From: an uncultured Bacteroidota bacterium | GTDB lineage: Bacteria; Bacteroidota; Bacteroidia; Chitinophagales; Saprospiraceae | NCBI GenBank assembly: GCA_937861115.1 | Contig: CALMBD010000339.1 | Location: 1-34,413 of the forward strand | Direction: 5' to 3' | Length of the DNA stretch: 34,413 nt | Shown here: in pieces, positions 1 through 34,413 of the stretch | How positions within the stretch are numbered: position 1 is the stretch's first letter | Layout: every line of letters begins with the position of its first letter | Notes under the pieces: generated by a model | What the model was told of the DNA's origin: nothing | What the model saw: the letters and a program-made list of their open reading frames with translations, nothing else | The model's database searches: none | Program-made: the position numbers and the translations under genes

Positions 1-10
1 AAAAGTTTTT

Positions 11-37
11 AAATATAAAACTATCTGTTTTATATTT
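11..37. repeat. A/T-rich inverted repeat (hairpin)
   Basis: Eleven-base arms (AAATATAAAAC and its exact reverse complement) surround a five-base loop. It could end transcription entering from the left of the window. The right arm also contains TATATTTG at 31-38, a match to the Bacteroidota -7 element TAnnTTTG, so it may instead be part of a promoter for the gene at 144. The sequence does not decide between the two. Confidence 0.45.
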
Positions 38-143
38 GAGCCGTCATTCTTTATTGGTATTGTTGATCAGTCGCTCCCAGGGCTTTTCATAGATCGACCA
101 ACCTACCTAATTGTTTCATTTTGTTCACTTAACTATTCAGGCT

Positions 144-965
144 ATGGCTAATTATTATCAGGCAAGTTACAATAAAGGCGGGGTAGCATCATCCGAACAG
201 ATCAGATTCGAACTGTTTCGCGAGGAGGTGCTTTGGAAACTACTGATGCTGACCGCTCTGACATACCTCGTTTGGTCGGACAAAATTTCCATCGTGTTTG
301 GCTCCGACAGCGATTTTGACGCCATAGAAGCGCCGGAAGGCGGGCGCGTTCGGGCTGCGTTGTTCGACTTTTCCGTAGAAAAACCCCGCAGCGAACGGCT
401 TCTTCCGGAAGAGCCCGTTGTGCTGTCTCCGGACGCACTCAGCAATGTCACCTTTGCCATAGATCCTGCTTTTGCCGACCGGAACAAAGTAGGCCGGACG
501 GAGGTGCGCAATCGCCTGGCGAAATGCAGGGACTACCTGGAACGGTTTGCGCCACTGGCTGTGGCAGAAATGCACGCTTCCGGCGTACCGGCCAGTATTA
601 CCCTGGCGCAAGGATTACTGGAAAGCGATGCCGGCGAAAGCAAACTGGCTGTGACGGCCAATAACCATTTCGGGATCAAGTGCTTTTCCAAAAGTTGTAA
701 AAAGGGGCATTGCGTCAATTTTACCGACGACTCGCACAAGGACTTTTTCGTGCGGTATGGAAGCGCCTATGGCAGTTTTCAGGCGCACAGCCGATTTTTG
801 AAAAATAAATCCCGCTACCGGCAATTGTTTTCCTTCAGCAGAACGGATTACCGGAGTTGGGCAAACGGACTGGCGGAGGCAGGGTACGCCACAGACAAAA
901 ATTACGGGAAAAAACTCATTGCTATTGTGCAGTCGCTGGGGCTCGACCGGTATGATCATCAGTAA
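144..965 (+). CDS. Membrane-anchored glucosaminidase-domain protein (FlgJ/AcmA-type peptidoglycan hydrolase)
   Basis: The predicted protein has 273 residues. A short cytoplasmic N-terminus is followed by one hydrophobic segment near residues 29-45, a linker, and a C-terminal domain of about 150 residues resembling N-acetylglucosaminidases of the Mannosyl_glycoprotein endo-beta-N-acetylglucosaminidase family. The motif ITLAQGLLESDAGESKLA carries the expected catalytic Glu, and NNHFGIKC and the SYRQLF/YRSWANGLAEAGYATD-like stretches are typical of the fold. The likely role is cleaving the glycan strands of peptidoglycan during growth or division. I chose ATG 144 over ATG 111 because the 11 added residues would fuse an unrelated hydrophobic string to a plausible start. 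The gene is monocistronic and convergent with secG. The family is clear; the physiological role is inferred. Confidence 0.85.
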   Translation: MANYYQASYNKGGVASSEQIRFELFREEVLWKLLMLTALTYLVWSDKISIVFGSDSDFDAIEAPEGGRVRAALFDFSVEKPRSERLLPEEPVVLSPDALSNVTFAIDPAFADRNKVGRTEVRNRLAKCRDYLERFAPLAVAEMHASGVPASITLAQGLLESDAGESKLAVTANNHFGIKCFSKSCKKGHCVNFTDDSHKDFFVRYGSAYGSFQAHSRFLKNKSRYRQLFSFSRTDYRSWANGLAEAGYATDKNYGKKLIAIVQSLGLDRYDHQ

Positions 966-972
966 GGTATAA

Positions 973-1116
973 GGTACCGCCGCGAGGTACCGCCGGCTCC
1001 AGGTACCGCCGGCTTTAGCCGGCGCGAAGCACCGCTAACTTTAGCCGGCGAAATTATATCAGGCACCGGTTGAAACTGATGATACCTGTTATGCGCCGGC
1101 TAAAGCCGGCGGTACC
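973..1116. repeat. GGTACC/GCCGGC palindromic repeat element
   Basis: GGTACCGCC occurs at 973, 986 and 1002. The 24 bases at 1002-1025 are repeated as an exact reverse complement at 1093-1116, and each arm contains its own small palindrome, GCCGGC-TTTA-GCCGGC. Another partial copy (TTTAGCCGGCG) lies at 1040-1050. The arrangement looks like a REP-type or small MITE-like element in a 3'-to-3' gap. No coding sequence is supported here. Confidence 0.75.
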
Positions 1117-1151
1117 CTAAACGGTGCCAGCACCACGAAAACACATGGTCC

Positions 1152-1218
1152 GAAAAAAGAAAAGCCCCGTCGGGAATGAAACAATTGCCCATGACAATAA
1201 ACTCATTCCCGGCGGGGC
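1152..1218 (-). terminator. Rho-independent terminator of the lptE-secG operon
   Basis: On the minus strand a 16-bp stem (arms at 1203-1218 and 1164-1179, with one mismatch that could form a G-U pair) is followed by a T-rich run, TTTTCTTTTTTC, at 1163-1152. It begins just 16 bases past the secG stop codon. Confidence 0.8.
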
Positions 1219-1233
1219 CTGGATCGCAATAAA

Positions 1234-1503
1234 TCAGCGCGATTGCAGCGGAATATCCGTCGGCGCTGCCGGTCCGCCCGAACCAACGGTCAGTACCGCC
1301 AGAACACAAAGCGCCACGAGCACACCGGCCAGTACCCAGGTTGCTTTTTCGATAAAATCAGTAGAGCGGGCTGCTCCAAACAGTTGTTGGGCCTGACCGC
1401 CAAACGTGGCATCAATACCACCGCCTTTGGGATTCTGGACCAGAATGGCTGCCATTAAAAGAAGGCTTACACACGCAATCAATACCGCAAGAGTAGGTAA
1501 CAT
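1234..1503 (-). CDS. secG: Protein translocase subunit SecG
   Basis: This 89-residue protein has the SecG pattern: a first membrane helix (residues ~2-22), the conserved cytoplasmic loop with NPKGGG and a FGGQAQQLFGA-like segment, and a second helix (~55-75). SecG is the small non-essential partner of SecYE in the inner membrane and aids preprotein export. The start codon lies 2 bp past the stop of the upstream TPR-like gene, which suggests translational coupling. The gene order lptE - TPR-like protein - secG is common in Bacteroidota. A strong terminator follows. Confidence 0.95.
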   Translation of the reverse strand: MLPTLAVLIACVSLLLMAAILVQNPKGGGIDATFGGQAQQLFGAARSTDFIEKATWVLAGVLVALCVLAVLTVGSGGPAAPTDIPLQSR

Positions 1504-1505
1504 CT

Positions 1506-2330
1506 TTATTTATTTTTAAGTTTTTCAATTTCGGCCGCAAAGTACGCGCTTTTTTCAGGAATTGCCAAACGCAATCGCTCGTACATATTTATTGCTTTTT
1601 CACGGTATCCCTGCCTGGCCAGTAATTTGGCCAGTGTTTCAGAAATCACATCCCGGTTTTCGGCGACACTCCGTTCTGCCAGTTGCAGGGCGGAAAGGGT
1701 AGGGGGGGATTCCGTTTCTGTAGCATCTTCCTGTTTTGTTTCGGTCTCCTGCCGGGCGGGTTGCTCCAGGGTTGGAGGGCTGAACCGACTTATCCATATG
1801 GCAAAAGGCTGATAAATCTGTTGAGCAACGGCAGGTCGGGGGGCATCCGGTTCGGTTTCCAACACCAAAGCAGGGGCTTCCTCGACAGTTTCAGGAGGGG
1901 ATGAGACACTTGGCTCACTTGGTTCCGGCTCGGGTACGGAAGGTGCAGGCGCCGGGGGGGTAAAAGGCTGCTGCCTTTCTGTCTGCTCGCGACGTGCCTG
2001 GGGAGCAAGCGCCTTTAGTTCGCGTTGCAGGGTCTCCAGTGGCTTTAGTTCGAGTACGGCCTCCTCAAAAGCGACGGCTACCGGCTGCGGAGCAATCAGT
2101 TTGGGTGCGGCAAGCAGGTATAAATGCCTGCGGTCGAGGCTGTATGCGGCAGCCGTTGCCAGCGTGCGCTCTGCTTCGGGGTGCTGCTCATCGCGGGCTT
2201 TGAGTGCCAGCAGGTAGCGCAGGTTGTGCGCATAAGGATACGACAGTGCCAATGTCTTCAACTCCTCGTAGGAGATGGTAGACAATAATTCCGGGTTGTC
2301 CAGTAATTTGAGCAGTCGTTCCTGTGTCAA
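1506..2330 (-). CDS. Conserved TPR-like protein between lptE and secG
   Basis: This 274-residue protein has no signal peptide. Residues ~1-90 are predicted helical (repeated Leu/Ala/Arg helices, including YPYAHNLRYLLALKA). The middle (~110-200) is rich in Pro and Glu and looks disordered. The last ~55 residues resemble one or two tetratricopeptide units (ETLAKLLARQGYREKAINMY, then YFAAEIEKL). It is a recurring neighbour of secG in this phylum, but I know of no established function. The position between an LPS-transport lipoprotein and a Sec subunit suggests envelope biogenesis, which is guilt by association only. Confidence 0.8.
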   Translation of the reverse strand: MTQERLLKLLDNPELLSTISYEELKTLALSYPYAHNLRYLLALKARDEQHPEAERTLATAAAYSLDRRHLYLLAAPKLIAPQPVAVAFEEAVLELKPLETLQRELKALAPQARREQTERQQPFTPPAPAPSVPEPEPSEPSVSSPPETVEEAPALVLETEPDAPRPAVAQQIYQPFAIWISRFSPPTLEQPARQETETKQEDATETESPPTLSALQLAERSVAENRDVISETLAKLLARQGYREKAINMYERLRLAIPEKSAYFAAEIEKLKNK

Positions 2331-2339
2331 AGCGGGTGT

Positions 2340-2855
2340 TTACCAGTTGTTGAAAAAATAATTGAAAATATCTTCGAGCAGTTGCGGGTAAATGGTTTGC
2401 TGCAGCAATTGGTCCTGCACGCTCAACAGGTCTGTCTGGTTCGAAAATTCGGCAAAATGGCTGAAACTCTTTTCTTTGGGCCATTCAATTTTCTCATCCT
2501 TCAGGTTTTCAGCGCTTACCTGTATCACCACGACAAGTTGGTTCAGTTCCACCAGTTCGCCCGGTTTGGGCGCTACCGGAACGACCCTGAAGTCAATGAT
2601 TTTACCCGAAAACAGCACATCCGCGTCCTGTGTTTTGAGTTGCAGCCGCGTTTCCGACCGCATTTTATCTTTCAGCCGTTCCGTAAAATCAACGCCGATG
2701 GTGGGAGGCGCGTTGTTGGCCACTGTTTCAAAAATATCGATCGAGAAGGTATTGACACGCGGATCGATCGATATGCCCTTCAGGGTGTAGCAGCCGGCAG
2801 GCAGGAACAGGGGCAGCAGCAGGAGTATCCGGGTATAAATCTTCATGTTGGGCAT
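2340..2855 (-). CDS. lptE: LptE-family outer-membrane lipoprotein
   Basis: The 171-residue precursor has a lipoprotein signal peptide (hydrophobic residues ~8-20, then LPAGC with the lipidated Cys at about 22). The body carries hallmarks of the Bacteroidota LptE family: GISIDP after the Cys, then FSIDIFETVANNAPPTIG, and a C-terminus with LEDIFNYFFNNW. LptE plugs the LptD barrel and helps place lipopolysaccharide in the outer leaflet. ATG 2855 and ATG 2846 (MKIYT) are both possible starts. It heads a tight operon with the TPR-like gene (9 bp gap) and secG, and a good promoter lies 45 bp upstream. Confidence 0.9.
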   Translation of the reverse strand: MPNMKIYTRILLLLPLFLPAGCYTLKGISIDPRVNTFSIDIFETVANNAPPTIGVDFTERLKDKMRSETRLQLKTQDADVLFSGKIIDFRVVPVAPKPGELVELNQLVVVIQVSAENLKDEKIEWPKEKSFSHFAEFSNQTDLLSVQDQLLQQTIYPQLLEDIFNYFFNNW

Positions 2856-2899
2856 TTCACGGTAAACGGCCGGTTAGCCGTTTTCGATGCTTGAAGTGA

Positions 2900-2930
2900 C
2901 AAAAGTAAGGTTGTACGCCGGAATTGCAAA
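2900..2930 (-). promoter_or_regulatory. Bacteroidota-type promoter for lptE operon
   Basis: On the minus strand TTTG (2930-2927), a 19-base spacer and TACTTTTG (2907-2900) match the -33 TTTG / -7 TAnnTTTG consensus of the primary sigma factor of this phylum. Transcription would start near 2893, giving a 5' leader of about 38 bases before lptE. Confidence 0.75.
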
Positions 2931-2994
2931 TCCGTTGTGTGATACCGGCAGATGGTGCGGAAAGGTTTTTCGGTGGCCGATGCGCCGGATCATG

Positions 2995-3657
2995 TCAAAT
3001 GCTGCGGACTGCACCGAAGAAACGCTCCAGTTTTTCCGGGTCGAGGCGCCCGCCTGTCCGCACACCGCTGCACAGGTCCAGACCAAAAGGCTGCACGGTT
3101 TCAATCGCTTCCCGAACATTTTCCGGACGCAGGCCACCCGCCAGAAATACCGGCACCGGTACAGACTCTACGATGCGCCGGCTGAGCGACCAGTTGTGCG
3201 TGCGCCCGGTGCCACCCAGTTCCTTGACGGCGAGATTGGGGTTGCCGCTGTCGAGCAGCAGGGCATCGACCTGGGGTGCAATCCGCTGCGCCTCGTCGAT
3301 ACTTTCCTCACCCGTGACGTGGATGACCTGGACGATCTTTATTCCCGTCAGAGCCTCCCTGATTTCGGCATAAGTGCCCGATTCCAACGCATCGACGATC
3401 TGAACCGTATTGGTTTTTACCCGTTGCTGATGCCGGATGATCGCCTGTGCGCCGGTCTCGCTGGTCAGCAGGAATGTCGCGACCGGCGGCGGCGCCTGCC
3501 GGGCAATCTCCACGATCAATTCGTCAGAGATGACACCCGGACCACTGGGCATGTGCCCCACCAGCCCAAGCGCCGAGGCGCCGAAGGCAATCGCCGTCCT
3601 GGCCTCTTCAACGCTGCTGATACAACAAATTTTGATCCTCGGGATGGTGGTAGCCAT
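2995..3657 (-). CDS. Divergent phosphoribosylanthranilate isomerase (TrpF-like)
   Basis: The 220-residue protein has a (beta/alpha)8 TrpF fold. Visible landmarks are KIC with the presumed catalytic Cys11, LLLD with Asp136 at the general-acid position, GGTGRTHNWSL, and an AGGLRPENV phosphate-binding segment. In tryptophan synthesis TrpF converts phosphoribosylanthranilate to CdRP. Unusual points are KICCI in place of KICGI, a GLVGHMPSGPGVIS stretch where classical enzymes have GFVFxxxSPR (the Arg that contacts anthranilate is missing), and DLCSGVR instead of the usual DVSSGVE. I chose ATG 3657 because the longer frame would overlap guaA; this start is 28 bp past the guaA stop. No other trp gene is present. 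It may be a true isomerase or a paralogue acting on another phosphoribosyl or ketose substrate. Confidence 0.8.
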   Translation of the reverse strand: MATTIPRIKICCISSVEEARTAIAFGASALGLVGHMPSGPGVISDELIVEIARQAPPPVATFLLTSETGAQAIIRHQQRVKTNTVQIVDALESGTYAEIREALTGIKIVQVIHVTGEESIDEAQRIAPQVDALLLDSGNPNLAVKELGGTGRTHNWSLSRRIVESVPVPVFLAGGLRPENVREAIETVQPFGLDLCSGVRTGGRLDPEKLERFFGAVRSI

Positions 3658-3685
3658 GATCTCGTCGTTTATGTATCCTAACCCG

Positions 3686-5224
3686 TTATTCCCATTCAAT
3701 CGTTGCCGGCGGCTTGGTGGAAATATCAAATACCACCCTGTTGATACCTTTTACGTTGTTGATGATCTCGCTGCTCACTTCCGCGAGGAAGTCGTACGGC
3801 AGGCGGCTCCACTCGGCGGTCATGCCGTCGGTGCTGTTCACGGCGCGCAGGGCGACCGTTTTTTCATAAGTCCGTTCGTCGCCCATCACGCCGACCGACT
3901 GGATGGGCAGGAGGATCGTGCCGGCCTGCCAGACCTGGTCGTACAGGCCGTGCTCGCGCAGTTTGCCGATATAGATCGCATCGGCTTCCTGCAGCATGTT
4001 GACTTTTTCCGGGGTGATATCGCCCAAAATACGGATGCCGAGGCCGGGGCCCGGGAACGGATGCCGGTTGAGGATATCGGCCGGTATGCCGAGCTCTTTG
4101 CCGACGCGCCGCACTTCATCCTTGAACAGCATCCGGAGCGGTTCCACGATGTTCAGTTTCAATTTTTCCGGTAGTCCGCCTACATTATGGTGACTCTTGA
4201 TGGTTACTGACGGCCCGTGGACGCTCACCGATTCGATCACGTCCGGGTAGATCGTTCCCTGCCCGAGCCACTGAAAATCGGGATGCGCTTCGGATTCTTC
4301 TTCGAACAGTTCGATAAAAAGTTTGCCGATGATCTTGCGTTTCTCCTCCGGGTTGGTAACGCCGCTGAGCGCCGTGTAAAAACGCTCTTTCGCATCGACC
4401 CCTTCAATATTCAATCCCATGTGCTGATAGGAGTCGAGCACCTCGGTGAATTCGTTTTTTCGCAACAGCCCGTTGTCTATGAAGAAACAAAACAGCCGGT
4501 CGCCGATTGCCCGGTGGAGCAGGGTGGCGGCTACCGTAGAGTCTACACCACCCGACAGCGCCATGATGACCTTTTCGCGACCGATCTGCTTGCGCAGGGC
4601 TTCGACAGTTTCTTCAACGAAATGCGCCGCCGTCCAGTCGCCGGCGCAGCCGCAGATGTCGAGCACGAAATTTTTCAGTATTTCAAAGCCTTCGAGGCTG
4701 TGGTAGACTTCGGGATGGAACTGAATGCCATAGACCGGTGCGGCAAAATGGCCGTTGGTCGACTTGAATGCGGCATAAGGTATCGTCTCGGAGTTGCCGA
4801 GCACCTCGAAGCCCTCCGGGAGCCGCATGATGGTATCGCTGTGGCTCATCCACACTTGCGAGCGCTTGGATATGCCGGCAAAAAAAGGATCGTTCGGGGC
4901 ATGGTGCTGGAGCATCACCTTGCCGTACTCGCGTTTCTCCGACTGGCCTACTTCGCCACCATAAAAATCTGCCATCAGTTGCGCGCCATAGCAAATGCCG
5001 AGCAGGGGCACCTTGCCGGCGATCAGGTTGAGGTCGAGTCGCAGGGCATTGGGCCAGCGCACGGAAAAAGGGCTTCCCGACAGGATAACGCCCCGAATAT
5101 CAGGCGTGAGTTCGGGAAGTTTGTTGAAAGGAACGATCTCGCAAAAGACGTTCATCTCGCGCACACGCCGGGCAATGATCTGGGTGTATTGCGAGCCAAA
5201 ATCGAGGATGAGAATTTTCTGCAT
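3686..5224 (-). CDS. guaA: GMP synthase (glutamine-hydrolysing)
   Basis: This full-length 512-residue protein aminates XMP to GMP with glutamine and ATP, the last step of guanine nucleotide synthesis. The class I glutamine amidotransferase domain (residues ~1-190) has the nucleophile Cys78 in GICYGAQ and the His170/Glu172 pair in GIQFHPEV. The ATP-pyrophosphatase domain has the P-loop LSGGVDST (about 223-230). The C-terminal dimerisation domain ends in KPPATIEWE, the expected GuaA terminus. The start [13 protein letters not shown] is standard. The divergent trpF-like gene follows after 28 bp and probably shares the transcript. Confidence 0.97.
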
Positions 5225-5262
5225 ATATGGAAATGCGAACTTGGGTCCGCCGGAAGAAGCCG

Positions 5263-5270
5263 CAAAGGTA
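5263..5270 (-). promoter_or_regulatory. Putative -7 element for guaA
   Basis: TACCTTTG on the minus strand (reverse complement of CAAAGGTA) matches TAnnTTTG and would place the start of transcription about 32 bases before guaA. The -33 region is weak (TTTA about 20 bases upstream). Confidence 0.5.
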
Positions 5271-5420
5271 ATCCGCTGCGGGCTGAATTTAAAGCCGCAT
5301 TATTTATGAGGGCGCCTGCTGCGTATTATTTGAACCGGAATTGAATTTTAAGACCATATTTACAAAGTTACTCGTGGCAGAACCCCTTGTGTTTATACAG
5401 TAACAGCGCAGCGTTCGCTT

Positions 5421-7718
5421 TCAACGCACCACCGTCACCGACCCGTATTCCGTTTTGGCAAAGGTCGTTCCGTCCTTGTAGAAGCCGCCAATCTGTGCCA
5501 CCCAGGTATATACACCCGGGTTGACGGGTTTGCCCCTGTATTTCCCGTCCCAGCGGGCATTGACCTCATCGGACTCGAACATCAGTCCGCCCCAGCGGTC
5601 GTAGACAGACAAGTGTATGGATTGAATGTCGCGCCCCGCAATTTCAAACAGGTCGTTGATGCCGTCGTCGTTCGGGCTGAATACGTTGGGAATGTAGTAC
5701 AGGGTGGGACAAATTTCCCGGATATAGACCGAATCCGCGGCAATACATCCGTTTTCGTCTGTGACAATTACCCGGTAGAGCCCTTCTACCTGTACGTAGT
5801 ACACCGGGGCATTCGAGCCGTCCTGCCACTGATAGGCCGAATAGTTGCCCGGATAAAGCACGGGCAGCGAGTCAACAGGGTCGTCGATCGGGCAGAAAAT
5901 ATCGTCGCTTCCGAGTTCCGGCTGCGGGGTGGGGTAGACCTGCACCACTGCCGTGGCAGGATATGTGGCACAGCCTGATATAATCCCGATGACACTGTAT
6001 GGCCCGGATTGAGCCGGCACGGCATTGCCGATCACCGGGTATTGTGCTTCGGAAAAGTATCCTCCGGGCCCGGTCCATTCAAAACGCGCTCCCGGCAAAT
6101 CGGTCACCCCCAACTGGATCGTGCCGCCCTCGCAAAGTTCCGGGTCTCCGGATATGGTTGCTGCCTGACGCAGCGTGATCAATACGTCGCGTGTCAGCGT
6201 GTCGTGCAGGTTCAGGCAGTTGTCGGTCAGGTAGAGGGTAACCTTGAAGGTACCCAGGCTGGTATAAACGTGTGAAAAAGACGCCTTTGTAGATGATGTG
6301 CCGTCGCCCAGATCCCAAAGAAAAGAATACCGCGGCTCGGGCAGTTGCGTATTGAAGTCGAGCGTGTCGTTCAGGCAACCTCCTTCCGGAATAAGGCTTT
6401 TGGCATTCAGGGGTTTGAAACTTGCCCCGCCGCCATAGGCATAGGACTCGACGTATCCGTATCCATAGGCCATTGCAATCACCCCGCATCCTTGGGAAAT
6501 AATGGTGTGGGCGCCGGTATTGACACTCAGGATGGCATAGGAAAAAGCGTCGTTCGGTCCGGCCGGCGCAATGACGGCATTGGTGTTTTGAAGCAGTTGC
6601 CCGTCGAAGGTGGTTAGGGGGACGTCACTCGTTTTGGTAATGATGGCGATGTAATTTTCCGTAATGTCTTCAAAAGAGGAGTTGTACAGCGTTACGGTAT
6701 CCCGTATCTGCTCTACACTGTTCAGCAACACCATAGATGGATCGCCGGTGGAATAGCCGCTGCAGTTGCTTCCGATCAGATACTGCATAACGGCGATCGG
6801 ACGGCTGGCGCTGATGTACGTGGCTTCCGAACGTTTATACTCCACAAACTTTCCTGAATTAAGGGTGTACTGGAGCGTCCCGCCCGCGCTTTGCACGGTT
6901 ACTTCCGTATTGTCTTCTGCAGCCAGAATACGGAAGACGTCGTATGGCATGTGTGCAAACGGGGCTGTCACAAATTGCCGGCCCCAGGTGGCGACCGGGT
7001 ACATCTGTTCCAGCAGGTTGTCGCGATAAAAGCAACCGACAGGCATCTGCGTCCACCGGCACCCCGACAGTACGTTGAATCTCTTGTTGCCTTTTACGTA
7101 CGAACCCGTCAGGTCGCCCGTGGTGCCCAGCAGGCTTTGCACCTGGTAAGTGTCGCCTGCCTGGAGGGTGATACCAAATGTCTCCCCCGCGGCCTTGCCG
7201 CCTTTGGTCTTGTCGCTCACGGTAACGGTGAGTTCGGTGTCGTCTTCCAGCCCGACGAGGAGGAATTCGGACGGGTAAACGCCCCCTTCCTGATAACCGT
7301 TGTAGGTCATCACAAAATATTCGTCGCCCAGCGAACTGACCGGCAGCACGACAGTGGCTTCCGAGCGCATGGAAAAGTACTGGTGTATATAAACCGACGA
7401 CGGGAGTTGGGTCACCACCTGTATGCCGCGTTTTTCCAGCACTTCCGAGTTGGTGCTTTCAGCATTGGCGGGCAGACTGACAATCGTAACCGAGTTGGCT
7501 GCAACGGAGAAGGTCTGCTCCCAGTTATACCCGGGCATCCTGATCACCCCGGATGTATTGTATTTGGAAGTGATCATGGCGACCATCTGGTTTTGTCCGG
7601 GGTCGTGGTGGTGCATAAATCCGAACCAGAATTCGGTGCCTTCGTTGGTCTGTGCGGCGGCACAGGCCGGCAAGACAACAGCCCAGCAAAACAACAGGGA
7701 TTTCAGTAGTTGTTGCAT
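5421..7718 (-). CDS. T9SS type B secreted protein with IgGFc-binding-like N-terminus and PKD domain
   Basis: The 765-residue precursor starts with a signal peptide (MQQLLKSLLFCWAVVLPACAAAQ). Residues ~25-420 resemble the IgGFc-binding N-terminal family (EGTEFWFGFMHHH; repeated TVTVSDK-like beta strands; RQFVTAPFAHMPYDVFRILA). A PKD domain follows near 465-525 (FLWDLGDGTSS), then two Ig-like stretches. The final ~90 residues are a gliding-motility C-terminal (type B sorting) domain: PNVFSPNDDGINDLFEI, VYDRWGGLMFES, WDGKYRGKPVNPGVYTW. The protein is predicted to cross the outer membrane by the type IX system and be attached to the surface or released. The ligand is unknown; 'IgGFc-binding' is a family label and not evidence for antibody binding. 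Confidence 0.88.
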   Translation of the reverse strand: MQQLLKSLLFCWAVVLPACAAAQTNEGTEFWFGFMHHHDPGQNQMVAMITSKYNTSGVIRMPGYNWEQTFSVAANSVTIVSLPANAESTNSEVLEKRGIQVVTQLPSSVYIHQYFSMRSEATVVLPVSSLGDEYFVMTYNGYQEGGVYPSEFLLVGLEDDTELTVTVSDKTKGGKAAGETFGITLQAGDTYQVQSLLGTTGDLTGSYVKGNKRFNVLSGCRWTQMPVGCFYRDNLLEQMYPVATWGRQFVTAPFAHMPYDVFRILAAEDNTEVTVQSAGGTLQYTLNSGKFVEYKRSEATYISASRPIAVMQYLIGSNCSGYSTGDPSMVLLNSVEQIRDTVTLYNSSFEDITENYIAIITKTSDVPLTTFDGQLLQNTNAVIAPAGPNDAFSYAILSVNTGAHTIISQGCGVIAMAYGYGYVESYAYGGGASFKPLNAKSLIPEGGCLNDTLDFNTQLPEPRYSFLWDLGDGTSSTKASFSHVYTSLGTFKVTLYLTDNCLNLHDTLTRDVLITLRQAATISGDPELCEGGTIQLGVTDLPGARFEWTGPGGYFSEAQYPVIGNAVPAQSGPYSVIGIISGCATYPATAVVQVYPTPQPELGSDDIFCPIDDPVDSLPVLYPGNYSAYQWQDGSNAPVYYVQVEGLYRVIVTDENGCIAADSVYIREICPTLYYIPNVFSPNDDGINDLFEIAGRDIQSIHLSVYDRWGGLMFESDEVNARWDGKYRGKPVNPGVYTWVAQIGGFYKDGTTFAKTEYGSVTVVR

Positions 7719-7722
7719 ACGA

Positions 7723-7750
7723 CAAACATAATCTCCGGCGGATTTATCAA
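7723..7750 (-). promoter_or_regulatory. Putative promoter abutting the type B T9SS gene
   Basis: On the minus strand TTG (7750-7748), a 17-base spacer and TATGTTTG (7730-7723) resemble the phylum promoter. The -7 element ends only four bases before the ATG at 7718, so transcription would begin at or inside the start codon and give a leaderless message, unless another promoter is used. Confidence 0.4.
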
Positions 7751-7805
7751 GTTAAAAATCATGACCTTAAGACTAAAAAAGACAAACGGATGCTGCCTGT
7801 GCCGG

Positions 7806-9911
7806 TTATCGTTTTACCACAACCCTGGTCGCCACACCTTTTGAAAAGGTCAGTCTGACGAGCAAGACGCCGGAAGGGCAGTCGCCAAGGGGCACAACGT
7901 TGCCTGTCTCGGACGGGTTTTGATCGTACAGGCACTTTCCTGTGGCATCAAATACCTGAACGTCGAGCAGTGGCCCGGCTGCTGCCGGGTATTCCAAAAT
8001 CAAATGGCCGGCAGCCGGGTTGGGGAACACCCTTACTTTGTCAAGAGCCTTTATAGTAGCCTCGTCTGTTCCCGACACAAGCACCTGGATATCTACCTGC
8101 AGCACGGAGGCGCCGCAGGGGTTGTTTGCCGTAAGCGTCACGGTGTAGACGCCGCTTTGTGTGTATTGGTGCGACACATCAACGCTGTCTGTCGCCGGGC
8201 TGCCATCGCCGAAATCCCAGAAGTAGCCGTCTGCATAAAGGCTGAGGTTGGAAAACTGGATCAATCCACCCGCCAGTACAGTGTAGGAAAAATCTGCGAC
8301 GGGCACGGTTTCTACGGTCAGCAGCGCTTCTGTAGAGGTAACGGAAAAACAGCCGCTTTTTTGAACAATGCAGCGGAAAAGCAGGCCGCTTTGGCTCAGC
8401 GATGTGTTTTGCAGCAAAAGGGTATTCGTGTCAAACCCTGCAAATCCCGGACCCGCGACATTGATCCATCCCGCGCCGGCGTTCACCTGCCATTGGTACG
8501 ACCAGTCGCCCCCGTTGGCCTGCACGGAAAATACGGCAGGTTCACCTGCGCAGACCAGCGTCGGTTGCGGCGGAACAATGATTTCAGGGAGCAGAAACGG
8601 CACATCGCCGGCGGGAAAAACGGGCAAGGTTTCCACCATGCCTGCCTGTCCTGCCGATGCTGCGCCGGAGGTGCCGTTGCAACCGTTTACAGAGCCCTGT
8701 ATCAGGCCTGCCGACCCTCCCTGCGGCGGCGGTATGCCCGGTTGGTTGGTCAGGATGCGCCCGCCGCCACCACCACCACCGGGCCCGAAGCACCTGCTTT
8801 GATTGTTGTTGAAGGTGTTGCCGCCCCTGCCGCCATGGGCTGTCGCGGCAAGGTTACCGGCTGCCGAACCCGCTTCGAGCCGGATGGTTCCGCCTGCGCC
8901 GCCGCCGCCCGCGCCGTCGCCGTTGGATGCCGGGGCGTCGGCCCCGTTTGCCTCGATCAGCGGGGACGCGCCGTCTATGGCGCCGGCTTTTATAAAAATT
9001 ATACCGCCGCCGTGACCACCACCGCTGAGCAGGTTGTTATTGGCATGGCCCGCGCCGCCGCCGCCGCCCATAAAAATACGGTCGGGTGTGCCGGGAATGG
9101 CATAGCCTTTTATTCCGGGATAGTAGCCGTCGCAGCCCAGGCTGCTCGGCTCGTCATTATCGCCGCCAGTTCCGCCTGCTGCGATGTTCCCGCCGCCGCC
9201 ACCGCCCGAATTGTGGTCGTTTCCGCCGCCGCCGCCGTTGGCCTGCGGTCCGCGCCCCAGCTCCTTGCCGGTCAATATTTCCGCGATGCCTTCCCCCTTG
9301 GGCGCACCGCGCCAGTTGCCGGCGGCATAAAAATAGGCGGTTTCAGGCACCAGAAAATTGCAGTTGTTGACCGCTGAAACAAAGGGGGCGCCCCCGCGGA
9401 ATCCGGCGCCGGTTGCCAGCACGGGGGCATTCAGGGTCAGGGCGCCGCTCACTTCAAATGCCAGCACACCGCCTGTTTCGCCGTTCCAGGGTTGGGGGCG
9501 AAGGGTGTCGGTCACGACCGCGTCGGCATATTGAGGTATGCTGACCACTTGCCATTTTCCTGCGGCGTCATATATATGAACCGGCTTGTTGTGCAGCCAT
9601 AATCCGTCTGAACTGACGGAATCGATCAGGGCGCGTTCATACAGACCCGCCTGGTTGAGTGTTGTGATGCTGCCGAAAAGCGCATTATTGCCGGAGGCGA
9701 TTTCTGCACCCTGCATCTGGATGAGCAGGACGGAAGTCCCGGGCTTGAAACCGGCCGTGTCGCTCACCAAAAGTTTGCCGAGGCAAGTGTCCAGCGCCGT
9801 GACGCTGGCGTAGTGGTTGATAATGCCCGACAAAAAAGCCGTCTGAGCGCCGGTTGTTATCGGCAGCAGGATGCAAGCAAACAGGAAAATGCAGGACCGA
9901 AGGAGATTCAT
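7806..9911 (-). CDS. Glycine-rich T9SS type A secreted protein with PKD domain
   Basis: This 701-residue precursor has a clear signal peptide (first ~22 residues, cleavage after TGAQ or nearby). Residues ~210-430 are extremely Gly-rich, with poly-Gly runs between short hydrophobic strands (GGIIFIKAGAI, GGTIRLEAGS), consistent with a beta-helix or fibre. Then follow an Ig-like segment (~450-540, with Cys pairs), a PKD domain (~545-620; GYFWDFGDGSPA), and a type A sorting domain at the C-terminus (VRVFPNPAAGHLILEYP ... GVLLVRLTF ... VVVKR). It is likely a cell-surface adhesin or matrix protein exported by T9SS. Poly-Gly codons make the opposite strand look open in other frames; those frames are not genes. 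It is adjacent to the type B protein and on the same strand. Confidence 0.85.
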   Translation of the reverse strand: MNLLRSCIFLFACILLPITTGAQTAFLSGIINHYASVTALDTCLGKLLVSDTAGFKPGTSVLLIQMQGAEIASGNNALFGSITTLNQAGLYERALIDSVSSDGLWLHNKPVHIYDAAGKWQVVSIPQYADAVVTDTLRPQPWNGETGGVLAFEVSGALTLNAPVLATGAGFRGGAPFVSAVNNCNFLVPETAYFYAAGNWRGAPKGEGIAEILTGKELGRGPQANGGGGGNDHNSGGGGGGNIAAGGTGGDNDEPSSLGCDGYYPGIKGYAIPGTPDRIFMGGGGGAGHANNNLLSGGGHGGGIIFIKAGAIDGASPLIEANGADAPASNGDGAGGGGAGGTIRLEAGSAAGNLAATAHGGRGGNTFNNNQSRCFGPGGGGGGGRILTNQPGIPPPQGGSAGLIQGSVNGCNGTSGAASAGQAGMVETLPVFPAGDVPFLLPEIIVPPQPTLVCAGEPAVFSVQANGGDWSYQWQVNAGAGWINVAGPGFAGFDTNTLLLQNTSLSQSGLLFRCIVQKSGCFSVTSTEALLTVETVPVADFSYTVLAGGLIQFSNLSLYADGYFWDFGDGSPATDSVDVSHQYTQSGVYTVTLTANNPCGASVLQVDIQVLVSGTDEATIKALDKVRVFPNPAAGHLILEYPAAAGPLLDVQVFDATGKCLYDQNPSETGNVVPLGDCPSGVLLVRLTFSKGVATRVVVKR

Positions 9912-9986
9912 TTAAGGGATAGTTTTGGTTAGCGGCAAAATTTTTCAGGAATTCGGGGGGCAAAAAATCTGGAAAAACGAATGATG

Positions 9987-10019
9987 TTTGGTTTTCTGAC
10001 AAAGGTATTCGTACATTTG
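9987..10019 (+). promoter_or_regulatory. Promoter for rpsP
   Basis: TTTG (9987-9990), a 21-base spacer and TACATTTG (10012-10019) fit the Bacteroidota consensus, with a predicted start near 10026 and a leader of about 70 bases. A minus-strand TACCTTTG (10007-10000) lies inside the spacer and could serve the divergent Gly-rich gene, so the two promoters may overlap. Confidence 0.65.
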
Positions 10020-10097
10020 CGCCCTCGAAAAGCCCGGTGTTGCTGAAGGCAAGTAATCGGGCGAGCATTTTTCTCATTAAAATTTTCAACATTTACC

Positions 10098-10769
10098 ATG
10101 TCAGTAAAAATTCGTCTGCAGCGTAAAGGTCGCAAAGCCGCCCCATTTTATCACATTGTTATCGCCGACAACCGTTCGCCCCGTGACGGCCGTTTTATCG
10201 AAAAAATCGGCACCTACAATCCGCTGACTGTTCCGGCTACCATTGAATTAAACGGCGACCGTGCCTACCAATGGCTGCTCAACGGCGCTCAACCTACCGA
10301 TACTGTTCGCGCCATACTTCGTTTTAAAGGCGTATTGTTGCGCAAACACCTCGATCTGGGCGTAAAAAAAGGTGCGCTCACCCAGGAACAGGCCGACGCC
10401 AAACTGGCCAAATGGATGGAAGAAAAAGAGGCGCGTATTGCAGCCCGCCGCGAAGCGACAAGCGAGAACAAGCGCAAATTCACCGCAGCAGTTGACGGTG
10501 TTGCCAAGGTAAAAGCAAAACCTGCTCCGCCGGTAGTTGAAGAAGCACCCGCTGTTGAAGAGGCTACGGAGGCAGCAGCAGAGGTTGCTGAAACTGTTGT
10601 TGAGGCAGCAGAAACCGTTGCAGAAGCAGTACCGGAAGTTGTGGAAGAAGTAGTAGAGACCGCTGAGGCCGTTGTCGAAGCAGCGCCGGAAGTAGTTGCC
10701 GAGGCCGCAGCCGAAGTGGCTGAAGAAGTAGCGCCTGCCGCCGAAGAAGAAAAATCTGAAGACGCATAA
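10098..10769 (+). CDS. rpsP: 30S ribosomal protein S16 with long Ala/Glu/Val tail
   Basis: Residues 1-80 are canonical S16 ([33 protein letters not shown]), a small-subunit protein needed for 30S assembly. S16 is about 80 residues in E. coli and usually 150-190 in Bacteroidota; this one has 223. Residues ~80-140 are a basic helical extension. Residues ~145-223 consist almost only of Ala, Glu and Val with periodic Pro, so the tail is strongly acidic and probably one long helix or disordered. The usual neighbour rimM is not present, and a strong terminator follows. Confidence 0.96.
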
Positions 10770-10832
10770 GTACTATATTCGGGACAAACCCATACATTTG
10801 TTCCGGTATTCAGGATAAAGATTGAATAAAAA

Positions 10833-10872
10833 GACCTGGTAAAGCCCTTGTTGGCTTTACCGGGTCTTTTTT
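10833..10872 (+). terminator. Rho-independent terminator after rpsP
   Basis: Arms GACCTGGTAAAGCC (10833-10846) and GGCTTTACCGGGTC (10853-10866) form a 14-bp stem with one wobble position, followed by TTTTTT. A run of A before the left arm could let it also work in the other direction. Confidence 0.9.
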
Positions 10873-10958
10873 CAGTCGGGACAGCATTAAGGCCCGTTCA
10901 TACCGGTTTAAAACCCGATGCCGAATTTTTCACGTTACTCAACTTAATTTTTATATCC

Positions 10959-12350
10959 ATGCAACCACTAGACGAGCAATACTATAACCGGCTGAACGAG
11001 ATTGCCGGCGCTATACAGGAATCGCCCAAACTCGAACAATACCTGGAGGAGGAAGAAGACGATCTGTACAACGACCTTCGTATGGAGTTTGAGCCTATGC
11101 TTTCCGAGTTGCACCACAAGGTAGCCGCCGAAGCGCCGCTCCAACTGGTTACATTTGAAAAATATCTGCTCGAACCACCCTTTGAAGGGCTTTACCTGCC
11201 AAGGGTATTGGGCTATGCCGTCTTGCGCGGCGAGATCAGCGATCAATATCGCTACGTGCGTCCCAACGACCATTTCAAGGATATCCTGCTGGCCATCTGT
11301 AAAAGTGTTCACTTCGAACAACTCAAAAAGCGGATCGGCCAGACTATTTCCGTCGGTTTCGCGCTCAGCAGCGACATCTGGATCACCAACCTGATGACCC
11401 AGGTGGAAAACAAACGCATCCGCTATTTCCTGCAGCAACAGAACAGCGACCGCTACCGCGACCTGAAAGAACGCGCCGATATTTACCGCCGGTATTCCAA
11501 CCAGTTCCGCAATGAACTGTATTATTCTGCCGATTTCCCCAGTACGCTGGGTGAAATGAAGGCCAACTTCTCCGCCCTGCGCCAGTTTTTGCTCAAGCGT
11601 TTTGAAGTCGGCGGCGACAATGAAAGCCTGAACGGACAGATCAAGGGGTTTCTGGATAACAAGGATTTCCAGGGCACCGATGAGTACCTCGAAATGCTGG
11701 CCATGTACGGCAACTACATAGACCTGAACCCGACCGACCGGCTGGCCTTTGCCACCCATTTCGAACGCGAACGCCGTTCGCTGCCAAAGTTCGACCAGAA
11801 ATACCTGGGCTTCCTCGTTTCATTGTATGAATCGCCGGGCATTAAATCGGTCAACGACGACCGCATGATGGCGGCTATCGATACCAACTGGAAGGATAAA
11901 ATATCCGACTATTACCGGATCGCGGGCAAGATTCACAGCCTTGGCTATGTGCATCCCGACGCCATCGACGCCGTGCAGGAGTTTTACCTCACGCATCAGG
12001 GACTTTCCGTAGAAAGCGAGTGCCTGCGTTTGTTGGTGCTGAACTATTTCACCCAGCTCATCAATGGCCTGACCGAGCGCGAATACGCCGACTATTTTGA
12101 ACTGACCAAAATATTTGGCGTGTACATGAAAATGTTCGGCAACCAGCAGTTCAACCAGGCAGTCGAGCACCTGTCGATGAATTATGTGAATAAACTGCTT
12201 CACGTATTTACGGACAAACGGGCCAAGGACTACCAGGACGTGAAGAAATTCGTATCCACCCAGTTTGTGGATTTTGGCTTCCTCAAGGAGAAAGAAGTCG
12301 TGGAAATGTTCAAAACCCGCCGCAAAAAGCGCAAGGCAGGAGAAGAATAA
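10959..12350 (+). CDS. Conserved alpha-helical protein of unknown function
   Basis: I do not recognise this 463-residue protein. It has no signal peptide or membrane segment and appears entirely helical, with many Tyr, Phe, Leu and charged residues. An acidic stretch (LEEEEDDLYNDL) lies near residue 30, and the C-terminus is very basic (KTRRKKRKAGEE). I chose ATG 10959 rather than the ATG at 10848 because the latter lies inside the rpsP terminator, and because ATG 10959 is preceded by an A/T-rich leader (TTAATTTTTATATCC). It is followed by lepB 129 bp downstream on the same strand. It may be a cytoplasmic scaffold or regulator. Confidence 0.75.
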   Translation: MQPLDEQYYNRLNEIAGAIQESPKLEQYLEEEEDDLYNDLRMEFEPMLSELHHKVAAEAPLQLVTFEKYLLEPPFEGLYLPRVLGYAVLRGEISDQYRYVRPNDHFKDILLAICKSVHFEQLKKRIGQTISVGFALSSDIWITNLMTQVENKRIRYFLQQQNSDRYRDLKERADIYRRYSNQFRNELYYSADFPSTLGEMKANFSALRQFLLKRFEVGGDNESLNGQIKGFLDNKDFQGTDEYLEMLAMYGNYIDLNPTDRLAFATHFERERRSLPKFDQKYLGFLVSLYESPGIKSVNDDRMMAAIDTNWKDKISDYYRIAGKIHSLGYVHPDAIDAVQEFYLTHQGLSVESECLRLLVLNYFTQLINGLTEREYADYFELTKIFGVYMKMFGNQQFNQAVEHLSMNYVNKLLHVFTDKRAKDYQDVKKFVSTQFVDFGFLKEKEVVEMFKTRRKKRKAGEE

Positions 12351-12390
12351 TCGACGATTATATCGAATTAAATCAAATTCTGGTCGAAGT

Positions 12391-12429
12391 GCGGGCGAAG
12401 GCTTGAGTCAAAAAGATACCTTCGCCCGT
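12391..12429 (+). terminator. Hairpin between the unknown gene and lepB
   Basis: GCGGGCGAAGG (12391-12401) pairs with CCTTCGCCCG (12419-12428). There is no T-run after it, so it may be a weak or factor-assisted terminator or an mRNA-stabilising hairpin. Confidence 0.4.
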
Positions 12430-12479
12430 GCTTAGATATACCCCTGATTCCATTCCCTCATATATCAATAACAGATCTC

Positions 12480-14054
12480 ATGTCGGTTCTGATCTTTCTT
12501 ATTGTTCTGTATGTCCTGCTCGGTGTGAGCATGATGAAACTTTTTGAAAAGGCGGGTATACCGGGCTGGAAGGCCCTTGTACCGGGTCTGGCTGCTGTAG
12601 AATGGTGCAAAATGATCGGCCGGAAACCCTGGTACGCATTGTGGCTGCTGTTCCCGATCGTCAATTTGTTTATCTATGCCGGGATGGTAATCGACCTGGC
12701 GCGTTCCTTTGGCAAACACGGATTCTGGACATCCGTTATGGCTGTCGTTTTTGCGCCGGTTCCCTTTTTCATGATCGGCTCAAACGTCAAGGATACCTAT
12801 GATGGGCCAATCCTCGAACGCGAGCGGGAGTACCACCGCCTGCACCACGAAGCACTGGAGAAAAACGACAAACTGGCGCTCAAAAAACTCGAGAATGAAT
12901 ACGGTTTTATGCGCAAGACCCAACTGCGCGAATGGTCGGAAGCCATCATATTCGCCGTGTTTGCTGCTGCGTTTATCCGGATGTTCCTCATCGAGGCATA
13001 CGTCATTCCCACCCCTTCCATGGAGGGCACACTAAAGGTGGGCGACTTCCTGTTCGTCAGTAAGGCCCATTACGGCATACGGACGCCGATGACGGTGATC
13101 CAGTTCCCGTTGATGCACAACCGCCTGCCTTTCAACCTCGGCGAATCGTACCTGAAGAAACCTTCGCTGCCTTATTTCCGCCTGCCTGCCATTGAAAAAA
13201 TCGACCACAACGAACCGGTGGTGTTCAACTGGCCCGCCGGCGACAGCGTGGTTGCGCTGCCCGACCGGTTTCTCGACATTTATCAGATGCGCCGGCAAAC
13301 AGGCGGCGCGCTTCCTCCCGGCGTCGACATAATCGTGCGTCCCACAGATAAAAAAGACCACTATATCAAACGTTGCGTAGGACTTCCGGGTGACAGCCTT
13401 TCCATACGAGGCGGACAATTGTACATCAACGGTGTGGCTGCCCAAAACCCCACACATCGGCAGTTCCTCTACCACGTAGAGCCGGCAGTCAACCTGCAAA
13501 AACTGGAAGAGTGGGGTGTTTCACTGAGCGGTGAGCAGGATCGCAAAATGGCAAGCCAGGGCTATTTTAACCTGGACGACGCACAAGTGGAAAAAATCAA
13601 ATCCATCGGCTCGAATATTAAGGTGGAACGGGTACCTCAGGACCGTTATCCGGGGTATGTTTTTCCAAACGATTCAAAACGCTACGGCGGCTGGACGGTG
13701 GATGATTACGGCCCGATCTACATCCCCAAAGCAGGTGTGACCACTCCCCTGAACCTGGACAACCTGCCCTTTTACAAACGAATCATCACCGCCTTTGAAG
13801 GCAATACGCTTGCGGTTCGCGACGGGAAAATATTGATCAACGGCCAGGAGACAAATACCTATACGTTCAAGCAGGATTACTACTGGATGATGGGCGACAA
13901 CCGCCACAATTCGGAAGACTCGCGTATTTGGGGTTATGTTCCCGCCGATCATATTGTGGGCAAGCCGCTGTTTATCTGGTTCTCTACCAAAAACGGCAAT
14001 ATCCGGGACGGTATAAACTGGAACCGGATATTTAAGTCGGCAAGTTCCATGTAA
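12480..14054 (+). CDS. lepB: Signal peptidase I with DUF5684-like N-terminal membrane domain
   Basis: The 524-residue protein removes signal peptides from exported proteins at the inner membrane. Residues ~1-110 form a multi-helix membrane domain of the DUF5684 type (MKLFEKAGIPGWKALVPG, WWLLFPIVNLF-like). A helix at ~145-165 then anchors the S26 peptidase domain. The nucleophile is Ser180 in IPTPSMEGTL, the general base is Lys297 in YIKRCVGLPGDS, and box E appears as MMGDNRHNSEDSR near the C-terminus. It is longer than the E. coli enzyme (324) because of the N-terminal domain and insertions between the catalytic boxes (residues ~205-290 and ~320-430), as is common in this phylum. Confidence 0.93.
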   Translation: MSVLIFLIVLYVLLGVSMMKLFEKAGIPGWKALVPGLAAVEWCKMIGRKPWYALWLLFPIVNLFIYAGMVIDLARSFGKHGFWTSVMAVVFAPVPFFMIGSNVKDTYDGPILEREREYHRLHHEALEKNDKLALKKLENEYGFMRKTQLREWSEAIIFAVFAAAFIRMFLIEAYVIPTPSMEGTLKVGDFLFVSKAHYGIRTPMTVIQFPLMHNRLPFNLGESYLKKPSLPYFRLPAIEKIDHNEPVVFNWPAGDSVVALPDRFLDIYQMRRQTGGALPPGVDIIVRPTDKKDHYIKRCVGLPGDSLSIRGGQLYINGVAAQNPTHRQFLYHVEPAVNLQKLEEWGVSLSGEQDRKMASQGYFNLDDAQVEKIKSIGSNIKVERVPQDRYPGYVFPNDSKRYGGWTVDDYGPIYIPKAGVTTPLNLDNLPFYKRIITAFEGNTLAVRDGKILINGQETNTYTFKQDYYWMMGDNRHNSEDSRIWGYVPADHIVGKPLFIWFSTKNGNIRDGINWNRIFKSASSM

Positions 14055-14076
14055 ATTCGGGATGAACCCGGCCACG

Positions 14077-14117
14077 CTGCCTGTCGGGGGGGATCATGAA
14101 ACACCCCCGACAGGCAG
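14077..14117. terminator. Bidirectional hairpin between lepB and rdgB
   Basis: A perfect 14-bp stem (CTGCCTGTCGGGGG with its reverse complement at 14104-14117) lies in the 96-bp gap between two convergent genes. It lacks a clear T-run on either side. Confidence 0.6.
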
Positions 14118-14150
14118 ACCAAAGCAGGAGGGTTTCGACGGATGTCGAAA

Positions 14151-14726
14151 TCAACCGTTCAGCAGTTCCATCAGTTTTTTTGTCGCCCTGGCCCGGTGGC
14201 TGATCCGGTTTTTGATGTCGTCGCCGAGTTCGGCGAAGGTCTGTTCATACCCGTCGGGAATGAAAACAGGATCGTATCCAAATCCACCCGTGCCGTGTTG
14301 CTCCGTGGCGATGCGGCCTTCGCAAATGCCCTCCATTATTGTTTCTTTCCCGTTGAAAATCAATGCAATGACCGTTCGGAACCGCGCGTTCCGGTTTTCT
14401 TTTCCGTCAAGGTTGCGGAGCAGGAGATTCATGTTGTCGGCAGCATTGCGCTGTTCGCCGGCATAACGGGCCGTGTGCACGCCCGGTTCGCCGCCGAGCG
14501 CGTCTACTTCCAGCCCCGTATCTTCCGAAAAACAATCGTAACCGAAATTTTCCTTGACATACCGGGCTTTCAGCAGGGCATTGCCCTCCAGCGTGGCTTC
14601 CGTTTCTGCGATGTCATCCAGGCAACCGATATCGCGCAGCGTTTTTACCTGGTAATTGCCGCCGAGGATTTGTTCTACTTCTTTTGCCTTGTGCGGGTTA
14701 TTGGTTGCAAATACAAGAATGTGCAT
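14151..14726 (-). CDS. rdgB: XTP/dITP pyrophosphatase (RdgB/HAM1 family)
   Basis: This 191-residue enzyme cleaves non-canonical purine triphosphates (XTP, dITP, ITP) to monophosphates and keeps them out of DNA and RNA. Family motifs are [16 protein letters not shown] at the N-terminus, [13 protein letters not shown] with the catalytic acidic residues, GYDPVFIP, and SHRARA near the end. I chose ATG 14726 because the family starts directly at [10 protein letters not shown]; the longer open frame runs back into the upstream gene. Only 2 bp separate it from the stop of the beta-barrel gene, so the two are probably co-transcribed. Confidence 0.95.
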
Positions 14727-14728
14727 GG

Positions 14729-15571
14729 TCAGAAAATCTTGATGGTTACCCCGAGGTTGACCTGTATCATATCGGTAGTGGATTTTTTCGGTTCGCCGGC
14801 ATAGTTCAGCGACACATCGTCGGAATTGAGGTTGTTGGGATCGAAGTTGCCGGAGCCGGTAAACTGGATATCCCATTGCGCCGTTTGCTCCTTGTCGAAA
14901 TATTTGGCCTTGCCACCCTTCAGCCAGGCGGCGCCTGCATTCAGGTACACCTGATCGGCCAGGCGGATCAGAAAGCCCGCGCCTGCCCCGTAGTTGTACG
15001 TAAAACTAGACTCCAGGGTACGGGAATTGATCTCGTCATTTTCATTAGTGGTAAAAATGCCCCGGTTGGAGCGGTCGTACAGCACCGTCCGGGTGTACAG
15101 GTAACTGCCGCCGCCGATGAGGTCGACATAAGGCTGCACATACTCCAGCGGCGCTTTGTAGCGCACCGAAAGCAAGCCGTTGAGCATCCAGTTGTTGGTG
15201 CGGGCTTCCAGGTTGACCGGTATCGTTCCTATGACAGTGCTTCCGGCGGAAATGACCAGGTTTTCGTTGATATACTGCCCGTTGCTGCCGAAGATCAGGC
15301 CGCCGAATCCTATCCCGAAATAAAGCGGGACACGGGGACTAAAAGGCATGTAGAATGCGCCTTTGAGGCCGAATCCGAGTGCGTCGGTATTGTCGGCGTA
15401 GGCATTGATGGGGATGCCCATATAAAATGAAATATCGACGAGCGGAAACTCCGATCGCTCCGCCTGTGGCTTTTGCGGCCTGACATGTGAAATGGTCTGA
15501 GCCGACAAATTTGTGAAGCCGGCCGTGAACAGACTGATAAAAATCAGGGAATGAAGTACCTTGTTTAGCAT
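14729..15571 (-). CDS. Predicted outer-membrane beta-barrel protein
   Basis: The 280-residue precursor has a signal peptide ([25 protein letters not shown]). The rest shows alternating polar/aromatic strands rich in Gly and Tyr ([38 protein letters not shown]) and ends in a terminal strand with a final Phe ([10 protein letters not shown]), the usual signature for BAM-assembled barrels. The size suggests about 10-12 strands. The function is unknown. It lies directly upstream of rdgB with a 2-bp gap; the pairing is probably transcriptional and not functional. Confidence 0.8.
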
Positions 15572-15808
15572 GGTGGAAAATTTGATTTTGAAAAGAGCGA
15601 TACCAAAGATTTTATACCTTTCCGACGAAATCTGTTTCTATTCCCCCCCTCTTTCCGGTCGGCGGAGCTAAATTGCCCCGCAAACATCAAAACTTCGCAA
15701 CATTTTTTTTCGAATAATACTTTAGTTGCATTTTGCAGCGTGGAGCATACTCTATCTGCCGGTTTGCACACACAGACAACATTGTTAACCAAATATAGAA
15801 AACTGATT

Positions 15809-17356
15809 ATGTCACTTCCGAATGTTCGTCCCCAGTCCGATTACCTTTATGAGCGTCGCGGCCCCTGGCCGCAACCCCAGCCCTCCCATCCTTTCGGCTT
15901 TGCTCCCGGGGTAGTACACGTGCCTAAAAACGAAATCAGAAGATGGAACATGACCACGGGCTTGCGCTACTTTCTGACGATCATAACCTATTGGCCTGTT
16001 GCAGCATGGTACGCTTTTACCCACCGTTCGCTGGAATACCTTTCCGATGAGCAGTACGAAGAATACCTGACGCACACGTCTCTGAGCAAGTTTATTTCAG
16101 ATGAGTTGAATAAACCCGAGAAGTGCCCTGAAAACGAAAAACTCAGGATTTTTGCCGAATTCTTGAAAAAGGAACCGAATGAAACATTCTGGGTATCCGA
16201 TTTTACCCTGGTGAAAGATATGACAACCTACCCCGGGGTGCATTGCGCGCCGACCATGGCCCTGTTCAAGGGCGAACTGGTGAACGGAAAGCGCAAGGCA
16301 GTAGCCATCTATTTCCCCAACAACAAACTGATGCTGACGCCTGAGGATGGTGAGGCATGGGAACTGGCCAAATACTTTGTGATGCAGGGCGCCTCGCTTC
16401 GGATATCCCTCTCGGCACACGCCAACCTGCATTTTCCCTACGACAGCATCAATGCCATCTCCAAATCAGCGCTGCCCAAAGACAGCGTGCTGCTGCGCAT
16501 GCTGCTGCCGCACCTCGAACTGTCGCTGGAACTCAACTACAACGTGCTCAACTCCTCCACCTCGCCGGTACAGAATCCCCACTACATGCCGTATGCGGCG
16601 TTGCCGGCCGGTCCGGATGGCCTGATGACGCTCTTCCTGTATGGGTACCACGGCATGCTCAATGACCCGCCGGAGGATTCGAAGGGAAACCCCATTGAGA
16701 ATCCGTCTTATCCGAAATTCAGGTTGAAACTCGCACCGAGCCAAATCCATTCGGATTACGGAACCTTCCTGATGGCGTACTTTGAGTGCATCCGGAAATT
16801 TGTTTATAGTGTTATTGAACTGATCCCGCAGGATGAGTTTGTGGATATCAAAGTTTGGGCGAATTACGTGAGCAACTATGTGCCGGGCTTTCCTTCGGGC
16901 GACATTATATTTATTGAAGACGAGGATGGCAAGATTCAGTTCCATACCAAGGCGATTGATGAAAACCTGCTGGCTATGGCGATCGCGAATATCATCTGGG
17001 ATTTATCCATTGGCCATGCTGCCGACCATTACAATTACAGCACGATCAATATCAACCACATGCCCTTCATCATTCGGGTGCCGCCGCCCGACAGCAAAAA
17101 TATCCCGCCCATCGACCGCAAGGCCATGATCAAATGGAAGGATATTTTCAAGCACAAGTACGAACGCGAGATGTTTTTTGTCGCCCGGAACGTAACACTG
17201 CTCAAGGATGTCCGTTATGCTTTCAATAAACCCGGAGAGGAGCCCCTTCGGAAATTGAACGAGGAGTTGTTGCAGCATCTGCATGAGACAGAAAAGAACC
17301 TGAAGGTCTTCAACTACATTCCGCTGGACCAAATCTCACGCAGCATTCAGTATTGA
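15809..17356 (+). CDS. Divergent lipoxygenase-family protein
   Basis: The 515-residue protein aligns by eye with the catalytic domain of lipoxygenases, non-haem iron enzymes that add O2 to polyunsaturated fatty acids. The helix WELAKYFV...SAHANLH, then LLLPHLELSLELN, corresponds to WLLAK...SHWLNTH...LLTPHYRNNMNIN in soybean LOX-1. GHAADHYNY (His403, His407) corresponds to the second ligand pair (His/His in animal enzymes). RVPPP and the ending YIPLDQISRSIQY match the conserved C-terminus. Odd points: the first His pair (His204, His208) is spaced H-x3-H instead of H-x4-H, and the terminal iron-binding Ile is Tyr. There is no PLAT domain or signal peptide. ATG 15809 is preferred to ATG 15740, which lies in a likely leader. 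It heads a run of three signalling genes. Confidence 0.78.
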   Translation: MSLPNVRPQSDYLYERRGPWPQPQPSHPFGFAPGVVHVPKNEIRRWNMTTGLRYFLTIITYWPVAAWYAFTHRSLEYLSDEQYEEYLTHTSLSKFISDELNKPEKCPENEKLRIFAEFLKKEPNETFWVSDFTLVKDMTTYPGVHCAPTMALFKGELVNGKRKAVAIYFPNNKLMLTPEDGEAWELAKYFVMQGASLRISLSAHANLHFPYDSINAISKSALPKDSVLLRMLLPHLELSLELNYNVLNSSTSPVQNPHYMPYAALPAGPDGLMTLFLYGYHGMLNDPPEDSKGNPIENPSYPKFRLKLAPSQIHSDYGTFLMAYFECIRKFVYSVIELIPQDEFVDIKVWANYVSNYVPGFPSGDIIFIEDEDGKIQFHTKAIDENLLAMAIANIIWDLSIGHAADHYNYSTININHMPFIIRVPPPDSKNIPPIDRKAMIKWKDIFKHKYEREMFFVARNVTLLKDVRYAFNKPGEEPLRKLNEELLQHLHETEKNLKVFNYIPLDQISRSIQY

Positions 17357-17405
17357 CAGGTTGAAGCCGTCTATTACAGGAAACGTTACAGATATTTGAG
17401 GACTG

Positions 17406-20400
17406 ATGATATCAATTCCCGAGTTTGACATCAAGGAAGTGCTTTTTTCCGGAGGTGGAAAGATGATTTGCCATGCCGTAAGGCAGGAAGACGGGCAGGC
17501 TGTAATCCTCAAGGTTGTTTCCGGTGCGATGCAACATGAGACGGAGGCTGTCAAACTGCGGCGGGAGTATGAACTGGTCAGCAAACTGGCATTTCCCGGT
17601 GTTCCGAAAATACTGGGAATCAAGGAGTTTGGCGAAGGCGTTGCTATTGTTATGGAAGACTTTGGCGGCTTGCCTTTGAAAACCCTCATTCCCGAAAACG
17701 GGATGCCCCTGAAACAGTTTTTCCCGATTGCCGGCCGCCTGGCGGATATCGTTGCTGCATTGCACCGCCAGCAGATCATCCACAAGGACATCAAGCCCGA
17801 TAACATTCTCCTGAATACGCAGACGGGAGAAGTGCGGCTGATCGACTTTGGCATAGCGGTCCTGATCTCCCAGGAAACCGTCGGTATCGTCAGTCACCAG
17901 GACCTCGAAGGTTCCCTGCAATACCTTTCGCCGGAACAGACCGGGCGGATGAACAGACCGGTAGATTATCGCACCGATTTTTACTCGCTCGGGGTATCTT
18001 TCTATCAGATGTTGACCGGCCGCCTGCCCTTCACCTCCGATGATCCGGCAGAACTGGTCCACGCCCACCTGGCGCGCAATCCGAGGCCGCCTGCCGAGAT
18101 CAATCCTGCCATCCCGCCTGTGCTTCAGTCTATTGTGCTGAAACTCATGGACAAGTCGCCGGAACGCAGGTATCAGAGTGCCGGAGGCCTCAAAAAAGAC
18201 CTGGACACCTGTGCCCAGCGGCTGGATGCGGAAGGCAACATTCCCGGGTTCGAGATAGGCGCCTCCGATTTTTCCGGTCGTTTCCATATATCCCACAAAC
18301 TTTACGGCCGCGAACTGGAACTCCGGTTTTTGCTCGACAGTTTCGACGATACCGGCCAGGGCAAGGCGGAACTGCTGTTGGTGTCGGGATTTTCCGGCAT
18401 CGGCAAGTCTTCCCTGATCCGGGAGATTCACAAGCCTGTGGTGTCGCGGCGCGCCTATTTTACCGAAGGTAAATTTGACCAGTTCAACCGCGATGCGCCT
18501 TACAGTGCCGTGATCCTGGCGTTTCGCAGCCTGTTGGGGCAATTGCTTTCCGAAAGCGACGCCCGGGTGACGCAATGGAAATCGGACCTGCTCGATGCCC
18601 TGGGCCCCAACGGCCAGGTCATCATCGACGTGATTCCCGAAGTTCAACTGATCATTGGAGCGCAGCCCGAAGTGGTGACCCTGCCACCCTCCGAAGCGCA
18701 AAACCGTTTCAACCTCGTATTCCAGAAGTTTGTGCAGGCGCTTGCCACCGCCGACCACCCGCTTGTGCTTTTCCTCGACGATTTGCAGTGGGCCGACACC
18801 CCCTCGCTTAAGTTGATGGAATTGCTGTTGCTGGACAAGGAAACATCCTACTTCCTGGTTATCGGCGCCTATCGCGACAACGAAGTGGATGCCACGCACC
18901 CGCTGATGAAAACGATTCAGGTGCTGAAAGAAGCGGAGGATACGGTCAGGGAAATAACGCTTAAGCCGCTTGAAGTCAGCGAACTGAACCAACTGGTGGC
19001 AGATACCCTGCACTGTCCGCCGGCAAGGGCTGAAGTGCTGGGAACATTACTGGAGCAAAAAACCGGGGGCAACCCGTTTTTTGTAAACGAATTTTTGAAA
19101 TCACTGCACGCCGACGGACTGATCGTGTTCGACTTCGGTTCAAATACCTGGGTTTGGGATATCGAAAAAATATACGGCAGAAATATCACAGACAATGTGG
19201 TGGAACTGATGCGCGGAAAGATATTGCTGCTCGATAGCCAAACCCAGCGGCTCTGCCAGTATGCAGCCTGTATCGGCAATAAATTCGATCTGCATACCCT
19301 GGCTACCGTTTGGGAAAAATCGACGCAGTCGACCGCCCGGACCCTGGGTCCTGCCATTGCGGAGGGCTTGATCGTACCGGTTGGAAATGCCTACCGGCTG
19401 GCGGAGATATCTACAAAATCGGACCAGGCCATCAACAGCGAATACCGCTTTTTACACGACCAGGTGCAAAATGCGGCTTATATCCTGATGGACGACGACT
19501 CCAAAAAAGCGCTGCACCTGAAAATCGGCCGGCAGTTGTCCGACAGTTTTTCGGAGGAGGAAAAACGGGAGCGCATATTTGAACTGGTTACCCACTATAA
19601 CCTGGGCAGTTCCCTGATCACGGAGGAACAGGAAAAAATACAGGTCGTCGAACTCAATCTTTTTGCGGGCAAAAAGGCCAAGAACGCCGCGGCCTACCAA
19701 CCGGCATTCCGGTACATGTCTGCCGGACTTGATCTGTTGCCGCAGCATTCCTGGCAGAATCACTACGCTCTTTCCCTCGAACTCTGCAATGAAGCGGCTG
19801 AGGCCGCCTATCTCAGCGGCCGGGTAGATGAGATGGAACGCCTGACGGCAGAGGTATTCGACAAGGCATCCGAATTGCTGCACCGGGTGAAGGCCTATAC
19901 GGTCAAGATTCAGGGATATATCTCCCTCACCCGGAACGCGGAGGCGCTCCGGACCAGTCTGGAAATACTGAGCCTGCTTGGCGCCCGTTTTCCGGAAAAC
20001 CCCAACAAACTGCATATCCTGAAAAGTCTGATCGGTACCAAGTTGCGCCTGCGTGGTAAAAGCGCCGATCAGCTGGTAGCGATGCCCGATATGACAGAAC
20101 CCAGGGTGTCGGCCATCATGGAATTGATGCCTTATGCGGCCTCGGCCTCCTATTTTGCCAAGCAGAACCTGTTTCCGCTGATTGTGTTCAAGCAGGTCAG
20201 CCTGTCCGTGCGCTATGGCAACCACCTCCAGAGTGCGTTCGCCTATGCTACCTACGGCCTGGTGATGTGCGGCAGCACACAGGAATTCGACGAAGGGCTG
20301 AAGTACGGGGAGATCGCCGTGCGACTCCTGGAAAAATTCCGGAACATTTCTATTTATTCGAAGGTACATTACCTGAATTCCAGTTTTATCCAGCCCTGGC

Positions 20401-22733
20401 GGCTGCCTTTTGGCAGCACCATGGAAGGCCTGATGGCTGCCTATCAAAAAGGACTGGAAACGGGCGACTTTCTGTTTTCTTCGTACGCTATTTTCAACGC
20501 CTACTCCACGTATTATTACATGGGCAGGCCGCTGGCAGAACTCAAGTCCGAAATGGATGCTTATGCGGCAACACTGTTGAAGATAAAGCAAAACACGGGT
20601 TTGACCTGGCTGAACATACCCCGGCAAGCGGTCTCCAACCTGATGGATGATACCGTCGTCAACTCCAGGCTGCGCGGCCCGTATTACGATGAAACGGTCC
20701 AGAAAGAACTGCACCTTAACGGCAAGGATTACAGCGGCTTATGCGTGTATTACATGACCTGCATGGTGCTCGAATACTATTTCGACAATACACCGGAAGC
20801 GCTGGAAAGCGGGGAGCAGTGCTTTGCGATCATCGATAGCGTACTGGCGACGCCCCACGTCCATCAGATCTATTTTTATTATGCCCTTACCCTGATTCGG
20901 GCTGCTGAATCGGCCCCGGCTGCACAACGCAAAAAACACCTGGGTCAGGCCAGGAAGTTGCTCAAAACCATCAGGAAATTCGCCAAAAGCGGACCGGAAA
21001 ACTTCCTGTCGAAACAGTATCTGGTTGAGGCAGAACTCGGCCGGCTGCATGGCGATATCTCCAATACCCGGCACTTGTACGACCTTGCCATCAAGACCGC
21101 AAAGGAGAACAACTTTATCAACGATGAGGCCCTTGCCAATGAACTCGCTGCGCGTTTTCAGGAAGAAAAACACCAACGCGACCAAAGCAAAAAATACTTG
21201 CTTGAAGCGCGGAGACTCTACCAGAAGTGGGGTGCGATGGCCAAGGTCAACTGGCTCGACCACAAGTATGGCCTGAAAGACACGAGTGTCCGGACCGGCA
21301 TCGATGCCACCATATCCCGTTCGGGTACGCAAAGTAATATTGAAATGGATATGCATTCCCTGATGAAGGCGGCACTGGCTATTTCAGGAGAGATACAGCT
21401 GGACAAGCTCATGTCGAGGCTCATGCATGTACTGGTTGAAAATGCCGGCGCACAAAACGGTTTCTTCCTCATTGAACGGGAAGGCAACTGGCTGATTGAG
21501 GCAAGGGGCTCGGTAGACAGCGCCGATGAAAAGAGCTGGGTCAAGGCGCCTCTAAAGGGTAACCGGCATATACCTGAAACGGTTACGCAATACGTCGTGC
21601 GCACAAGGGAAGATCTGGTGTTGCACGACATACAGGTGGATGGCCGCTTTTCCGCTGATCCGGTCGTGAAGGAAAAGAAACTTCATTCGGTTCTTTGCCT
21701 GCCGGTATTGCACCAGGGAAACCTGATTGGCATGTTGTACGCCGAAAACAACCTGAACAGCGGCGTGTTTACCGAACAAAGGGTGCAGTTTCTCAAACTT
21801 TTGTCCGGCCAGGTGGCTGTATCGCTTGAAAATGCCTTGCAATACGAACAACTGGAGCAAAAAATTGCCGAGCGTACCGCCGAGGTCATGCAGCAGAAAG
21901 AAGCCCTGGAGAAATCGCTGTCCGACCTTAAGATGGCGCAGGCCAAACTGGTGGATAGTGAAAAGATGGCCTCTCTGGGTCAACTCACTGCCGGTCTGGC
22001 GCACGAGATCAACAATCCCATCAACTTTGTGTCGGTGGGTGTGAATAATCTGAGACAAAACTTCGATGAGTTCAAATCGGCGCTTGAAGTCTACCTGGCG
22101 CTCGATCCGGAGGCCGATAACCGTGCCGCCCTTCAAAATATTGTGGACAAAAAACTGCACCGGCGTATTGCCGAAACAGTTGAAGACAGCGATGAAATGT
22201 TTCGCAGTATTCAGAACGGGATCAACCGGACCGTGAGTATCGTGAAAAGCCTGCGCAACTTCAGTCGCCTCGACGAAGGCGAGATCAAGACCGTTGACTT
22301 GCATGAAGGGCTTGATTCCACGCTGGAGATACTCCAAAGCCAGATCAGGAAGAAGGCAGATATCCACAAGGATTACGGCGAACTGCCTATGGTGGAATGC
22401 GCAGCGGGTAAGGTCAACCAGGTTTTCCTGAACATCATTAATAATGCGCTTCAGGCCATGGAAGACCAGGGAGTGATCACCCTTACCACCAGGTTCCTGT
22501 CGGAACAAAACGAGGTTGCTGTCTCGATTGCCGACACTGGCAGCGGCATGAGCGAAGCGGTGCGCCGCCGCCTGTTTGAACCGTTTTTTACCACAAAACC
22601 TGTTGGCGAAGGCACGGGTCTGGGGCTCTCAATCAGTTATGGCATTATTGAAGATCACAAAGGCCGGATCGAAGTGGAGAGTGAAGAGGGAAAAGGTTCT
22701 GTTTTTACCATTTATTTGCCGGTGAATCAGTGA
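17406..22733 (+). CDS. Trifunctional Ser/Thr protein kinase - AAA ATPase - GAF sensor histidine kinase
   Basis: This 1775-residue protein carries two kinases. Residues ~5-275 are a Hanks-type Ser/Thr kinase with catalytic loop HKDIKPDN, DFG motif LIDFGIA and SPEQTGRMN. A STAND/AAA_16 ATPase follows, with Walker A GFSGIGKSS (328-336) and Walker B FLDDLQWAD (456-464). Residues ~640-1290 are helical, TPR-like repeats. A GAF domain spans ~1315-1470 and a coiled coil ~1480-1520. A histidine kinase ends the protein, with H-box phospho-acceptor His1533 in AHEINNPINF, then the N box INNALQAM, DTGSGM, and GTGLGLSISYGI. The protein is predicted to be cytoplasmic (no membrane segment). The architecture is known from cyanobacteria (HstK-like) and other bacteria. 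It starts 49 bp after the lipoxygenase stop and 83 bp before the receiver-cyclase, its likely phosphate acceptor. Confidence 0.93.
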   Translation: MISIPEFDIKEVLFSGGGKMICHAVRQEDGQAVILKVVSGAMQHETEAVKLRREYELVSKLAFPGVPKILGIKEFGEGVAIVMEDFGGLPLKTLIPENGMPLKQFFPIAGRLADIVAALHRQQIIHKDIKPDNILLNTQTGEVRLIDFGIAVLISQETVGIVSHQDLEGSLQYLSPEQTGRMNRPVDYRTDFYSLGVSFYQMLTGRLPFTSDDPAELVHAHLARNPRPPAEINPAIPPVLQSIVLKLMDKSPERRYQSAGGLKKDLDTCAQRLDAEGNIPGFEIGASDFSGRFHISHKLYGRELELRFLLDSFDDTGQGKAELLLVSGFSGIGKSSLIREIHKPVVSRRAYFTEGKFDQFNRDAPYSAVILAFRSLLGQLLSESDARVTQWKSDLLDALGPNGQVIIDVIPEVQLIIGAQPEVVTLPPSEAQNRFNLVFQKFVQALATADHPLVLFLDDLQWADTPSLKLMELLLLDKETSYFLVIGAYRDNEVDATHPLMKTIQVLKEAEDTVREITLKPLEVSELNQLVADTLHCPPARAEVLGTLLEQKTGGNPFFVNEFLKSLHADGLIVFDFGSNTWVWDIEKIYGRNITDNVVELMRGKILLLDSQTQRLCQYAACIGNKFDLHTLATVWEKSTQSTARTLGPAIAEGLIVPVGNAYRLAEISTKSDQAINSEYRFLHDQVQNAAYILMDDDSKKALHLKIGRQLSDSFSEEEKRERIFELVTHYNLGSSLITEEQEKIQVVELNLFAGKKAKNAAAYQPAFRYMSAGLDLLPQHSWQNHYALSLELCNEAAEAAYLSGRVDEMERLTAEVFDKASELLHRVKAYTVKIQGYISLTRNAEALRTSLEILSLLGARFPENPNKLHILKSLIGTKLRLRGKSADQLVAMPDMTEPRVSAIMELMPYAASASYFAKQNLFPLIVFKQVSLSVRYGNHLQSAFAYATYGLVMCGSTQEFDEGLKYGEIAVRLLEKFRNISIYSKVHYLNSSFIQPWRLPFGSTMEGLMAAYQKGLETGDFLFSSYAIFNAYSTYYYMGRPLAELKSEMDAYAATLLKIKQNTGLTWLNIPRQAVSNLMDDTVVNSRLRGPYYDETVQKELHLNGKDYSGLCVYYMTCMVLEYYFDNTPEALESGEQCFAIIDSVLATPHVHQIYFYYALTLIRAAESAPAAQRKKHLGQARKLLKTIRKFAKSGPENFLSKQYLVEAELGRLHGDISNTRHLYDLAIKTAKENNFINDEALANELAARFQEEKHQRDQSKKYLLEARRLYQKWGAMAKVNWLDHKYGLKDTSVRTGIDATISRSGTQSNIEMDMHSLMKAALAISGEIQLDKLMSRLMHVLVENAGAQNGFFLIEREGNWLIEARGSVDSADEKSWVKAPLKGNRHIPETVTQYVVRTREDLVLHDIQVDGRFSADPVVKEKKLHSVLCLPVLHQGNLIGMLYAENNLNSGVFTEQRVQFLKLLSGQVAVSLENALQYEQLEQKIAERTAEVMQQKEALEKSLSDLKMAQAKLVDSEKMASLGQLTAGLAHEINNPINFVSVGVNNLRQNFDEFKSALEVYLALDPEADNRAALQNIVDKKLHRRIAETVEDSDEMFRSIQNGINRTVSIVKSLRNFSRLDEGEIKTVDLHEGLDSTLEILQSQIRKKADIHKDYGELPMVECAAGKVNQVFLNIINNALQAMEDQGVITLTTRFLSEQNEVAVSIADTGSGMSEAVRRRLFEPFFTTKPVGEGTGLGLSISYGIIEDHKGRIEVESEEGKGSVFTIYLPVNQ

Positions 22734-22816
22734 GTCGATGGCTGCAATGATTTTTAATCCGGACATTCATTCCCCAAGGCCGTTAAACGACTAAAAGAAG
22801 CATAAATCATACTGTG

Positions 22817-23935
22817 ATGAACATACCGGAGAAGCCCACCATACTGTACGTGGACGATGAGGAGGATAATCTGATCGTTTTCAAATCGGCGTTTCGGCGG
22901 GATTTTAATGTTTTGACGACCACCTCGCCAACCGAGGCGCTTGATATCGTGGCGCGTGAGGAGGTGCCGGTGGTCATCTCCGACCAGCGCATGCCGCTCT
23001 GCACCGGCGTGGAACTGTTCAGGAAGATGCCGGAGAATATCGGCATCGTGCGTATCATTCTTACCGGTTTCAGCGATGTCGAGGTGATCATCAAGGCCAT
23101 CAACAATTGCAATATTTACCGATACCTCACCAAGCCCTGGGATCAGGCCGAACTGAAGCATACGCTCGACCATGCCGTGGAAAAGTACTACATGCAAAAG
23201 AGCAATGCCCAGTTGCTCTTCGACCTGAAGGAGGCCAATGAACAACTGGAGGAGAAGGTGCAGTTGCGGACCAGCGAGTTGCAGCAGGAAAAAGAAAAAT
23301 CCGAGCGGCTTTTGCTCAATATTCTACCCGACGAGATTGCCGAAGAATTGAAACAGCACGGCAAGGTGAAACCCCGGCGTTATGACAATGTGTCGATCAT
23401 CTTCCTGGATTTTGTGGAATTCACGAGGATCGCCGAACGCATGCCGCCGGAGGCGCTTATCGAAGAACTGGACTACTATTTCCAGGCCATCGATACGATT
23501 TTCAGCAAGCACGGCATCGAAAAAATAAAGACTATCGGCGATGCCTATCTCGCCGTAGGCGGATTGCCCGTACCCGATGCGCAACATGCCTTGCACACGG
23601 TCGAAGGCGCACTTGAAATCCTTGACTTTATCAATACCGAAAAGGAAAAGCGCAGGGTTGCCGGAGAAACGGCATTTGATATCCGAATCGGCATACACAG
23701 CGGCTCCGTCATCGCCGGCGTAGTGGGCAATACCAAATTCGCTTTCGATATATGGGGCGATGATGTGAACATCGCAGCCCGGCTGGAAAGCAACGGCGAA
23801 AAGGGGCGTATCAATGTGTCCGAATCGACGTATCAACTCACCAAAGACCACTTTCGCTACGAGCATCGCGGCAAGGTGAGCGCCAAGTACAAGGGTGAAA
23901 TCGAGATGTATTTTCTGGCGGACAAACCCGGGTAG
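22817..23935 (+). CDS. Response regulator with class III adenylyl cyclase output
   Basis: The 372-residue protein has a receiver domain (~7-125) with acidic pocket DDEED, phospho-acceptor Asp56 in VISDQRMP, Thr83 and Lys106. A coiled coil (~135-175) leads to a class III nucleotidyl cyclase domain (~185-365). All catalytic positions are present: metal ligands Asp198 (FLDFVEFT) and Asp242 (GDAY), adenine-selecting Lys238 and Asp311 (FDIWGDD), and transition-state Asn318 and Arg322. It should make cAMP when the receiver is phosphorylated, probably by the preceding histidine kinase. ATG 22817 is preferred over the adjoining GTG at 22814. Confidence 0.94.
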   Translation: MNIPEKPTILYVDDEEDNLIVFKSAFRRDFNVLTTTSPTEALDIVAREEVPVVISDQRMPLCTGVELFRKMPENIGIVRIILTGFSDVEVIIKAINNCNIYRYLTKPWDQAELKHTLDHAVEKYYMQKSNAQLLFDLKEANEQLEEKVQLRTSELQQEKEKSERLLLNILPDEIAEELKQHGKVKPRRYDNVSIIFLDFVEFTRIAERMPPEALIEELDYYFQAIDTIFSKHGIEKIKTIGDAYLAVGGLPVPDAQHALHTVEGALEILDFINTEKEKRRVAGETAFDIRIGIHSGSVIAGVVGNTKFAFDIWGDDVNIAARLESNGEKGRINVSESTYQLTKDHFRYEHRGKVSAKYKGEIEMYFLADKPG

Positions 23936-24352
23936 AGCCAGGCGTGAATATTACACCCGGTTCTAATGTTCCCGGCATCTCTGATAATTCCATGGTGGGT
24001 GCGCCGTTTTGTTCCACTTCCCGTTCTTAGGTATCGGTTTGTACTTTCCGGATCAGCCGTTTCCGGCAGGGTTTTCAGCATACGCCCTTTCAATTGTTTT
24101 CAAATATGAAATATATGTAGCGTGAAATCTTGTTCCATCTTGCAAGTGTGCAGGATCGGGTAATAACCGTGCTGAAATGACCTGATCCCCGGTTTTGAAC
24201 CATACTCATTTGATGCTTTTTCCGAACCTCTGCTGGTGTGGCAAAAGGGGCAGTGGGCTCTCAGAAGAGAAAAATTGCATCGTACCCATATCTTTGGCGC
24301 CAGAACAAAACCGGTCGCCTGGAGAACCCCGACCCGGATAAACAGTGCTGCA
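23936..24352 (+). other. Intergenic region upstream of the exporter genes
   Basis: This gap of about 420 bp contains no gene I can support and no clear T-run terminator. The strongest signal is a -7-like element at 24289-24296. The frame of the exporter stays open back to a GTG at 24236, but the added residues are basic and unlike the family. A 28-codon GTG frame at 23944-24030 lacks a double-glycine leader and is not called. Confidence 0.5.
24289..24296 (+). promoter_or_regulatory. Putative -7 element for the exporter operon
   Basis: TATCTTTG matches TAnnTTTG. Transcription would start near 24303, just before the TTG start at 24353 and after the alternative GTG at 24236, which favours the shorter protein. 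No convincing -33 TTTG is seen. Confidence 0.35.
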
Positions 24353-26530
24353 TTGAAACAATTCCCTTTCTACCGCCAACTGGACGCTATGGACTGCGGC
24401 CCCACCTGCCTGCGCATGATCGCAGCGCATTACGGTCGCCATTATTCCCTGCAATATCTCCGGGAACGATCGCACATCAGTCGCGAAGGGGTTTCCCTGC
24501 TCGGTATCAGCGAGGCCGCCGAGCGCATCGGTTTCCAGACCATGGCGACCAAAATACCTTTTGAGGGGGAAGATGCCGGACTCATGAACGCCCCTCTGCC
24601 CTGTATTGCGCACTGGCGTCAGCGGCATTTCATCGTAGTGTATAAGGTGACGAACCGGCATGTCTGGGTTGCCGATCCGGCAGACGGTAAATTCAAACTC
24701 ACCCGCGCTGCGTTCGAGGCCGGCTGGCTGGCAGACGGCAACCGGGGTGTGGTCCTGCTGCTCGAACCCGGCCCTGATTTTCAACAGTTGCAGGAGGAGG
24801 CACAGAAAACCAGGGGATTGGGTATTTTTTTCAACTACATGACCCGTTATCGCCGTCAGTTTATTATTCTGATAATGGGTATGCTGTTGGGCAGTTTGTT
24901 CCAACTGATATTTCCCTTTCTCACCCAGTCCATTGTCGATGTGGGTATCCAGAATCAGGATATCGACTTCGTTTACCTGATCCTGATCGCTCAACTGGTG
25001 CTTTTTGGCAGCCAAACCCTGGTCAGTTTTATCCAGAACTGGATACTGCTTTTTATCGGCACGCGCATCAATGTCAGTCTGGTTACCGATTTTCTGATCA
25101 AACTGATGCGGCTGCCGCTCGGCTTTTTCGACGCCAAAATGTCGGGGGATCTGATCCAGCGCGTCAATGACCAGAAACGGATAGAGACGTTTCTCACCAG
25201 TTCAAGCCTGCAGATCAGTTTTGCCCTGATCAACCTGATCGTATTCAGTGTCGTATTGTTGCTGTACAACAGCCTCATTTTCGCGGTATTTACGGTTGCC
25301 AGTCTGCTTTATGTGGGCTGGATTGTGCTTTTTCTGCGAAAACGAAAAGAGGTGGATTATCAGGCATTCCAGCAGTTGTCTGAAAACCAGAGCAGCCTGA
25401 TCGAATTGATCCAGGGGATGCAGGAGATAAAATTGCAGGGCAGCGACAAAAAACGGCGCTGGCAGTGGGCCAATATTCAGGCACGCCTGTTCCGGGTCAA
25501 TATGCGTTCGCTGGCTATTACCCAATACCAGGATGCAGGCGGGTCATTTATCAACCAGGTAAAAAACATCCTGATCTCCTTTATTGCCGCCAAAGCGGTC
25601 ATCGACGGGCAGATGACCCTTGGGATGATGATGGCTGCTCAATATATTGTAGGCCAGGTCAATCTTCCCCTGCAGCAGATGATCGGGTTTATCCGCTCGC
25701 TGCAGGATGCGCGGATCAGCCTCGAACGCCTCAATGAAATTTACCAGATGGAGGACGAGGAAACGGATGTCAGCCTCGATCATATCCCCGAAAAAGGCGA
25801 TATCGTGCTGGAAAACCTGTCCTTTCGGTACAATGCCCTTGATGAAGAGGTGCTGAAGGACATCAACCTGGTTGTCCCGAGAGGCAAGGTGACGGCGATC
25901 GTTGGCACCAGCGGGAGTGGCAAAACCACCCTGGTTAAATTATTACTGGGCTTTTACGGTCCCCAAAAAGGGCGTGTCATGGTGGGCGGAATTCACCTGG
26001 ATGCGATTCAAAAACGCACCTGGCGCAGTCGTTGCGGCGCCGTGATGCAGGACGGGTTTATTTTTTCCGATACCATCGCCAACAATATTGCAGAAAGCAG
26101 CGAACGTGTGGATATTGAAAAACTGCTGTGGGCGGTTAAAATCGCCAATATCCAGGAATTTATCGAGTCGCTTCCGCTGGGGTACAATACGATGATCGGC
26201 GCCAAGGGCAACGGCATAAGCCAGGGACAGCGCCAGCGGATGCTCATTGCCAGGGCCGTATATAAAAACCCGGAATTCATCTTTCTCGACGAAGCGACGA
26301 ATGCCCTCGATTCCAGCAATGAACGTGTGATCATCAATCACCTCGAGCAGTTCTTTTCCGGCAAAACGGTAGTAGTGGTAGCGCATCGCCTGAGTACGGT
26401 ACGCCATGCCGACCAGATCGCCGTGCTGGAAAAAGGCAGGCTGGTTGAACTAGGCTCACATGCCGAACTGGTAGAAAAGCGCGGCGTTTATTTTCACCTC
26501 GTAAAAAATCAACTGGAACTTGGAACCTGA
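24353..26530 (+). CDS. C39 peptidase-containing ABC exporter
   Basis: The 725-residue protein combines three modules. An N-terminal C39 peptidase has Cys15 (MDCGPTC), His92 (RHFIVVY) and Asp108 (ADPADG). A six-helix ABC exporter membrane domain spans ~160-440. The ATPase has Walker A GTSGSGKTT, signature ISQGQRQR (in place of LSGGQ, as often in these exporters), Walker B FIFLDEATNALD and H-loop AHRLSTV. Such transporters cut double-glycine leaders and export the peptide or protein through a HlyD adaptor. I chose TTG 24353 (MKQFPFYRQLDAMDCG) because the family starts there and a promoter-like element sits 57 bp upstream; GTG 24236 is the alternative. The gene overlaps the adaptor gene by 11 bp. 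No precursor peptide was found nearby. Confidence 0.93.
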   Translation: MKQFPFYRQLDAMDCGPTCLRMIAAHYGRHYSLQYLRERSHISREGVSLLGISEAAERIGFQTMATKIPFEGEDAGLMNAPLPCIAHWRQRHFIVVYKVTNRHVWVADPADGKFKLTRAAFEAGWLADGNRGVVLLLEPGPDFQQLQEEAQKTRGLGIFFNYMTRYRRQFIILIMGMLLGSLFQLIFPFLTQSIVDVGIQNQDIDFVYLILIAQLVLFGSQTLVSFIQNWILLFIGTRINVSLVTDFLIKLMRLPLGFFDAKMSGDLIQRVNDQKRIETFLTSSSLQISFALINLIVFSVVLLLYNSLIFAVFTVASLLYVGWIVLFLRKRKEVDYQAFQQLSENQSSLIELIQGMQEIKLQGSDKKRRWQWANIQARLFRVNMRSLAITQYQDAGGSFINQVKNILISFIAAKAVIDGQMTLGMMMAAQYIVGQVNLPLQQMIGFIRSLQDARISLERLNEIYQMEDEETDVSLDHIPEKGDIVLENLSFRYNALDEEVLKDINLVVPRGKVTAIVGTSGSGKTTLVKLLLGFYGPQKGRVMVGGIHLDAIQKRTWRSRCGAVMQDGFIFSDTIANNIAESSERVDIEKLLWAVKIANIQEFIESLPLGYNTMIGAKGNGISQGQRQRMLIARAVYKNPEFIFLDEATNALDSSNERVIINHLEQFFSGKTVVVVAHRLSTVRHADQIAVLEKGRLVELGSHAELVEKRGVYFHLVKNQLELGT

Positions 26531-27809
26531 AGACATTGTCATAAACGAGCAGCAGGAAATACAGGCCATGCTGGGAAATAATCCCGGCTGCTGGGTGACG
26601 TTCAGTATTCCCGCACTCCTGGCGCTTTTTGTCGTGTTGATCGGCATGAGCTGGTATGTGCAATATCCCGATATCGTCGTGGTCCCGGTAACCATCACTT
26701 CGGAGCGGCCACCGGTGCGCCTGCTTGCCAGAAGTGCCGGAAAACTGAGCCGCCTCATGGTGCGCGATGGCGATCAGGTGGTCGCCGGGCAGGAACTGGC
26801 AGAACTGGAGAGCGGCGCCGAGGGCAAAGATGTGGCCTCGCTGAAACTACTGCTGGCTCAACTGGAGGCCGCCAACTCGCCCGAGGCGCTCCAACCGCTC
26901 GTTTGGCCGGAAGGACTGCGCCTGGGCCAGATGCAAAATACATTTGCCTCACTCGTCAACGCACATCGAAACCTCCGGATACAACTCCGGCAGGATATTG
27001 TTTCCAGGCAAATTCTGGCGATCGACAATGAAATCAGGGAAACCCGCGACCTCATTGCCTCGATGGAGCGCCAGGCGGATATGCTCAAACAAGACTTGTC
27101 TTTGGTAGAAAAAGACCTGGATCGCCAGCGGCAGTTGGCCCAACAGGGACTGGTCAGCGCCCAGGATATGGAAAAAACAAACTCGAATTTTCTCCGGCAA
27201 AAGCAGCAACTGGAAGGGTTCGTTGCCAATACGAGCAGCCAGCGGGTGAAGATCAGGCAGCTGGAAACCGAACAGAGCCAGCTCAGCCAGGGGCATCGCC
27301 AGGACCTGCTGACAAAATGGGAAACAATCCGGCAAATCTGCCTTGGCCTGCGCGGCGAGATCAACCAGTGGGAACTGCTTTACCTGGTAAAAGCGCCTGT
27401 TGCGGGGCGTATCACCCTGTCCGTGCCGCTTTCCGAGCAGGCGTTTATCCGTGCCGACCAGGAATTGTTCTCGATTGTTTCACCTATGGCCGATAGCGGT
27501 ATTCTGGCGCTGGGAACCTTGCCGCAAGCCAATTCAGGCAAGGTGGAAACCGGACAAAAGGTAAATATCCGGCTGGACGGGTTTCCGTACCAGGAGTACG
27601 GGGTGTTGGAAGGAAAAATACTGTCTGTTGCCTCCGTGCCGACCGACGGCAGCTACCTGCTTCAGATAAGTCTGCCCCCCGATCTGCGAACCTCGTCGCG
27701 TGAAATCATTCCTTTCAAGCCGGAAACCAGGGGCACCGGGCATATCATCACCCGGCAGCGGACGCTGTTGCAGCGTGTTTTTCAACAGTTGACCAGCCTT
27801 CGGGAATAG
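26520..27809 (+). CDS. HlyD-family membrane fusion (adaptor) protein
   Basis: The 429-residue protein has one N-terminal membrane helix (~26-48), a half-lipoyl motif (VRLLARSAGKLSRLMVRDGD), a long coiled-coil hairpin (~110-265), the second lipoyl half (LVKAPVAGRITLS), and a C-terminal beta-barrel (VNIRLDGFPYQEYGVLEGKI). It would bridge the C39 exporter to an outer-membrane TolC-like channel, which is not encoded in the window. The frame starts with TTG 26520 inside the end of the exporter gene; ATG 26568 is a possible shorter start that keeps the membrane helix. The overlap implies coupled translation. Confidence 0.9.
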   Translation: MEPEDIVINEQQEIQAMLGNNPGCWVTFSIPALLALFVVLIGMSWYVQYPDIVVVPVTITSERPPVRLLARSAGKLSRLMVRDGDQVVAGQELAELESGAEGKDVASLKLLLAQLEAANSPEALQPLVWPEGLRLGQMQNTFASLVNAHRNLRIQLRQDIVSRQILAIDNEIRETRDLIASMERQADMLKQDLSLVEKDLDRQRQLAQQGLVSAQDMEKTNSNFLRQKQQLEGFVANTSSQRVKIRQLETEQSQLSQGHRQDLLTKWETIRQICLGLRGEINQWELLYLVKAPVAGRITLSVPLSEQAFIRADQELFSIVSPMADSGILALGTLPQANSGKVETGQKVNIRLDGFPYQEYGVLEGKILSVASVPTDGSYLLQISLPPDLRTSSREIIPFKPETRGTGHIITRQRTLLQRVFQQLTSLRE

Positions 27810-27854
27810 TTGTCCGTAAACAACTATAGCATATTTACATAAACATGAGGCACG

Positions 27855-27887
27855 AGACCTATAAGGTTTGCCAAACCTTATAGGTCT
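27855..27887. repeat. 33-bp near-perfect palindrome
   Basis: Perfect 16-base arms (AGACCTATAAGGTTTG and its reverse complement) flank a single C. It sits in the 3'-to-3' gap between the HlyD gene and prfB. No T-run follows on either strand, so it is not a standard terminator; similar ACCTATAAGGT palindromes are, as I recall, scattered in Bacteroidota genomes. Confidence 0.75.
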
Positions 27888-27934
27888 AAAAGGCTGAAAA
27901 CCAATTCTCGCTTATTTTCAACCCCTGATTCGCA

Positions 27935-27980
27935 TGAGTCATCCCGAATCTTGGTGTTAGCCAAAATTAGGAATGACTCA
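27935..27980. repeat. Imperfect inverted repeat
   Basis: Twenty-base arms starting TGAGTCAT (27935-27954) and ending ATGACTCA (27961-27980) pair with three mismatches around a six-base loop. It is a second hairpin in the same convergent gap. Confidence 0.6.
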
Positions 27981-28002
27981 TAGTGCCACTGCCCACTGCA
28001 AT

Positions 28003-29113
28003 TCAATCCTCCTCCACCTCAACGCCTGTCGGGTTGCGTTCCCACATCAGGTAGGCTTTCAGAAAGCCGTCGAGGTCGCCGTCGAGCACGGCATCGGGAT
28101 TGTGGACCTTATACCCGCTGCGCAGGTCTTTTACCCAGCGGTCGTCGAGCACGTAGGAGCGGATCTGACTGCCCCATTCGATCTTGCTTTTGCCGGATTC
28201 AATTTTGTCTTTTTCGGCCTGTCGCTTGCGCATTTCAAGTTCGTAGAGGCGGCTCTTGAGCAGCGTCATGGCGATTTCACGGTTGCGGTGCTGGCTGCGG
28301 TCCTGCTGGCACTCCGCCACGATACCCGTGGGGATGTGTGTCACACGAACGGCGGATTCGGTCCGGTTAACGTGTTGACCGCCTGCACCCGACGCCCTGA
28401 ATACATCCCACCGGATGTCGTCGGGCTTGACCACTATTTCAATCTCGTCGTCTTCGATGAGCGGATAAACGAATACCGATGAAAAGGAGGTCTGGCGTTT
28501 GCCCTGGGCATTGAACGGACTGATGCGGACGAGGCGGTGCACACCGTTTTCACCCTTGAGCCAGCCGTAGGCGTAGTCGCCGCGGATCTCGATGCTCGCA
28601 GATTTGATACCGGCAGCATCGCCATCCTGCTCAAACAGGTCGATCACCTTGAAGCCGGACCTTTCGGCCCACATCCGGTACATGCGCAACAGCATGGCAG
28701 ACCAGTCGCATGCTTCCGTGCCGCCTGCGCCCGCATTGATGGTGAGCACGGCGTTCATGGAATCTTCTTTCTGGTTCAGCGTACTTCTGAATTCGGCGTC
28801 GGCCAGGATTTCGGCCGTTTTAGTGTACTGGGCATCTACCTCTTCCTCGCTGGCCATGCCTTCCTTCTGAAATTCGAAAATTCCTTCGAGGTCGTCCACT
28901 TCGCGGGCGAGTTGGTTGTAATCGTCGAGCCAACGATTGTTGATGCCGATTTTGCGCTGGATACCTTCCGCGCGTTTGGGGTCATTCCAAAAATTGGGGT
29001 CGAGGGTTTGGCTGGTCAGGTCTTCGACTTCGCGTTTGCGGTTATCGACGTCAAAGATACCTCCTTAAGACCGCCAGTTTATCCTTCAACTCCTTGAGTT
29101 GTTCGATAGTCAT
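28003..29113 (-). CDS. prfB: Peptide chain release factor 2 (programmed +1 frameshift)
   Basis: RF2 ends translation at UGA and UAA. Translation starts at ATG 29113 (MTIEQLKELKDKLAVLRRYL), reaches an in-frame UGA at 29053-29051, and continues in the +1 frame from GAC (29052-29050) to give about 369 residues. The long frame carries the stop-codon recognition motif SPF (VRISPFNAQGKRQTSF) and the catalytic GGQ (ASGAGGQHVNRTES). The length matches E. coli RF2 (365). Simple gene callers will start at GTG 28899 and lose the first ~70 residues. The frameshift lets RF2 regulate its own synthesis: when RF2 is scarce the ribosome pauses at UGA and shifts. The gene is convergent with the HlyD gene. Confidence 0.96.
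29050..29065 (-). promoter_or_regulatory. prfB programmed +1 frameshift signal
   Basis: On the minus strand the sequence reads AGGAGG-TAT-CTT-TGA-C: an SD-like stimulator (29065-29060), three-base spacer, slippery CTT (29056-29054), and the UGA with 3' C. This is the classic bacterial prfB arrangement and spacing. Confidence 0.95.
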
Positions 29114-29235
29114 GTCTGGAAACGGAAAATTTTAACTGGTAAAACGTTGGTGTTGGAGATCGGGAGTCGTCCTTAACGACGCTGTGGCCGGTTAAGTTCC
29201 GCCCGAAATAATGTGGGTGTCTTGCAGGTGAAAGT

Positions 29236-29292
29236 TTGACAGGCTGTTTTTTTGGGACGGGATATCCTGTCCCAAAAAAAACAGCCTGTCAA
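29236..29292. repeat. Long interrupted palindrome between prfB and the FKBP gene
   Basis: Arms of about 28 bases (TTGACAGGCTG-T7-GGGAC and counterpart ending AACAGCCTGTCAA) form an almost continuous hairpin with one bulge and one mismatch near the tip. It lies downstream of the FKBP gene stop on the minus strand and may act as its terminator, although the T-run is within the stem. Confidence 0.7.
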
Positions 29293-29325
29293 CTACGCAG
29301 TGAGGACAAATGAATCCTCTACGAA

Positions 29326-30222
29326 TTACAGCACCTCGACGTAAAAGATCAGTTCCGAGTTCGGCGGGATACTTCCCTGGCCCTGCGGACCGTATGCGAG
29401 TTCGGAAGGCAGGAAGAAGTATGCCTTGCCGCCATGGTTGAGCAGTTGTACGCCCTCGTCAAAGCCCGGGATCATCTGGCCGACACCTGCAGCGAAGGGC
29501 AGCGACTGGCCGCGCTCGAAGGAGTTGTCGAACATCGTGCCGTTGGGCAAAACGCCGTAATAGTGGGCGTGAACCTGGTCGCCGCGCTTGATGGGAGTGC
29601 CGGAGCCTTTTTCGACGATCATTGTTTTCAGTCCCGAGGCAGTCGTCGTGAGTTTGCCATTCAGTTTGCCCGAGGCATAGTCGGCTGCTGTTTCCTTTAC
29701 CATTTTGGCAACGGCGGGGGCGCGCTGTATGGCTTCCTGGCCGATTTTTTGTTCTTCCATGGCCATGCGTTGCTCTTCAGCAGCGCGCTTGTCCATGTCT
29801 TCTTTCGAGATAATATCGAGCAGGACAATCTCGTAACGCACTTCTTTCTGGTCTTTCAGCGCCGGGGGAATAAACTTCAGCAGGAACGAGTCGATCGTCT
29901 CGTAAATCGTTGCGCTGTCGCCTTCGCTCATCATGAGCAGGGCGTCGTAAATAGCCGGGATACGCTTGGGTGCTTTGTCGGCGGTAAACAGTTGAAATTC
30001 GCGGGGGCCGCCGAAGTTCTTGACGGTGCTGGCCATCAGCGAATCGCCGATGTAGGTATACGATTGTACGAGTACGGTTTCGCCGGGCTGCGCCATGGGG
30101 CCGCCTTTTTTGGTGTGGTTTACAAGACGAAACCCGTTGGGAGTTTTGACGCCTTTTTCCTGATTGCAGGCGATCTGTGTTACAAAAATGGCTGCGAGAG
30201 CCAACATCAAAATTTTACGCAT
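29326..30222 (-). CDS. FKBP-type peptidyl-prolyl isomerase, probable lipoprotein
   Basis: The 298-residue protein has a hydrophobic leader followed by a likely lipid-attachment Cys (IACNQEKG). Residues ~35-140 resemble a degenerate FKBP domain (PGETVLVQSYTYIGDSLM ... EVRYEIVLLDI). A helical linker with Met/Glu repeats (~140-180) precedes a complete C-terminal FKBP domain (IKRGDQVHAHYYGVLPNGTMFD, IPGFDEGVQLL, LAYGPQGQGSIPPNSELIF). It should speed folding of periplasmic or outer-membrane proteins. The open frame continues upstream into the neighbouring gene, but the signal sequence fixes ATG 30222. It lies 47 bp downstream of the DHH phosphoesterase gene, probably in one operon. Confidence 0.9.
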   Translation of the reverse strand: MRKILMLALAAIFVTQIACNQEKGVKTPNGFRLVNHTKKGGPMAQPGETVLVQSYTYIGDSLMASTVKNFGGPREFQLFTADKAPKRIPAIYDALLMMSEGDSATIYETIDSFLLKFIPPALKDQKEVRYEIVLLDIISKEDMDKRAAEEQRMAMEEQKIGQEAIQRAPAVAKMVKETAADYASGKLNGKLTTTASGLKTMIVEKGSGTPIKRGDQVHAHYYGVLPNGTMFDNSFERGQSLPFAAGVGQMIPGFDEGVQLLNHGGKAYFFLPSELAYGPQGQGSIPPNSELIFYVEVL

Positions 30223-30269
30223 TTTTAGAACATGAATGAGTGAAAGCGAAAAGCCGGTCAATATGACGT

Positions 30270-31280
30270 TTATTGTTTTTTTAAAAGTACTTCCTTGTAT
30301 TGCGGGAGCAGGCTTTTGAATTTTTCGACGGTGGCCTTCAGGCTGTCGTGCGAGTAGGCGCCGGCGGCATTTTTGTGGCCGCCTCCGTTGAAGTGTTTTT
30401 TGCAGATTTCCTGCACATCCAGATCGCCCTTGGATCGAAGGCTGAGTTTCACCACGGTCGGCTGGTTGTGTATGAACGCCGCAAGGCGCACCTCCCGGAT
30501 ACTCAGCAGGTAATTCACAATCCCTTCCGTATCTCCCCGCTGTATATTGAAAATCTCGTAGTCCTTTTTCGACAGCCAGATCAGGGCCGTGCGGTATTCG
30601 GGCAGGTACTCCATACGGTTGACCAGGCAATGCCCGAGCAGTCGCAGGTTTTTTTCCTTCTGGGAATTGAAGATCATGTCCTGCACGGCGGTATCATCCA
30701 CACCGCGCTCCACCAGGTCTGCTGCTATGCGGTACACCGTGGCGTTGGTCGCGTGGCGAAACGAGCCGGTGTCGGTCACCAGACCTGTAAAAATACATTT
30801 TCCGACCGTGGGGTTTATTTTCTGCCCGTCGCCGATACCCTGGATGAAGCGGTATACCATTTCGCAGGTGCTGCTGGCTTCCGGCTCGCTGAACATGAAG
30901 TCGGCAATCTGGTCGGGATACAGGTGGTGGTCGATCATTATGCGCTGGCCCGGCAGGTTCTTTATATAATCGCCCAGCTTGTCAATCCGGTTCAAGGCAT
31001 TGAAATCCAGAAAGATGAACAGGTTTTTCTTGGCCAGTACGTGTTTGCATTCTTCGGTATGGATGTCCCATATCAGGATGTCTTCAGAGCCCGGCAGGGC
31101 CTCGAATTCTTCGGGGAACTCTGAAGGAAAAACAACATGCACGGTATGACCGAACTGATCCAGGTAATGCCGCATGGCCAGCGAACTGCCGATCGCATCG
31201 CCATCGGGATTGCGATGGGAAACGATGACCGTATTCTGTGGTTGATGTATCAGTTGTTTCAGTGCTGCCGGGAATTCCAT
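30270..31280 (-). CDS. DHH/DHHA1 phosphoesterase, NrnA-like (oligoribonuclease / pAp phosphatase)
   Basis: The 336-residue protein has the DHH domain (SHRNPDGDAIGSS near residue 21, IFLDFN, MIDHHLYP) and the DHHA1 domain with GGGHKNAAGA near the C-terminus. NrnA-type enzymes degrade short RNA fragments to mononucleotides and dephosphorylate pAp. The metal-binding Asp and His residues are all visible. ATG 31280 (MEFPAAL) is preferred over TTG 31289. It leads the operon with the FKBP gene. Related DHH proteins also cleave cyclic di-AMP, but this one lacks the membrane and GGDEF-like parts of GdpP. Confidence 0.9.
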   Translation of the reverse strand: MEFPAALKQLIHQPQNTVIVSHRNPDGDAIGSSLAMRHYLDQFGHTVHVVFPSEFPEEFEALPGSEDILIWDIHTEECKHVLAKKNLFIFLDFNALNRIDKLGDYIKNLPGQRIMIDHHLYPDQIADFMFSEPEASSTCEMVYRFIQGIGDGQKINPTVGKCIFTGLVTDTGSFRHATNATVYRIAADLVERGVDDTAVQDMIFNSQKEKNLRLLGHCLVNRMEYLPEYRTALIWLSKKDYEIFNIQRGDTEGIVNYLLSIREVRLAAFIHNQPTVVKLSLRSKGDLDVQEICKKHFNGGGHKNAAGAYSHDSLKATVEKFKSLLPQYKEVLLKKQ

Positions 31281-31333
31281 GGATATCAAATCTGGGGGAA
31301 TAATCTTTGGTAAATTGGTTGCCCAAAGGCCGG

Positions 31334-31341
31334 CAAAAGTA
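31334..31341 (-). promoter_or_regulatory. Putative -7 element for the DHH phosphoesterase operon
   Basis: TACTTTTG on the minus strand matches TAnnTTTG and gives a leader of about 45 bases. The -33 element is unclear. Confidence 0.45.
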
Positions 31342-31409
31342 CAGGATTCACCCCTGATTTGCAGGGTTGGCCGGATATTATTTTTCTAAAAACCTTTTTT
31401 TGCACCCTG

Positions 31410-31437
31410 TTTGAAATAAAATCTTGCCCTACCTTTG
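31410..31437 (+). promoter_or_regulatory. Putative promoter for ndk
   Basis: TTTG (31410-31413) and TACCTTTG (31430-31437) match the consensus elements, though the 16-base spacer is short; the leader would be about 70 bases. Confidence 0.55.
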
Positions 31438-31511
31438 CGACCCTTAAATAATAACAGCCCTTTTACAGACCATTTTCTCAAAATCGCTCACAACTATCAC
31501 GTCTCTCAAAC

Positions 31512-31931
31512 ATGGCAGGTACCCGCACTTTTACTATGATCAAACCCGACGCAGTACGCGCCGGCAACATTGGCAATATTCTGCAAATGATTAACGCCGC
31601 AGGCTTTCGCATTGTGGCCATGAAACTCACCAAACTCAGTCTCGAAAAGGCCGGCGAATTTTATGCTGTCCATAAAGAACGCCCGTTCTACGGCGAATTG
31701 TGCGAATTCATGAGCAGCGGTCCCATCGTCGCGGCAATTTTGGAAAAAGACAACGCCGTGGAAGACTTCCGTACCCTCATAGGCGCTACCAACCCGGCAA
31801 ACGCTGCTCCCGGCACCATTCGCGCCAAGTATGCCACCAGCGTCGGCGAAAATGCCGTACATGGATCGGACAGCGATGAAAACGCCGCCATCGAAGGCGC
31901 GTTCCACTTCGGTGGTGTGGAAATGTTTTAA
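31512..31931 (+). CDS. ndk: Nucleoside diphosphate kinase
   Basis: This complete 139-residue enzyme passes the gamma-phosphate from ATP to other NDPs through a phospho-histidine. The motif NAVHGSDS holds the catalytic His117. TMIKPDAV, the Arg/Lys residues around KERPFYGEL and GTIRAKY form the nucleotide site. The gene is monocistronic, divergent from the DHH phosphoesterase, and ends 7 bp before a dense repeat region. Confidence 0.97.
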
Positions 31932-31938
31932 AGATTTT

Positions 31939-32021
31939 GGAGGTTGCGCGGTTTCGGAGGTTGCGGGTTACGGAGGTTGCGGGTTTCGGAGGTTACGGGT
32001 TGCGGAGGTTACGGGTTGCGG
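31939..32021. repeat. Tandem 16-bp repeat, five copies
   Basis: Five consecutive units of the form GGAGGTTGCGGGTTTC (first unit 17 bases, the others 16, with one or two base changes) follow the ndk stop. Inverted copies lie at 32245-32288. Confidence 0.85.
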
Positions 32022-32058
32022 ATTGGTTACGCGTCAAGGTGGGGTCGATATAAGTCAG

Positions 32059-32160
32059 CGTGGGTTTGTCCTGTTGTAAACATCTGTCCGCTCTAAATGC
32101 GGGTAACATCGCGACTCCCCCCGTAGAGCGGACAGATGTTTACAACAGGACAAACCCACG
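32059..32160. repeat. Perfect 37-bp inverted repeat
   Basis: The 37 bases at 32059-32095 occur as an exact reverse complement at 32124-32160 around a 28-base loop. A very stable cruciform or RNA hairpin is expected. It sits in the centre of the repeat cluster between convergent genes. Confidence 0.9.
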
Positions 32161-32222
32161 GGAGCCTTTGACAGACTCACTTTGACATTTGACAAACGCA
32201 CTTTTATATTTGACAAATTTAC
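32139..32222 (-). repeat. Degenerate 21-bp tandem repeat, four copies
   Basis: Read on the minus strand, four adjoining 21-base units share GTGnGTTTGTCAAA-like sequence (32222-32202, 32201-32181, 32180-32160, 32159-32139). The last unit lies inside the right arm of the 37-bp inverted repeat, so a fifth copy occurs in the left arm on the other strand. In one frame the units read V-x-L-S-x-x-x, but no gene is supported. Confidence 0.75.
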
Positions 32223-32244
32223 CTCAACTTGGGGTAAACCCCTG

Positions 32245-32288
32245 ACCCGCAACCTCCGCAACCCGCAACCTCCGTAACCCGCAACCTC
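32245..32288. repeat. Inverted copies of the 16-bp repeat
   Basis: About three units of AACCCGCAACCTCCGC are reverse complements of the tandem array at 31939-32021, making the whole intergenic gap an outer inverted repeat around the 37-bp one. The adjacent gene's stop codon (32292-32290) falls within one more partial unit (GGAGGTAA). Confidence 0.85.
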
Positions 32289-32289
32289 T

Positions 32290-34413
32290 TTACCTCCGCG
32301 CATACGCTTCCAGCCACTTGCACTCCTTTACCACAGCGCCATAGAACGTCGTATTGGCATATTTCCGGATCAGCACGTCATAATAGGTCATGTATTGGTC
32401 GGGCAGCACAGGTATGAGTTTGCTGCCGGGCTTGTACCGGCATTCGGGATCGCAGAACCACTGCTTTTGCTGACAGCGAGCCGCCATATATGCTGCACGG
32501 GCGGCAATTTCAGGGTCCAGTGCGAGACTGAATGCTTTTTCAAAATTGCGCAGGGCAAGGCTGACGTCTGTATTTTCCCGGTTGCCGTTGGGCGACTTGC
32601 CGAGGGAAAAAACCGGCCCTTGCGCCAGTCGTAACTGGTTGTAACCGCTCCGGTAAAGATCAGTGGCATGCCAGGCAAATCCGAAATACGACATGTTGTA
32701 GTATCCCAGCCCGAGCAGGTAGTAGTACCACGCTGCGCTGCTGTCGCCGACGGCTTCGGCAGCCTTGGCCCGGAACTCAAAGTCGATTAACTTTTCCGCA
32801 ATTTGCCGCCGGTTGAGCAGCAAGGAGTCGAACACTGCATCCCGGTGCACCCTTTCACCCACTTTTTCCCGGAAGGGACTGAACTTTGTCAACTTCACTT
32901 CTTCCGTCGGTTTGATGTCGCGCAGCGTAAGCAGGGCCGCCTCGGGTTGACCGATACTCAGCAGGTATGCACCCTTGATCTCCAGCAGTTGTGCGCGGAT
33001 ACGCTCCGGGTTGGTATCGATTTTCATCGTTTTTTCCAGCAGGATGGGGTCTTCTTCGGCAGCCAGTTTCAGCAGGTCGTCGAGTACGTCCAGTTGGGGG
33101 TTGTAACCCAGCGCCGAGGGCGGATATGCAGCCAGAATGGCTTTGCCGGGGTGACTGCTTTCGGCATAACGTATTGACAACCAGTCTTGAAGGAACGGTT
33201 CGAAGTAGGGATTGTACTTAAATGCGGCATAGCTCCTGATGCGAAACGCCATGTCGTCCTTGTACGCCTTGTCGGACGGGTCCAGGCTGAGGATATCGAG
33301 CAGGATACGCCATATCTCGATCTGGCGGTACAACTGGCTGTCGTATTTGTCTTTTTTGTTCAGGCTCTTTTCTGCGCGATTCAGGGTGTTCCTGGCTGCA
33401 TACAGATCGCCGGCCAGTACTTCGAGATAGCCGCTCATGCAGAGCCAGAGTTTTGGATTGGCGCTCTCTTTTTCCCGCACGACCCTGCGGACAAACTTCT
33501 GGAGGTCGAGCAGGTGTTGAGCGGCCTGCTGTCGTTTTAACGCGCCCTTTGCCTCGCCATATTTCTGATCCGTTACGCGGGTGCGCAGGAAGGTCTTCTC
33601 CAGTTCCTGCACCTCGCTTACCAGCAGCAGGTCGAGTTGCGGGTTTCCGGCATCCAGATCGTACACCTCCTGCATGTCTTCCACGGCATGGGCATGCGAG
33701 CCGCCTGCCCGCATGGTATAAAGCGTGGACTTTTCGGCGTCACTCTGACACATCCTGAGCGCGAGTTCCCAGTCTTTATCATTGCGGATCAGCCAGCTCC
33801 GGTACGCCTGTGTGCGCTTGGACGCGCAATGTCGGAATACCAGCGAATACCGGTAGGCGGCTTCGGGATACTTCCCCATTTTTTGCATGGCCCCGGCCAG
33901 ATGCCCCCATATCCAGTACAGTATGATACTGGACCGATGCCGCAGATCGAGCTGTGGCATCAGGTAGTTGTACAGGTCGACAGTGTATCCCCAATTGCGC
34001 GCATAATGGGCGAGCCGTATGACCTGGTAGGCATAGCGCAGTTTTACAAAGTGCGATTCGGTTTGCTTGAAACGCCCCAACCCCTCGTTGATCAGTTCGT
34101 ACATGGATTCCGGGTCGCGCTCGGGCACCGTCCAGCCATCGCCGACGGCTATGACGTAGGGCTCGCACTTTTTGGCGTACATCAGGTAATCGATCACCTC
34201 GGTGCACCCGTTCAGGGCGATCATCTCGGCGAAAGTATTGCCGGCAAGTTGATAGGGCAGGGGAGTCTTTCTTTTTTTGTCTTCGGTAGCCGCCTTCAGG
34301 CGCACCAGTTCATCAATATTGCTCTGATACACCACATATTCCACATCGGCGGGCTCGGGCTGAACGCGCGCACGTACGCCCTCGAGCAGCGCGACGGGAA
34401 GCTCTACGTCCTC
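32290..34413 (-). CDS. Large alpha-helical repeat protein of unknown function (5' end outside the window)
   Basis: The frame is open to the right edge, so the start is missing; at least 707 residues are encoded. The sequence is rich in Tyr, Trp, Leu and Ala helices with TPR-like spacing (KYPEAAYRYSLVFRHCA, YLEVLAGDLYAARNTLNRAE, GAYLLSIGQPEAALLTLRDI, AARAAYMAARCQQKQWF). It probably forms an alpha-solenoid. No catalytic motif is recognised. The C-terminus (TYYDVLIRKYANTTFYGAVV) resembles tetratricopeptide proteins of secretion or envelope systems in this phylum, but I cannot name a function. It is convergent with ndk. Confidence 0.8.
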   Translation of the reverse strand, partial: EDVELPVALLEGVRARVQPEPADVEYVVYQSNIDELVRLKAATEDKKRKTPLPYQLAGNTFAEMIALNGCTEVIDYLMYAKKCEPYVIAVGDGWTVPERDPESMYELINEGLGRFKQTESHFVKLRYAYQVIRLAHYARNWGYTVDLYNYLMPQLDLRHRSSIILYWIWGHLAGAMQKMGKYPEAAYRYSLVFRHCASKRTQAYRSWLIRNDKDWELALRMCQSDAEKSTLYTMRAGGSHAHAVEDMQEVYDLDAGNPQLDLLLVSEVQELEKTFLRTRVTDQKYGEAKGALKRQQAAQHLLDLQKFVRRVVREKESANPKLWLCMSGYLEVLAGDLYAARNTLNRAEKSLNKKDKYDSQLYRQIEIWRILLDILSLDPSDKAYKDDMAFRIRSYAAFKYNPYFEPFLQDWLSIRYAESSHPGKAILAAYPPSALGYNPQLDVLDDLLKLAAEEDPILLEKTMKIDTNPERIRAQLLEIKGAYLLSIGQPEAALLTLRDIKPTEEVKLTKFSPFREKVGERVHRDAVFDSLLLNRRQIAEKLIDFEFRAKAAEAVGDSSAAWYYYLLGLGYYNMSYFGFAWHATDLYRSGYNQLRLAQGPVFSLGKSPNGNRENTDVSLALRNFEKAFSLALDPEIAARAAYMAARCQQKQWFCDPECRYKPGSKLIPVLPDQYMTYYDVLIRKYANTTFYGAVVKECKWLEAYARR

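Follow-up and report, generated by a model that had tools for sequence, protein, structure and literature searches.

What does a lipoxygenase-like (LOX-like) gene do directly in front of a large dual kinase gene and a receiver-cyclase gene in an uncultured member of the Saprospiraceae? The question is raised by positions 15809-23935 (+ strand) of the window, i.e. the whole stretch of 34,413 nucleotides that was analysed. Three open reading frames on the same strand encode a LOX-like protein of 515 amino acids (15809..17356), a protein of 1775 amino acids composed of a Ser/Thr kinase, an AAA_16 (STAND-type) domain, a helical region, a GAF domain and a histidine kinase (17406..22733), and a receiver-class III adenylyl cyclase protein with Asp56 in its receiver, which comprises 372 amino acids counted from the ATG (22817..23935). 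The original prediction, according to which these genes form a signalling system leading from a lipid to cAMP, started from this layout, and the layout was confirmed: the gaps are 49 bp (17357-17405) and 83 bp (22734-22816, up to the ATG at 22817), and neither contains a terminator-like site on the + strand. Across the region, terminator-like sites occur in chance number (10 observed versus 10.3 in shuffles), and a promoter scan of the region gave chance level only. The receiver-cyclase gene starts at GTG 22814 or ATG 22817; for the LOX-like gene, a GTG at 15740 is possible further upstream and the ATG at 15809 is favoured by its relatives. A hydropathy scan found no transmembrane segment in the LOX-like protein.

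The second gene product carries a Ser/Thr kinase domain (17448..18179, +; Pkinase, residues 15-258) with the motifs HKDIKPDN and DFG and Lys36, followed by an AAA_16/STAND NTPase domain (18297..18863, +; residues 298-486) with Walker A K334 and Walker B D458, a GAF domain as a candidate ligand site (21399..21827, +; residues 1332-1474), and a histidine kinase module (21975..22727, +) made up of HisKA with His1533 (residues 1524-1561) and HATPase_c (residues 1670-1774). The third protein consists of a Response_reg domain (residues 10-118) and a class III cyclase domain (residues 186-369; both numbered from the GTG). All catalytic residues are kept in five of the five loci that have the three genes, namely K36, D128, N133 and D147 of the Ser/Thr kinase, the Walker residues K334 and D458, H1533, N1679 and D1710 of the histidine kinase, and, numbered from the ATG, D13, D14, D56, T83 and K106 of the receiver and D198, K238, D242, D311, N318 and R322 of the cyclase, in agreement with the domain order and the intact receiver-adenylyl cyclase that had been predicted. 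Their roles in kinase, receiver and cyclase (among them phospho-acceptor Asp, metal Asp, adenine-specifying Lys/Asp and Asn/Arg) are those that we take to be general for these families. In the kinase relatives L015, L101, L103 and L104, the Ser/Thr kinase motif is broken.

The lipoxygenase fold proposed for the first gene product was right with regard to the superfamily, but not obvious, and the fold itself is a prediction: an AlphaFold2 model calculated from four sequences (the window protein and three relatives) was too poor for use (mean pLDDT 42.9). Searches with the single sequence gave no Pfam or NCBIfam match and no notable match in the PDB, so that profiles were needed. The curated model PF00305 did not match the window protein and matched one of eight relatives weakly (E 0.018); a six-frame search of the genome with this model was without a match, as was the control anywhere. 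When a profile of nine relatives was compared with the PDB, 18 of the 19 matches at E values up to 10 were lipoxygenases, including the first 13 (E up to 0.017), with a best E value of 9.3e-7; a profile comparison with two canonical relatives was weak (probability 51%). By remote profile similarity, the LOX-like protein is a divergent member of the lipoxygenase superfamily.

Its predicted metal site is strictly conserved and at the same time unusual. A first pair of putative ligands, H204-x3-H208 (16418..16432, +), aligns with the H-x4-H motif of mammalian lipoxygenases with one gap in the profile alignment, and a second, H403-x3-H407 (17015..17029, +), with their HSSNH motif; both pairs and D406 are invariant in all 15 LOX-like proteins. 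The protein ends in Ile-Gln-Tyr (17345..17353, +) and all 15 end in SIQ[Y/F], where the carboxylate of the last residue may serve as fifth metal ligand; on sequence grounds, every member thus has the four histidine positions and the carboxylate position. We assume the ligand identities of known lipoxygenases, a canonical x4 spacing of the first pair and a terminal Ile in most of them, as opposed to Tyr or Phe here. A reading in which one iron-ligand histidine is replaced by Ile/Val was dropped: with the ligand numbering that we take to be that of rabbit 15-LOX, the true pair is the later one in the alignment, so that all four histidines are kept and the difference is a one-residue deletion. 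Because of the x3 spacing and the C-terminal Tyr/Phe, the site may not be catalytic. The LOX-like protein could hence have little or no catalytic activity and act as a sensor in direct contact with the kinase, with the binding of a lipid instead of its turnover as the signal; we consider this rather unlikely, since the four histidines and D406 are invariant and binding alone might not need them.

Among the 15 LOX-like genes found, that of the window included, eight are directly followed by a kinase of the same family, seven of seven in the window's genus among them, contrary to the prospect that orthologues of the LOX-like gene might never lie near the kinase. The three-gene order is present in five of five close loci, the window among them. 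Their flanks are of two kinds (the window and L009; L007, L008 and L011), L008 and L011 counting as one since they are about 97% alike. Of 41 genomes of the genus, the same five, all LOX-bearing, contain orthologues of both the receiver-cyclase (at 79% or more) and the kinase (at 64% or more). At two further loci, L015 and L017, the LOX-like gene directly precedes a fused kinase-AAA-GAF-cyclase, in which the cyclase occupies the place of the histidine kinase, and at L016 it directly precedes a kinase that is cut by the contig end. The presence of the cyclase at the kinase's own C-terminus strengthens the predicted link between histidine kinase and receiver. Within the limit used, no relative of the LOX-like protein was found on plasmids. 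The recurring gene order and the fusions support the view that the set of three genes is conserved.

Beyond the original prediction, LOX-like genes were also found with other partners. A membrane SpoIIE phosphatase directly follows the LOX-like gene in two of the 15 loci, one gene has no evident partner and no adjoining kinase of this kind, and four genes, all from one genus, lie in copper-efflux clusters, again without an adjoining kinase of this family. At L017, a canonical lipoxygenase and an alpha/beta-hydrolase are encoded divergently beside the LOX-like gene, which also counts in favour of the lipid-signalling reading given below. This arrangement, which means that the LOX-like protein need not be the oxygenase, and the direct proximity to a different output, SpoIIE, add to the case for a lipid-binding sensor. 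The copper-efflux clusters and the conserved predicted ligands would in turn suit a sensor of iron, oxygen or peroxide, which feeds the redox state of its metal, not a lipid, into the kinase. This explanation has a low probability, as the enzymes encoded at the same position beside other kinases share, judged by their families, lipid or terpenoid substrates and not a metal.

These other enzymes were likewise not foreseen. In the window's genus, a lipid- or terpenoid-modifying enzyme precedes 13 of the 14 readable kinases of the family. Fused kinase-cyclases follow a lipoxygenase and an allene oxide synthase homologue at L098 (matches to LOX 5ek8, E 2.1e-94, and AOS 1u5u, E 3.5e-55), two flavin enzymes at L099 and, by 88% identity, at L100, an RPE65-type oxygenase at L104, and an MpaB/Lcp oxygenase together with a Pyr4-like terpene cyclase at L103; the cut kinase at L079 follows the same pair. 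Two-step pathways of this kind suggest that a small molecule is made and that the enzyme is more than a protein partner. The pairing of one kinase family with unrelated enzymes and with two-step pathways points to products, which argues against a lipid-binding sensor. In 123 genomes of another order, picked regardless of enzymes and searched with a profile built from eight kinases, seven of them enzyme-linked, such an enzyme is the next upstream gene on the same strand for 11 of 57 kinases, some of these pairs with gaps of 150-240 bp; for the other 46, none was recognised at this position. The commonest Pfam family next upstream on either strand in this order is RPE65 (five of 54 kinases scanned, two of the five pairs from one genus). 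The expected number, based on the 24 RPE65 genes counted across 39 genomes, is about 0.007. Kinase relatives on plasmids have about 42% identity; among four plasmid loci inspected out of 870 records, those of Nostoc and Microvirga are without a lipid/terpenoid enzyme neighbour. So far, one Azospirillum locus is the case from another phylum. Enzyme and putative receptor are hence genetically linked across lineages, which is one feature expected of a quorum-sensing-like pair of signal synthase and receptor. An incidental adjacency of LOX-like gene and kinase would fit the 46 wider-family kinases without such a recognised neighbour and the mere two contexts of the five close loci; it is extremely improbable given the eight LOX-like genes that adjoin a kinase in several contexts and the RPE65 counts. 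The neighbour counts of LOX-like genes, genus kinases and RPE65 also led us to discard the idea that the genes play no part in signalling.

Taken together, conserved gene order, intact catalytic residues, fusion of cyclase and kinase in relatives and repeated pairing with enzymes are the sequence basis for a reading that we favour by a small measure: the enzyme would be the source of a lipophilic signal to which the neighbouring kinase/cyclase responds, the three genes forming one signalling unit with cAMP as output. The LOX-like protein would be a metal enzyme whose reaction yields or transforms an oxidised lipid (an oxylipin, broadly defined), and the STAND/helical/GAF region of the kinase would be the receptor for this product. 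Upon binding, the histidine kinase would phosphorylate Asp56 of the receiver-cyclase, thereby changing cAMP levels. In the wider family, other lipid/terpenoid-modifying enzymes would act as signal synthases, and the output could be a cyclase, a SpoIIE phosphatase or a histidine kinase. Points against this reading are the altered spacing and terminal Tyr/Phe of the LOX-like protein, the 46 of 57 kinases of the other order without a recognised enzyme neighbour, the Nostoc and Microvirga loci, the five LOX-like genes in copper-efflux clusters or alone, and the broken Ser/Thr kinase motif of some relatives. The joint system that was originally proposed is thus partly supported: the conserved set and the kinase-receiver link stand, and lipid oxidation, the lipid ligand, phosphotransfer, cAMP production and co-transcription are predicted. 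Gene order on one strand does not by itself reveal which way the relationship runs, and the enzyme gene usually comes first, so the enzyme might also be the target, with the kinase responding to another stimulus and controlling the enzyme that is co-transcribed with it. This has a very low probability, because the output domains observed (cyclase, SpoIIE phosphatase, histidine kinase) are directed at other targets and no DNA-binding regulator is encoded in the three-gene set itself.

As the partners are kept together in related bacteria, an oxidised lipid may be sensed as a hormone-like signal. To our knowledge, few inputs of Bacteroidota cAMP systems and no ligands of large STK-AAA-GAF kinases are known; the linkage assigns these cAMP systems, the kinases and bacterial lipoxygenases a role that can be tested, and from the enzyme encoded next to each kinase one can predict to which chemical class the kinase's ligand belongs (oxylipin, apocarotenoid or terpenoid). 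Lipoxygenases have been reported in <0.5% of bacterial species (PMC6612559), where their role is not well defined. Among the literature matches listed, no paper dealt, in its matching text, with a LOX-like/kinase/receiver-cyclase gene set. If the proposal is true, it would describe a class of bacterial lipid-hormone signalling that ends in cAMP. It is tempting to speculate, and quite possible, that Bacteroidota and perhaps other phyla possess a general class of such circuits, in which oxylipin, apocarotenoid or terpenoid synthases are encoded next to a dedicated STK-STAND-GAF receptor with a swappable output (cyclase, SpoIIE phosphatase or histidine kinase) leading to cAMP or phosphorylation signals; on this tentative reading, the circuits would be the bacterial counterpart of signalling by eicosanoids and retinoids.

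Several known systems resemble parts of the set. With the PF00305 family, represented by mammalian ALOX12/15 and by 5ek8, presumably a cyanobacterial lipoxygenase, the LOX-like protein shares profile similarity, a W-x2-AK helix, the four His ligands and the C-terminal carboxylate position, and most members also have R-x-PPP after the second His pair; however, it lies below Pfam detection, has no N-terminal PLAT match and differs in the x3 spacing, the terminal Tyr/Phe and its length of 515 amino acids. The kinase has the architecture of cyanobacterial STK-GAF-HisKA dual kinases (cbSTKIII, e.g. HstK), for which the matching text describes expression but does not mention a lipid enzyme partner (PMC2176072). 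Its kinase and AAA parts and the cyclase part also match the model of the TOMM system kinase/cyclase fusion (TIGR03903), but with a score of 148.8 far below the cut-off of 705.75. Homologues of both enzymes of the coral allene oxide synthase-lipoxygenase (1u5u/3dy5) are encoded at L098, where the pair is followed by a kinase-cyclase gene, whereas the window has the LOX-like protein alone. The oxylipin-dependent quorum sensing (ODS) of Pseudomonas aeruginosa employs heme dioxygenase/diol synthases, in contrast to the LOX-like protein of the window. In that system, as far as the matching text describes it, bacterial fatty acid oxidation enzymes are linked in a positive loop to a receptor that recognises what they produce (PMC6377657). 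There the receptor is a LysR-type regulator, while a kinase phosphorelay and cAMP are predicted here.

Comparative genomics gives good support to the view that the divergent lipoxygenase (LOX)-like gene of the window (15809-17356), the gene for a Ser/Thr kinase-AAA_16-GAF-HisKA-HATPase protein (17406-22733) and the gene for a receiver-class III cyclase (22817-23935) form a joint signalling unit. As ORFs, domains and a terminator scan confirm, the three genes lie on the same strand and are separated by gaps of 49 and 83 bp, in which no terminator-like site was found on the + strand. The receiver-cyclase has the complete catalytic residues that the original prediction ascribed to it, and the receiver, cyclase, histidine kinase, Ser/Thr kinase and Walker residues are all intact in five of five loci with the three-gene set. 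Since a Lys and an Asp occupy what we take to be the adenine-specifying places, the third protein is assigned as an adenylyl cyclase.

Searched as a single sequence, the LOX-like protein matches neither Pfam nor NCBIfam models and gives no notable PDB hit. Lipoxygenases account for 13 of the 15 PDB matches of a profile built from eight LOX-like sequences, and for 18 of 19 with a nine-sequence profile, the best being ALOX12 (E 9.3e-7; limit E 10). The histidines of the LOX H-x4-H motif align with H204 and H208, which have one residue fewer between them, and the second ligand pair aligns with H403/H407, after which R-x-PPP follows. All 15 aligned relatives keep H204, H208, H403, D406, H407 and a C-terminal SIQ[Y/F]. 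Judged by the profile matches, the ligand alignment and these invariant residues, the protein represents a highly divergent branch within the LOX superfamily and probably retains its metal; its catalysis is left open by the altered spacing of the first pair and the terminal aromatic residue. Superfamily membership of the proposed lipoxygenase-fold protein is supported by the profiles; the fold itself is predicted from sequence comparison, the structure model being of too poor quality to be informative.

LOX-like genes are rare. They were found in 6 of 60 related genomes, 2 of 395 of the phylum, 4 of 396 of the order and 2 of 395 of the class, the window's own genome being included each time, and in 2 of 148 and 8 of 271 genomes of groups centred on two distant carriers. 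The counts overlap one another and refer to the best few candidates per genome. The original prediction had named LOX-like orthologues that never occur near the kinase as an argument against a joint system; a kinase of this family was found directly 3' of 8 of the 15 different LOX-like genes aligned, on the same strand and with gaps of -1 to 59 bp. In five of the eight (the window, L007, L008, L009 and L011), the histidine-kinase form and the receiver-cyclase follow, so that the three-gene order recurs in other genomes of the genus, and it does so in two genomic contexts, one with flanks common to the window and L009, the other with flanks common to L007, L008 and L011 (similarity between L008 and L011 about 97%). 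L015 and L017 encode a single-protein kinase-AAA-GAF-cyclase instead, and the kinase of L016 is cut by the contig end. Two further LOX-like genes are followed by a membrane SpoIIE-phosphatase gene (L024:7738-10752, gap 9 bp; L032:8453-11473, gap 3 bp). Four genes of one genus (L033, L034, L035, L037) lie inside a copper-type efflux cluster with CusA-, OEP- and CusB-like proteins and a P-type ATPase with heavy-metal-binding domains, assigned by a domain scan of L033 and by homology to L033 for the other three, and L036 has no evident partner among its neighbours. In the LOX-like tree, the three-gene loci cluster together and the copper loci cluster with L036; L017 and L032 have long branches and their placement is unsure. 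Just 3' of the set, the window encodes an ABC transporter with a C39 peptidase domain and an HlyD-type protein, a peptide-export pair (24236-27809); L008 and L011 also have a homologue of this transporter, ~5 kb 5' of their LOX-like genes.

The same 5 of 41 genomes of the genus, including that of the window, hold orthologues of both the receiver-cyclase (at least 79%) and the kinase (at least 64%), and in a sister form the cyclase replaces the histidine kinase at the kinase's own C-terminus. Because of this co-occurrence and the fused sister form, a phosphorelay from the kinase to the receiver-cyclase appears credible; the fused cyclase is as expected if the split pair works via phosphotransfer, and we infer that both forms may work alike. 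Ser/Thr kinase residues are degenerate in L015, L101, L103 and L104, which retain Walker A; Ser/Thr kinase activity is therefore not a constant part of the family.

A survey of the genus covered other relatives matching most of the kinase length, with at most the 11 best candidates per genome scored. Among these together with the seven LOX-like loci of the genus, 13 of the 14 kinases with a readable upstream gene directly follow a gene for a lipid- or terpenoid-modifying enzyme. The exception is L101, where an oxidoreductase of old-yellow-enzyme type is encoded divergently nearby; the kinase of L102 (G030:C171), which starts at a contig end, stands outside the 14. The upstream enzymes at the other loci comprise a pair of flavin enzymes (in both L099 of genome G006 and L100 of G031), an RPE65-type carotenoid oxygenase (L104 in G014), and an MpaB/Lcp-type oxygenase with a Pyr4-like terpene cyclase (L103 in G008, L079 in G004). 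Among candidate oxylipin-cAMP circuits, L098 in G014 stands out most clearly: there, a lipoxygenase (E 2.1e-94 to 5ek8) and a coral allene oxide synthase homologue (E 3.5e-55 to 1u5u) precede an STK-AAA-GAF-adenylyl cyclase in an apparent operon (L098:1439-9992).

Sampling without regard to enzymes in the order of genome G134, with at most the four best candidates per genome scored, gave 61 places with a kinase of this family in 34 of 123 genomes (profile A5, E up to 1e-100); as seven of the eight kinases in A5 are enzyme-linked, this sample is not wholly neutral. Four partial places were left out, and enzymes beside the remaining 57 kinases were called by BLAST against those already found and by Pfam scans of selected genes. 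In 11 of 57, a lipid- or terpenoid-type enzyme is encoded immediately upstream in the same orientation (gaps 0 to 237 bp): LOX-like in one, RPE65 in five, a flavin enzyme in two, a Pyr4-like cyclase plus flavin enzyme in two and a FabH-like protein plus flavin enzyme in one. Two pairs among the 11 each come from one genus, which leaves about 9 of 55 independent. For 46 kinases, these calls recognized no enzyme directly upstream; RPE65 lies directly 3' of one further kinase, and a weakly similar flavin-type gene lies divergently upstream at L191. When the gene next upstream on either strand was scanned with Pfam at 54 fetched loci, RPE65 was the commonest family (5 of 54, against an expectation of about 0.007 if gene density is taken as 0.85 per kb), and two styrene-monooxygenase-type genes were present at unspecified loci. 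The 39 genomes searched for RPE65, six from the genus and 33 from among the 34 above, contain 24 such genes by our own row count; seven of these adjoin a kinase of this family, six upstream and one downstream (L104, L167, L169, L175, L180, L192, L185); these kinases have cyclase or SpoIIE output, and enzyme-linked kinases overall differ in output (cyclase, SpoIIE phosphatase, HisKA_3 kinase). Three related cyclase-type kinases (L163, L172, L178) each follow, by 3 bp, the gene of a conserved 238-aa protein, itself preceded by an AIG2-like protein gene; the L163 protein gave no match in a Pfam scan, and the other two are its homologues. In these cyclases, Ser and Ser/Thr occupy the positions of the adenine-specifying Lys and Asp.

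Kinase relatives also occur on plasmids (870 records). Among four plasmid loci examined, those of Nostoc and Microvirga have no flavin-type enzyme neighbour; such an enzyme lies divergently beside the kinase in Rufibacter (Bacteroidota; 767 aa, 39% identity to the L099 enzyme) and Azospirillum (Pseudomonadota; 762 aa, 29%). On the Azospirillum brasilense plasmid, the flavin-type enzyme and an acetoacetate-decarboxylase-family protein (L138:1446-4693) are encoded divergently from the STK-AAA-GAF-HK gene; a gene for outer-membrane transport, presumably FadL-like in kind, lies close by.

This wider enzyme-kinase pattern strengthens the proposal of a lipid input to the three-gene set, which is plausible. 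Most likely, the LOX-like protein would form or convert an oxidised lipid, the STAND/helical/GAF part of the kinase would bind it, and the histidine kinase part would drive the receiver-cyclase. A made ligand is preferred over a merely bound protein partner mainly because of the two-enzyme neighbours, namely LOX with the allene oxide synthase homologue and oxygenase with terpene cyclase. The main rival is that the LOX-like protein is a lipid-binding sensor. Both readings agree with L017:5115-8405, which encodes, divergent from the LOX-like/kinase-cyclase pair, a canonical LOX (PF00305, E 8.1e-12) and an alpha/beta-hydrolase; the product of the canonical LOX may be either converted or sensed by the LOX-like protein.

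Under the terms searched, the gene set was not found in the accessible text of review articles dealing with lipoxygenases of bacteria and with octadecanoids (PMC11011848, PMC11719350), and a literature search that covered few subscription papers gave no report of it among the matches listed. Dual STK-GAF-HisKA kinases have long been known from cyanobacteria (PMC2176072). Among systems known to us, oxylipin-dependent quorum sensing in P. aeruginosa comes nearest; its receptor is a LysR-type regulator (PMC6377657).
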